Source of the DNA: Acidobacteriota bacterium
GTDB taxonomy: Bacteria > Acidobacteriota > Vicinamibacteria > Vicinamibacterales > UBA2999
DNA: 50,597 bases
Reading direction: 5' to 3'
Assembly (NCBI GenBank): GCA_009694735.1
Contig: SHUG01000007.1
Coordinates: 1-50,597 of the forward strand
This document shows, piece by piece, positions 1 through 50,597 of this stretch. The position numbers were made by a program, and so were the translations under genes. Position 1 is the stretch's first letter, and every line of letters begins with the position of its first letter. The notes under the pieces were generated by a model, which was not told the origin of the DNA, made no database searches, and worked only from the letters and a program-made list of their open reading frames with translations.

Positions 1-1
1 C

Positions 2-616
2 AACGTCACCGTGATTGTCGCCGACGTCCTGGCCCTGGACCTGGCGGCGGTGCTGTCGGAGTGGCTTGGTGAACCGCCGGCTCCCGGCCAGGCGGTCCGG
101 GTGGTCGGTAACCTCCCGTACAACATCTCCTCCCCTATCCTGTTTTCGCTGCTCGAATTGGCGGCGGCCACTGGCGGCCTGCGCGATGCCATCTTGATGC
201 TGCAGAAGGAAGTGGCCGATCGATTGGTGGCCAAGGTCGGGACTGGCGACTACGGCGTGCTGACGATCCTGACCGCGGTGCACGCCGACGTCACGCGATT
301 GCTGTCGTTGCCTCCGGGAGCCTTCCGGCCGGCGCCCCAGGTGCATTCGGCGGTGGTCAGGCTCTCATTCAGGCCGCCGGCGGTGGAGATTGCCGACATG
401 GCCGGGTTCGTGCGAATGGTGCGGACCATGTTCACCCAGCGCCGCAAGACGCTGTCGAATGCGCTCAAGCCGTTTGGCGCCGAACGGTCGATCGCGCCTG
501 GCGAGGCGCTCGCCGCCGCCGGGGTCGACGGCCGGCGCCGTCCAGAGACTCTCGAGATGGCCGAGTTGGCGGCCCTGTTCCGCGCCTTCCACGGCCACGG
601 ATTAAGCGCAGATTAG
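2..616 (+). CDS. rsmA: 16S rRNA adenine dimethyltransferase, 5' truncated by window
   Basis: C-terminal 204 residues of the SAM-dependent enzyme that dimethylates two adjacent adenines near the 3' end of 16S rRNA (KsgA/RsmA). The reading frame is open from base 2, so the gene begins before the window; the family is about 260-280 residues, so some 60-70 residues with the glycine-rich SAM loop are missing. The visible part has the motif IV signature NLPYNIS at visible residues 37-43, followed by the conserved mid-region and the small helical C-terminal domain (TQRRKTLSNAL). It is followed by a 183-base gap and then rnj in the same direction. Confidence is high because the NLPY motif and the C-terminal domain both match. 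Confidence 0.93.
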   Translation, partial: NVTVIVADVLALDLAAVLSEWLGEPPAPGQAVRVVGNLPYNISSPILFSLLELAAATGGLRDAILMLQKEVADRLVAKVGTGDYGVLTILTAVHADVTRLLSLPPGAFRPAPQVHSAVVRLSFRPPAVEIADMAGFVRMVRTMFTQRRKTLSNALKPFGAERSIAPGEALAAAGVDGRRRPETLEMAELAALFRAFHGHGLSAD

Positions 617-767
617 ACACAGACAATCTAGAACCCACCGAGCCGGAAGTTGAAGCTGTGCTATAGTTTCCGACCAAACCCGCCTCGTTTTACAGGCGCT
701 CCCAGCGGCCTGAACAGGTGACCTTGTCGACTCGCCAGAGTCCACGGTGACCTAGTTAGTTTTCCCT

Positions 768-785
768 GGGCGTGTAATCACGCCC
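768..785 (+). other. hairpin in the leader of rnj
   Basis: Perfect 7-bp stem GGGCGTG / CACGCCC with the loop TAAT, ending 14 bases before the rnj start codon. There is no T-run, so it is not an intrinsic terminator. A structure this close to the start could influence translation or processing of the RNase J message; that role is inference only. Confidence 0.35.
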
Positions 786-799
786 GGCTGGGATATCGC

Positions 800-2491
800 A
801 TGAGTGAGTCTTCGCCCACGGCTTCGGCCGTGGCGCTTGCAGTCGACGTGGTGCCGCTTGGCGGCCTCGGCGAGTTCGGCCTCAACATGATGGCCATCTC
901 GTGTGGAGATACCACCATCGTTGTCGACGCCGGTGCGATGTTCCCGGAAGCCGACCAGCTCGGCGTGGACTTGATCGTGCCCGACCTGGCCTACCTCGAA
1001 AGCCGCAAGGGCCAGGTCAAGGCGCTCGTCCTGACGCACGGCCACGAGGATCACATCGGCGCGGTGCCCTACGTGCTCCCCCATCTCGACGGACCGATCT
1101 ACGGCACGCCGCTGACGCTGGCTTTTGTCGGCAAGAAGCTGGAAGAGCACGGGCTCGACCCCAAGACCATCGAAGTGCGGCCCCGTGACGTGATCGAGAT
1201 TGGCCCGTTCACGCTGGAGTTCATTCGCGTCACGCACAGCATGCCCGACTGCGTGGGCATTGCCATTCGCACGCCGCAGGGCGTGATCCTGCACACCGGC
1301 GACTTCAAGGTCGACCAGACGCCGATGGACGGTGAAGCGTTCGACCTGCATCGCTTCGCGCAGCTCGGGGCGGAAGGCGTGCTCGCCATGTTCTGCGACA
1401 GCACGAACATCGATCGGCGCGGCTACACCGGGTCAGAGATGGACGTCGAAGACGGCTTTGAAGAGATCTTCACCAGCACCGAGGGGAAGATCGTGGTCGC
1501 CACGTTCTCGTCGAGCCTCTACCGGCTGCAGATCGTGGCCGACCTGGCGGCGCAGTTCAACCGCAAGGTGGCGTTTGTCGGCCGCGGCATGAACGAGAAC
1601 TCGGTGATTGCCCAGCGCCTGGGCCATCTGCACCTGCAGTCGGGCGTGGCCATCAAGGACAGCGATGTGCCGATTTTCCCCGCCCAGGATGTGGTCTGCC
1701 TGGTGACCGGGTCGCAGGGGGAAGCCAACGCCGCGCTGTCGCGCATTGCCATCAACGATCACCGTCACGTGAAGCTGGTCGAGGGCGATCGCGTGGTGAT
1801 CTCGGCGCGTGCCATTCCCGGGAACGAAAAGGCCATCGGCCGGGTGCTGAACCACATCGCCCGCCGCGGCGTGGACGTCGTCACTGAGTCCAGCAAGCAC
1901 GTGCACGTCTCGGGACACGGCTCCGAGGAAGAGCTCAAGTTGGTGTTGTCGCTGGTGCGGCCGAAGTACTTCGTGCCGATTCACGGTGAGTTCCGCCAGC
2001 TCGCCCGCCACGCCAAGGTGGCGAAGTTCGTCACCCGCGGCTTGCCGACCGCGGTGGAGGTGCTGACGGTGGAGGACGGTGACGTGCTGCGCTTCGACGC
2101 CGAGGGTGGGCGCATCGTCGACAAGGCACCGTCGGGCCGCGTGCTGATCGACGGCACGCGCGTCGGCGAGGTGGACGACGAAGTGCTGCGAGACCGCCGT
2201 CACATTGCCATCGACGGCATCATCATGCCGGTCGTGGCGATCAACGCCCGGACCGGCATCATCGAAGGCGTGCCGGAACTGGTGGCGCGCGGGTTTGTCA
2301 GCGACGAGAGTACCGCCGACATGCTGATCGAGGGCGCGCGCGTGGTCGCGACCGCGATCGCCGAATGCAGCGTTGAGGAGCGGACCGACCCCGGCTTGAT
2401 GAAAGAACGCCTTCGCACGGAAGTGCGGCGGTTCCTGAAGAAACGAACCGGCCGGCGGCCGATGGTGCTGCCGGTGGTGATTGAGATTTGA
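800..2491 (+). CDS. rnj: ribonuclease J
   Basis: 563-residue metallo-beta-lactamase/beta-CASP ribonuclease, with 5'-3' exonuclease and endonuclease roles in mRNA decay and rRNA maturation. Zinc ligands are seen in HGHEDH (H80, H82, D84, H85) and HTGDF (about residue 165). The beta-CASP domain follows (SSSLYRLQ, then TGSQGE), then VHVSGHGS and FVPIHGEFRQL, which are typical RNase J motifs, and a C-terminal domain ending in a basic RRFLKKRTGRRP stretch. Full family length. The ATG at 800 has no strong Shine-Dalgarno and a small hairpin just upstream. ftsK starts 12 bases downstream, so the two are probably co-transcribed. RNase J rather than RNase E is consistent with a non-proteobacterial Gram-negative. 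Confidence 0.95.
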   Translation: MSESSPTASAVALAVDVVPLGGLGEFGLNMMAISCGDTTIVVDAGAMFPEADQLGVDLIVPDLAYLESRKGQVKALVLTHGHEDHIGAVPYVLPHLDGPIYGTPLTLAFVGKKLEEHGLDPKTIEVRPRDVIEIGPFTLEFIRVTHSMPDCVGIAIRTPQGVILHTGDFKVDQTPMDGEAFDLHRFAQLGAEGVLAMFCDSTNIDRRGYTGSEMDVEDGFEEIFTSTEGKIVVATFSSSLYRLQIVADLAAQFNRKVAFVGRGMNENSVIAQRLGHLHLQSGVAIKDSDVPIFPAQDVVCLVTGSQGEANAALSRIAINDHRHVKLVEGDRVVISARAIPGNEKAIGRVLNHIARRGVDVVTESSKHVHVSGHGSEEELKLVLSLVRPKYFVPIHGEFRQLARHAKVAKFVTRGLPTAVEVLTVEDGDVLRFDAEGGRIVDKAPSGRVLIDGTRVGEVDDEVLRDRRHIAIDGIIMPVVAINARTGIIEGVPELVARGFVSDESTADMLIEGARVVATAIAECSVEERTDPGLMKERLRTEVRRFLKKRTGRRPMVLPVVIEI

Positions 2492-2503
2492 GGAGAGACT
2501 CAG

Positions 2504-4840
2504 GTGGCTGCATCCGGTTCCGCCCTATCGCGCCGCGTCAGTGAGGTGGTTGGCGTCGCGCTGTTCGCGGTGACGCTGATCTGGCTGATCGCGCTGGCGA
2601 CCTACGACCCGAACGACCCGGTCTGGTTCTTCAGCACCGGGATGCACGACGTGCCGGCGAATTTCGCCGGCCGCGTGGGCGCGTTCCTCGGCGAGCTGTC
2701 GTTCCAGTTGCTGGGCTACGCGTCATACCTGCTGCCGGCGGTGGTCGCCGTGGCGGGCTGGCGTTACTTCTGGTGCACCAAGATCGACGCCGCCTACACC
2801 AAACTCATCGGCGCCGTCATGCTGCTGGCCTGTGGCAGTGCGTTCCTGGGCTTGACGCTTGGCCGCGTCGACTTCGGGCCCCGCCCGTTCCGCGCCGGCG
2901 GCTACCTGGGTGAACGGCTCGGCGGCTTCATGGCCGAGTATCTCAGCCGTACGGGATCGGTGATCGTCATCCTGGCCCTGATCGTCGCCGCCGTCATCGT
3001 CTCCACCCAGGTGTCCTTCGGCCGGCTGTTCAGCGCCGTGTTCACCGCGATGCAGGGGCTGGGCGCGCAGGGCATGGCGTCGTTCCAGCTGTGGCGCGAA
3101 GAGCGCCGCAAGGCGAAGCAGCGGCGTGAAGTGCTCGTCAAGTACGGGAAGAAGGGCAGCGCGCCGACGGTGAAGGCGGACCAGGACTCGGCCGACAAGA
3201 AGCCGGCCAGAATTGAACGGCCGGAAATGGCGGCGACCGTGCGCGAACGCGCCGCGGCGCTGGCGATGGACGCTCAACCGGCCGCCGCCCGCACGCCGCC
3301 GGTGGTCAAGAAAGCCACGCCGAGAACGCCGATGGCGCCGTCCCTGCCGTTGCCGGAACCCGAGCGCAACGTTGAGCGCCGGCTCGGTTCGTACTCCTTG
3401 CCGCCAGTGTCGTTGCTCGATGCGCCGAAGGCCGAGCGCAAGATCGACGAGCGCGAGCTGATGGAATCAGCCCGCCTGCTCGAGGAGAAGTGCCGCGAAT
3501 TTTCGGTCGAAGGTTCGGTGGTGCAGATTCACCCCGGGCCGGTGGTGACGACGTTCGAGTTCAAGCCCGACGCCGGCGTGAAGTATTCGAAGGTGACCAG
3601 CCTGTCCGACGACCTCTGCCTGGCCATGCAGGCGGAGTCGGTGCTGATCGACCGCATTCCCGGGAAGGCCACCGTCGGCATCCAGATTCCGAACCCGAAC
3701 CGCGAAGCGATCTCGCTGCGCGAACTACTGGAATCGGAAAACTACACCCGCTCCACGTCGAAGCTCACGTTCGCGCTCGGCAAGACCATTCACGGTGAGC
3801 CGTTCATGGCCGACCTCGCCACCATGCCTCACTTGCTGATTGCCGGCTCGACCGGCTCGGGCAAGTCGGTCGGGCTCAACGCGATTCTCACCAGCATTCT
3901 CTATCGCGCCACCCCGGACGATGTGCGGATGATCATGGTGGATCCCAAGCGGCTCGAGCTGGGCATGTACGAGGACATCCCGCACCTGATGACGCCGGTG
4001 GTGGTTGAACCGAAGAAGGCGGCGAACGCGTTGCGGTGGGCCGTGCGCGAAATGGAGGAGCGCTACAAGACGCTGGCGGCGTACGGTGTCCGCAACATCG
4101 AACAGTTCAACCGCAATGTGCGCGCGGTGCTCGAGTCGGGCGAAGTGCCCGAAGAGGGCAAGCCCAATCGTCCGCTGCCCTTCATCGTGGTGGTGGTCGA
4201 CGAGCTGGCCGACCTGATGATGGTGGTGGGCAACGAGGTGGAAGAGTCGATCTGCCGGCTGGCGCAGATGGCCCGCGCGGTGGGTATTCACCTGATCCTG
4301 GCCACGCAGCGGCCGTCGGTCGATGTCATCACCGGCCTGATCAAGGCCAACCTGCCCGCCCGCATTTCGTTCCGCGTGTCGTCCAAGATTGACTCGCGCA
4401 CGATTCTCGACAGCAATGGCGCCGAACAGCTGCTCGGCAAGGGCGACATGTTGTTCCTGCCGCCGGCCTCGTCCCGGCACACCCGCTTGCACGGCCCGTA
4501 TATCTCCGAGCAGGAATCGGCCCGCGTCGCCAGCTTCCTGCGCAAGCAGGGCAAGCCGGTGTATGACGAAACCATCACCGAAGAAGCGAAGACCAACAAC
4601 CAGGAGCTGCTGTACGAGAAGGACGAACTCTACGACGAGGCCGCCCGCATCGTGGTGCAGGCCGGCCAGGTCTCGATTTCGTACCTGCAGCGCAAGATGC
4701 GCATCGGCTTCAGCCGCGCCGCGCGCCTGGTGGACATGATGGAGGCCGAGGGCCTGGTGTCACCGGCCACCGGCGGCAAGCCCCGCGAGGTGCTCGTCGG
4801 CCGCGAATACTTCGAGGAAGTGGATGCCCAACTCAGATGA
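2504..4840 (+). CDS. ftsK: DNA translocase FtsK/SpoIIIE
   Basis: 778-residue septal DNA pump that clears chromosome DNA at division. The N-terminal 175 residues hold about four hydrophobic membrane segments. A charged, Ala/Pro-rich linker (about 200-310) is short compared with E. coli FtsK. The motor has Walker A GSTGSGKS at about 448-455 and Walker B VVVVDELADL at about 560-570. The C-terminal winged-helix gamma domain, which reads KOPS-type polarity sequences, is present (YLQRKMRIGFSRAARLVDMME). The start is GTG at 2504, supported by GGAGAG seven bases upstream; the gene lies 12 bases after rnj. The next gene, an amidase that cleaves septal peptidoglycan, overlaps its 3' end, a logical cell-division pairing. 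Confidence 0.95.
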   Translation: MAASGSALSRRVSEVVGVALFAVTLIWLIALATYDPNDPVWFFSTGMHDVPANFAGRVGAFLGELSFQLLGYASYLLPAVVAVAGWRYFWCTKIDAAYTKLIGAVMLLACGSAFLGLTLGRVDFGPRPFRAGGYLGERLGGFMAEYLSRTGSVIVILALIVAAVIVSTQVSFGRLFSAVFTAMQGLGAQGMASFQLWREERRKAKQRREVLVKYGKKGSAPTVKADQDSADKKPARIERPEMAATVRERAAALAMDAQPAAARTPPVVKKATPRTPMAPSLPLPEPERNVERRLGSYSLPPVSLLDAPKAERKIDERELMESARLLEEKCREFSVEGSVVQIHPGPVVTTFEFKPDAGVKYSKVTSLSDDLCLAMQAESVLIDRIPGKATVGIQIPNPNREAISLRELLESENYTRSTSKLTFALGKTIHGEPFMADLATMPHLLIAGSTGSGKSVGLNAILTSILYRATPDDVRMIMVDPKRLELGMYEDIPHLMTPVVVEPKKAANALRWAVREMEERYKTLAAYGVRNIEQFNRNVRAVLESGEVPEEGKPNRPLPFIVVVVDELADLMMVVGNEVEESICRLAQMARAVGIHLILATQRPSVDVITGLIKANLPARISFRVSSKIDSRTILDSNGAEQLLGKGDMLFLPPASSRHTRLHGPYISEQESARVASFLRKQGKPVYDETITEEAKTNNQELLYEKDELYDEAARIVVQAGQVSISYLQRKMRIGFSRAARLVDMMEAEGLVSPATGGKPREVLVGREYFEEVDAQLR

Positions 4841-6599
4841 CCGGGAATCATCAGAGCCGAAGATGACACAGATGACGCCGATTTACTCGCTCGCGCGCGC
4901 GACCGTGGTGGTTGCCATGGTGCTGGTGGTGTCGGCGCCGGCGTTTGCGCAGACGGCGCGCGAGCGCTATCAGTCGGCATCCGTTCGCGACGAGCAGGTG
5001 CGCGTGCTGCTGACGAACACCACCGAGCCGGCGCCGGCGTCCGACGTGAGGTCGCAGGCATCGAAGGTGATGGCCTCGTTCGAATCGCTGGTCCGGCGCT
5101 TCCCCACCAGCGGCTACGCCGACAACGCGTTGTGGCAGGCCGCGAGCCTGGCCGAAGCGGCCTACCTGAAGTTCAACCGTCCCGAGGATCAGGATCGCGC
5201 GGTGCGCCTCTATCGCTGGCTCGTGACCGAGTATCCGGCCAGTTCGCTGGTCAGGCGCGCCAACCAGCAACTGACCACGCTGCTCACCGCGTCGCCCACC
5301 GCGCAGGCCACGCTGACCGGGATTCAGCGCACGGTGCTCCCCGATACCGTTCGGATCACCCTGGAGCTCGACCGCGAAGTCGCGTACCACGAGGAACGCA
5401 TTGCCGGCCCGGCGCGCCTGTTCTTCGATCTCAAGGGTGTGCAGCTCACGCCTGCCCTGATGGACAAGGTCCTGACCTATCCCGGCGATATCGTCAGCAA
5501 GATTCGCGTCGGGCGTCACCCCGAGTCCACGGTCAGGGTGGTGCTGGATCTCGAGCAAGTGTCGCGCTACAGCGTGTTCACGTTGTACAGCCCGTTCCGG
5601 CTTGTGATCGACGCCGAACGTGCGGTGCCTCGCGCGGTTGCGACCCTCACCGCCGTTGTGCCGACGTCGATCGTGCCTGAGTTGCCGCTCGCCGCCGCCC
5701 CGTCACCGACCGAAATCACCAAGCCCACGCCACCGGCCGGCACCCGGATTACCGTCGCTGCCGCCGTCGCCACCGTGCCGAGTGCCCCGCCGCTCTTGTC
5801 CTCGTCGCCAACCTCGCTCGCCGCCGCCCCGCCGCCTTCGCCAACGGCAGCCACCGCGAATGGTACCGGCGGGTTCTCCATGGCCCGTCAGCTTGGCCTG
5901 AGCGTGTCGCGCATCGTGATCGATGCCGGCCACGGTGGTCATGACCCGGGCGTGCTCGGGAAAGGGCTCACCGAAGCGGCGCTGGTGTTGGACCTGGCGC
6001 TGCGACTGGAGAAGTTGCTGCTGAAAGAGCCGGGCGTCGAGGTGGTGTTGACTCGGCGCACCGATGTCTACATTCCACTCGAGGAACGCACCGGCCTCGC
6101 CAACCGCGAGAGCGCCGACATGTTTCTCTCGATCCACGCCAACGCCAGCCGCAATGCCACGGCGAAGGGCATCGAGACCTACTTCTTGAGCTTCGCCTCG
6201 TCGCCCGAAGCCGAGGCGGTGGCGGCGCGCGAGAATTCGGCTTCAGCTCGCGAGATGCACCAGCTGCCCGACATCATCAAGGCGATCGCGCTGAACAACA
6301 AGCTGGATGAGTCCCGCGACCTGGCCCACATGGTGCAGGAGTCGCTGGTGACCTCGTTGCGCAAGAGCAACCAGGAGATCCGCAGCCGGGGCGTCAAGAA
6401 GGCGCCGTTCGTCGTGCTAATCGGCGCCGCGATGCCGAGCGTGCTGGCCGAGATTTCGTTCGTCAGCAACAGGCAGGAGCTGTCGCTCCTGAAGACCGCC
6501 GCCTACAAGCAGAAGATTGCCGAGTCCCTGTTCAACGCGGTGATGCGCTATCGCAAGTCGCTGAAGGGCCAGGCGACGATGGCCTCGCAGGACCGCTAG
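4824..6599 (+). CDS. N-acetylmuramoyl-L-alanine amidase (AMIN + Amidase_3)
   Basis: 591-residue exported zinc amidase that cuts the stem peptide from peptidoglycan, probably at the septum. Order of parts: signal peptide (hydrophobic stretch ending APAFAQ near residue 43); a helical repeat region with TPR/Tol-Pal-like text (about 60-150); an AMIN-like beta domain for envelope targeting (about 150-260); a Pro/Ala/Ser linker (about 270-350); and an Amidase_3 domain starting IVIDAGHGGHDPG with the first zinc His, then SIHANAS and the catalytic Glu in VLAEISFVSN. The start at 4824 overlaps ftsK by 17 bases and has GAGGAAG upstream; an ATG at 4863 would give a neater signal peptide but lacks a ribosome site. 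The TPR plus AMIN plus Amidase_3 layout differs from short AmiC. Confidence 0.9.
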   Translation: MPNSDDRESSEPKMTQMTPIYSLARATVVVAMVLVVSAPAFAQTARERYQSASVRDEQVRVLLTNTTEPAPASDVRSQASKVMASFESLVRRFPTSGYADNALWQAASLAEAAYLKFNRPEDQDRAVRLYRWLVTEYPASSLVRRANQQLTTLLTASPTAQATLTGIQRTVLPDTVRITLELDREVAYHEERIAGPARLFFDLKGVQLTPALMDKVLTYPGDIVSKIRVGRHPESTVRVVLDLEQVSRYSVFTLYSPFRLVIDAERAVPRAVATLTAVVPTSIVPELPLAAAPSPTEITKPTPPAGTRITVAAAVATVPSAPPLLSSSPTSLAAAPPPSPTAATANGTGGFSMARQLGLSVSRIVIDAGHGGHDPGVLGKGLTEAALVLDLALRLEKLLLKEPGVEVVLTRRTDVYIPLEERTGLANRESADMFLSIHANASRNATAKGIETYFLSFASSPEAEAVAARENSASAREMHQLPDIIKAIALNNKLDESRDLAHMVQESLVTSLRKSNQEIRSRGVKKAPFVVLIGAAMPSVLAEISFVSNRQELSLLKTAAYKQKIAESLFNAVMRYRKSLKGQATMASQDR

Positions 6600-6600
6600 G

Positions 6601-6642
6601 CCACAGATTCCACAGCCACAGATTCCACCGATTTACACCGAT
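6601..6642. repeat. short tandem CCACAGATTCCAC repeat
   Basis: The 13-mer CCACAGATTCCAC occurs at 6601-6613 and 6616-6628, followed by a related partial copy (CCGATTTACACCGAT). It lies between the stop codons of two convergent genes. No hairpin plus T-run is visible. It looks like low-complexity intergenic filler; a similar text (GCGCAGATTAGACACAGA) follows rsmA at about 606-623. Confidence 0.5.
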
Positions 6643-6649
6643 CAAACGG

Positions 6650-6814
6650 CTAGACGCGGAATAGGTTGTGCTGGTTGCCGCGCGCTTCGATGATGGTGAT
6701 CGGACGCCGGGATCGGTACCAGATGTAGAGCGCGCCGGCGAGCAGCCCGGCCACCACCGCCGCCATCATGATGACGCCGATGAGGCCAAACGCCGCCACC
6801 GAGACGTCAATCAT
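6650..6814 (-). CDS. small single-pass membrane protein
   Basis: Predicted 54-residue protein starting MIDVSVAAFG, with one long hydrophobic helix (about residues 9-33) followed by a basic YRSRRP stretch and a polar tail ending NLFRV. This pattern predicts an inner-membrane anchor with a cytoplasmic C-terminus. An ATG at 6814 is chosen because AAGGA lies about eight bases upstream; a GTG at 6892 would add 26 residues but has only a weak site. It follows pepA on the same strand, with a palindromic repeat in between. No family is recognised and the function is unknown. It could also be a chance open frame, but the helix plus ribosome site favour a real gene. Confidence 0.55.
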   Translation of the reverse strand: MIDVSVAAFGLIGVIMMAAVVAGLLAGALYIWYRSRRPITIIEARGNQHNLFRV

Positions 6815-6902
6815 GCCGAGTTCCTTCGCCGGTTCGTCCGTGACAATCTGGACGATGGTGACGGTCGGCGTAGCCGCCTGAGGTTCCTGCACTTCTTGAT
6901 TA

Positions 6903-6925
6903 TCCGCCTAAAGGCGGACTCCACA
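6903..6925 (+). repeat. CTAAAG palindromic repeat, copy A
   Basis: TCCGCCTAAAGGCGGA forms a 7-bp perfect stem around AA and is followed by CTCCACA. It lies just downstream of the pepA stop (on -). The same layout, CTAAAG centre, GC arms and a CYCYAC tail, recurs at 9957, 13251, 13294 and 44837. Confidence 0.65.
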
Positions 6926-6930
6926 CGTGT

Positions 6931-8436
6931 TTAGACACCGGGAAAGCCGCTGCGGGCCACATCGATCAGCGTGCGAATCATGGTGCCGGTCGCGCCCTTG
7001 GGCTGCCACGGCTTGCTTTCTTCGGCCCACGCGGTGCCGGCGATGTCGAGATGCGCCCAGGCGCCGTCGCCGGCAAACTCCTTGAGGAACATGGCGGCGG
7101 TGATCGAACCCGCCGGCCGGCCAGGGCTGTTCACCATATCGGCAATTTCACTCTTCAGCTGCTCGCGATATTCCTCGAACAGCGGCAGTGGCCACACTTT
7201 CTCGCCGGCCTGTGCCGCGGCGTTGCGAATGTGGGTCACCCAGGGTTCCGGGGTGCCAAACAGTCCGGTGGTGGTCTTGCCGAGCGCAACGACCACGGCC
7301 CCAGTGAGGGTGGCGACGTCGATGACATGCGTGGCGCCGAGCTGGCGCGCGTACCAGAGCGCGTCGCCGAGAATCAGGCGTCCCTCGGCATCGGTGTTAT
7401 TCACTTCGACGGTGAGACCCGAGGCGGCGCGCAAAATGTCGCCGGGCTTGATGGCCTTGCCGCCCGGCATGTTCTCGGTCATTGGGACAATCGCCATGGC
7501 GCGAAGCGGCAGCTTCTGCAGCGCGATCGATCGCAGCGCGGCGACGACGGTGGCGCCGCCGGCCATGTCGTCTTTCATCCGTTCCATGCCGTCGGCCGGT
7601 TTCAGCGAGATGCCACCGGTGTCGAACGTGACGCCCTTGCCGACCAGGGCCAGCGTCTGTCCTGCCGGCGCGCCGGCCGGTTCGTAGCGCAGCACCAGCA
7701 GCCGTGGCGGCTCGACGCTGCCCCGCGCAACCCCGAGCAACATGCCCATGCCGAGCGACTCGATGGCCCGCTCATCCAGCACTTCGGCCGTGATCCCTGG
7801 CACCGAGGCCAGGTTCTGGGCGCGCTCCGCGAGCATCCGCGGCGTGAGAAAGTTGCCCGGCTCGTTGATCAGCACGCGCGCGGCGTTGATCGACTCACCC
7901 GTGGCGCGGCCGGTCGCGGCGGCGGCGGCCGCGTCGGGCCCGGTCAGGATGATCGCCTGCTTGATGAAGAACTGGCGATCGTTCTTGCTCTTGTGGACGC
8001 CGTTGTCGAAGTTGGCGAAGGTCACGCCTTCGGCAATCAGCTCCACGCGTGCGGTGGTCGACAGCGTGCCGGGCTCGACATCGGCCCACGCCAGGCGGCT
8101 GTGGCGCTGACAGCGCGCGGCTTGTGCGGCCGTCACGGCCATGCGCCGCATGCGCTCGGCGTCGATCTCGGCGCGTGGACCGCCGCCAATAAACACCACG
8201 CGCGTGGCGCGCCAGTCCTTGCCGGGCGTGCGCGGCACGTAGATTTCGCAGGCCTTGGCGCGGAACTCGCCCCGTTCGAGGGCCGACCCGAGGTCGCCAC
8301 CAAACACGGAGTCATACGCGCCCACGGCCGACGCGGTGTGATCCTGGGCGATCGGGATAATGATGAGGTCGACGTCGGCGGCGCCGAGGGCGGCACTGCT
8401 CACGGACAGGCGAGGCACTTCGTAGGAGACGTGCAT
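6931..8436 (-). CDS. pepA: leucyl aminopeptidase (M17)
   Basis: 501-residue cytosolic two-zinc aminopeptidase that removes N-terminal residues from peptides. The C-terminal catalytic domain carries GKGVTFDTGG (about residues 262-271) and the family signature NTDAEGRL (about 345-352), which supply the metal-binding Asp and Glu and the catalytic Arg. The N-terminal macro-like domain is less conserved, as usual. Length fits the family (about 480-510). ATG at 8436; a divergent small secreted-protein gene starts 46 bases away. A 625-residue open frame on the opposite strand is a GC-rich shadow, not a gene. Confidence 0.95.
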   Translation of the reverse strand: MHVSYEVPRLSVSSAALGAADVDLIIIPIAQDHTASAVGAYDSVFGGDLGSALERGEFRAKACEIYVPRTPGKDWRATRVVFIGGGPRAEIDAERMRRMAVTAAQAARCQRHSRLAWADVEPGTLSTTARVELIAEGVTFANFDNGVHKSKNDRQFFIKQAIILTGPDAAAAAATGRATGESINAARVLINEPGNFLTPRMLAERAQNLASVPGITAEVLDERAIESLGMGMLLGVARGSVEPPRLLVLRYEPAGAPAGQTLALVGKGVTFDTGGISLKPADGMERMKDDMAGGATVVAALRSIALQKLPLRAMAIVPMTENMPGGKAIKPGDILRAASGLTVEVNNTDAEGRLILGDALWYARQLGATHVIDVATLTGAVVVALGKTTTGLFGTPEPWVTHIRNAAAQAGEKVWPLPLFEEYREQLKSEIADMVNSPGRPAGSITAAMFLKEFAGDGAWAHLDIAGTAWAEESKPWQPKGATGTMIRTLIDVARSGFPGV

Positions 8437-8481
8437 GTTGGGTTAGAATTCCTTTGCGCCCCGCCCGCGGGGGACCTTGCC

Positions 8482-8928
8482 ATGCAACTACATACAGGCG
8501 TCGCCCAGGTCGCAATCCTGGCGTTCAGCGCTCTACTTGTCATCCCGAACGCCTTGCAGGCCCGTGCGCAAGGCGCCAAGAAAAATCCTAGCTTATCACT
8601 CAAGGCGACGCCGGCCGTTTCGTTCGCGCCGGCCCGGATTGTCGTGGTCGCCGAGGTGAAGGGTGGGGCCGAGGACAACGAAGAGTTCTATTGCCCGACC
8701 GTCGAATGGGAGTGGGGCGACTTCACGACCTCGACGGCCGAGGCGGACTGTGATCCCTACGAGTCGGGCAAGAGCCAGATCAAGCGCCGCTACACCGTGG
8801 AGCACCAGTTCAAGAATCCAGGCTCGTTCCGCATTCGCCTGTTGCTCAAGAAAGGCAATAAGGCGATTGCCACCGCGAACGCCCTGGTGCAAGTACGCCC
8901 TGGCCTCGGTTATCCCGGCGGCCACTAG
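8482..8928 (+). CDS. secreted single PKD-like domain protein
   Basis: 148-residue protein with a clear signal peptide (hydrophobic residues about 8-24, ending ALQARAQ). The mature part resembles one PKD/Ig-like beta domain: VEWEWGDFT matches the WxWGD turn and HQFKNPGSFRIRL matches the HxYxxPGxYxVxL strand pair. Two cysteines (in FYCPT and EADCD) could form a disulphide. The start is the ATG at 8482, where the signal peptide begins; the frame is open far upstream, antisense to pepA, but that part is a shadow. It stands alone between divergent and convergent genes. A structural or adhesion role in the envelope is likely but not shown. Confidence 0.75.
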   Translation: MQLHTGVAQVAILAFSALLVIPNALQARAQGAKKNPSLSLKATPAVSFAPARIVVVAEVKGGAEDNEEFYCPTVEWEWGDFTTSTAEADCDPYESGKSQIKRRYTVEHQFKNPGSFRIRLLLKKGNKAIATANALVQVRPGLGYPGGH

Positions 8929-8939
8929 CGGGTAACAGG

Positions 8940-9941
8940 TCAGTAGGCCACGCCAGGTGCCTGCGGCACCGGGCCCGCCGCAATCGGCGGGGGCACCGTG
9001 TACCATCGCCCCAGTCCCGTCATGATGGCCGCGCCCAGACCGACGGTCCACGCCACGAACTCAACCGCGAGTCCGGCGATCAGCAGCGCAAACGCGACCG
9101 GGCGGAATCCGTCCGGGCCCACCCCGATCAGCCGTGCCGCCAGGGTCGGTCCCATGATCAGGACGAAGCCAATCGCCGTGGCGATGAACGCATTGCCGGG
9201 TTGCCAGCCCAGTCGATCCTCGACCCACTCGCCCAGCCGGCACGACAACGATGTGAAGCCGGGCACGAGCGCGAAGCTCGCGATCGCAATCGCGATCGGC
9301 ACCAGCAGCGCCACGAACGGAATCCCGATGATGGTGATCGCCATGCCGATCGACGCGACGAGCAGGAACGGAACGAAGAAGATCTCCGCGGCCAGGCCGA
9401 TCAGTCCGGCGCGAACCGGTTCGGCTACCGCCGCCCGTCCGCTGCGCGCCACCGCGGGGCGCGCGACGACCAGGACCATCGCCATCAGCACCGCCAGCAG
9501 CGACACGCGCGCGAAGGTACCGGCCAGGCTGAGCCACCGGCTGAAGCCGCCAAAGTCGAAGATCGGAAACCAACCGAACGTTCGCCGCGACCAGTCGCCG
9601 AACGAGATGTAGTTGACGCTGCCGACGTGGCGGGCACCCTCGTCGCGAAGCAGCTGGCCGCCGACCAGCACGATGTCGCCGCGGACATCGGCGGTGGCCG
9701 TGAGCCGCAGGTCGCCACCGACCACCACGATGCCGTCGCGGACCCGTCCATCGACAACCAGCGAGCCGCTCACCACGACGGCCGCGTCGGTGACTTCCTC
9801 GTCCCGCTCGATGTGGACGTCTTGCCCAAGGGCCAGTCGCGTGCCGGTGACCCGGTAGGTGGTGGTTTCGGGAACCTGCGCGGCCCCGGCGACTTGCGAC
9901 ACCAATCCGGCCAGCACGATCGTCAGCAGCGCGTTGCGCAT
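8940..9941 (-). CDS. membrane protein with bactofilin-like domain
   Basis: 333-residue protein with a signal peptide (MRNALLTIVLAGLV...), a Val/Gly/Asp-rich beta-helix stretch at about 40-110 (VVVSGSLVVDGRV, then IVVVGGDLRL) resembling polymer-forming bactofilin repeats, and four hydrophobic helices over the C-terminal 190 residues. The ATG at 9941 is chosen because GAGAGGTG lies a few bases upstream and the signal peptide begins there; the longer in-frame extension merely translates a palindromic repeat. It lies 87 bases downstream of scoB, which could make it the last gene of that transcript. A role as an envelope scaffold or in transport is inference. Confidence 0.75.
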   Translation of the reverse strand: MRNALLTIVLAGLVSQVAGAAQVPETTTYRVTGTRLALGQDVHIERDEEVTDAAVVVSGSLVVDGRVRDGIVVVGGDLRLTATADVRGDIVLVGGQLLRDEGARHVGSVNYISFGDWSRRTFGWFPIFDFGGFSRWLSLAGTFARVSLLAVLMAMVLVVARPAVARSGRAAVAEPVRAGLIGLAAEIFFVPFLLVASIGMAITIIGIPFVALLVPIAIAIASFALVPGFTSLSCRLGEWVEDRLGWQPGNAFIATAIGFVLIMGPTLAARLIGVGPDGFRPVAFALLIAGLAVEFVAWTVGLGAAIMTGLGRWYTVPPPIAAGPVPQAPGVAY

Positions 9942-9956
9942 CAGCACCTCTCGAAT

Positions 9957-9979
9957 GTGGAGTCCGGCTTTAGCCGGAT
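9957..9979 (-). repeat. CTAAAG palindromic repeat, copy B
   Basis: On the minus strand ATCCGGCTAAAGCCGGACT forms a stem around TAAA and is followed by CCAC. It lies between scoB and the bactofilin-like gene. Reading through it in frame would give the spurious residues SYPAKAGLHI upstream of the chosen start codon. Confidence 0.65.
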
Positions 9980-10028
9980 ATGACCCACTCGTACGGACGA
10001 GGGCCAAGCGCGGTAAGTTCCCCGCGTC

Positions 10029-10676
10029 CTAGAAACGTTCGAGGGGCTCGGCGACGCGCAGCTTCGCGCCGGTGGCCGCGATCACCGCGTCCAGGGTGGT
10101 GTCGGTGGCGATCTCCGTCAGCAACAGGCCATCTGGTGTGACGTCGATCACCGCCAGCTCGGTCACAATCCGGTCGACCACTCCCAGGCCGGTCAGCGGC
10201 AGCGAGCATTTCGCCAGGATCTTATGGCCGCCGGCCTTGGTGGTGTGTTCCATCGCGATCACCACCCGCTTGGCGCCCGCGACCAGGTCCATCGCTCCGC
10301 CCATGCCCTTGACCATCTTGCCGGGAATCATCCAGTTGGCCAGATTGCCCGCCTCGTCCACTTCGAGGGCCCCGAGTACGGTGAGGTCGAGGTGACCGCC
10401 GCGCACCATCGCAAACGAATCGGCGCTGCTGAAATACGACGTGCCCGGCAGCTCGGTGACGGTTTCCTTGCCGGCGTTAATCAGGTCGGCATCAACGTCG
10501 GCCTCGCGCGGATACGGTCCGACCCCCAACATGCCGTTCTCGGAGTGCAGCGTGATCTCGATGCCGGCCGGCACGCAGTTGGCGACCAGCGTCGGCATGC
10601 CGATGCCGAGGTTCACGTAGTCGCCGTCGATCAGGTCCCGGGCAATGCGCTGAATAATGCGGTCGCGCTTATCCAT
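10029..10676 (-). CDS. scoB: 3-oxoacid CoA-transferase subunit B
   Basis: 215-residue beta subunit of a succinyl-CoA:3-ketoacid (or acetoacetate-type) CoA-transferase. The catalytic Glu lies in [10 protein letters not shown] (about residues 45-54), the family signature; [11 protein letters not shown] is also typical. It overlaps scoA by 8 bases, giving the usual A-B order. Function: reversible transfer of CoA between succinate and a 3-oxo acid in ketone-body or aromatic-acid breakdown. The exact substrate cannot be read from the sequence. Confidence 0.92.
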
Positions 10677-11364
10677 GGCTGACCGTCCGTTTCTCGATAC
10701 GCTTCACGTACTCAGGCCCCTGCAGCAGGCGCTTGATGAAAATGCCGGGCGTATGGATGCCGTCTGGTTCCAGCGTCCCAGCCTCCACCAAGTGCTCCAC
10801 TTCGGCAATCGTATGGCGCGCGGCCGTCGCCATCACCGGGTTGAAGTTGCGCGCGGTCTTTCGATAGACCAGGTTGCCGACGCGATCCCCCTTCCACGCC
10901 TTGACGAAGGCGAAGTCGGCGGCCAGCGGCGCTTCGAGAATGTAGGTGCGCCCGTCGATCACGCGGCTCTCTTTCCCCTCGGCGATCAACGTGCCCGCAC
11001 CGGTCGGCGTGAAGAAGCCGCCGATGCCGGCACCGGCCGCGCGCATGCGCTCCGAGAAGGTGCCCTGCGGCACCAGCTCCACCTCGATCTCCTTCTGGAG
11101 AAACTGCCGCTCGAATTCCTTGTTCTCGCCGACGTAGGTGGCGATCATCTTGCGCACCTGCCGCGACTTCAGCAGCGGGCCGACGCCGTAGTCGTCGATG
11201 CCGGCGTTGTTGCTGATGATGGTGAGGTCTTTCGTGCCGCGGCGATGCAGCGCGGCGATCAAATGCTCGGGAATGCCGCACAGCCCGAAGCCGCCGATCA
11301 TGATGCTGGCGCCATCGGGAATCGCGGCAACCGCTTCGTCGGCAGTGGCCAGAACCTTGTTCAT
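10669..11364 (-). CDS. scoA: 3-oxoacid CoA-transferase subunit A
   Basis: 231-residue alpha subunit, with the glycine-rich CoA-binding signature [10 protein letters not shown] (about residues 24-33) and the later FFTPTGAGT motif. It begins only 8 bases after the tyrA stop, so it may be read as the tail of the aromatic supraoperon. No Shine-Dalgarno is visible, but a perfect TATAAT lies 7 bases before the ATG, overlapping the tyrA stop. That spacing would start transcription about at the ATG and give a leaderless mRNA. Placing a catabolic CoA-transferase behind a biosynthetic operon is unusual; a second promoter would uncouple them. Confidence 0.92.
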
Positions 11365-11371
11365 GCGTTCG

Positions 11372-11377
11372 ATTATA
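11372..11377 (-). promoter_or_regulatory. TATAAT -10 box before scoA
   Basis: Consensus TATAAT on the minus strand, 7 bases upstream of the scoA ATG and overlapping the tyrA stop codon. No good -35 hexamer is seen 16-18 bases upstream. The spacing fits a leaderless transcript. Position is direct observation; promoter activity is inferred. Confidence 0.4.
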
Positions 11378-12164
11378 GGCAGGAAGACTTGGCGCGCGAC
11401 GCTTCGTCGAAGAACTTGCGGACGGCGTCGCGATCGTCGAGCTGATCCGACAGGGTGACGAGCTCCGCGGCCAGCACCCGCAGCAACGGCTTGATCTCCA
11501 GGCTATTGGTGGCCAGCACGCTCTCCCACACGCTCGCCTGGCTGCCGGCCAGCCGGGTCGTGTCGCGCAAGCCCTTGCCCGCCCACTGCAGGTTGTCGAT
11601 GCCGACCGCGCGCGCGACCGTCACCATCAACGCGCTTGCCACCACCTGCGGCAGGTGGCTGACGGCCGCCATCAGGCGATCGTGTTCTTCGCCGCGATCG
11701 GTCAACACCACCGGCCGGGCGCCGAGGGCCTCGACAAACTTCACGGCGCGGCGCACGGCATCGGGCGCATCCGGATTGGTCAGGAACCATGCGCGGCCAT
11801 CAAACAGGTCGGCCTGCGCGTCAGACGGTCCGGTCGTGGCGCCACCCGCCATCGGGTGACCGCCGACAAACTGCGACAGCTGCGCGGCGGCGGCCGCCGC
11901 CATCACCGCACGCTTGGTGCTCCCGGTATCGAGCACCAGCGCCTGGCGATGCACGATCGCGCCCAGTCGCGGCAGGGTCTGGATGATGACGTCCACCGGC
12001 ATGGCGAGGACCACGACCAGGGAGTCGCGGATCGACTCCAGTGGCTCACCTCGATCGACGGTGCGAACCTCGAGGCCCGGCCAGCGCCGTGCGGCCGCCA
12101 GGGCCACCGAGGTGCCAATCAGCCCCGGTCCGACGACGGCGAGCCGCGGCTGCGTCTCAGGCAT
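11373..12164 (-). CDS. tyrA: prephenate dehydrogenase (TyrA)
   Basis: 263-residue NAD(P)-dependent enzyme for the TyrA step of tyrosine synthesis, converting prephenate (or arogenate) to the tyrosine precursor. The N-terminal Rossmann loop is GPGLIG (residues 12-17); the conserved GGHPMAGG (H103) and a C-terminal helical dimerisation domain follow. There is no ACT domain or fused chorismate mutase. The ATG at 12164 is chosen from the Rossmann N-terminus and lies 20 bases after aroF; the frame is open further upstream inside aroF, but that is a shadow. It is the last biosynthetic gene of the supraoperon and the reason a tyrosine-sensing leader would make sense. Confidence 0.9.
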   Translation of the reverse strand: MPETQPRLAVVGPGLIGTSVALAAARRWPGLEVRTVDRGEPLESIRDSLVVVLAMPVDVIIQTLPRLGAIVHRQALVLDTGSTKRAVMAAAAAAQLSQFVGGHPMAGGATTGPSDAQADLFDGRAWFLTNPDAPDAVRRAVKFVEALGARPVVLTDRGEEHDRLMAAVSHLPQVVASALMVTVARAVGIDNLQWAGKGLRDTTRLAGSQASVWESVLATNSLEIKPLLRVLAAELVTLSDQLDDRDAVRKFFDEASRAKSSCL

Positions 12165-12184
12165 CTCGTCCCGTAGGCACCCTA

Positions 12185-13231
12185 TTACCTGGCCCAACCG
12201 CGGCGGGCCACCGGTTCGAGGCAGATGCTGCGGCCAATCGCCGGCGCGATGATGCGCAGTTCCGCCATCAGGCGGTCGAACTGCGAGGGGAACATCGACT
12301 GGGCGCCGTCGCTCAGGGCGTGGTCCGGGTCGTTGTGGACTTCGATGATCAAACCGTCGGCGCCGGCGGCGACCGCCGCGCGGGCCATCGGCGCCACCTT
12401 GTCGCGGCGGCCCATGCCGTGGCTTGGATCCACAAAGATCGGCAGGTGCGAGAGTTCCTTGATGATCGGAATGGCCGACAGATCGAGGGTGTTGCGCGTG
12501 AAGGTTTCGAACGTGCGGATGCCGCGTTCGCACAAGATCACGTCGGTGTTGCCGCCCGCCAGAATGTACTCCGCCGACAGCAGCCACTCCTCCATCGTCG
12601 CCGCGATGCCGCGCTTGAGCAGGATCGGCTTGCGCGTGCGTCCGAGTTCGCGCAGCAACGTGTAGTTCTGCATGTTGCGCGCACCGACCTGGTAGATGTC
12701 GGCGTACTGCCCGACCACTTCGATCTGGTTGGCGTCCATGACCTCGGTGACCAGTTTGAGGTCGTGCGCGTTGGCGCCCGAACGCAGCAACTGCAGCCCG
12801 GCCTCGCCCATGCCCTGGAAGCTGTAGGGTGACGAGCGCGGCTTGAAGGCGCCGCCGCGCAGAATCTTGGCGCCCGCCCGCTTGACCGCGGCCGCGGTGG
12901 CGTGCACCTGCTCTTCGCTTTCCGCCGAGCACGGCCCGGCGATCACGATCACCTCGTCGCCGCCAATGCGGAGGTCGCCGATGGTGATGATGGTGTCGTC
13001 GGGCTTGAAGGTGCGGCCCGCCAGTTTGTACGGCTGCGTGATGCGCAGCACTTCATGCACGCCGGCCATCAGTTCGATCAGCCGCGGGTCGACCGTACCG
13101 CCGCCGACGACGCCGAGCACGAGGCGCGCGGCGCCGGTCGAACGATGCACGTCCATGCCCATTTCAACCAGGTGGGCAATGACCAGTTCCACTTCGGTGT
13201 CACTGGCCCGCTCTTTCATTACGACAATCAT
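12185..13231 (-). CDS. aroF: 3-deoxy-7-phosphoheptulonate synthase, type I-beta
   Basis: 348-residue DAHP synthase that joins phosphoenolpyruvate and erythrose-4-phosphate, the entry to the shikimate pathway. An N-terminal ferredoxin-like regulatory domain (residues 1-75), as in the Thermotoga-type I-beta enzymes, suggests feedback by Tyr or Phe. The catalytic barrel has the metal Cys in GPCSAES (C101), PEP-binding KPRSSPYSF, VDPSHG, and the metal ligands in IEVHNDPDHALSDG. The start at 13231 has GAGAGAG upstream. It follows chorismate mutase with 69 bases between them, filled by two tandem palindromic repeats. Confidence 0.94.
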   Translation of the reverse strand: MIVVMKERASDTEVELVIAHLVEMGMDVHRSTGAARLVLGVVGGGTVDPRLIELMAGVHEVLRITQPYKLAGRTFKPDDTIITIGDLRIGGDEVIVIAGPCSAESEEQVHATAAAVKRAGAKILRGGAFKPRSSPYSFQGMGEAGLQLLRSGANAHDLKLVTEVMDANQIEVVGQYADIYQVGARNMQNYTLLRELGRTRKPILLKRGIAATMEEWLLSAEYILAGGNTDVILCERGIRTFETFTRNTLDLSAIPIIKELSHLPIFVDPSHGMGRRDKVAPMARAAVAAGADGLIIEVHNDPDHALSDGAQSMFPSQFDRLMAELRIIAPAIGRSICLEPVARRGWAR

Positions 13232-13250
13232 GATGTGCTCTCTCTCAACA

Positions 13251-13280
13251 GGCGGGTCTAAAGACCAGCCTCTACGTCTG
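13251..13280 (+). repeat. CTAAAG palindromic repeat, copy C
   Basis: GGCGGGTCTAAAGACCAGCC followed by TCTACGT, in the gap between the chorismate mutase and DAHP synthase genes. The stem is GGTC/GACC plus an outer GGC/GCC with small bulges. It is tandem with copy D. Confidence 0.65.
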
Positions 13281-13293
13281 ACTGTGCTTCACC

Positions 13294-13320
13294 GGCGGGT
13301 CTACCGACCCGCCTCCACGT
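13294..13320 (+). repeat. palindromic repeat, copy D (variant loop)
   Basis: GGCGGGTCTACCGACCCGCC followed by TCCACGT. The stem is GGCGGGTC/GACCCGCC with the loop TACC instead of TAAA. It spans the end of the chorismate mutase gene: the stop codon (13301-13303, TAG on -) sits in the hairpin loop and the last residues of the protein are encoded by the repeat. Confidence 0.65.
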
Positions 13321-13636
13321 CGGTCTTGGCTTGCTTCTCGCGCGCATCGCGCTCGGCTTCAAGACGCTGAATGCGCCGGGCCTCGTCCATGATGCGTTCG
13401 TACAACCGTGCCACGGCGTCGCCGTCGAGCGGGCCGCCGAGGCCCTCGTTGACCTGCCGCACATGGGCGATCACCGCGGCCTCGCGCGCCGGCTCATATA
13501 TCGGTCGCCCGAGTGCGTGCTTGAGGCGGCCCACCGAGTAGGCGCAGCGCGCGCGGCTATCGAGCAGGCGAACAATCACCTCGTCGATCTTGTCGATCTC
13601 ATCACGCAACGCCTCGAGGTTCAGTTCCGCAGCCAT
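13301..13636 (-). CDS. chorismate mutase, AroQ class
   Basis: 111-residue all-helical monofunctional chorismate mutase making prephenate for Phe and Tyr. Active-site residues match the E. coli P-protein domain almost number for number: R11, R28, K39, E48, R51, E52. The ATG at 13636 overlaps trpA by 16 bases; the longer in-frame extension is a shadow of trpA. The last residues (KTDVEAGR) are encoded by palindromic repeat D and look like a random extension beyond the helix. It sits between the Trp and Tyr sections of the supraoperon, which commits chorismate to the Tyr/Phe branch from the same transcript. Confidence 0.9.
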   Translation of the reverse strand: MAAELNLEALRDEIDKIDEVIVRLLDSRARCAYSVGRLKHALGRPIYEPAREAAVIAHVRQVNEGLGGPLDGDAVARLYERIMDEARRIQRLEAERDAREKQAKTDVEAGR

Positions 13637-14406
13637 CTCACGTACCGCTCCACCTCGTCCAGCAGGCCCGGCGCCTGTCCGTGCTCGGCAATGACTTTCA
13701 CGAGTGCGCTTCCCACCACGGCCGCATCGGCCCACTGGCCCACGGTCTTCACATGCTCGGGCCGCGAGAGCCCGAATCCGAGTGCCAGCGGCATGGCCGT
13801 TTCGGCCTTCACCCGCTCGGCCAGCTCACGGGCCGAGTCGTTCACCGTCTCGCGGACGCCAGTCACGCCGAGCCGCGAAATACCATACAAGAATCCACTG
13901 CCAAGCGCCGCGGCCTTGCGAATTCGGTCGACCGTGGTGGTTGGGCTCAATAGAAAAATTGTATCAATCCCCGCCCCGGCAAAGGCGGTCCGGAACGCCT
14001 CGCCTTCCTCAGGGGGCATGTCTAGGGTCAAGACCCCGTCGACGCCGGCCTTCCCGGCTTCCCGCACGAAGTAATCCAGGCCCATCCTCAGTATCGGATT
14101 GGCGTAGCTAAAGATGACGACCGGGGCGGAAATATCCGCGCGGGTGGCCGCCAGCATGTCCAGGACCTTGGGGAGGGTCGCCCCGGCCGCCAGCGCGCGT
14201 TCGGTGGCGCGTTGAATGACCGGGCCGTCGGCCAGGGGATCCGAGAACGGCACGCCCAGCTCGATGACGTCGGCGCCCGCCCGATCGAGGCGCTTGATGA
14301 TCCCCGCCGAACGTTCGAGGTCGGGGTCGCCGGCAGTCACGTAGGTCACCAGGCCCGTCTCGCCCTTGGCGCGAAGCGCCTTGAAGCGCTCGCTAATTCG
14401 CGACAC
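13621..14406 (-). CDS. trpA: tryptophan synthase alpha chain
   Basis: 261-residue TIM barrel that splits indole-3-glycerol phosphate and passes indole to TrpB. The catalytic E49 and D60 (in [15 protein letters not shown]) sit at the same numbers as in Salmonella TrpA; GFGLS near the phosphate site is present. The start is GTG at 14406, fixed by a strong GGAGGAGG six bases upstream, inside the end of trpB (14-base overlap). An upstream ATG in the same frame is ignored because it lies deep in trpB. Confidence 0.95.
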
Positions 14407-15622
14407 GGCCGGCCTCCTCCAGAATTTGCTCGACGGTCTGCACGTCCTTGTCGCCGCGGCCCGACAGGTTGACGAGCAGCACCGCATCCGGACCAAAGCG
14501 CTTTGCGCTCTTCAGGACGTACGCAATGGCGTGTGCCGACTCCAATGCCGGAATGATCCCCTCGAGGCGGGCCAGCTGCTGGAACGCGTCGAGGGCTTCG
14601 GCATCGGTCGCGAACGGGTATTCGGCGCGCCCGGTCTCTTGCAGGAATGCGTGCTCGGGGCCCACGGCCGCGTAGTCGAGCCCCGCCGACACCGAGTGCG
14701 TCGCCTCGATATTGCCGTGTTCGTCTTGCAGCACGAAGGTGCGGGTGCCCTGCAGCACCCCGGCCGCGCCGCCGGCAAAGCGCGCCGCGTGGCGACCAGA
14801 CCGGATGGCTTCGCCGCCGGCTTCCACGCCGATCAAACGCACGCCCGCATCGTCGATAAAGGCGTCGAAGATGCCGATGGCATTGCTGCCGCCGCCGACG
14901 CAGGCGATCACCGCGTCGGGCAGGCGGCCAACTTGCGCGAGGCACTGCGCACGCGCTTCCCTGCCGATGACGGACTGAAATTCGCGGACCATCAGCGGAT
15001 ACGGATGGGGGCCGAGCGCCGAGCCGAGCAGGTAGTGGGTGTCGCCCGGTCGCGCCACCCAGTCGCGCATCGCTTCATTGATCGCATCCTTGAGCGTGCA
15101 GCTGCCCGAATCCACTCCGCACACCGTGGCGCCGAGCAGGCGCATGCGGAAGACGTTCAGGGCCTGGCGCCGCATGTCTTCGGTGCCCATGTAGACCACG
15201 CACTCGAGGCCAAGCAGCGCGCAGGCGGTCGCGCTGGCCACGCCGTGCTGACCCGCGCCGGTTTCGGCGACCACCCGCGTCTTGCCCATGCGCTTGGCGA
15301 CCAGGGCCTGGCCCAGCGCGTTGTTAATCTTGTGCGCGCCGGTGTGCGTCAGGTCCTCGCGCTTGAGGAGGACGCGGCCCCCGCCGCAGGCCTCGCTCAA
15401 GCGCCGCGCATCCCACAGTGGCGTTTCACGGCCCACGTAGTGCTGCAGCAATCGCTCTAACTCCTCGGCGAATGCCGGATCGCGTCGCGCTTCGAAGTAC
15501 GCCGCCTCGAGCGCTTCGATCGGTGCGACCAGCGTCTCGGGCACGAAGCGGCCGCCGAAGGCGCCGTAGTAGCCGCGCGCGTCGGGGTCGCGCCGGCCAA
15601 ACCAGGTTGATGCCTTGCTCAC
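14393..15622 (-). CDS. trpB: tryptophan synthase beta chain
   Basis: 409-residue PLP enzyme of the TrpB1 type that condenses indole with serine. The PLP Lys is K98 in [14 protein letters not shown]; the phosphate loop GGGSNAIG and the ETGAGQHG motif are also present. GTG start, with the start overlapping the trpF stop as GTGA; AAGGAG lies five to six bases upstream. Length and motifs are normal. Confidence 0.97.
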
Positions 15623-16230
15623 ACTATCTCCTTGGCGGCGGCCATGAACCGCCGTAACAACTCGTGATTCTTGACGCCCGGCGACGCTTCAACGCCAGAG
15701 GCGACATCCACGCCGTAGGGCCGCACCGCGACGATGGCGTCGCGCACATTCTCAGGGGTCAAGCCGCCCGCCAACACCACTCGCCGTCGGTCTGCCACCG
15801 CGCGAGCGCGGGACCAATCCACGGTCTGGCCGGTGCCGCCATGGCGAACTGAATCGTGCGCATCGAGTAGCACCGTGGCATCGTCGACATCCGGCTCGAT
15901 GGCGCCAGCGTTCGCCGCGCCGAGATGAACGGCGCGCAGCACCGGCAAGTGGCTATGACCTTCGGTCCACACCGGCACGGCGCCGTGCACCTGCGCGAGC
16001 CGCACGCCGGCATCGGCGGCCCGGGCGATGTCCTCCGCCGTGGGGTTCACGAACACGCCGACGGGAGTGATGAAGGGCGGCAGGTGCCGAACGATCGCCG
16101 CGACCGCCGCCACACTGGCATGCCGGGGGCTCGAGGGCCACAGTACGAAGCCGAGCGCGTGGGCACCGAACAGGACGGCAGCCTCCGCATCCGCGCGCCG
16201 GGTGATGCCGCAGATCTTGATGGCCGTCAC
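15619..16230 (-). CDS. trpF: phosphoribosylanthranilate isomerase
   Basis: 203-residue barrel enzyme catalysing the Amadori rearrangement in tryptophan synthesis. KICGITR with catalytic C7 is at the N-terminus; the acid-type VLLDAHDS and the phosphate-binding [11 protein letters not shown] follow, and VDVASGVE is near the end. It starts with GTG and overlaps trpC by four bases (GTGA). Separate TrpC and TrpF genes, not fused as in enterobacteria. Confidence 0.95.
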
Positions 16231-17069
16231 GACCTACCTTCGCCAAGGCTACGGCGGGCAAGCGCCCCGCCGAGCGAGTCGAGCAGCGCGGCGAGTGCCG
16301 CGCCCGGCTGCGGCTCGACCATGAATCGCTCGCCCATCAGGAATGCCCGATAGCCCAGGGCCCTCATCGCCTGGAGGTCGTCACGGGTCTTCAGTCCGCT
16401 CTCGCTGATGCTGATGACGTCGCGAGGAATGCGGGCGGCGATCACCTGCGACGCCGACAGGTCCACCTGCAGTGTCCGCAGGTTGCGATTGTTCACGCCA
16501 ACGATCGCCGCGCCCGCGGCCACTGCGCGATCGCACTCGTCCGCGGTGTGCACCTCGACGAGCGTTGCGAGACCGAGCGCTCGCGCGCCGCTGGACAACT
16601 CCCGCAGTTGGTCATCGGTCAGGGCGGCGACGATCAGCAGGATCGCGTCGGCGCCGGCGGCGCGCGCTTCAAGCAGCTGATACTCATGGACCATGAAGTC
16701 CTTGCGCAGGAGCGGGATCGTCACGGCCGCCCGCACGGCGGTCAGGTGCTCCAGCGAACCATCAAAAAACCCGGGCTCGGTGAGCACCGAAATGGCGGCC
16801 GCGCCGCCACGTTCGTATGCCGACGCAATGGCGACCGGGTCGTAGGCGCTCCGCAAGACGCCGCGCGAAGGCGAACGCCGCTTGCATTCGGCGATGATGT
16901 TGATCGTGTCAGGCGCGGAGAGCCGCGCGGTGAACGCGGCGCCGTCTGGCAACACCGCCAGGGCTCGCCGCTCGAGCCGCGCACGGGGCTCACGCGCGAT
17001 GGCCGCATCGACGCGGGCGCGGGTGGCGGCGACGATCGCCTCGAGCAGGTCTGGCGGCGCGCCCGTCAC
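16227..17069 (-). CDS. trpC: indole-3-glycerol phosphate synthase
   Basis: 280-residue barrel enzyme forming the indole ring. ECKRRSPSRG (E61, K63), the KDF motif with K123, VEVHT, GVNNRNL and SESGL are all present. GTG start, with a GTGA overlap with trpD. The protein ends in an extra tail [12 protein letters not shown], which is encoded by a dispersed repeat (16234-16264) rather than by conserved barrel sequence. The tail should be dispensable. Confidence 0.95.
   Translation of the reverse strand: MTGAPPDLLEAIVAATRARVDAAIAREPRARLERRALAVLPDGAAFTARLSAPDTINIIAECKRRSPSRGVLRSAYDPVAIASAYERGGAAAISVLTEPGFFDGSLEHLTAVRAAVTIPLLRKDFMVHEYQLLEARAAGADAILLIVAALTDDQLRELSSGARALGLATLVEVHTADECDRAVAAGAAIVGVNNRNLRTLQVDLSASQVIAARIPRDVISISESGLKTRDDLQAMRALGYRAFLMGERFMVEPQPGAALAALLDSLGGALARRSLGEGRS
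16234..16264 (-). repeat. CTTCGCC-AAGG-CTACGGCGGGCAAG repeat, copy 1
   Basis: On + it reads CTACCTTCGCCAAGGC then TACGGCGGGCAAGCG. A diverged copy is found at 47046-47079 (CCACCTTCGC...GCTACGGTGGGCAAGC). Here it lies inside the 3' end of trpC and encodes its last residues. Confidence 0.5.
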
Positions 17070-18087
17070 GCGCTGGCTCCTTGCGAAACGCGCACCAGCT
17101 TTGCGAGCACGCCGGCGGCGGCGCGACTATCGATCGCGGCAGCGGCCCGGGCGACACCGGCCCGCACCGTGTCGGCCTGGCCGGCAATGAACAGCGCGGC
17201 CCCGGTGTTGAGCAACACGACATCCCGTGGTGCGCCCACGACGCCATCGAGCACCGCTCTGACAATGGCAGCGTTGGTCTCGGCGTCGCCGCCTTTGAGC
17301 GACTCGGGCGTGGCCTTCGCCAACCCGAAGTCGGCGGGATGCACGTAGAACGTCTGTACCGCATTGTTCCGGCACTCCGACACCTTGGTGTAACCGGTCG
17401 TCGAGAGTTCATCGAGGCCATCGGCGCCGTGCACGACCCAGGCGCGTTCCGATCCGAGCAGCGCCAGCGAGCGGGCGATCAACTCGGTGAGGTCTGGCCG
17501 TGGCACACCGACGATCTGGCGCGTCGGCCCAGCCGGATTGGTGAGCGGGCCGAGCAGGTTGAAGGCAGTTCGCACGCCGAGGTCTTTCCTCGCTTGCGCT
17601 GCGTGCTTCATGGCTGGATGGAAGGTCGGCGCGAAGAAGAACGCGATCCCCACCTCGGTCAGGCAGCGCGCGGCCACGTCGGGCGAGGCCTGGATGTTCA
17701 CGCCGAGTGCCTCGAGCACATCGGCGCTGCCGCATTGACTGGAGACCGAGCGGTTGCCGTGCTTGGCCACCCGGGTGCCGCATGCGGCCATCACGATCGC
17801 CGCGGCCGTCGAGATATTGAAACTCCCGGACCGATCGCCGCCGGTGCCGCAGGTATCGAAGACCGGCCCGGGCTGGGTCGGTACAGCCACGGCGTTGGCG
17901 CGCATCGTCTGCGCGAGGCCCACCAGCTCGCTCGGGCGCTCGCCCTTCATGGCGAGGCCCACGAGCAGGCCGGCGATCTGCGCCGGCGCGGCTTCGCCGC
18001 GCATGATCGCCGCCATCGCACCAGCGGCTTCGGCGGTGGTCAGGTCTTCCTGTCGGCGCAGTTTCTCGATCAGGGCTGGGAACATGA

Positions 18088-18091
<4 letters not shown>
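17066..18091 (-). CDS. trpD: anthranilate phosphoribosyltransferase
   Basis: 341-residue enzyme adding phosphoribose from PRPP to anthranilate. CGTGGDRSGSFN (81-92) and KHGNRSVSS (110-118) are the PRPP and anthranilate signatures. It starts with GTG at the trpG stop (GTGA); an ATG two codons later is an alternative. It is separate from TrpG. Confidence 0.96.
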
Positions 18092-18654
<563 letters not shown>

Positions 18655-18660
18655 GGCTTC

Positions 18661-20133
18661 CTACAGTCCGGTCTGCGCCAGCTCCAGCGCCCGCAACATC
18701 GCGCGCGCCTTGTCCTTGGTCTCTTCGTACTCCGCCGTCGGGTTCGAGTCGGCGACAATGCCCGCGCCGGCCTGAATGTAAGCCTTGCCGCCTTCCATCA
18801 GGATGGAGCGGATGGCGATGCAGAAATCGAGGTTACCGGCAAAGTCGAGATAACCCACCGCGCCGGCGTAGAGCCCCCGCCGGGTCGGCTCGAGTTCGTT
18901 GATGATCTGCATGGCGCGAACCTTGGGGGCGCCCGACACGGTGCCAGCCGGGAAGCACGACACCAGCGCATCGAGCCGATCGCGACCCTCCGCCAACTGC
19001 CCTTCCACAACCGAGACCAGGTGCATGACGTGCGAGTAGCGCTCGAGCGCCATGAACTTTGACACGCGGACCGTACCGTAGTCGCAGACCCGGCCAATAT
19101 CGTTGCGGCCCAGGTCGACAAGCATCACATGCTCGGCCTTCTCTTTCTCGCTGCGCTTCAATTCCTCGGCCAGCCGAACGTCCTCTTCGTCGGTCTTCCC
19201 GCGTGGCCGCGTGCCTGCGATCGGATGCGTGACGGCGTGCCGGCCTTCGACGCGGACCAGCATTTCCGGCGACGAACCGACGATCGAGCGATCGCCCATG
19301 CGAATGAAGAACATGTAGGGCGACGGGTTGACATGCCGCAGGGCGCGATACACCGTGAACGCGTCGACGCCGACTTCGGCTTCGAACCGTTGTGACAGGA
19401 CGACCTGGTAAATGTCGCCGGCCGCGATGTATTCCTTGGCTTTCCTGACGATCGATTCGTAGGCCTCCTGCGAGAAGTTCGAGACCAGGTTGAGGGCCTC
19501 GCCGCCGGTGGTGCGCTTGAGCGACAGCGCCCGCTCCAGCTCGCCCTCGAGGAATGCGATCTTCGCGCAGGCGAACTGGTACAGCGACTTCAAGTCCTGG
19601 TCGCCGGAGATGCGTGCGTTGGCGATCAGGAGGATGCGGTGCTGCACGTGATCGAACGCCAGCACCGTGTCGAACAGCATGAACCCGGCGTCATCGCGGT
19701 CTGAGGTGTCCGCGTCGGCGCGGGCGGCCGTTGGCTCGAACCACGCCGCCGTGTCGTAGCCGAGGTAGCCGACGGCGCCGCCGGTAAACCGCGGCAGCCC
19801 CGGCACGAACGGTGACTGGAAGCTGTTCATCAGGTCGCGCAAAGTGTCGACAAACGGCTGCTCGCCAGTGCTCGTGATCCCCGCTTTCTCGATCACCGTC
19901 TGGCCATGCTTTCCGCGCAGGATCAGGAACGGATCCTTGCCGAGGAACGAGTAGCGTCCGACATGCTCGCCGCCCTCGACGCTTTCGAGGAGGAACGCAT
20001 AGTCGGAGTGTTCCGCGATCTTCAGGAATGCCGAGACCGGCGTCAGCAGGTCAGCGACCAGCTCCTTGCACACCGGCACAAACGTGGCCCGCTTGGCGAG
20101 GTCCACGAACTCTTCGAATGTCGTCTGCTTCAT
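18661..20133 (-). CDS. trpE: anthranilate synthase component I
   Basis: 490-residue chorismate-using subunit that makes anthranilate. The tryptophan feedback site is visible as LLES (48-51) with GRYSF (59-63). Chorismate-site motifs GTRPRGKTDEED and DLGRNDIGRV are present, with PAGTVSGAPK near the end. The ATG at 20133 is fixed by GGAG five bases upstream and an ATGA overlap with aroDE; the longer in-frame extension lies within aroDE and is a shadow. The protein is therefore expected to be Trp-feedback inhibited in addition to the attenuator control of the operon. Confidence 0.96.
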   Translation of the reverse strand: MKQTTFEEFVDLAKRATFVPVCKELVADLLTPVSAFLKIAEHSDYAFLLESVEGGEHVGRYSFLGKDPFLILRGKHGQTVIEKAGITSTGEQPFVDTLRDLMNSFQSPFVPGLPRFTGGAVGYLGYDTAAWFEPTAARADADTSDRDDAGFMLFDTVLAFDHVQHRILLIANARISGDQDLKSLYQFACAKIAFLEGELERALSLKRTTGGEALNLVSNFSQEAYESIVRKAKEYIAAGDIYQVVLSQRFEAEVGVDAFTVYRALRHVNPSPYMFFIRMGDRSIVGSSPEMLVRVEGRHAVTHPIAGTRPRGKTDEEDVRLAEELKRSEKEKAEHVMLVDLGRNDIGRVCDYGTVRVSKFMALERYSHVMHLVSVVEGQLAEGRDRLDALVSCFPAGTVSGAPKVRAMQIINELEPTRRGLYAGAVGYLDFAGNLDFCIAIRSILMEGGKAYIQAGAGIVADSNPTAEYEETKDKARAMLRALELAQTGL

Positions 20134-21584
20134 CGTTTCTCCATCACGCCGAGCCTGGCCACCGCGGCGTCGCGCATGACGCGATCGGCGGGACGCTGCT
20201 CGGTCCACCATTCAAATTGGGCTTGCGCCTGGGCCACCAGCATGTCGAGGCCGCCAATCGTGCGGCAGCCGGCCTGGGCCGCGTCCCGCAACAACCGTGT
20301 CTGTGGCGGGTTGTAAACGAGGTCGTAAACCAGTTGCCCGTCGAGGGCGCAGCCCGGCGGCAGGGGCGACTCATGCTCGCTGGGCGCCGTGCCCACCGGG
20401 GTCGCGTTGACCAGCAGGTCCCAGGTGCCCGCGGCGGGAGGCCACTCGCCGATTGCGGCGCTGGTGAGCGCGGCGATCGATCGGGCTTGTTCCGAGCGGC
20501 GCGCGCACAGCGTCACGCGAACGCCCGCGGAGGCCAGCGCCACCGCGACCGACCGCGCGGCGCCGCCGGCGCCAAGCACGGTGGCCCGCTGGCCGGCCAG
20601 CTTCATGACCGACTCGAGTGGCGACAGAAAGCCGGTGACATCGGTATTGCACCCCAGCCACTTCGTCCCGACCCGCCGCAGGGTATTGACCGACTGAATG
20701 CGGCGGCTCACCGGATCGCATTCATCGGCGCGCTCGAACGCCGGCACCTTGAAAGGCGCGGTCACGCTGACACCGGCGAGGTTGAGCGCATCGGCAAACG
20801 TCATGAGGTCGTCGAAATCCGCGGCCGCCAACGGCAGGTAGACGGCGTCCAGGTTGGCGGCACGAAACGCCGCGTTGTGCATCGACGGCGAGACCGAATG
20901 CGCGACGGGCTTGCCGGCCACTCCGTAGAGGGCGGTGCGAGCGCCGATGTGGCGAAAGCGAAACTCGTGCTGCAGCCGCTCGACATCGATCTGCCCCGGC
21001 GCGACGTGGTCGCCGGCGTAGGTCCAGCACGACCCGAACCAGCTGGCCAGCACGCGGGTGGCCACCCCGGCGTCGCCCATGGCGATCAGCACCATGGGCA
21101 CGCGGGTCTGTTGCCCGACGGCGCGCAGCGTCAGGCAATCGCCAAGGCGATGCGCCGTGACGGCAAGCTTGACCACTTCGGCGCCACTCGCCAGCATGGC
21201 GTGCGCCTTGTCGTGAATGTCGATGGGGGTGCCTTCGAAGTCGTGATGCGACAGCACGATTCGCCGGCCGCCGGTTTGGGCAATCAGGTCGGCGCAGCTG
21301 CCGCGCCATTCGAGGTCGACAAATTCGGCGCCGAGCGCAAGCGCCTCGGCGAGAATGCGCCGGCGCTCCTCCTCGCTCCCCTCGAACATGCCGCCTTCAG
21401 ACTTGGGGCGACAGGTGATGATCACCGGCTTGCGCCGCCCGGCCAGGGCCGCCGCCGCGCTGGGGTCGCGCACGGAATCCAGCCGCAGCTCCACGAGGTC
21501 GGTATCGCCCACCCGATCGCGCCGCGTACGCAGCTCGGCCATGGTGTCGGCCGTCACGGTCGCGCAGAGTTTGGCGGTCTTCAT
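20130..21584 (-). CDS. aroDE: bifunctional 3-dehydroquinate dehydratase/shikimate dehydrogenase
   Basis: 484-residue fusion. Residues 1-215 are a type I dehydroquinase: VELRLDSV, LSHHDFEGTP with the catalytic His, and the Schiff-base K139 in VVKLAVTAH. Residues 220-484 are shikimate dehydrogenase: SPSMHNAAF substrate loop, catalytic K279 in SVTAPFK, D315 in GCNTDVTGF, and the NADPH loop LGAGGAARSVA. Such AroD-AroE fusions are known in plants, Chlamydia and some other bacteria. It is the first structural gene of the supraoperon, 49 bases downstream of the attenuator. AGGGA lies just upstream of the ATG. Confidence 0.95.
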   Translation of the reverse strand: MKTAKLCATVTADTMAELRTRRDRVGDTDLVELRLDSVRDPSAAAALAGRRKPVIITCRPKSEGGMFEGSEEERRRILAEALALGAEFVDLEWRGSCADLIAQTGGRRIVLSHHDFEGTPIDIHDKAHAMLASGAEVVKLAVTAHRLGDCLTLRAVGQQTRVPMVLIAMGDAGVATRVLASWFGSCWTYAGDHVAPGQIDVERLQHEFRFRHIGARTALYGVAGKPVAHSVSPSMHNAAFRAANLDAVYLPLAAADFDDLMTFADALNLAGVSVTAPFKVPAFERADECDPVSRRIQSVNTLRRVGTKWLGCNTDVTGFLSPLESVMKLAGQRATVLGAGGAARSVAVALASAGVRVTLCARRSEQARSIAALTSAAIGEWPPAAGTWDLLVNATPVGTAPSEHESPLPPGCALDGQLVYDLVYNPPQTRLLRDAAQAGCRTIGGLDMLVAQAQAQFEWWTEQRPADRVMRDAAVARLGVMEKR

Positions 21585-21633
21585 GAATCCCTAGTCTCTA
21601 AAATCCCTAAATCGTCAGATCAACACATCACCA

Positions 21634-21676
21634 AATAAAAAAGCGCCTCTCCCCCGTGCGGGTCGAAGAGGCGCTT
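21634..21676 (-). terminator. trp attenuator (intrinsic terminator)
   Basis: On the minus strand the arm AAGCGCCTCTTC pairs with GGAGAGGCGCTT (10 perfect pairs plus a G-U and a G-C) around a loop rich in C and G, followed directly by a run of six T. It lies between the leader peptide and aroDE, so it would stop transcription before the first structural gene. It is the strongest intrinsic terminator in the window. Confidence 0.85.
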
Positions 21677-21705
21677 CGGTCGAGCGTCGTATTAACGCGT
21701 CGTGG

Positions 21706-21822
21706 TTACACGGACCGGTCAGCCTCTCCTGCTGGGCACCAATACCACCACGTACGCGCACCGCTCCCGATCTGGCCAAAAGACCGGGTCTGGGGCGCGG
21801 TGAACAAGACTCGTGAGCGCAT
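21706..21822 (-). CDS. trpL: trp/aromatic operon leader peptide (WWYW)
   Basis: 38-codon ORF. Residues 25-28 are Trp-Trp-Tyr-Trp (codons at 21750-21739), followed by Cys-Pro; it ends with TAA at 21706. No Shine-Dalgarno is visible before the ATG, which would lie only about 6 bases from the transcription start if the promoter at 21835-21864 is used. Its end is 29 bases before the terminator stem. The segment GGAGAGGC (codons 32-34) repeats the 3' arm of the terminator and can pair with its 5' arm, the expected antiterminator. Ribosome stalling on scarce Trp-tRNA (or Tyr-tRNA) would favour read-through. The peptide itself is not expected to have a function. No family search was possible. Confidence 0.78.
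   Translation of the reverse strand: MRSRVLFTAPQTRSFGQIGSGARTWWYWCPAGEADRSV
21722..21729 (-). promoter_or_regulatory. antiterminator segment in the leader
   Basis: GGAGAGGC on -, identical to part of the terminator's 3' arm (21642-21649), and able to form eight pairs (one G-U) with GCCTCTTC in the 5' arm. It starts a few codons after the Trp codons, so a ribosome stalled at them would leave it free. Role inferred by analogy with classical trp attenuators. Confidence 0.6.
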
Positions 21823-21834
21823 GTGAACGTCGAA

Positions 21835-21864
21835 AGGCTAACAGACCCAGTGCAGTGGCGTCAA
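21835..21864 (-). promoter_or_regulatory. candidate promoter of the aromatic supraoperon
   Basis: TTGACG (21859-21864) and TAGCCT (21835-21840) with an 18-base spacer on -. The -35 is close to consensus and the -10 is weak. The predicted start is about 6 bases before the leader ATG. Confidence 0.45.
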
Positions 21865-21905
21865 ATGCGAGAGGCCAACTGAAGCCGCCGCGGCCGGGTC
21901 CGAGC

Positions 21906-21934
21906 TTGCTTCGCTCGTGGGAACACCGTATAAC
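21906..21934 (+). promoter_or_regulatory. candidate promoter of the S55 gene
   Basis: TTGCTT (21906-21911), a 17-base spacer, then TATAAC (21929-21934), 31 bases before the ATG at 21966. The -10 and spacing are good; the -35 matches only TTG. Confidence 0.45.
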
Positions 21935-21965
21935 CAGTGTAAGTCTGCCTCTCTCTGATACCTAC

Positions 21966-23807
21966 ATGTATTCACGCAGTTTCGCTCTTATCGCCCTTGT
22001 CTTCGGGGTGCTCGTGGCCTCGCCGAGCGCCCAGCTTGCCACCATGCCGCTCGAGCAGGTCCGGCCTGGCATGGTGGGCGTGGGCCGAACCGTCTTCTCC
22101 GGCACGACGCTCGAGGACTTCGAGGTCCACATCCTGGGGGTGCTGCGCAACGTCATCGGGCCCAAGCGCAGCTTGATCCTCGCCAGGCTCGCCGGGGGCC
22201 CCCTCGCCAAGACCGGCGTCATTGCCGGCATGAGTGGCAGCCCGGTCTACGTGGATGGCCGCCTGGTGGGCGCCGTCTCGTATTCGCTCGGCCAATTCTC
22301 AACCGAGCCCATTGCCGGCATCACGCCGATTGCGGAGATGGTCGACGCCACGATGATGCCGGCGGCCATGCGCGGCTCGCGGCCCGTGTCGATCACCTGG
22401 CCGGCGACGCCAGCACAGTTGATGGCGATCTGGGCGCGCGACCTCGGGCGCGCCCGGCCGTTCGCGGAGGATCCGTCACAAGTGCTCGTGTTGTCGGGGG
22501 GCTCGGGTGACTTGAGCCGGATAGGATCGATGCTGCGGCCGATTGCGGTGCCGATGGTCGCGGCCGGATTTGACGCCTCGGTGCTCGACCCCATCTCCCC
22601 CGCCTTTACCGCCGCCGGATTCGTGCCGATGTCGAGCGCCACGCAATCACCGGGCACCACGGCGTCCAGCGGCAACGATCGCCGGCTGGCGCCGGGCGAT
22701 GCCGTCGGCGTGGCGCTGCTGACCGGCGACTTCGAGCTCGGCGCGACCGGCACGGTGACCCATGTTGACGGCGATCGGGTGTACGCTTTCGGCCACCCGC
22801 TCTACAACCTCGGTCCCACGGAGTTCCCGATGACCAAGGCCGAGGTGCAGGTCGTGCTGCCCAGCCTGATGTCATCGAGCAAGCTCGCAAGTTTCGGCGA
22901 AGTGGTCGGCACCGTTCAGCAGGACCGGGCCACCGCCATTGCCGGCCGCCTGGGCCCGGGGCCGTCGCTGATTCCCGTCTCGATCACGCTCAACTCCGAC
23001 CGCGGTCCGGCGCGTTCCTTCAACTTCGGGGTGGTGCGCGACTTCACCTTCACGCCGCTGCTGGCGTATCTCTCAGTCGCCAACGTGCTGACGTCGTATG
23101 AGCGCGGCGCCGGGCCGGCCTCGTTTGCCATCCGCGGCACGGCGTCCATCCGCCAGCAAGGCGACATCGCGTTCGAGGACATTTTCTCCGGCGACCAGCC
23201 GGCCGGCGGCGCCGCCGCCTACATCGCGGGTCCGTTGACGGCGTTGCTGAAGAACTCGGCCGAGATGGTGGCTGTTGACCGGATTGACCTGGTGATTGAC
23301 GCCAGCGAACAGCAGCGCAGCGCGCGCATCGAACGCGTCTGGCTCGACACGACGCGCCCTCGCGCCGGACGCGACGCCATCGTCTTTGTGGCGATGCGCA
23401 ACGCCCGCGGCGACGAGGTCGTCAAGCAGGTGCCGATTCAGTTGCCAGCCAACGCCACCGGGTCCCTGCAACTGGTCGTCGCCGATGCGGCCCGGACCTC
23501 CGCTGATGATCGCCGGGACACCCGTGGCGCCGACCTGCAGCGCGTATCGCAGTTGATTCGCTCCTTCAATCGCGCGCGCAAGAACAATCGCCTCTACGTG
23601 CGGCTCACCTCCCCTGACATCGGGGCCGTCGTCAACGGTGAACCCATGTCGGCGTTGCCGCCCTCGGTGCTATCGGTAATTGAAGCCGACCGTAACAGCG
23701 GCACGGTCGGCACCCTGCGAACCACGACCCGCGGCGAGTGGGAATTACCCCTCGATTTTGCGGTGACCGGCTCGCGCCAGTTGACCCTTAACCTCGATCA
23801 ACCTTGA
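21966..23807 (+). CDS. secreted SpoIVB-like S55-family protein
   Basis: 613-residue exported protein. A signal peptide (ALIALVFGVLVASPSAQ) begins at the ATG 21966, chosen over an earlier in-frame start for that reason. GMSGSPVYVDGRLVGAV at residues 88-104 matches the Ser motif of SpoIVB (S55) peptidases; VYAFGHP with H277 matches its His motif. In SpoIVB the His comes first and the Ser about 140 residues later, so the order is reversed here. The C-terminal 250 residues are beta-rich and unassigned. The stop overlaps the next gene (TGATG), so the two are coupled. Probably a periplasmic or surface protease or PDZ-less regulator; activity is not shown. Confidence 0.75.
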   Translation: MYSRSFALIALVFGVLVASPSAQLATMPLEQVRPGMVGVGRTVFSGTTLEDFEVHILGVLRNVIGPKRSLILARLAGGPLAKTGVIAGMSGSPVYVDGRLVGAVSYSLGQFSTEPIAGITPIAEMVDATMMPAAMRGSRPVSITWPATPAQLMAIWARDLGRARPFAEDPSQVLVLSGGSGDLSRIGSMLRPIAVPMVAAGFDASVLDPISPAFTAAGFVPMSSATQSPGTTASSGNDRRLAPGDAVGVALLTGDFELGATGTVTHVDGDRVYAFGHPLYNLGPTEFPMTKAEVQVVLPSLMSSSKLASFGEVVGTVQQDRATAIAGRLGPGPSLIPVSITLNSDRGPARSFNFGVVRDFTFTPLLAYLSVANVLTSYERGAGPASFAIRGTASIRQQGDIAFEDIFSGDQPAGGAAAYIAGPLTALLKNSAEMVAVDRIDLVIDASEQQRSARIERVWLDTTRPRAGRDAIVFVAMRNARGDEVVKQVPIQLPANATGSLQLVVADAARTSADDRRDTRGADLQRVSQLIRSFNRARKNNRLYVRLTSPDIGAVVNGEPMSALPPSVLSVIEADRNSGTVGTLRTTTRGEWELPLDFAVTGSRQLTLNLDQP

Positions 23808-26008
23808 TGACTCGTCGATTCCTGATTGGCGCGGCCCTGGCCGCTGGTCTGCTCGCGGTGTCCACCCTCTCGGCCGCGCCCGGCTTCTGGCAGGCGGCAA
23901 CGCAGGCCGATTTCCTCCGCGGCGACGTCGATCAACTCTCGGTCGACGAACACGGGCGGTTGACGCTCGGTCCCGAACTCACGCGGGTTTATGACGCGGG
24001 CGTGCCGTTTGTCTGGACGATGCTCGGCGGCGCCGATGGCGCGCTCTACCTCGGCACCGGCAACGACGGCAAAGTGGTGCGGGTGGACCGCAACGGCCAG
24101 GGCACCGTGTTCTTCGACAGCGGCGAAATGGAAGTGCACGCCCTGGCGGCAGCCCCCGCCGGTGGACTCTACGTCGCCACCTCGCCCGACGGTCGCATCT
24201 ACAAGGTCGACGCCAAGGGACAGGCCGCCACCTTCTTCGATCCCGACGAGAAGTACATCTGGTCGCTGGCGGTTGACCGCCAGGGCAACGTCTTTGCCGG
24301 CACCGGTGACAAGGGCACGGTGTATCGCATCACCAGCGACGGGAAGGGCGCCAAGTTCTTCGCCACCAAGGCGACGCACGCCGTGTCGCTCGCGTTCGAC
24401 GCCACTAGTCAACTGCTCGTCGGCACGGGCGCACCCGGCCGCATCTTCCGTGTCGATGCGGCGGGCAAGGGCTTCTTACTGCTCGACACCACGTTCCAGG
24501 AGATCCACACGATGCGGGTGGATCCGAAAGGCGTGATCTACGCCGCCGCCCAAAGCAGCCGCGCAACCGGTGGTGGTGACACCCTCACTGAACCCGTAAC
24601 TCTGCCTCCACCGGTCACGCCGTCGATTCCGAACGTGTCCACGGAGATCACTTCGATCTCGGTGGTTGACTTCCCCGGTTCGGCACCGCCGGCAGGCACG
24701 GGAGCATCGGATCGCAGAAACTCATCCGGAGCCATCTTCCGCGTGCAGCCCGACGGGCTCTGGGATCAGATTTGGTCTCCGGCCGAAGACGCGCCTTACG
24801 ACGTCGCCATCGAACCCGATGGCGCATTACTCGTGGCCACCGGAGGCAAGGGCAAGCTCTATCGCCTCAGTGGCGATCCGGTTCGGGCGGTGCTGGTCAC
24901 CCGCGTGCCCGCGCAGCAGGCCACGCAAGTCCTCCGCATGGCCGACCGCACCCTCGTGGCGACCGCGAACCCAGGTCGGCTGATGGCAATTTCGTCGGCT
25001 CGCGCCACCCGTGGCACTTTCGAATCGGATGTGAAAGACGCGCGGATGGTCTCGAGCTGGGGCGTAATGGCCTGGAAGGCGGTCGCGCCGGCGGGCGCCA
25101 AGGTCGAAGTCTTCACGCGCTCCGGCAACACGCGCACGCCAGACGAAGCGTGGAGCGACTGGGCAGGCCCATACGCGAACGCCGAAGGCTCGCCGATTAC
25201 CAGCCCGAAGGCGCGCTACCTCCAGTGGCGCGCCGTGCTGACGGGGAGCACGGCGAGCCCGGTACTGACCTCGCTGGCCTCGGCCTACCTGCCACGCAAC
25301 GTTCGTCCGCAGGTGGCGTCGATCACGGTGCATCCGCCGGGCGCCGTGTTCCAGAAGCCGTTCTCGAGCGGTGAAACCGAGATTGCCGGGTTGGACGACG
25401 ATGCGACGGAGCGCCGCAACGCGGCGAGTCCCGGTGGTGGCGGCCCGGCGCTGGGCCGGCGCATTTACCAGAAGGGCCTGCAGACCTTCGCCTGGAAGGC
25501 CGACGACGACAACGGCGACGAGTTGATCTACGACGTGTTCTATCGCCGCGAGGGCGAAACGGCGTGGCGCCTGCTGAAGCGCGAGCTGCGCGAGACCCTG
25601 TTGGTGTGGGACACCTCCTCGGTGCCCAATGGCACCTACCTGTTGAAGGTGGCGGCATCGGACACGCGCGCGAATCCGCCCGAGTCGGCGCTGGTGGGCG
25701 AACTGGAAAGCAGCAGCTTCGAGATCGACAACGTCGCGCCCGTGGTGCAACCCGGCACGATTCGCCGTGACGGCACGCGCTTCATCGTGCCCGCGGAGAT
25801 CCGCGACACCGACTCAGCGATCGCCCGTGTGGAGTTCTCGGTGGACGCGCAACGCTGGCAGCCGGCATTCCCTCGCGATGGCATTCTTGATGCGCGGCAC
25901 GAGTCGTTCGAGATTCGGCTTGATGCGGACGCGGCCGGCCGCACCCTGGTGATTCGCGCGACCGATGCGTTGGGGAACGTCGGGACCGGCCAGGTCCAGA
26001 TTCAGTAA
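23807..26008 (+). CDS. secreted beta-propeller protein with Ig-like C-terminus
   Basis: 733-residue exported protein. Signal peptide: FLIGAALAAGLLAVSTLSAA. Residues about 60-400 show at least five blades of about 42 residues with a repeated pattern such as GALYLGTGNDGKVVRVD, GGLYVATSPDGRIYKVD and GNVFAGTGDKGTVYRI, typical of NHL/WD40-like propellers. A Ser/Thr/Pro stretch interrupts the propeller around 270-305. The rest holds Ig- or fibronectin-like beta segments (FAWKADDDNGDELIYDVFY, FSVDAQRWQPAF). The stop of the S55 gene overlaps the ATG at 23807; a TTG one codon earlier is possible. Could be the partner or substrate of the S55 protein; no enzymatic motif is seen. Confidence 0.75.
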   Translation: MTRRFLIGAALAAGLLAVSTLSAAPGFWQAATQADFLRGDVDQLSVDEHGRLTLGPELTRVYDAGVPFVWTMLGGADGALYLGTGNDGKVVRVDRNGQGTVFFDSGEMEVHALAAAPAGGLYVATSPDGRIYKVDAKGQAATFFDPDEKYIWSLAVDRQGNVFAGTGDKGTVYRITSDGKGAKFFATKATHAVSLAFDATSQLLVGTGAPGRIFRVDAAGKGFLLLDTTFQEIHTMRVDPKGVIYAAAQSSRATGGGDTLTEPVTLPPPVTPSIPNVSTEITSISVVDFPGSAPPAGTGASDRRNSSGAIFRVQPDGLWDQIWSPAEDAPYDVAIEPDGALLVATGGKGKLYRLSGDPVRAVLVTRVPAQQATQVLRMADRTLVATANPGRLMAISSARATRGTFESDVKDARMVSSWGVMAWKAVAPAGAKVEVFTRSGNTRTPDEAWSDWAGPYANAEGSPITSPKARYLQWRAVLTGSTASPVLTSLASAYLPRNVRPQVASITVHPPGAVFQKPFSSGETEIAGLDDDATERRNAASPGGGGPALGRRIYQKGLQTFAWKADDDNGDELIYDVFYRREGETAWRLLKRELRETLLVWDTSSVPNGTYLLKVAASDTRANPPESALVGELESSSFEIDNVAPVVQPGTIRRDGTRFIVPAEIRDTDSAIARVEFSVDAQRWQPAFPRDGILDARHESFEIRLDADAAGRTLVIRATDALGNVGTGQVQIQ

Positions 26009-26065
26009 CGGGTCCACCGCGGCGCCGTGCGCGAAGGTGGAACTGACCGGGCGACTCGCGGAGAC

Positions 26066-26995
26066 TTACAGGCCGCCGCCGGCCAGCGCAGTCGGCGCGT
26101 GCGCGTCGAAGGCGTCCGGCACCAGCGGCTTCATTAGCGGCGCCGCTGTCGGCTTCAGCCGGCCCCCCGCATCTTCGGGGACGGGCACGGGACCGATTGG
26201 CTGGGGGCCGTTGCGCAGGCGCAGCGCCTGCCGCAACATGCCGAGGCCGTCGTCGTGGCGGCCCTTCACGGTGGTGCTGGCGACGAGCCACACCATGCTC
26301 ACGGCGACCGCATCGCCGGTGCGCGCCTGCGCCGGCGAAAACTGGACGCGGTAGGCTTCGTTCAACATCGCATTGATTACCGCGCGCTTGCCGAGCGGTT
26401 GCGCATCGTTGATCACTTCAATCCCCTGCACGCGGCCCTCACGCGAGACCACCGCCGACAGCGCGTACTCGGCATCCTCTTCCGACATCTCGATCGACGG
26501 ATCGGTGACCGCGCGAGGCGCCACCATGTCGTAGTTGAGCCGGACGGGGTTTTCGTTGGAACCGGGATTGGCCAGCAGCGAGATCACGCCGGCCAGCGAG
26601 TCTGGACGTTCCTGGTTTGCGGCGTGGCGCACACTGGCCGAGCCAGCGACACAAATCAGCGTGGCCACCGTGGCGCCAATGCCGGCCCACACCAGGTGCA
26701 TGTCCTGGAAGAGCGCCACCACCTGAGACCGCACCGAGAGTTGCTGTTCGACACCCAGCTGTTCGACCACTTGCGCGGTCAGGCGCAAGGGCGCGACCGC
26801 CGCGTGCTCGCTCACTTCAGCGGCCATCACGCGTAAGGTCGAGCCGAGCGCCGTGATCTCCTGTGCCTCGAGACTGCAGGCGACGCATTCGGTGAGATGG
26901 TTCTGAATGGCCAGGCGCTCGGGAAACGGTACTTCACCGTCGTAGAAGGCTTCCAGCCGTTCGCGCACGTCCGTGCACGAATGTTCGTGCATCAT
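26066..26995 (-). CDS. zinc-finger anti-sigma factor with TonB-C-like periplasmic domain
   Basis: 309-residue membrane protein. The N-terminal zf-HC2 motif has H33-x3-C37-x2-C40, as in ZAS-type anti-sigma factors that hold an ECF sigma. One membrane helix lies at 102-121. The periplasmic part (about 172-243) has the look of a TonB C-terminal domain: ALSAVVSREGRV, then AVINAMLNEAYRVQFSPAQ and GDAVAVSMVWLV. The tail is Pro/Ala rich. The ATGA overlap with the sigma gene confirms the pairing. The periplasmic domain could sense envelope or energy-coupled signals; that is inference. Confidence 0.82.
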   Translation of the reverse strand: MMHEHSCTDVRERLEAFYDGEVPFPERLAIQNHLTECVACSLEAQEITALGSTLRVMAAEVSEHAAVAPLRLTAQVVEQLGVEQQLSVRSQVVALFQDMHLVWAGIGATVATLICVAGSASVRHAANQERPDSLAGVISLLANPGSNENPVRLNYDMVAPRAVTDPSIEMSEEDAEYALSAVVSREGRVQGIEVINDAQPLGKRAVINAMLNEAYRVQFSPAQARTGDAVAVSMVWLVASTTVKGRHDDGLGMLRQALRLRNGPQPIGPVPVPEDAGGRLKPTAAPLMKPLVPDAFDAHAPTALAGGGL

Positions 26996-27597
26996 ACGCG
27001 CAGCCCGTCAAGTTGTTGACGCAGCGTCTGGCGCGCCCGCGTCAGGCGCGACTTGACGGTTCCGACGGCAACCCCCAGTGAGAAGGCGATGTCGCCATAG
27101 CTGAGGCCATCGATTTCGCGGAGCACGATCACGGTCCGCTGGTCGAAAGGTAGTTGATCGAGGGCGGTCCACAGCTTCTCCGCCAGCTCTTTGCGGGCAT
27201 ACGCGCGGTCGGGCGAGGTGTGTTCGCCGGGCTGCCGCAGGTCGCCGTGCGCGGCCACATGCTGATCCAGGGAGACCTGGTCAGACTGATGGCGGCGCCG
27301 CCACCATCGTTGGCGGTTGCGGGCCTGGTTGATGGCAATGCGGTAGACCCAGGTCTTCAGGGCCGACTGGCCACGGAAGTGGCCAATGGTGCGGAAGACG
27401 CTGAAAAAGACTTCCTGGGAGAGATCGAGCGCTTCGTCGCGGTCGCCGAGCAGGTGCAGGGCCAGCTGATAGACCATGCGCTCGTGTCCGGACACCAGTT
27501 CGGCGCAGGCAGCCTGATCCCCCGCGGCGCAGCGCGCAATGAGCCCCGCCTCGTGGTTGCCGACTTCAGCCCAACCGAGTGCCCCGGCGTCTTTCAT
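26992..27597 (-). CDS. ECF-type sigma factor (RpoE-like)
   Basis: 201-residue sigma-70 family factor with region 2 (HERMVYQLALHLLGDRDEA, then LDLSQEVFFSVF and TWVYRIAINQARNRQRW) and region 4 (LPFDQRTVIVLREIDGLSYG, then VAVGTVKSRLTRAR). No region 1 or 3. The start is taken as the ATG at 27597, giving a usual length; a GTG at 27654 would add 19 residues and would overlap a promoter-like stretch. It directs RNA polymerase to a stress or envelope regulon and is held by the co-encoded anti-sigma. A TPR gene diverges from it about 100 bases away. Confidence 0.9.
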   Translation of the reverse strand: MKDAGALGWAEVGNHEAGLIARCAAGDQAACAELVSGHERMVYQLALHLLGDRDEALDLSQEVFFSVFRTIGHFRGQSALKTWVYRIAINQARNRQRWWRRRHQSDQVSLDQHVAAHGDLRQPGEHTSPDRAYARKELAEKLWTALDQLPFDQRTVIVLREIDGLSYGDIAFSLGVAVGTVKSRLTRARQTLRQQLDGLRV

Positions 27598-27682
27598 GAC
27601 GGAATCGGCGACAATTTGAAAGTCCACAGTCAGTCTATCAAGGTTAGAACCCACCCCACCCCGAAAGTTCCGTCCGTTTTGC

Positions 27683-27688
27683 TACCAT
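27683..27688 (+). promoter_or_regulatory. TANNNT box before the TPR gene
   Basis: TACCAT, 6 bases before the GTG start at 27695, with no Shine-Dalgarno. Possible leaderless promoter -10. Weak on its own. Confidence 0.3.
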
Positions 27689-27694
27689 CGTCGC

Positions 27695-29077
27695 GTGCGC
27701 CGAACCCTGGTGGCGGTCGTCTTCGTGGCCGTGGCCGGCGTGGCGGGCGCGCTCGTCTACTCCGCCCTCGCCAACGAACGGGAATTCGAGCGCCTGATTG
27801 GGGCGGGCGACCAGGCGGTTGCGGCCGAACGTCACTTCCAGGCCATTGAGGCCTTTTCGGGTGCCATCGCGCTCAAGCCCGACTCGATGCTCGCGCATCT
27901 CAAGCGCGGTGCCGTGTACCAAAACCAGGCCGAGTTCGAATCCGCCCTTCGCGATCTGCGCGAAGCCGTCGACATTGACCCGAGCGCCCTGCTGGCGATC
28001 GAGCTGCTCGGCGACGTCAACACGTCGCTGAATCGGCCGGACCGGGCCATCGAGCGCTACGAGGCGTACCTCGCCCTCGACGAACGCAGCGCCAGGGTTC
28101 ATTACAAGTTAGGACTGTCGCGCTACCGCGCTGGCCGGACCGACGCGGCGGCGTCGGCCCTCGAGCAGGCGCTCAAGCTTGATCCGGCCTTGGGCGATGC
28201 GTATTACGTGCTCGGGCTGGTCCGGCGCGATCAGAACAGGCTGCCCGAGGCCAGCCGGTCGCTCGAAGAGGCGGCCCGCCGATCGCCGGCGAGCCGGACC
28301 GCGGCTCGCGAGGCGTTGGCCGAGGTGTACAGCCTCGATGGCGAGCACACCAAGGCCATTAACGAACTGGAGGCCCTGGCGGCCCTCGACGCCGGTCGCG
28401 CCGATCGGTTGGTTGCCGTCGGCCTCGCGCAGGCCCGCGCCGGCCGCGAGGACGCCGCGGTCATCACCCTTGGCCACGCCGTGGATCGTTTCCCAGACGC
28501 CCCGCAGGCCTATGCCGCACTGGGGCATGTGTGGCTGACCGGTGCGCAACGCCGGGGCGATCGGGTTGCGCTTAACAAGGCGCTCGAAGCGTTGCAGCAG
28601 GCCGCCAGCCGGTTCGACGCGAGCAGCGACACCTTCGCGGAACTGGGCCGCGCCTGGTCGCTTGCCGGCGACCTGCAGGCCGCTGAACGGGCGCTTCGCC
28701 AGGCCGTGGCGCGGCTGCCGGTGTCGCCCGACGCGTATTTGCAGCTGGCCGACGTCACCGTTCGGGATGGACGGATCCAGGATGCGCGCGACGCGCTCTT
28801 GAAGTACGCGACCTTGGTGGGTGATGAAAAACCGTTGGCCGATGTCAGCGCGCGGATTGCCGAGTTATCGATGCGGCTGGGCGAACCCGCGTTGGCCGTC
28901 CGCTGGTTCGACCGTGCCATCGACGAATCCGGTCCCAGTGCTACGCTGCAACTCCGCCTGGCTGACGCGGCGTGGAAGAGCGGCGACTTAGTCCGCGCGC
29001 ATCAGGTGGTGGACGAAGCGTTGGCGGCGGAGCCCGGGAATCGCTTGCTGGCGCAGATGAAGCGACGCCTGCCGTAA
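27695..29077 (+). CDS. membrane-anchored TPR protein
   Basis: 460-residue protein with an N-terminal hydrophobic anchor or signal (residues 4-24) and at least ten TPR-like helical pairs covering most of the length (for example AIEAFSGAIALKPDSMLAH, then VHYKLGLSRYRAGRTDAAAS and ALEQALKLDPALGDAYYVLG). GTG start at 27695, next to a TACCAT box. It diverges from the sigma/anti-sigma operon, so it may belong to its regulon. TPR scaffolds assemble complexes at the membrane; no specific partner is evident. Confidence 0.85.
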   Translation: MRRTLVAVVFVAVAGVAGALVYSALANEREFERLIGAGDQAVAAERHFQAIEAFSGAIALKPDSMLAHLKRGAVYQNQAEFESALRDLREAVDIDPSALLAIELLGDVNTSLNRPDRAIERYEAYLALDERSARVHYKLGLSRYRAGRTDAAASALEQALKLDPALGDAYYVLGLVRRDQNRLPEASRSLEEAARRSPASRTAAREALAEVYSLDGEHTKAINELEALAALDAGRADRLVAVGLAQARAGREDAAVITLGHAVDRFPDAPQAYAALGHVWLTGAQRRGDRVALNKALEALQQAASRFDASSDTFAELGRAWSLAGDLQAAERALRQAVARLPVSPDAYLQLADVTVRDGRIQDARDALLKYATLVGDEKPLADVSARIAELSMRLGEPALAVRWFDRAIDESGPSATLQLRLADAAWKSGDLVRAHQVVDEALAAEPGNRLLAQMKRRLP

Positions 29078-29082
29078 AAGTC

Positions 29083-29136
29083 AACCTGCCTCACTTTTCA
29101 CGGCTGCTTACGTAAATCGCAAATGTGAAGCAGGTT
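29083..29136. repeat. imperfect inverted repeat between convergent genes
   Basis: AACCTGCCTCAC (29083-29094) and GTGAAGCAGGTT (29125-29136) are complementary over 12 positions with one G-T mismatch, around a 30-base AT-richer centre. It lies between the stops of the TPR gene (+) and the permease gene (-). It could form a bidirectional 3'-end structure or be a REP-like remnant. Confidence 0.5.
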
Positions 29137-29151
29137 CACTTTATTCTCACT

Positions 29152-29940
29152 CTATTTCTTAGGATCAATCGAGTCGCGCAGGCCGTCGCCGAGGAAGTTG
29201 AAACCCAGCACGACGATCGCCAGCAGCAGGCCCGGAAAGATTGTCAGGTGGGGGGCATCGAGCAGGTGCACTCGCCCACCGTTAATCATCGTTCCCCAAC
29301 TCGGCGTGGGTGGCTGAACGCCCAGCCCGAGAAAACTCAACGCGGCTTCCGACAGCATGGCGCCGGCCATGCCGAGCGTGGCCTGCACCAACACCGGGGG
29401 CAGCGCGGTCGGCATTACGTGCCGGGCCAGCAGCCGCACGGTGCCGGCGCCGAGTGCGCGGGCTGCCACGACATATTCAAATTCGCGGGCGCGCAGCACC
29501 TGGCCCCTTACTAATCGGGCGTAGCCGACCCAGCCGATGATCGCCAACGCCAAGACGACGTTCGTCAGGCTCGGTCCCAGCACGGCGACCAGGGCAATCG
29601 CCAACAGCATTCCTGGAAACGCCATCAACACGTCCATCAGGCGGCCGATCGCCTGGTCGATGTGGCCGCCGTAATACCCCGACACGGCGCCGACGATCAT
29701 GCCGACCACCGACGATACGCCGACCACAATGGTGCCAACCAGCAATGACACGCGCGCCCCCAGCAGGACGCGGGCGAGAATGTCGCGGCCAAGTTCGTCA
29801 AGGCCAAACCAGTGCTGCCAGCTCGGTCCCTGCAGGCGGTTCGGCAAATCCTGAACGCTGGGATCCCACGGCAACAACCAGGGCGCGAGCAAGGCCGACG
29901 CGACGACCACCACGACAATGACGAGGCCGAGGCGCATCAT
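29152..29940 (-). CDS. peptide-type ABC transporter permease (DppC-like)
   Basis: 262-residue inner-membrane permease with about six hydrophobic helices. The cytoplasmic EAA loop that contacts the ATPase is AARALGAGTVRLLARHVMP (about 165-185). The FGLDELGRDILARVL motif near residue 47 is typical of DppC/OppC. The ATG at 29940 overlaps the dppB stop as ATGA. No substrate-binding protein or ATPase genes are near, so the transporter is incomplete here. Likely substrates are oligopeptides, nickel or opines; not resolved. Confidence 0.88.
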   Translation of the reverse strand: MMRLGLVIVVVVVASALLAPWLLPWDPSVQDLPNRLQGPSWQHWFGLDELGRDILARVLLGARVSLLVGTIVVGVSSVVGMIVGAVSGYYGGHIDQAIGRLMDVLMAFPGMLLAIALVAVLGPSLTNVVLALAIIGWVGYARLVRGQVLRAREFEYVVAARALGAGTVRLLARHVMPTALPPVLVQATLGMAGAMLSEAALSFLGLGVQPPTPSWGTMINGGRVHLLDAPHLTIFPGLLLAIVVLGFNFLGDGLRDSIDPKK

Positions 29941-30857
29941 TCGAGGCGAATCCTCGGATCGAGCACGCCGTACATGACGTCGGTGAGCAAGTTCACGGTG
30001 ACGTAGGTCACCGCAATCAGCAGGATGCAGCCCTGCACCATCGGATAATCGCGGAAGCCGATCGATTGGATCAGCAAGCGGCCAATGCCCGGCCACGCGA
30101 AGATCGTTTCGGTAATCACGGCGCCGGTGAGCACGGCGCCAAACTGCAGCGCCACGATCGTCACGAGCGGGATCAAGCTGTTCCGCAGAGCGTGACCGAG
30201 CACGGCGGCAGTTGGCGACACCCCGCGCGCCCGCGCCGCCCGCACGTAGAGTTCGCCCAACTCTTCGAGCAGGCTGGCGCGTGTCATGCGCGCGAGAATG
30301 GCCGACAGCGCCAGGCCCAACGACACCGCGGGCAACACCAGGTGCGCCAGCGTGCCGCGTCCCGAAACGGGCAACCACCCCAGCTCCACCGCAAAGACAA
30401 TGGCGAGCAGCGGTCCGAGCCAGAAATTTGGAATCGAAATACCCGCCAGTGAGAAGGTCATCGCCGCGTGATCGGCCATGGTGTTCTTCCACACCGCGGC
30501 GACGACGCCGAGCGGAATGGCGAGGACGATGGCGACCAACATCGCCGCCAGTGCCAGTTCGGCCGTGGCGGGCACCCGTTCGGCAATCATCAGCGTAACC
30601 GGCTGGCCGGTACGGAACGACGTGCCGAGGTCTCCCGTAATCGCGCCGCGGAGGAAGGCGGCGTACTGCGATGGCAGCGGCCGGTCGAGCCCGAGGTTCG
30701 TTCGCAACTCGGCAATGTCCTGCGGCGAGGCGCCGTCCCCGAGCATGGCCTGGGCCGGATCACCGGGCACCAGGTGGATCAGCGAGAACACCAGCGTCGC
30801 GACGCCAAGCAGCACCGGGATCGTCAGCAGCAAGCGCCGGATGAGAAAGCGAACCAC
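29937..30857 (-). CDS. peptide-type ABC transporter permease (DppB-like)
   Basis: 306-residue permease. N-terminal hydrophobic helix IRRLLLTIPVLLGVATLVF, then LVPGDPA, DLGTSFRTGQPV and the EAA loop YVRAARARGVSPTAAVLGHA, all standard for DppB/OppB. It starts with GTG 6 bases after the sigma54 activator and overlaps dppC by 4. With dppC it forms the channel half of a Dpp/Opp importer. Confidence 0.9.
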   Translation of the reverse strand: MVRFLIRRLLLTIPVLLGVATLVFSLIHLVPGDPAQAMLGDGASPQDIAELRTNLGLDRPLPSQYAAFLRGAITGDLGTSFRTGQPVTLMIAERVPATAELALAAMLVAIVLAIPLGVVAAVWKNTMADHAAMTFSLAGISIPNFWLGPLLAIVFAVELGWLPVSGRGTLAHLVLPAVSLGLALSAILARMTRASLLEELGELYVRAARARGVSPTAAVLGHALRNSLIPLVTIVALQFGAVLTGAVITETIFAWPGIGRLLIQSIGFRDYPMVQGCILLIAVTYVTVNLLTDVMYGVLDPRIRLE

Positions 30858-30863
30858 CGTCGC

Positions 30864-33239
30864 TCATTCTAATGCGTGGGCAGCGGGCGGTCTCTCGATT
30901 GCCGGCAGGTCGAGCCGCGCCATCAGCTTCGCCAGGCCCTGTCGCGAGACGCCGAGTTCGTGAGCCGCCGCAATCGACCGGCCGCCTGTGCGGGCGAGCG
31001 CCGCACGTACGAAGTGCATCTCGAAAGCGCGCCGGGCCTCGGCCAGCGTGGAGCGGCCCGCGATCGCCGTGGTGCGCGTGATGTGCCCAGGCAGGCCGTT
31101 CGCTCCGATGACACCCTTGGGCGGTCCGGCCACCATCATCGAGGCGAGCACGTTCTGCAATTCGCGCACGTTGCCCGGCCAGTCGTAGGCGCCGAGCGCG
31201 GCCACCACCGACGGTGACAGCACGGCACGGCTGCCCGTTCGGGCGGCGAGCACCGACCAAAGATGGCGAACGAGCGGCGGCAAGTCTTCCAAGCGGTCGC
31301 GCAGCGGCGGAATGGTAATACGCAGGACGTCGAGCCGATATCGCAGGTCGGCACGGAATCGTTCCGCGGCGACCTCGGCCGCCAGCGTGCGGTTGGTGGC
31401 CGCGACGATCCGCGCATCGACTTTCCGCATCTGTGATTCACCCAGCCGGCGCACCTCGCTTTCCTGGATCGTGCGCAGTAACTTGGCCTGCACGCGGGCG
31501 CTGAGCTCGGCGACTTCGTCCAGGAACAGGGTGCCGCCCTGCGCTTCCTCGAACAGGCCCAGGCGTTCGGCAACGGCGCCGGTGAACGCTCCTCGGGTGT
31601 GGCCGAACAACTCCGCCTCGACCAAGTCGTCGTTCAAGGCGGCGCAGTTGAGCGCACAGAAGCGCCGGCCGCGCCGGGCACTTGCCGCATGAACCGCCCG
31701 CGCGACCAGTTCCTTGCCCACTCCGCTCTCGCCTTCGATCAAGACCGGAAACGGCGAGGCGGCCGCGCGCAGGACGGTCTGGCGGACCTGCTGCATGGCC
31801 TGGCTCTCACCCACCAGCTCCGGCATCAGTCCCGTCAGGCCAGCGGGCGCCCGCATCCGTTCCGACACTTCGTACACCGCCGGTGCGGCCGCCGTGGCGG
31901 CGAGGCGCAGGATGAGCGCGATGTCGTGCGCCACGACGGGAGCCCCGATCGCCCAGTGACACCACACGGCGCCGACGACGTTGGTGCCGTAGCGAATGGG
32001 CCACGCGGCCTCGACCGCATGGCCCTGGTCGATTGGACCCACCGCCAGGCCGGTGTCGAGCACGCGCCTGGCGACCCCGAGCTGGCCGGTGCGCGGCACC
32101 GCGGCGCCGGCGTGCGCCACGGCCAGCGGCTCGTCGCGGTGCCTGGTGACAAACGCGACGGTGGAGGCGGCCAGCCGCTCGCGAACGAGCGTCGCCGCGC
32201 GCGTGAGGGTGAGGGTGCCATCCTCCACCTCCTGACAGACGCGCAGAATCTCGAGGAAGGCATCCACCATGGCCGGTTCACTACCGGTCTCGCCGGGCCC
32301 GGCCAGGATCTGCGATCGCAGGTCATCGGCTTCGCTGCCGTCCACCGACAGCAGCGCGGCCCGGGCTTCCAGCAACCGCCGCTGCGCAATCAGGCAGCGC
32401 GCCAGGGCACAGCAGGCCGCCGAATGCTCGGGGCCCGGCACCGTGAGCAGGACGCCCCATCGCGCGGTGGCTTCGGCATCCATGAGGCGCCCATCGGCCT
32501 GCAGCTCGCGCGCCCGCTCGATCAACTCGTCGGGTCCGCCGACGACCTCGTCCACGCTCCCCTCATGTACCTGAAATGCGGCCGGCACCCAGCGCGGGCG
32601 CCAGACCCGGTCGCCGGTGGCCGTGCGGATCACGAGATGCGGCCGCGCGTCTTTCGTCGCCAGGCGGAACAAGGCCAGCGCGGCCTCGGGCGACAAGCGG
32701 GCATCGGTTGCAAAGACGACGAGCGATCGATCTTTGAGCCACGATGGCCATCGCCATCTGGCTTGTGCCAGCACGGCGCCAAGGGCATCGGCGGCCAGCG
32801 GGACGAACCCGGCCAGCCGCGCCTCGCGCGCCAACAGGCGATGAGTGCGTGCCCAGTTGGCCACCGAGGGTTCCACCAGATCCAGGGCCCGCGGCCGTCC
32901 ATCCCGCGCGTCGGCCAGCGCCGCCCGGAACGCCTCGAGCGTGGCGCTCCGATCGGGGCCGGTCCCGAAGCCTTCCGCCGGCCGTTCCCACACCTCGATG
33001 CGCGAGTGTCCGCGGGCGTCGAAGTCGATGAGCCACGAGTGCGCGCGGGTGGTGAAGAGCGGCGGCATGGCTTTCGACGTGGCTCGGCGCAGATGCCAGC
33101 GAATGCCCATACCCGTGGCGAGATCAAGCGCGCGGCCTCCGGAAACCAGGTAGCGATCGAGCATCAGCATGCCGGTGTCAGTGCAAATGCGAGGCCCGAG
33201 CGGGATCAGCGGATTTGCGAGTGATCCGGCGTCGTGCAT
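30864..33239 (-). CDS. sigma54-dependent transcription activator with large sensor region
   Basis: 791-residue enhancer-binding protein. AAA+ core: Walker A GESGVGKE (about 503), the sigma54-contact motif GAFTGA (about 547-552), Walker B LFLDEV, and WPGNVREL (about 686). C-terminal Fis-type helix-turn-helix RSIAAAHELGVSRQGL. No response-regulator receiver domain. The N-terminal 480 residues comprise an unfamiliar region, a TPR-like stretch (about 240-310) and a GAF-like domain (about 330-450). It is the first gene of a three-gene operon with dppB and dppC, so it may control that transporter or be co-regulated with it. An ATG at 33173 is an alternative start. Confidence 0.88.
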   Translation of the reverse strand: MHDAGSLANPLIPLGPRICTDTGMLMLDRYLVSGGRALDLATGMGIRWHLRRATSKAMPPLFTTRAHSWLIDFDARGHSRIEVWERPAEGFGTGPDRSATLEAFRAALADARDGRPRALDLVEPSVANWARTHRLLAREARLAGFVPLAADALGAVLAQARWRWPSWLKDRSLVVFATDARLSPEAALALFRLATKDARPHLVIRTATGDRVWRPRWVPAAFQVHEGSVDEVVGGPDELIERARELQADGRLMDAEATARWGVLLTVPGPEHSAACCALARCLIAQRRLLEARAALLSVDGSEADDLRSQILAGPGETGSEPAMVDAFLEILRVCQEVEDGTLTLTRAATLVRERLAASTVAFVTRHRDEPLAVAHAGAAVPRTGQLGVARRVLDTGLAVGPIDQGHAVEAAWPIRYGTNVVGAVWCHWAIGAPVVAHDIALILRLAATAAAPAVYEVSERMRAPAGLTGLMPELVGESQAMQQVRQTVLRAAASPFPVLIEGESGVGKELVARAVHAASARRGRRFCALNCAALNDDLVEAELFGHTRGAFTGAVAERLGLFEEAQGGTLFLDEVAELSARVQAKLLRTIQESEVRRLGESQMRKVDARIVAATNRTLAAEVAAERFRADLRYRLDVLRITIPPLRDRLEDLPPLVRHLWSVLAARTGSRAVLSPSVVAALGAYDWPGNVRELQNVLASMMVAGPPKGVIGANGLPGHITRTTAIAGRSTLAEARRAFEMHFVRAALARTGGRSIAAAHELGVSRQGLAKLMARLDLPAIERPPAAHALE

Positions 33240-33265
33240 CGCCGAGGGGTCGCAGTTTCTTCGTA

Positions 33266-33271
33266 TAGAAT
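33266..33271 (+). promoter_or_regulatory. TAGAAT box before aroC
   Basis: TAGAAT (within TATAGAAT), 9 bases before the aroC ATG, no clear Shine-Dalgarno. Possible -10 of a leaderless or near-leaderless transcript in the 41-base divergent gap. Confidence 0.35.
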
Positions 33272-33280
33272 GCTGGTCGG

Positions 33281-34507
33281 ATGCTGCGTTTTTTGACTGC
33301 CGGGGAATCGCATGGGCAAGGTCTCGTCACCATTCTCGACGGGCTGCCTGCCGGGCTGACGATCGATACCGATGCCATGACGATCGAGCTGCGCCGCCGG
33401 CAAGGTGGTTACGGGCGCGGCCGCCGCATGGCCATTGAATCGGATCGCGCCGAAGTGCTGTCGGGCGTGCGGCGGGGCCGCACCACGGGCGCGCCGGTGG
33501 CCCTGCTGGTGCGCAACAAGGACTGGGAAAACTGGCAGAACACGATGCACGTGGAACCGCAGGCGCCGGCCGGGTCCACCGGCGCCAATCGTGCGGCCGT
33601 CGTGCGTCCTCGCCCGGGTCACGCCGACCTGGCAGGCGTCCTCAAGTACGATCTCGACGACATACGCGATGTGCTGGAACGCGCCAGCGCGCGCGAGACC
33701 GCCGCGCGAGTGGCGGCGGGCGCGATCGCGCGGCAATTACTGGCCGCCATCGGCTGCGACCTCACCAGCCACATCACCGGCATCGGTGGCGTCTTCTTTC
33801 CTGCCGGCACCTACGTCGCATTCGACACCGCCAAGGCGATGGCGCTCGAAGCGCCGCTCCGCTGTGCCGACCCCGCTGTCGAGCAACAGATGATGGCCGC
33901 GATCGATGCGGCCAAGGAGTCCGGCGACACGCTGGGCGGATCGTTCGAGGTGATCGTCCGCAATCTGCCGGTTGGGCTGGGTAGCTATGTCCAGTGGGAC
34001 CGCAAGCTCGACGGCCGGCTCGCGCAAGCGCTGATGTCGATTCCCGCCATCAAGGCCGTCGCGGTCGGCGACGGCATCGAGGGTGCTCGCCGCCCGGGGT
34101 CGCAAGTGCACGACGAAATCGTCGCGGACGCGGCGGCTGCGGTAGCCGGCCAGCCGGTAGTCAAGCGACCGACCAATCGCGCGGGTGGCCTTGAGGGCGG
34201 CGTCACCAACGGCGAAGAGCTGCGGGTCACCGGTTTCATGAAGCCGATTTCCACGCTGATGAAACCGCTGCGTTCCGTCGACCTCACCTCGCTCGAAGAA
34301 GCACCGGCGGCCATTGAACGCAGCGACGTGTGCGCCGTACCGGCGGCGGCCGTGGTCGCCGAGGCGATGGTCGCCCTGGTGCTGGCCGACGCGGTGCTCG
34401 ATCGCTTTGGCGGCGATTCGATGGCGGACCTCGTCGCCCGCGTGAAGGGCGCCGACAGCAAGATTCGCGGACGCCTGTCGCGCCGCCCCTCACCGCCGCA
34501 GGCCTGA
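33281..34507 (+). CDS. aroC: chorismate synthase
   Basis: 408-residue FMN-dependent enzyme making chorismate, the branch-point substrate used by TrpE and chorismate mutase of the supraoperon 12 kb away. The N-terminal signature GESHGQGL, then RRRQGGYGRGRRM, RASARETAARVAAGAI and the C-terminal DRFGGDSM are all present. Length suits the longer Gram-positive/Thermus-type form. It starts the operon with def and fmt (3-base gap to def). It is not inside the aromatic supraoperon, so the two loci are separately controlled. Confidence 0.95.
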   Translation: MLRFLTAGESHGQGLVTILDGLPAGLTIDTDAMTIELRRRQGGYGRGRRMAIESDRAEVLSGVRRGRTTGAPVALLVRNKDWENWQNTMHVEPQAPAGSTGANRAAVVRPRPGHADLAGVLKYDLDDIRDVLERASARETAARVAAGAIARQLLAAIGCDLTSHITGIGGVFFPAGTYVAFDTAKAMALEAPLRCADPAVEQQMMAAIDAAKESGDTLGGSFEVIVRNLPVGLGSYVQWDRKLDGRLAQALMSIPAIKAVAVGDGIEGARRPGSQVHDEIVADAAAAVAGQPVVKRPTNRAGGLEGGVTNGEELRVTGFMKPISTLMKPLRSVDLTSLEEAPAAIERSDVCAVPAAAVVAEAMVALVLADAVLDRFGGDSMADLVARVKGADSKIRGRLSRRPSPPQA

Positions 34508-34510
34508 GTC

Positions 34511-35020
34511 GTGCTGCGTCCCATCTTGCGGCTCGGGGACTCGATCCTGACCGAGCCGGCACAGCCGGTCGCGGCCATCACGGCGGAGATCGAAACGCTG
34601 ATCGACGACATGATCGAGACGATGTACGCCGCCCCGGGCATCGGGCTGGCAGCGCCCCAGGTCGGGGTCTCGCTGCGCATCTTCGTGGTCGATCTGTCGG
34701 TCGGTCGCGATCCCGCTGGACTGTCGGTGATGATCAACCCCGAGTTCGTGGAACGCGACGGCATGCAGATCGAGGAAGAAGGCTGCCTCAGCGTGCCCGG
34801 GTTTACCGCCACCGTTGCGCGCCCCAAGCGTGTGGTGGTCAAGGGCCTCAACCGAGAGGGTGACGAACAGCGTCTTGAGGGCACGGGCCTGCTGGCCCGG
34901 GCGCTGCAGCACGAAATGGATCACCTGCAGTCGTGCCTGTTCGTGGACCGGCTTCGCGGCATCTCTCGTGACTTGATCCTCCGCAAGATCAAGAAGCTGT
35001 CGAAAGCCGGCAAGTGGTGA
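34511..35020 (+). CDS. def: peptide deformylase
   Basis: 169-residue metalloenzyme removing formyl from nascent N-termini. The three signatures are present: GIGLAAPQVG, EEGCLSVPG (metal Cys) and QHEMDH (metal His pair with catalytic Glu). GTG start 3 bases after aroC. fmt follows by 7 bases. Confidence 0.96.
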   Translation: MLRPILRLGDSILTEPAQPVAAITAEIETLIDDMIETMYAAPGIGLAAPQVGVSLRIFVVDLSVGRDPAGLSVMINPEFVERDGMQIEEEGCLSVPGFTATVARPKRVVVKGLNREGDEQRLEGTGLLARALQHEMDHLQSCLFVDRLRGISRDLILRKIKKLSKAGKW

Positions 35021-35027
35021 TTCGCTG

Positions 35028-35972
35028 ATGGCGCTGCGCGTGGCATTTTTCGGCACCCCGGCGTTCGCCGTGCCGACGCTCGAGCACCTGGCGCACTCGC
35101 CTCATGCCGTCGTCGGCGTCATCACGCAGCCGGACCGGCCGCGCGGCCGCGGCCAACAGATCAGCGAAGCCCCCGTGAAAGCGCTGGCGGCGGCCCTGGC
35201 ATTGCCCGTGTTACAACCAGAGCGCCTGGCCCGCGAGCCGTTCGAAGCCTCGTTCACCGCCTTGCGCGCGGATATCGGGGTGGTGGCCGCCTACGGCAGG
35301 ATCTTGCCGGATTGGTTGCTGGCGACCCCACGACTGGGGCTGATCAACGTCCATGCCTCCCTGCTGCCCCGCTACCGCGGCGCGTCGCCCGTGCATCGGG
35401 CCGTGATTGGCGGCGATGCCGAGACCGGCGTCACGATCATGCGCGTGGTGAAGGCACTTGATGCCGGGCCGATGCTGTCGCGCGTGCGGGTCGCGATCGG
35501 CGATGACGACACGACGACCGAGGTCGAGTCGATGCTGGCGAGGCTTGGCGCGGAGCTGCTGATGGCGACCCTGAATGACGTCGAGCACGGCCGCGCCATC
35601 GCGACCGCGCAAGACGAGACGCAAGTCACCTACGCACCGAAGCTCACCAAGGCCGAAGGCCTGGTGGACTGGCGGCGGCCGGCCCGCGACGTGCACAACC
35701 TGGTCCGCGGGTTGTGGCCATGGCCGCATGCGTCTGCGTTCCTGGATGGTACGCGGTTCATCCTCCATCGCTCCTGCCTCTCGGCGCGGCCCGTCGCGTT
35801 GCCCGCGGGAACGATTCTGGCGGCCTCGGCGAGCGAGGGGCTGCACGTGGCGTGTGGCGACGGCGCCATCGAGATTCTCGAGCTGCAGCTCGAGGGCAAG
35901 CGCGTGATGACCGCGCGCGATGCCATGGCCAGCCGTGCGCTGACGGCAGGCGCGCGGTTTTCCTCACCATGA
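35028..35972 (+). CDS. fmt: methionyl-tRNA formyltransferase
   Basis: 314-residue enzyme that formylates initiator Met-tRNA. The N-terminal Rossmann domain has NVHASLLPRYRGASP (catalytic Asn/His region) and DAETGVTIMRV; the C-terminal OB-like domain ends near 314. The stop overlaps rsmB (ATGA). def-fmt-rsmB is a widely conserved order. Confidence 0.96.
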   Translation: MALRVAFFGTPAFAVPTLEHLAHSPHAVVGVITQPDRPRGRGQQISEAPVKALAAALALPVLQPERLAREPFEASFTALRADIGVVAAYGRILPDWLLATPRLGLINVHASLLPRYRGASPVHRAVIGGDAETGVTIMRVVKALDAGPMLSRVRVAIGDDDTTTEVESMLARLGAELLMATLNDVEHGRAIATAQDETQVTYAPKLTKAEGLVDWRRPARDVHNLVRGLWPWPHASAFLDGTRFILHRSCLSARPVALPAGTILAASASEGLHVACGDGAIEILELQLEGKRVMTARDAMASRALTAGARFSSP

Positions 35973-37279
35973 TCGCGCCCGCGCGTCTTGCCGCGCTCGA
36001 TGCGCTTCGGCAGATCGACGCGGATCGGCTCGACATGGGCGAGGCAGTCGCGCGGGTTCGCAAGCCCCTCTCGGACGAACGCGATCGCGCCTTGCTGCTC
36101 GAGATTGTCTCAGGCACGCTGCGCATGCGTGCGGCACTCGATCATCAGCTGGCGCTGCGCCTGACACGGCCAATCGGCCGGCTCGACGCCATGGTGCTCG
36201 ACATCTTGCGAATGAGCGCCTTCCAGTTGATATACCTCACCCGCACGCCTTCGTCGGCGGTCATCAACGACGCGGTCGATCTCACGAGGCGTGGCGGCAC
36301 GTCGAGCGCCACGGGTCTGGTGAATGCGGTGCTGCGCTCGCTCAATCGCGACCGCCAGAAATTGCGATGGCCGGCACGGCCCGCCGAGGTCGCCGGGGCA
36401 GCAGCGATGGCGGGCTATTTCAGCGTCGTGCATTCCCATCCCGAGTGGCTGGTGGCCCGGTGGCTCGCCCGCTACGGCGCGGCCGACACCGAGCGCTGGC
36501 TCAATTTCAACAATCGCGGGCCGGCGCTGTGCCTGGTGCCCAACCGGACGCTGGCGTCGCGCGAGGCGCTTGAAGAGGAACTGAAGTCGGACGGGGTTGA
36601 CACACAGCGCACGACGCGCGCCAGCCACGGACTGCATGTCACCGACGGCCAGGTCCTCGGCACCCGCGCCTTTCGAGAGGGCCGCTGCCTGGTGCAGGAC
36701 GAGGCGTCGCAGTTGATTAGCGAACTGGTTGGGGCGCAGCGGGCTGACCGGATTCTCGATCTGTGTGCCTCGCCGGGAGGCAAGACCGTGGCGATGGCGG
36801 CCGACCTCGGGCCGTCCGGCCTGATCGTCGCTACCGACGTCCGTCGTCATCGGCTGCGGGTCTTGACCGACACGCTGGGTCGCTGCCGCATTACGGGCGC
36901 CCACGTCGTGCAGGTCCCGGCCACCGGCGACCTGCCGTTCGCGGAGAGGTCGTTCGATCGCATCCTGATTGACGCGCCATGCTCGGGGCTCGGCACCGTT
37001 CGGCGCGACCCGGATATCCGGTGGCGCGTGGCAGAGGCCGACTTGCCGGCGTTGGCCGCAACCCAGCTGGCGCTTCTGCAAAGAACGGCCTCGCTGGTCC
37101 GCCCCGGGGGCACGCTCGTTTACAGCACCTGTTCCAGTGAACCAGACGAGAACCAGCAGGTCGTCGCGGCGTTCCTGGCGGGCTCTGCGGACTTCGCATT
37201 GGCGCGCGAACACCAGACGCTGCCCTTCCGGGACGCCCTGGAAGCCTTCTTCGGCGCGGTGCTCGTACGCCGCGCTTAA
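35969..37279 (+). CDS. rsmB: 16S rRNA (cytosine967-C5)-methyltransferase
   Basis: 436-residue enzyme with an N-terminal NusB-like RNA-binding domain (residues 1-140) and a SAM methyltransferase domain: DLCASPGGKTVAMA, DAPCSGLGTVRRDPDIRW with the PCS Cys, and YSTCSSEPDENQ with the catalytic Cys. The start at 35969 is set by the ATGA overlap with fmt. The frame is open upstream within fmt, but that part is a shadow. Confidence 0.95.
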   Translation: MIAPARLAALDALRQIDADRLDMGEAVARVRKPLSDERDRALLLEIVSGTLRMRAALDHQLALRLTRPIGRLDAMVLDILRMSAFQLIYLTRTPSSAVINDAVDLTRRGGTSSATGLVNAVLRSLNRDRQKLRWPARPAEVAGAAAMAGYFSVVHSHPEWLVARWLARYGAADTERWLNFNNRGPALCLVPNRTLASREALEEELKSDGVDTQRTTRASHGLHVTDGQVLGTRAFREGRCLVQDEASQLISELVGAQRADRILDLCASPGGKTVAMAADLGPSGLIVATDVRRHRLRVLTDTLGRCRITGAHVVQVPATGDLPFAERSFDRILIDAPCSGLGTVRRDPDIRWRVAEADLPALAATQLALLQRTASLVRPGGTLVYSTCSSEPDENQQVVAAFLAGSADFALAREHQTLPFRDALEAFFGAVLVRRA

Positions 37280-37358
37280 CCGTCGCATTCGGTAGCACTT
37301 AAGCACCACAGCACCTCAGCACCCGCGCACCTCGCTGTAGTACCATTACCTGTTGTCC
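37280..37358. other. spacer with AGCACC repeats before the PASTA gene
   Basis: 79-base gap with repeated AGCACY units (about 37295-37325) and TACCAT (37341-37346) 12 bases before the ATG. This may be a promoter for the PASTA-rpe group, but no -35 is evident. No terminator for rsmB is seen. Confidence 0.3.
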
Positions 37359-38081
37359 ATGCCGCTCGGAACCAGAGTTTGGGGCTTCGGCAAGCTCCTG
37401 TTGCTGGCAGGGGCCCTCGCCGGGACCTTCCTTGTTTTTGCCGGCATCGCCATGCGCGTGGCCGTGCGCGCCCGGCACGTCACGGTGCCCAACCTGGTCG
37501 GCCATTCACTGGGCGATGCCACCAACGTCGCGGCAACCCTTGATTTGCAACTCCGCGTGGATCCCGTCAAGCGGCCGGATCCGAAGGTGCCCGCCGGGCA
37601 TGTCCTGATGCAGGAACCGACGTCGGGCTCCGCCGCGCGGCGCCAACGTAGCGTTCGCGTCGTGCTGAGCGCCGGGGCGCATGTGGCACGGGCGCCGAGC
37701 CTGCTCGGCGAAACGCAGCGGTCCGCCGAAATCCGCGCGGCGCAAGACGGTCTCTCGATTGGCGCGGTCACCGAAATTCGCTCGGCGAACTATCCGCCCG
37801 ATGTCGTCGTGGCGCAGGATCCGCCGGCCTCCACACAGACGGCCGAGATTCGGCTGCTGGTCAACCGTGGCGACGACCGCGCCACCTACGTGATGCCAGA
37901 CTTGATTGGCCTGAACGGCGATCGCGCGGCCGAGGTCATGCGCACGCGCGGCTTCCGCGTCTCCATTAACGCCCAGTCGGCGGCCTCGGCGATTCCGCCG
38001 GGGGTCGTCGTGCGCCAGTCACCCGCCGGCGGCTACCAGGTGCATCCCGGAGATTCCATTACTCTTGAGGTCAGCCGATGA
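37359..38081 (+). CDS. PASTA-domain membrane protein without kinase domain
   Basis: 240-residue protein with an N-terminal membrane helix (about residues 9-35) and three PASTA repeats outside the cell: [14 protein letters not shown] (about 39), [14 protein letters not shown] (about 110) and [14 protein letters not shown] (about 178). PASTA domains bind peptidoglycan or muropeptides. No kinase, transpeptidase or other catalytic domain is present. An ATG at 37359 is preferred to an in-frame TTG two codons earlier. The stop overlaps rpe by 4 bases. The order rsmB-PASTA-rpe parallels the Firmicute rsmB-prpC-prkC-rsgA-rpe block. Confidence 0.88.
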
Positions 38082-38761
38082 CCATTCGCCTGGCGCCATC
38101 CATCCTGTCCGCTGATTTCGCGGCGCTTGGCCGCGACCTCGAGGCCGTCACCCGCGGCGGCGCCGACCAGGTCCACGTCGATGTAATGGACGGCCACTTC
38201 GTTCCCAACCTGACCATCGGCGTGCCCGTGGTGAAGTCGTTGCGGAAAGCGACGAAGCTGCCGCTTGACGTCCACCTTATGATCACCGATCCCGATCGCT
38301 TCATCGAGCCCTTCATCGATGCGGGCGCGAACATGATCTCGGTGCACGTCGAAGTCTTGCCGCACCTGCACCGCACGATCGGTCAGATTAAGAAGCTGGG
38401 CGCCAAGGCCGGCGTGGTCCTGAATCCATCGACCCCGGTCTCAGCCATCGAGGAAGTCGCCGCCGACGTCGACTTCGTCCTGGTGATGTCGGTGAACCCT
38501 GGGTTCGGCGGACAGGTGTTCATCCCGCGCAGCCTCGCCAAGATTCGCGCGGTGCGTGCGTTGCTCGATCGCGCCGGCAACAGCGCGGCGCCAATTGAGG
38601 TCGATGGCGGCGTTGACATGACCACCGTCGCGTCGGTGGTGGAAGCGGGCGCCGAGTGGCTGGTGGCCGGCCACGCCATTTTCGGCAGTGGCGATGCCGA
38701 GACCTCCGCGCGCGCGCTCAAGGAGGCCGCGGAGCACGCCGCTCGCGGCGGCCGCCGGTGA
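38078..38761 (+). CDS. rpe: ribulose-phosphate 3-epimerase
   Basis: 227-residue barrel enzyme interconverting ribulose-5-phosphate and xylulose-5-phosphate. APSILSADF at the N-terminus, [31 protein letters not shown] and EVDGGV carry the metal and acid residues. 4-base overlaps on both sides. Confidence 0.96.
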
Positions 38762-39165
38762 CCGCTCCGCCTCGCGTCACCGCATCCACCGTGCGGGTGC
38801 GGTATGCCGAAACCGACCAGATGGGCGTCGTGTATCACGCCAACTACCTGGTGTGGTTCGAGATTGGCCGCACCGACTGGCTCCGCGAGACGGGGTGGAC
38901 ATACCGGGCCATGGAGAATGAGGGCTATCAACTGCCGGTCATCGAAGCGCACTGCGAATATCGGCAGGTGGCGCGGTACGATGATGAACTGGAGATTCGG
39001 ACGCGGGCAGAACGGGTTTCGCCGGTTCGTATTCGATTCGACTACGAGGTGGCCCGGCGCGTGGATGGCATGGTGCTTGCTGACGGACACACCGTCCACG
39101 CCACCATCGGCCCCACGGGGCGCCCGGCGAGACTGCCGGATCGGATAAAGGATTTGTTCGCATGA
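38758..39165 (+). CDS. acyl-CoA thioesterase, YbgC/4HBT family
   Basis: 135-residue hotdog-fold thioesterase. Signature [20 protein letters not shown] with the catalytic Asp. GTG start overlapping the rpe stop (GTGA) and ATGA overlap with the next gene. YbgC enzymes are often linked to the Tol-Pal envelope system; here a BamD lipoprotein lies two genes downstream. Acyl substrate unknown. Confidence 0.88.
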
Positions 39166-40103
39166 AAGCTTTGGTTACCGGCGGCGCGGGTTTCATCGGT
39201 TCGACGTTGAGTGAACGGCTGCTCGAACAGGGCGCGAGCGTGCGCGCCATCGACGCGTTCACCGATTTTTACCCACGCCCGCTGAAGGAACGGAACCTCG
39301 AGCACCTGCGCGGCCGCGCCGGCTACGAGTTCATCGAGGGCGACTTGCGCGCCGTCGATCTCAACGCCGCGCTCGACGGTGTGACGCACGTATTTCACCT
39401 GGCGGCGCAGGCGGGCGTGCGCCGCAGCTGGGGCAAGGAGTTCCAGGTCTACACCGGCCTGAACGTCGACTCGACGCAGCGACTGCTCGAGGCGTGCGTC
39501 GACAAGCCGATCGAGCGGCTGGTCTATGCCTCGAGTTCGTCGGTCTACGGCGATGACGTGGCCATTCCGATGACCGAAACCGCGCTCCCCCAGCCGGTGT
39601 CGCCGTACGGGGTGACCAAGCTGGCGGCCGAGCAGTTGTGCCACCTGTATTTCGTGAACTACGGCGTGCCGGCGGTGTCGCTGCGCTACTTCACGGTCTA
39701 CGGGCCGCGCCAACGGCCCGATATGGGGTTTAACCGCTTTTTTTCGGCTATTCTCGGCGGCCAGCCGCTCATTCAGTTTGGCGACGGCCTGCAGACCCGG
39801 GACTTTACGTTCGTCGCTGATGCCGTCAAGGCCACGGCCGATGCCGCCGTCCGCGGAGTGCCCGGGCGCGTCTACAATATTGGTGGGGGTTCGCGCGTCT
39901 CCCTGCGGGAGGTCTTTGACCTGATTGCCCGCGTCTCTGGCCGCAAGGTCACGATCGATCAACAGGGCCCGCAGAAGGGCGATATGCGCGACACGTACGC
40001 CGACACGACGAGAGCCAGGCAAGACCTGGCCTTTGCGCCGTCGGTCACGCTCGAAGAAGGTCTTCGGGCCATGTGGTGCTGGATGGAAGCGACGAACGCA
40101 TGA
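39162..40103 (+). CDS. NAD-dependent sugar-nucleotide epimerase
   Basis: 313-residue extended short-chain dehydrogenase. GGAGFIGS NAD loop at residues 7-14; catalytic YxxxK in SPYGVTKLAAEQ; SSSSVYG. Closest by pattern to UDP-glucose or UDP-glucuronate 4-epimerase; GVRRSWGKEF and RYFTVYGPRQRPDM fit the glucuronate type. Likely supplies a sugar for surface polysaccharide. ATGA overlaps at both ends. Confidence 0.88.
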   Translation: MKALVTGGAGFIGSTLSERLLEQGASVRAIDAFTDFYPRPLKERNLEHLRGRAGYEFIEGDLRAVDLNAALDGVTHVFHLAAQAGVRRSWGKEFQVYTGLNVDSTQRLLEACVDKPIERLVYASSSSVYGDDVAIPMTETALPQPVSPYGVTKLAAEQLCHLYFVNYGVPAVSLRYFTVYGPRQRPDMGFNRFFSAILGGQPLIQFGDGLQTRDFTFVADAVKATADAAVRGVPGRVYNIGGGSRVSLREVFDLIARVSGRKVTIDQQGPQKGDMRDTYADTTRARQDLAFAPSVTLEEGLRAMWCWMEATNA

Positions 40104-40897
40104 GTGGGATTCGAGTGGTGGCGGCGTTAGCCTTGGTGGCGGCGCTGGCGGGGGGCTGTGCGGCGAAAATGGCGGCGTTGCCCGCCGGAACGGCGGATGC
40201 GGACAAGTTCCTCTTCGAGCGCGGCACGGCAGCGGCCAAGGAGCGGAAGTGGTTGAACGCCCGCGAGTACCTCCGTAACGTGGTCGACAACTATCCGCAG
40301 AGCCCGTTTCGGCCCGATGCGAAACTGGCGCTCGGTGATACCTACATTGGCGAGAAGACCACCGAGTCGTTGCTGCTCGGCGCCAACGAGTTCCGCGAGT
40401 TCCTGACCTTTTACCCGACGCACCAGCGGGCCGACTACGCGCAGTTGCAGCTGGCCCGCTCGTTCATGTCGCAGATGCTGGCGCCCGAACGCGACCAGTC
40501 GTCCACCAAGGACGCCATCAAGGAGATCGAGATTTTCCTGCAACGCTTCCCGAACAGTGCGTTGATGCCAGAGGCGCGCACGATGGAGCGCGAGGCGCGC
40601 GACCGGTTGAGCGAGGCCAACTACCGCGTCGGTTTCTACTATTACCGGGTCAAGTGGTACCCGGGCGCCATCGATCGCTTCCGTGACGTGCTGTCCACCG
40701 ACCCGGGCTACAGCAATCGGGATGCGGTCTACTACCATCTGGCGGAATCGCTTTATCGAACCGCTAAACCTGAAAGCAAGGCCGAGGCGCTGCCGTACTA
40801 CGAACGCCTGCTCAAGGAATTCGAAAAGAGCGAATACCTCGAGCTGGCGCAAAAGCGCGTCGCCGAGCTCAAAGGCGGAGCACCCGCCGGAAAGTAG
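40100..40897 (+). CDS. bamD: outer-membrane assembly lipoprotein BamD
   Basis: 265-residue lipoprotein with lipobox LAGGC (Cys at about residue 20) and TPR-like helices (FFREF-type repeats: YLRNVVDNYPQSPFRPDA, then EFREFLTFYPTHQRADYA and FYYYRVKWYPGAIDRF). This matches BamD/YfiO, the essential partner of BamA in barrel insertion. ATG at 40100 by ATGA overlap; the earlier in-frame start is a shadow. Confirms an outer membrane. Confidence 0.88.
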   Translation: MSGIRVVAALALVAALAGGCAAKMAALPAGTADADKFLFERGTAAAKERKWLNAREYLRNVVDNYPQSPFRPDAKLALGDTYIGEKTTESLLLGANEFREFLTFYPTHQRADYAQLQLARSFMSQMLAPERDQSSTKDAIKEIEIFLQRFPNSALMPEARTMEREARDRLSEANYRVGFYYYRVKWYPGAIDRFRDVLSTDPGYSNRDAVYYHLAESLYRTAKPESKAEALPYYERLLKEFEKSEYLELAQKRVAELKGGAPAGK

Positions 40898-40904
40898 GCC
40901 TGTC

Positions 40905-41654
40905 ATGCGCGTCAGCGTCGTGTTTACCGCCATCTCGCTGATGGTGGCGGCTCCCGTGTGGGCCCAGTCGAAGCCCGTCCTCGCACCGCGTACCACCCTG
41001 CCCGCCCATGTGATGTGCGTGGATGTGCTCGTCCCGGCACTGCCGGTTCCGACGCTGCGCATCAAGGGCGCACACAGCCATGCCTTGCGCCTGGCCCTCA
41101 CCCGCGGCGACCTCGCCGTGATCGCGCGCACTCTGGACGACGGGCTGGTGGTCGGCCAGCGGTACCTGGTGCGCCGACTGCCGGCCGGCTCGCAGGCACG
41201 GCTGCCGAAGGAAGGTGGCTACGTGCCCATCCGCACGACGGGCTGGCTCACGGTGACCGCGCTGGACGAGGTGAACGCCCTGGGCCACGTCGACTACGCG
41301 TGCGATGCGATCGAGGAGGCCGATTACCTCGAGCCGTACGTCGACCTTGCGCTGCCCGCGCCCGACGTCTCCATGGCGGCGCCCGACTTCAGCGAGCGTG
41401 TGCCCATTCTGCCCGGTCTCGACGGCCGCCAGTTGTTCGGCGACGGCGACACGTTCTCGATCGCTCGCGGCACGGCGCACGGCGTGATCGCCGGCGCCCG
41501 CTTCTCGATTTATCGCGATCGCAAGGACGGCAAGCCGCTCGTCCAGATTGGCGAGGCGATCGTGACCGACCCCTCGACGACGTCGGCGAAACTGCTGCTG
41601 ATGACCACCACGGATGGGGTCTACGCGACCGATCTTGCGGTGCCCCGGCGGTAA
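40905..41654 (+). CDS. secreted protein of unknown function
   Basis: 249-residue protein with a signal peptide (VSVVFTAISLMVAAPVWAQ). The mature part is beta-rich, with DGLVVGQRYLVRRL, GWLTVTALDEVNALGHV and HGVIAGARFSIYRDR as repeated 'function/variant' motifs that resemble C-terminal domains of envelope proteins of the FlgT or LysM-adjacent type, but no family is certain. ATG at 40905, 7 bases after bamD; probably the last gene of that operon. Confidence 0.75.
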   Translation: MRVSVVFTAISLMVAAPVWAQSKPVLAPRTTLPAHVMCVDVLVPALPVPTLRIKGAHSHALRLALTRGDLAVIARTLDDGLVVGQRYLVRRLPAGSQARLPKEGGYVPIRTTGWLTVTALDEVNALGHVDYACDAIEEADYLEPYVDLALPAPDVSMAAPDFSERVPILPGLDGRQLFGDGDTFSIARGTAHGVIAGARFSIYRDRKDGKPLVQIGEAIVTDPSTTSAKLLLMTTTDGVYATDLAVPRR

Positions 41655-41660
41655 CCGCGG

Positions 41661-42290
41661 CTAGCTGATCTTTTTTTCCCGGGCCGACTTCGCCGTCTCG
41701 AAGTCGGCCACCTTCCCGGCACGGCTGCCCATCGCCTGCTGGAATCCCTGGTAGTAATCGACCGCCGAAACCACGGCGGTCAGCAAGACCACCCACAACG
41801 CCGCCTGCCCGAGTACCAGCAGCGCCGGCACGCGCTCCCAACCGAGAATCAGCAGCAGGATGGCCGTGACCTGCGACGCCATCTTGAACTTGCCGAGGCC
41901 AGACGCCGGCATGGGCACGCCGCGCGAGTAAGCGAGGTTTCGCAAGCCCGTCACGGCGATCTCGCGGCCGATGATGACGCCCACCATCCAGGCCGACGCC
42001 AGGCCCAGCTGGACGAGCGAGACGAGCGTGGCGGAAATCAGCAGCTTGTCGGCCAGGGGATCGAGAATCTGGCCCAGGGTGGTGACCTGCTTGCGGCGGC
42101 GCGCGAGGTAGCCGTCGAGCCAGTCGGTGAGGGACGCAAGGCCGAAGATGGCGGCCGCCACCAGCTCGACCGGCAAGCCCAGGACGAGCCGGCCTTCAAA
42201 TTTCGTGAGCAGTACCGACACCAGCACTGGCACCAGAAATATGCGTGCGATCGTCAGGCTGTTCGGCAGGTTCATGTCTACCGCCGTCAT
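41661..42290 (-). CDS. pgsA: CDP-diacylglycerol-glycerol-3-phosphate phosphatidyltransferase
   Basis: 209-residue inner-membrane enzyme, first step of phosphatidylglycerol synthesis. The CDP-alcohol motif DWLDGYLARRRKQVTTLG plus DPLADK (D-x2-DG-x2-AR-x8-G-x3-D-x3-D) is intact, with about six hydrophobic helices. The ATG at 42290 has AAGGG upstream; the ATG at 42275 (MNLPNSLT) is the commonest family start and cannot be excluded. Convergent with the preceding secreted-protein gene, with only 6 bases between stops. The tail is basic (AREKKIS). Confidence 0.92.
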   Translation of the reverse strand: MTAVDMNLPNSLTIARIFLVPVLVSVLLTKFEGRLVLGLPVELVAAAIFGLASLTDWLDGYLARRRKQVTTLGQILDPLADKLLISATLVSLVQLGLASAWMVGVIIGREIAVTGLRNLAYSRGVPMPASGLGKFKMASQVTAILLLILGWERVPALLVLGQAALWVVLLTAVVSAVDYYQGFQQAMGSRAGKVADFETAKSAREKKIS

Positions 42291-42324
42291 TCTACCCTTC
42301 GGTCGTGTAAGATGGAAGTTTGTC

Positions 42325-43383
42325 ATGAAGGCCATACTTCTTGCCGGAGGCAAGGGCACGCGACTGCGTCCGCTCACCCTCCATACCCCCAAGCCCGTCG
42401 TCCCGATCTTCGACCGCGCGTTTCTCCACTACCAGATCGACCAGCTCAAGCAGGTCCCGGAGATCGACGAGGTCATTCTCAGCCTCAATTACCAGCCTCG
42501 CCGCATCGAAGAGGTGTTTGGCGACGGCACTGGAACCGGCGTCCGGCTGCGCTACGTGGTCGAACCTGCGCCGCTCGGCACCGGTGGCGCCATTCGCTAC
42601 GCCGCCCAAAACGTGACCGACACCATCGTCGTATTCAACGGTGACGTCATGACCAGCGTCGATGTCAACGCCGTCCTGCGGCTTCACCGCGAGCGCAAGG
42701 CGAAGGCGACGATCGTCCTGACGCCGGTCGACAATCCGATGGCCTATGGCCTGGTCGAAACCGAGAGCGACGGCCGCGTCCGGCGCTTCCTGGAGAAGCC
42801 GAACCCCGACGAGATCACCGGCAACACCATCAACGCCGGCATCTACGTGCTCGAGCCCGCTACCTTCGACCGCATTCCGAAGGACGTCTCGTACTCGATT
42901 GAGCGCACCTACTTCCCGTCGTTGATCGAGCGGCAGGACATGTTCGTCGCGTATATCGATCGCGGCTACTGGATCGACATCGGGACGCCCGAGAAGTACA
43001 TCCAGGTGCACCACGACATGTTTGACGGCAAGTTCGCCGGCGGCGTGTTCGCGAGCGCCGACCGCACGCAACCGATCGTCTCGCCCGAGGCGCGCATCGA
43101 AGACGGTGCCACCCTCGTCGCCCCCTGCTTCATCGATGCCGGCGCGCATGTGAAGTCGGGCGCGCGCATCGGTCCCTACACAGTGCTGGGCCGCTCGGTG
43201 CTGGTGGAAGAGGCGGCGAACGTCGAGAACACGATCGTCTGGCCGAACACGCGCATCGGCCAGCATGCGGTCGTCCACGGTCCGATCATTGGCCGCAATT
43301 GCCACGTCGGCCGCCACGCGGTGATGAAGTCCGCGTCAGTGATTGGCGACAAGACCCAGCTCACCGACTACACGACCCTATGA
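42325..43383 (+). CDS. sugar-1-phosphate nucleotidyltransferase with beta-helix domain
   Basis: 352-residue enzyme. NTP-transferase domain: GGKGTRLRPLT at residues 7-17, FNGDVMTSVD, EKPNPDEI, YWIDIGTPEKY. C-terminal left-handed beta-helix (about 240-350) with hexapeptide repeats (ARIEDGATLVAPCFI, then SGARIGPYTVLGRSVL). The architecture resembles mannose-1-phosphate guanylyltransferase (GMPPB type) or a GlmU/GCD1-like relative. GGAAG lies before the ATG at 42325. The next gene, a phosphohexomutase, overlaps by 4 bases, so together they probably make GDP-mannose or a similar sugar donor. Confidence 0.88.
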   Translation: MKAILLAGGKGTRLRPLTLHTPKPVVPIFDRAFLHYQIDQLKQVPEIDEVILSLNYQPRRIEEVFGDGTGTGVRLRYVVEPAPLGTGGAIRYAAQNVTDTIVVFNGDVMTSVDVNAVLRLHRERKAKATIVLTPVDNPMAYGLVETESDGRVRRFLEKPNPDEITGNTINAGIYVLEPATFDRIPKDVSYSIERTYFPSLIERQDMFVAYIDRGYWIDIGTPEKYIQVHHDMFDGKFAGGVFASADRTQPIVSPEARIEDGATLVAPCFIDAGAHVKSGARIGPYTVLGRSVLVEEAANVENTIVWPNTRIGQHAVVHGPIIGRNCHVGRHAVMKSASVIGDKTQLTDYTTL

Positions 43384-44732
43384 TCGATCCATCCGTGTTC
43401 AAGGCCTACGACGTTCGCGGCCTCTACCCGTCCGAGATCACCGAAGAGCTGTTCCACCTGCTGGGCCGGGCCTTCGTCGCCTACCTCGGGCCCGGCAAGT
43501 ATGCCGTCACGCGCGACATGCGCGTGTCGTCGCCATCGCTGACCAGGGCCTTCATCGACGGCGCGGTCCTGCAGGGCGGCACGATCTACGACTACGGCCT
43601 GCTGGGCACCGACCAGATGTACTACGCCGTCGCCGCCGACGGCCTCGATGGCGGCGCGCAAGTCACCGCGTCGCACAATCCCGGTGAGTACAACGGCTGC
43701 AAGATGGTCCGCGCCGAGGCGTTTCCCCTGAGCGGTGAAACTGGCATCAAGGAGATGAGGGAGATGATCATGGCCGGCGCCATTCCCGCGCCGCCATCAT
43801 CGCCTGGCACGGTCGAGCCGCGCCTGATCATGGACCGCTACATCGAGCACGTGCTGTCGTTCGTGGACGAGGCCTCGCTGAAGCCGTTCAACGTCGTGCT
43901 CGACGCCGGCAGCGGCGTGGCCGGTCTGGTGGCGCCGCGGTTGTTCGATCGGCTCCCCGGCAAGACGACGCGGCTGTGCTTCGAGGTTGACGGCACGTTC
44001 CCGAACCACGAAGCCAACCCGCTGATCGAAGCGAACCGGCGCGACATCACCGAGCGGGTGATGGCCGACCAGGCCGACATCGGCATCGCCTGGGACGGTG
44101 ACGCCGATCGCGTGTTTTTCATCGATGGCAGCGGCGAGTTCATTGCCGGCGATTTCATCACGGCGCTGCTGGCCGAAGCGTTCCTGCTCAAGACGCCGGG
44201 CCAGACCGTGATCTACGACGTGCGCGCCAGCTACGCGGTCAAGGACGTGGTCGCCAAGTATGGCGGCAAGGCGCTGATGAACCGCGTTGGCCATGCCTTT
44301 ATCAAGCGCCGCATGCGCGAAGAGAACGCCGTGTTTGGGGGCGAGGTGACCGGCCACTACTATTTCCGCGACAACTTTTACGCCGACAACGGCTTCATCC
44401 CGGCGTTGATGATCCTGGACTTGATGTCGAAGAAGGGCATGTCGTTGCGCGACCTGCTGAAGCCGCTGCGCGAGAAGTACTTCATTTCCGGCGAGATCAA
44501 CACCGTGGTCGCCAACATGGGTATCGCCGATCAGAAGATCCAGGAACTCGCGAAGACCTATGCCACGGGCAATGTCTACATGCTCGACGGCATCTCCGCC
44601 GAGTTCGACGACTGGCACTTCAACGTGCGCCAGTCCAACACCGAACCCCTGCTCCGCTTGAATCTGGAGGGCCTGACGCCGGAGATCATGGAGAAGCGCC
44701 GCGACGAGATGTTGGGTATTATCCGCGGTTAA
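43380..44732 (+). CDS. phosphomannomutase/phosphoglucomutase
   Basis: 450-residue alpha-D-phosphohexomutase. Catalytic Ser in TASHNPGEYNG, metal loop DGDADR, sugar loop GGEVTGHYYF and phosphate loop RQSNTEPLLRL are all present; normal length. Converts mannose-6-P or glucose-6-P to the 1-phosphate for the adjacent nucleotidyltransferase. ATG by ATGA overlap. tRNA-Gly begins 4 bases after its stop on the other strand. Confidence 0.93.
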   Translation: MIDPSVFKAYDVRGLYPSEITEELFHLLGRAFVAYLGPGKYAVTRDMRVSSPSLTRAFIDGAVLQGGTIYDYGLLGTDQMYYAVAADGLDGGAQVTASHNPGEYNGCKMVRAEAFPLSGETGIKEMREMIMAGAIPAPPSSPGTVEPRLIMDRYIEHVLSFVDEASLKPFNVVLDAGSGVAGLVAPRLFDRLPGKTTRLCFEVDGTFPNHEANPLIEANRRDITERVMADQADIGIAWDGDADRVFFIDGSGEFIAGDFITALLAEAFLLKTPGQTVIYDVRASYAVKDVVAKYGGKALMNRVGHAFIKRRMREENAVFGGEVTGHYYFRDNFYADNGFIPALMILDLMSKKGMSLRDLLKPLREKYFISGEINTVVANMGIADQKIQELAKTYATGNVYMLDGISAEFDDWHFNVRQSNTEPLLRLNLEGLTPEIMEKRRDEMLGIIRG

Positions 44733-44735
44733 GAA

Positions 44736-44810
44736 TGGAGCGGGAGACGGGGATCGAACCCGCGACATCGAGCTTGGGAAGCTCGCGTTCTACCGCTGAA
44801 CTACTCCCGC
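44736..44810 (-). tRNA. tRNA-Gly (CCC)
   Basis: 75 bases including an encoded CCA. Acceptor GCGGGAG/CTCCCGC, D-loop AGCGGTA, anticodon stem CGAGC/GCTCG around TTCCCAA (anticodon CCC, reads GGG), T-arm GCGGG TTCGATC CCCGT. All four stems close. Confidence 0.97.
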
Positions 44811-44836
44811 TCAGCAAGGACATTCTAGCAGACGTT

Positions 44837-44863
44837 CCGGCGGCACTAAAGTGCCACCCTACT
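44837..44863 (+). repeat. CTAAAG palindromic repeat, copy E
   Basis: GGCGGCACTAAAGTGCCACC followed by CTAC. The stem is GGCGGCAC/GTGCCACC with one G-U around TAAA. On - it lies directly after the stop codon of the barrel protein (TAG at 44859-44861 is inside the tail of the repeat), so it may also protect or define the 3' end. Confidence 0.6.
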
Positions 44864-45524
44864 GGATAGAAATCCCCACGCTGATCGTCACCATCTGCGT
44901 GCGCCTGGCGGATGGCAACGCCGCCGTGGCGCCGCGCGACCCCAGCTTGGTGAAGCGAACATCGAACCCCGCGCCCAGGTGCGGTTTCATGAACCATTTG
45001 GCTCCGCCACCGAAATTGATCGCGACGTTCCACGCTTCGGGCACGGTCTGCGCCACGGCGGTGCCGAATGCCGCGGCGCTGCTCGCTGCCTTGGAGCGGC
45101 CGTAGCCGGCGCTCAGGTAACTCCAGCCAAGCTTGTGGCCGAAGTTGATCGACAACTGGGGCAGGAGGCTGGTGATCTGCGTCGTCACCGTGGTGGTGGT
45201 TGGCTTGGTCACTTCGGCGGACCCGGTGCCGGTCGTCGAGGTGAGCGCACTGCTCGTGCTCTTCCCGGTGTGCATGGCGACGCCGAGACCCAGGGTCATG
45301 ACGCCCAGCTTCACGGGATACACCGTTGCCCCGCCGGCCACACCCCAGGCCCTTCCCGGTAGTGGCGTGGTGGCCGTCACGACAGGCACCCAGCCCTCGG
45401 CGGTGGGCAGGCCGACCCAGGCGCCGTGCAGGTCGACCGAGAACCAGGGCAGCCGCTCGGAGGGTTGCGCAGCTGCGGGCGCTGCAAGGGCCAGCACCCA
45501 CAACATCATCCACACTCGACGCAT
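44859..45524 (-). CDS. outer-membrane beta-barrel protein
   Basis: 221-residue exported protein. Signal peptide VWMMLWVLALAAPAAAQ. The mature part has alternating hydrophobic beta strands with many Gly and aromatic residues (WFSVDLHGAWVGLP, then LGVMTLGLGVAMHTG, LPQLSINFGHKLGWSYLSAG and GAGFDVRFTKLG) and ends in hydrophobic VTISVGISIQ. A Thr/Ser-rich loop (about 90-115) is probably extracellular. The start overlaps the deoC stop by one base (TGATG). Small OmpA/OmpW-like barrel; substrate unknown. Confidence 0.8.
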   Translation of the reverse strand: MRRVWMMLWVLALAAPAAAQPSERLPWFSVDLHGAWVGLPTAEGWVPVVTATTPLPGRAWGVAGGATVYPVKLGVMTLGLGVAMHTGKSTSSALTSTTGTGSAEVTKPTTTTVTTQITSLLPQLSINFGHKLGWSYLSAGYGRSKAASSAAAFGTAVAQTVPEAWNVAINFGGGAKWFMKPHLGAGFDVRFTKLGSRGATAALPSARRTQMVTISVGISIQ

Positions 45525-46390
45525 CAGTAGCCGCTCGCCTTCCCCGCCGCCGCCTCGCCCCGCGACTCTTTGACGATCCGCACCCCGGCACTGGCGCCAA
45601 TGCGCGTCGCGCCCGCCGCGACCATGGCCTTCACCTGTTCAAGGTCCCGCACGCCGCCAGACGCCTTTACGCCCATCTCGTCGCCGACGATGCGGCGCAT
45701 CAGCGCGACGTCGGCCGCCGTCGCGCCACCCGGCCCGAAGCCGGTGGACGTCTTTACGAAGTCGGCGCCAGCCGCCTTCGCCAGCGTGCAGGCCGTGATT
45801 TTTTCCTCGTCCGTCAGCAGCGCTGTCTCGATGATCACCTTGCTGCCCGCGTCCGCCGCGTGGCAGGCGGAGACCACGCCGCGAATGTCGTCGGTCACCA
45901 GTCTGACATCGCCGGACTTGAGCGCGCCCACGTTGATCACCATATCGATCTCCGAAGCGCCGTCAAAGATGGCGCGCCGGGCTTCGAACTGCTTCACGTC
46001 GGGCGTGGTGGCGCCCAGCGGAAAGCCCACCACCGAACACACCGCGACGCCCGACCCGCGCAGGTGCTGGGCCGCCAGCGCCACCCATGTCGGGTTGACG
46101 CACACGGTCGCGAACTTCCACTCGGCCGCTTCTTTGCACAGCTGCGCGATCTCCGTGGCGGTGGCGTCGGGCTTGAGCAGGGTATGGTCGATCAGTCCCG
46201 ACAAACCCTGCGCGCCGCCGTCGGCGGCGTGCAGGCCCAGCCGCGTCGCGCCGGCGTCGAGCACGTGCCGGACACGGTCGGGACAACAGTCGAACGTGAA
46301 GCCGTGGCAGGCGCACCGGGTGGGCGCCACGGCGCCGGCCTTGGTCAGTTCCTCGAGAATCAATTCGATGACACGTCGATAGTCGGTCAC
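45524..46390 (-). CDS. deoC: deoxyribose-phosphate aldolase with N-terminal Cys-rich extension
   Basis: 288-residue class I aldolase splitting deoxyribose-5-phosphate to acetaldehyde and glyceraldehyde-3-phosphate in nucleoside breakdown. The catalytic domain (about 62-288) has [10 protein letters not shown], Schiff-base Lys in DFVKTSTGF and the second Lys in VKASGGVR. The first 60 residues are an extra domain with [11 protein letters not shown] (C26, C28, H29, C35, C36), suited to metal binding. The start is GTG at 46390 by GTGA overlap with rpiB. Confidence 0.9.
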
Positions 46391-47016
46391 TGCGTCTTCT
46401 CCAACGCGCGGATCTTGGCGAGCCGGCGCAGGTAACGCGCTTCGCCCATCGGGGTGCCCAGCCAGGTGTCGACAATCGCCTTGGCCTCGTCCGTGGATAT
46501 CAGGGTGGCGCCGAGCGCCAGCACGTTCGTGCCGTTGTGCTCGCGGGCATAGCGCGCCAGTGTCTTGTCGTTGCACATCGCCGCGCGGGCGCCGTCGATC
46601 TTGTTGGCGGCGATCGCGGAGCCCAGGCCGGCTCCGTCGATGACAATGGCCGCGTCCACTTCCCGGCGTGCGACCAAGCGGGCCGCTTGCGCCGCAATGT
46701 CAGGATAGTCGACCGGGTCAGGGCCGTCGGTGCCGACGTCGAGCACGCTCAAGCCCTTCTGGCGCAGGTACTCGCGCAAGGCGCCCTTGAGCGCGACGCC
46801 CGAGTGGTCGCTGCCAATGGCGAGCGTGCGGATCGCCGCCACCGGCGCCAGGCCATCAAGGTCGGCCCCGGCCACGCCACCGTGCACGGTGATCCGCCGC
46901 GCCTTCAGCGTGTCGGCAGCCAGCGGTGTCACGTGCCCGCCGGTGTTCAGCGTGACGCTGGAGCCAATCGCCAGCCCGCGCGCATCCGCCTCGGTAATGA
47001 TGTCGAACGCCTTCAT
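46387..47016 (-). CDS. rpiB: ribose-5-phosphate isomerase B family, variant
   Basis: 209-residue protein. Residues 1-62 are an extra N-terminal domain ([20 protein letters not shown], then [18 protein letters not shown]). The rest is RpiB/Lac[13 protein letters not shown] (D70, H71), [21 protein letters not shown] and [11 protein letters not shown]. The E. coli catalytic C66 in ICGTGVG is replaced by D127 in IDGAGLG, with T68 replaced by A129. It lies directly upstream of deoC, with overlap. It probably acts on a pentose phosphate or a related sugar phosphate, not necessarily ribose-5-phosphate. Confidence 0.88.
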
Positions 47017-47045
47017 GCCATTCCCGTCAAGCAGTATGACCTCGT

Positions 47046-47079
47046 CCCACCTTCGCGCGTCGCGCTACGGTGGGCAAGC
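47046..47079 (+). repeat. CTTCGC...CTACGGTGGGCAAGC repeat, copy 2
   Basis: CCCACCTTCGCGCGTCGC then GCTACGGTGGGCAAGC, between rpiB and hpt (divergent). CCCAC/GTGGG and CGC/GCG arms can fold. It is related to the repeat at 16234-16264. Confidence 0.5.
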
Positions 47080-47125
47080 AAGTGGTGCCGCCCCGACCAG
47101 GAATGCCGCCCCGCCGGTATCGTGC

Positions 47126-47131
47126 TAGTCT
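47126..47131 (+). promoter_or_regulatory. TAGTCT box before hpt
   Basis: TANNNT hexamer 8 bases before the hpt ATG, with no Shine-Dalgarno in between. Candidate -10 of a leaderless transcript; no -35 seen. Confidence 0.3.
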
Positions 47132-47139
47132 CGTTCGCC

Positions 47140-47661
47140 ATGTCGAGTGCCAAACCCGCCGTCTTGATCGATCACGAAGAACTGTCCGCGCGCATTGCCG
47201 CCCTGGCCCGTGAGATCCGGCAGGACTTCCCGGCCGGACAACTACATTTCGTCTGCGTCCTCAAGGGTGCGTTCCTCTTCCTGGGCGACTTGATTCGCGT
47301 CATGGAGGGCCATGTCACCATCGACTTCATGGCGTGCTCCAGTTACGGCGACGGCACCACCTCCACCGGCGAGGTCCGGCTGTCGAAGGACCTCGACTCA
47401 GGGCTGGAGGGCCGCGACGTCATCATCGTGGAAGACATCGTCGACACCGGCCTGACCCTGCATTACCTCCAGGAGATTCTCCTGGCGCGCGGCCCGCGCT
47501 CGCTGCGCACCGCCTGTCTGCTCAGTAAACCCTCGCGCCGAAAGATCGACGTCAAGGTGGATTACATCGGCTTCACGATCGAAGACCGTTTCGTCGTCGG
47601 TTACGGACTCGACTACGCCGAGCAATACCGCAACCTGCCGTATATCGGCGTCCTCGAGTAG
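47140..47661 (+). CDS. hpt: hypoxanthine phosphoribosyltransferase
   Basis: 173-residue purine salvage enzyme using PRPP. PRPP motif VIIVEDIVDTGLTL and FVCVLKGAFLFLGDL at the N-terminal part are typical. The start is taken as the ATG at 47140; the longer open frame upstream is a shadow of rpiB. It is part of a group of nucleoside and nucleobase salvage genes (deoC, rpiB, hpt, amidohydrolase, upp). Confidence 0.95.
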   Translation: MSSAKPAVLIDHEELSARIAALAREIRQDFPAGQLHFVCVLKGAFLFLGDLIRVMEGHVTIDFMACSSYGDGTTSTGEVRLSKDLDSGLEGRDVIIVEDIVDTGLTLHYLQEILLARGPRSLRTACLLSKPSRRKIDVKVDYIGFTIEDRFVVGYGLDYAEQYRNLPYIGVLE

Positions 47662-47664
47662 CGC

Positions 47665-49071
47665 TTACCGCGGCACGGCTTTCCGGACCAGGCCGGCCGC
47701 CGCCCGGGCCGCCTTCAGCACGGCGGCTTCGTCCAACGTCAGCATTTGCCGATCGCGCATCAGCACTTTCCCGTTCACCACGGTCGTCTCAACGTCATCG
47801 CCGCGCGACGCGTAGACGACCTGCGCGACGGGGTCGAACAGCGGGGTCTGCCGCGCGCGCGACATGCCAACAATAATCACGTCGGCGCGCTTGCCGGCTT
47901 CGAGCGAGCCAATGCGCGCCTGTTGACCGAGCACGCGGGCGCCCCCGATGGTGGCCAGTTCCAGCGCTTCAGGTGCGCTGATCACGCGCGGATCCATGGT
48001 GGCCAGCTTCTGCTGGAACGCCGCCTGTCGCATGGCTTCGAACATGTCGAGGTCGTTGTTGCTGGCGGCGCCGTCGGTGCCGAGGCCGACATTCACGCCG
48101 CCCTGGCGATAGCCGACGACCGGGGCCGTGCCGCTGGCCAGCTTCATGTTGCTTTCCGGGTTGTTCGAGATGCCGACGTTATGCCGCTTGAGGACGGCAA
48201 TCTCATCGGGATTGATCCACACACCGTGCGCGCCGATGGTAATCGGCACCCAGAACTTCAGGCTGTCGAGCAGTGCCACCGGCCGCTGCTGGTGGCGCGC
48301 TTGCGACAGGCCGATCTCGGCCGCTGTCTCGGCCAGGTGAATCTGGATCGGGATGCTCAACTTGCGCGCCAGTGCGCTCACGGCCGTCAACGTGGCGGCA
48401 TCCAGCGTGTAGACGGCGTGGGGCGCGATCGACGGCGTGATCAGGTCGTCTTGCGCGAACTCCTTCGCAAAGGCTTCCGTCCGTTTCAACGCGTCCGCCG
48501 GAGTCCTGGCATCCGGCACTGGAAACTCGATCACCGTCTGGCCAAGGACGCCACGGAGGCCGGCGGCCTTCGTCACGCGCGCGACCTCTTCCTCGAAGTA
48601 ATACATGTCGGCAAAGGTGGTGGTGCCCGACTGAATCATCTCGAGCAGCGCGAGCCGCGTGCCGACCCGCACGAACTCCGGCGAGATCGTCTTCGCCTCA
48701 GCGGGAAAAATGTAGTTCTGGAGCCAATCCATCAACGCCAGGTCGTTGCCCAGCCCGCGAAACATGACCATGGCGGCATGAGTGTGGGTGTTGATTAACC
48801 CGGGCATGACGACTTTGCCCGCGGCGTCGATGGTCTCGGCGCCGCGGTAGCGCGCCGCGATGGCCGCCGGCGTGTCGATAGCCACGATCTGCGTGCCGTT
48901 GATGGCCACGGATCCCGGGTTGAGAATGCGCCGGCTGCCATCCACGGTAATGACAATGCCGTTGGCGATGATCAACGAGACAGCGGTGGCCTGGCGCGCC
49001 GCGAGGCCGGGACGCCACAACGGCGCGACCAACACCAGTGCCAGTCCGGTAGCCAGAATGCGGAAACGCAT
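47665..49071 (-). CDS. exported amidohydrolase (MtaD/SsnA-like)
   Basis: 468-residue TIM-barrel metal hydrolase of the ATZ/TRZ-MtaD group, which deaminates adenosine-type or related ring compounds. Metal ligands are visible: NTHTHAAM, IQIHLAET, GAHGVW and LGTDGAASNN. Residues 1-30 form a signal peptide, so the enzyme is predicted to be periplasmic or secreted, unlike cytosolic MtaD. The ATG at 49071 is chosen because the signal peptide starts there. Convergent with hpt (3 bases between stops) and divergent from upp. Substrate unknown; an S-adenosylhomocysteine, methylthioadenosine or guanine-type base are candidates. Confidence 0.85.
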   Translation of the reverse strand: MRFRILATGLALVLVAPLWRPGLAARQATAVSLIIANGIVITVDGSRRILNPGSVAINGTQIVAIDTPAAIAARYRGAETIDAAGKVVMPGLINTHTHAAMVMFRGLGNDLALMDWLQNYIFPAEAKTISPEFVRVGTRLALLEMIQSGTTTFADMYYFEEEVARVTKAAGLRGVLGQTVIEFPVPDARTPADALKRTEAFAKEFAQDDLITPSIAPHAVYTLDAATLTAVSALARKLSIPIQIHLAETAAEIGLSQARHQQRPVALLDSLKFWVPITIGAHGVWINPDEIAVLKRHNVGISNNPESNMKLASGTAPVVGYRQGGVNVGLGTDGAASNNDLDMFEAMRQAAFQQKLATMDPRVISAPEALELATIGGARVLGQQARIGSLEAGKRADVIIVGMSRARQTPLFDPVAQVVYASRGDDVETTVVNGKVLMRDRQMLTLDEAAVLKAARAAAGLVRKAVPR

Positions 49072-49107
49072 GCAGGTTGAATTGTACGTGAATCCGGAAT
49101 TGCGGTG

Positions 49108-49113
49108 TAAGCT
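49108..49113 (+). promoter_or_regulatory. TAAGCT box before upp
   Basis: TANNNT hexamer 9 bases before the GTG start of upp, without a clear Shine-Dalgarno. Candidate leaderless -10. Confidence 0.3.
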
Positions 49114-49122
49114 CCGTGCGCG

Positions 49123-49743
49123 GTGCTGCATCTGGTCACTCACCCACTGGTTCACGACTGCCTGGCCGAACTGCGCGATCGGCGCACGCCGCCCGAGCGT
49201 TTTCGCGCGCTCGCCAACCGCATCAGCGTGCTGCTGGGCGCCGAAGCGTTGCGCGATGTGCCGATGGCCGAGGGCACCGTCGAGACGCCGCTGGGGCCGT
49301 CACCGTGCCGCCGGCTGGCGGCCGACGTGGTGATGGCGCCGGTGCTGCGCGCCGGGCTCGGCATGTTGCCGGGCCTACTGGAACTGGTGCCCAACGCGCG
49401 CGTCGGGCATCTCGGCTTGCAGCGCGACGAGCGCACCGCCGTGGCATCGCAGTACTACGCGAAGTTGCCGCCCAACATCCAGGGCAGCTATGTGCTGTTG
49501 ATCGATCCGATGCTCGCCACCGGTGGCAGCGCGGTGGCGGCGCTCGACATGCTGACCAGGGCCGGCGCCAGGCACCTGCGGCTGGTGTGCATCGTGGCGG
49601 CGCCCGAGGGGGTCGCCGCGGTCGAGCAGGCCTACCCGAGCGTACCGATCTTCACGCCGATCGTCGATCGCGAACTCAACGCGCACAAATTCATCGTGCC
49701 GGGACTCGGCGACTTTGGGGATCGGTTGTTTGGCACGGTCTAA
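49123..49743 (+). CDS. upp: uracil phosphoribosyltransferase
   Basis: 206-residue pyrimidine salvage enzyme converting uracil plus PRPP to UMP. PRPP motif DPMLATGGSAVAAL; uracil loop TPIVDRELNAHKFIVPGLGD near the C-terminus. GTG start at 49123. Normal length. Confidence 0.95.
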   Translation: MLHLVTHPLVHDCLAELRDRRTPPERFRALANRISVLLGAEALRDVPMAEGTVETPLGPSPCRRLAADVVMAPVLRAGLGMLPGLLELVPNARVGHLGLQRDERTAVASQYYAKLPPNIQGSYVLLIDPMLATGGSAVAALDMLTRAGARHLRLVCIVAAPEGVAAVEQAYPSVPIFTPIVDRELNAHKFIVPGLGDFGDRLFGTV

Positions 49744-49759
49744 TCAGAACGCGGGCTTA

Positions 49760-49768
49760 TGCTATGAT
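49760..49768 (+). promoter_or_regulatory. extended -10 promoter of tRNA-Val
   Basis: TGCTATGAT matches an extended -10 (TGnTATGAT), 13 bases before the tRNA 5' end. The -35 is weak. The best promoter-like site in this part of the window. Confidence 0.5.
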
Positions 49769-49781
49769 CTTCGCTCTGGCC

Positions 49782-49856
49782 GCGCGCTTGGCTCAGCGGT
49801 AGAGCACCGCCTTCACACGGCGGGGGTCGGAGGTTCGAATCCTCCAGCGCGCACCA
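49782..49856 (+). tRNA. tRNA-Val (CAC)
   Basis: 75 bases including encoded CCA. Acceptor GCGCGCT/AGCGCGC, anticodon stem CCGCC/GGCGG around TTCACAC (anticodon CAC, reads GTG), T-arm GGAGG TTCGAAT CCTCC. All stems close. Confidence 0.97.
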
Positions 49857-49872
49857 TCCATCCCCCCCCATC

Positions 49873-50597
49873 GTGAACACTCGCCTTAATACGTTCGGTA
49901 CGGCAGGGCTCCTGGCAGTTCTGGCATTCGTGTTGTACACGAGCCGGATCAGCGAGCCTTCACGGTCCGCCGACGAGGCCGTGCTGCTGGGACAGGCGAA
50001 GGTTGTCGCCAGCGGCGATGGCGGTCTCCAGTTGTTTTTCCGGGTCAACGACGAACACTGGCTGCCGCCGCTCGCGGTCTATGCCACGGCCCTGATCAGT
50101 TCGGTCGCCCCGGCAGACCATGCGGCCCGCATTGGGACGGCGGCTGTCGGCGCCATCAACGTGTTCTTGATGTTCGTGTTGTCGCGGCGGTTGTTTCCAA
50201 AGCCGCGCGTTGCCGTGGGCGCGGCCCTGTTGCTCATCGCGACGCCGGCACATTTCGTCTACGCCCGCGCCGGCGTAGATGCGATTTACACCCTTCCGTT
50301 CGTGCTCGCATGGCTTATCGGGGTGACCGACGTTCTCAACGGTGGGCCCCGGTGGCGCGCGGCGGCCGCCTCCTGCGCACTCGGTGTGGGCGTCTACGCC
50401 CAACCAGCAGGACCACTGACGATGGGCTTCCTCTTGGTGATCACGCTGGCGGCGATCTGGCGATCTGGCAGCCGAGACGCCGGTAGCTTCGCCGTTCCTG
50501 TTGTGGCCTTTTCGGGGCCGGTCGCCGTCGCCGTCGTCTGGTTTGCCGCGAATCCGTCCGCGTACCCCGATACCTTCGGCCGATGGGCCATCCACGC
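49873..50597 (+). CDS. membrane glycosyltransferase (GT39/ArnT-like), 3' truncated by window
   Basis: 241 visible residues, frame open to the end of the window. GTG start at 49873, 16 bases after tRNA-Val, with a run of eight C just before. First hydrophobic helix at about residues 8-23, then the periplasmic loop SRSADEAVLLGQAK followed by NDEHWLPPLAVY, the Asp-Glu and PPL features of polyprenyl-phosphate sugar transferases, and at least five further hydrophobic helices. It would transfer a sugar from a lipid-linked donor to lipid, protein or polysaccharide. The full gene should be about 450-550 residues. Confidence 0.75.
   Translation, partial: MNTRLNTFGTAGLLAVLAFVLYTSRISEPSRSADEAVLLGQAKVVASGDGGLQLFFRVNDEHWLPPLAVYATALISSVAPADHAARIGTAAVGAINVFLMFVLSRRLFPKPRVAVGAALLLIATPAHFVYARAGVDAIYTLPFVLAWLIGVTDVLNGGPRWRAAAASCALGVGVYAQPAGPLTMGFLLVITLAAIWRSGSRDAGSFAVPVVAFSGPVAVAVVWFAANPSAYPDTFGRWAIH

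Follow-up and report, generated by a model that had tools for sequence, protein, structure and literature searches.

An eleven-gene operon for aromatic amino acid biosynthesis in an Acidobacteriota bacterium raises the question of how such a gene set is controlled. The stretch of DNA analyzed (contig SHUG01000007.1, 50,597 nucleotides; here called the window) carries these genes on the minus strand in the order aroDE-trpEGDCFBA-CM-aroF-tyrA, and they overlap or are separated by short gaps. Upstream of them, a sequence-only reading had noted a 38-codon ORF with Trp-Trp-Tyr-Trp at codons 25-28, a 29-base gap, a GC-rich stem and a T6 tract, followed by aroDE. This description was confirmed on the minus strand. 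The classical attenuation layout proposed from it is supported as well; there is a conserved antiterminator whose formation is incompatible with that of the terminator. The antiterminator had not been mentioned in the earlier reading, and its arm lies inside the leader ORF.

The Operon and Its Leader

The operon opens with aroDE (20130-21584; minus strand, as are all operon genes and leader features), which encodes a fused type I 3-dehydroquinate dehydratase/shikimate dehydrogenase (Pfam PF01487, PF08501, and PF18317; NCBIfam). It is followed by trpE (18661-20133; TIGR00564), trpG (18088-18654; TIGR00566), trpD (17066-18091; TIGR01245), trpC (16227-17069; NF001377), trpF (15619-16230; phosphoribosylanthranilate isomerase models), trpB (14393-15622; TIGR00263), and trpA (13621-14406, start approximate; TIGR00262, PF00290). 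The last three genes encode chorismate mutase (CM, 13301-13636; PF01817, TIGR01807), the DAHP synthase AroF (12185-13231; PF00793, PF18152), and the prephenate dehydrogenase TyrA (11373-12164; PF02153, PF20463). A fused aroDE with ten further aromatic genes, as had been claimed from the sequence, is thereby borne out by NCBIfam and Pfam matches. The element precedes the same operon wherever it was examined in the order, with a constant gene set, and tyrA is the last gene in nearly all complete cases. Only one complete operon lacks CM-aroF-tyrA, that of L120 (genome G017), and its leader, WWWWCF, has four Trp codons but lacks Tyr. In the window, a two-subunit CoA-transferase (scoAB-like, 10029-11364) lies 8 bases past tyrA. 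Because many genomes of the order keep this pair adjoining the operon, it may be co-transcribed with it.

The leader begins with a -35-like hexamer, TTGACG (21859-21864), which is conserved in the genus alignment and starts at the outer coordinate, 21864, of the earlier reading. After a spacer of 18 bases comes a -10-like hexamer, TAGCCT (21835-21840), which was recovered both in the genus alignment and in a motif survey of leaders. The leader ATG (21822-21820) lies 12 bases 3' of TAGCCT, and the transcript is therefore predicted to be near-leaderless. Read from the sequence and compared among relatives, the leader ORF (21706-21822) comprises 38 codons, MRSRVLFTAPQTRSFGQIGSGARTWWYWCPAGEADRSV, and its TAA ends at 21706. 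The control codons TGG TGG TAT TGG (21739-21750) belong to an aromatic block that was examined in 119 leaders. The distance from the stop codon to the terminator stem is 29 bases. This stem is GC-rich and 12-13 bp long (GAAGCGCCTCTTC...GGAGAGGCGCTTT, 21677-21640), and it runs into T6 (21642-21637); the whole intrinsic terminator (21637-21677) was identified from relatives, pair counts, and folding. A simple promoter and terminator scan of the window, with a loop limit of 8 bases and a strict promoter rule, listed neither the leader promoter nor the terminator.

Conservation Across the Order

The named close relatives are Acidobacteria metagenome assemblies. Regions upstream of aroDE were taken from relatives found by protein, with a first set of 49 genomes, and in all 49 an ORF carrying a block of aromatic codons lies ahead of a GC stem and a T run. 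The Trp codons, their spacing, and the terminator are kept in relatives upstream of aroDE, which is what the sequence-only reading had proposed to check; across 15 families of the order, the Trp codons, the distance from Trp codons to hairpin, and the terminator are conserved. A covariance model (R1) was run on 129 genomes of the order and matched 119, in one place per genome save for weak antisense echoes of the hairpin itself. In the other ten, aroDE is absent from the assembly or present as a fragment without its 5' end. The window's own element scored 90 bits (Infernal, E 1.6e-22), and no second place was found in its genome by Infernal, the sole other match being a weak echo of its own hairpin on the opposite strand.

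Specificity was also examined with a signature of three TGG within six in-frame codons, a nearby stop, a GC stem of at least 9 bp, and a T run. In 2.2 Mb of the relatives' DNA, searched on both strands, this signature was found at these leaders alone. Three scan matches first listed as lying elsewhere turned out to be this leader too, on fragmentary contigs in which no aroDE call was possible. No relevant family was matched in Rfam 15 at gathering or relaxed thresholds. RF00513 (Trp_leader) gave no match in 21 genomes, while E. coli was positive in the same search, and a search of plasmids gave no match. Weak R1 matches outside the order were read singly; many (e.g., L088-L090, L094-L098, and L100-L104) were set aside as chance matches or ordinary hairpins, and others are genuine leaders that precede other genes. 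The observation is confirmed as real and beyond chance.

Two comparisons bear on whether the leader ORF is translated. Within the genus, the distance from start codon to Trp block is 57, 72, or 75 nt, so that length changes preserve the frame. In a small sample, dN/dS was about 0.5 in frame and 1.0-1.4 out of frame. Over the order, the leader peptide is poorly conserved outside the aromatic block. A TTGACA/G-like hexamer with a TAnnnT-like -10 was found in 107 of 119 leaders and in 8.7% of shuffles, a comparison of motifs only, with a spacer of 16-18 bases that is mostly 18. The start codon lies most often 9-14 bases past the -10, a distribution biased by the survey's use of the first in-frame start. 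A transcription start solely downstream of 21706, which the earlier reading had regarded as speaking against its attenuator, is unlikely because the promoter-like pair precedes the leader ORF.

Alternative Helices and Geometry

The alignment of relatives resolves three segments: region 2 (GARRRGGC, within the leader ORF), region 3 (GCCTCTTC), and region 4 (GAAGAGGC). Pairing of 3 with 4 gives the terminator and pairing of 2 with 3 the antiterminator, and the two are mutually exclusive. In the window, region 2 (GGAGAGGC, 21722-21729) is the 5' arm of the antiterminator; it is a copy of the terminator 3' arm and lies within codons 32-34 of the leader ORF. Region 3 (21665-21672) is common to both helices. 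These assignments rest on the alignment, on pair counts, and on the fold of the stalled state, which in the window consists of GGAGAGGC:GCCTCTTC together with a second helix, CGGTC (21713-21717) with GACCG (21677-21681). Both strands of this second helix, a feature of the window's genus, are invariant in the nine genus members.

Among 49 relatives, 89.7% of cells are paired in the terminator, with 7 pairs changed on both sides, and 84.7% in the antiterminator, with 6 such pairs. For both helices, pairing drops sharply once the segments are slid by 1-3 columns. Where region 3 reads GCCCCTTC or GCCCCCTC (L036, L044, L046, and L047), matching G's are found in regions 2 and 4.

The distances are constrained as well. 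From Trp block to region 2 there are 15-24 nt in 46/49 relatives, mostly 18-24 nt, and to region 3 there are 68-83 nt in 47/49; region 2 starts 6-7 codons past the first Trp. With a usual ribosome footprint, region 2 is just left free when the A site sits at one of block codons 1-4. Aromatic codons occupy the fourth block position in 82% of leaders and fall to 34%, 21%, 8%, and 0% at the next four. When the footprint of a stalled ribosome was masked, 2:3 was found to form (mean 0.84), whereas masking it over the stop codon gave 3:4 (mean 0.94). Equilibrium folds of the complete leader favor the terminator even with a stalled ribosome, and therefore the switch must be kinetic. Kinetic switching is the usual assumption for ribosome-mediated attenuation.

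A third state was seen in folds of untranslated RNA from the window's genus. Here the Trp codons (region 1, 21744-21758) pair with ACCACGACGCG (21696-21706), which lies at and past the stop codon, and region 2 is closed in a loop. The probability of 2:3 in this state is at most 0.22 in eight of the nine genus members and 0.57 in the other, L006. This genus-level protector varies over the order and is not conserved there.

Proposed Mechanism

Very probably, the aroDE-trpEGDCFBA-CM-aroF-tyrA supraoperon is controlled by a ribosome-mediated transcription attenuator. The evidence, comparative and computational throughout, consists of the codon block, the alternative helices, the geometry, the promoter motif, the gene content, and their conservation across the order; from these we infer translation, stalling, termination and its relief, and a Tyr input. 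Transcription would start from the promoter whose -10 ends 12 bases 5' of the leader ATG, giving an almost leaderless RNA. When charged tRNA is ample, the ribosome would reach the stop codon and cover the 3' portion of the antiterminator arm, and the 3:4 terminator would form. When charged tRNATrp, and presumably also tRNATyr, is scarce, the ribosome would stall at Trp-Trp-Tyr-Trp and leave region 2 free to pair with region 3, supported in the window by CGGTC:GACCG, so that all eleven genes would be transcribed. In untranslated RNA of the window's genus, the Trp codons would fold onto the sequence past the stop, which would hide the antiterminator and let the terminator form.

Tyrosine Codons in the Leader

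Aromatic residues fill 80-100% of four block positions in the 119 leaders. Tyr accounts for 13.5% of codons at the seven block positions and 2.0% of codons in the operon genes (p about 1e-55, a value that ignores relatedness). A Tyr codon stands inside the block in 98 of the 119 leaders, and in or just before it in 14 of 15 families. The Tyr enrichment is confined to frame 0 and covers positions -1 and +1 to +3, and block orders are permuted, including WWYW, WYWYW, WRWYW, WWWY, and WSYWWW. Phe showed no significant enrichment in the block of these leaders (p 0.16, again ignoring relatedness). TAT and TAC occur in the block at 72:40 and in the operon genes at 789:2183, and TTT is likewise favored over TTC. 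Leaders of family f4 lack Tyr although the operon has tyrA. A test of Tyr codons against the presence of tyrA is powerless in this order because L120 is the only complete operon without that gene. A few leaders (L190, L195, and L198) keep region 2 and the terminator with a single Trp codon plus Phe (or Tyr), which suggests drift toward a general aromatic sensor.

Going by the gene assignments, the Trp and Tyr codons match the two dedicated end products of the operon, Trp and Tyr. The input is probably dual.

Leaders of pheA and Other Genes

In the 108 genomes with a match, pheA (prephenate dehydratase) was never found beside the operon. In L234, L236, L237, and L238, a leader rich in Phe codons (e.g., MRLRAFPFVFTFAGFTAAREAV) and a terminator precede pheA, which is fused there to chorismate mutase. 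These four belong to the genus and family of the window, and their leader ORFs lie about 100-200 bases upstream of pheA, as a putative separate Phe attenuator. With a Trp/Tyr block before the operon that ends in tyrA and a Phe-rich leader before pheA, the leader codons correspond in each case to the product of the genes that follow. One leader may serve as a Trp and Tyr sensor for the supraoperon while pheA has a separate Phe leader, so that in this order of Acidobacteriota two attenuators matched to gene content would cover the three aromatic amino acids. Our confidence in this wider reading is evenly divided.

Other leaders were noted beyond this set. Trp leaders built in the same way stand before a trpB-like gene in other classes of Acidobacteriota (L205-L210 and L087, e.g., WWWYPYDNGGRVAS). 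They read WWWY... or WWWC..., followed by GGRVAS/GGREA, with the switch CCGGAGGGC/GCCCTCCGG. Candidates are a WWWSLR leader before a distant aroDE gene (L211, 450-560), a Cys/Trp-rich leader before trpE (L093, about 4600-4700), and, in a sister family within the same class (L091 and L092), short ORFs with Trp/Phe/Tyr/His codons upstream of aroDE.

Alternative Explanations

The same attenuator might sense Trp only, with the Tyr codon serving as a spacer, a pause site, or a need of RNA structure. This is a serious possibility, which we rate somewhat short of an even chance. The aroR leader of C. glutamicum (Phe-Tyr-Phe) responds to Phe and not to Tyr (PMC11802643), and a Tyr codon therefore need not sense Tyr; moreover, a stall at block position 4 barely frees region 2, and the preference for TAT and TTT could mean that weakly pairing RNA is needed. 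A single base-pairing need is, however, hard to reconcile with Tyr codons that are confined to frame 0, occur at several positions and in 14/15 families, and stand in permuted orders. The dedicated Tyr gene within the operon and the dedicated Phe gene outside it also speak for Tyr sensing.

Two further explanations were considered. In Bacillus, the aromatic supraoperon is under the control of TRAP. The insertion of trp genes into an aro operon, together with TRAP, has been described (PMC1173090). A protein- or small-molecule-controlled attenuator of this kind (TRAP-like or a riboswitch), with an incidental short ORF, is nevertheless most improbable here: no Rfam family was matched, the alignment shows no conserved aptamer-like structure beyond the two helices, and what is conserved is the Trp/Tyr codons, the frame, the distance to region 2, and the position of region 2 inside the ORF. 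It is also very unlikely that the leader terminator is constitutive and that the peptide or a small RNA acts in trans with no attenuation of the operon. Such trans action was proposed for rnTrpL/peTrpL of S. meliloti, where trpL is leaderless and yields a terminated RNA and a peptide (PMC7298713), and the present leader is likewise predicted to be near-leaderless. The conserved, covarying antiterminator that excludes the terminator argues against it, as does the poor conservation of the leader peptide over the order outside the aromatic block. A role in trans could be added to ribosome-mediated attenuation rather than replace it.

Relation to Known Systems and Meaning

The E. coli trp attenuator (RF00513) has the same basic parts: adjacent Trp codons in a leader ORF, an antiterminator and a terminator that exclude each other, a T run, and a biosynthetic operon. 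In folds of RNA from the window's genus, the Trp codons likewise pair with the sequence past the stop. In contrast to E. coli, region 2 here precedes the stop codon, within the leader ORF, the block holds both Trp and Tyr, and the start is predicted to be near-leaderless; the operon opens with aroDE, and aroF, tyrA, and the chorismate mutase gene also belong to it. The Trp attenuators known from Corynebacterium and Streptomyces share two or three UGG codons, a GC-rich terminator, and a triple of alternately pairing segments, whereas they precede trp operons or trpS in another phylum, and their pairing motif is gGCC-rGCy-GGCC as opposed to GARRRGGC-GCCTCTTC-GAAGAGGC (PMC1262725). Sinorhizobium meliloti trpL/rnTrpL has a leaderless Trp leader ORF and a terminated leader RNA, both of which are predicted here, but it controls trpE(G) only and has Trp codons only (PMC7298713). 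The C. glutamicum aroR leader also combines two kinds of aromatic codons and precedes a DAHP synthase gene, yet it is Phe- and not Tyr-responsive and lacks trp genes (PMC11802643).

Among aromatic supraoperons, that of Bacillus differs in its use of the TRAP protein. The attenuated supraoperons of Bacillus and Desulfovibrio vulgaris likewise join trp with common-pathway or tyrA genes under one control. The Desulfovibrio case was listed in 2005 from a database of putative attenuators, and it is a prediction with another gene set (PMC1173090). In the open literature searched, no paper on trp attenuation in Acidobacteria was found, and an earlier mention outside it is possible. Neither the element, nor a leader attenuator of Acidobacteria, nor a Trp-Tyr block before an aromatic supraoperon was found in Rfam 15 and the literature searched. 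On our best reading, the mechanism would be of a known class with classical logic, and what is new would be the lineage, the position of the antiterminator, and probably the dual Trp/Tyr input.

Leader genes this short usually escape annotation, and the covariance model could serve as the starting point for a new RNA family. For a phylum with no described leader attenuator in the literature searched, a regulatory mechanism is offered for most of the aromatic pathway. More than 100 natural leaders allow codon identity, spacing, and RNA structure to be compared with gene content. Should the Tyr codons be functional, these leaders would be a clean case in which one leader integrates two end products of a branched pathway.
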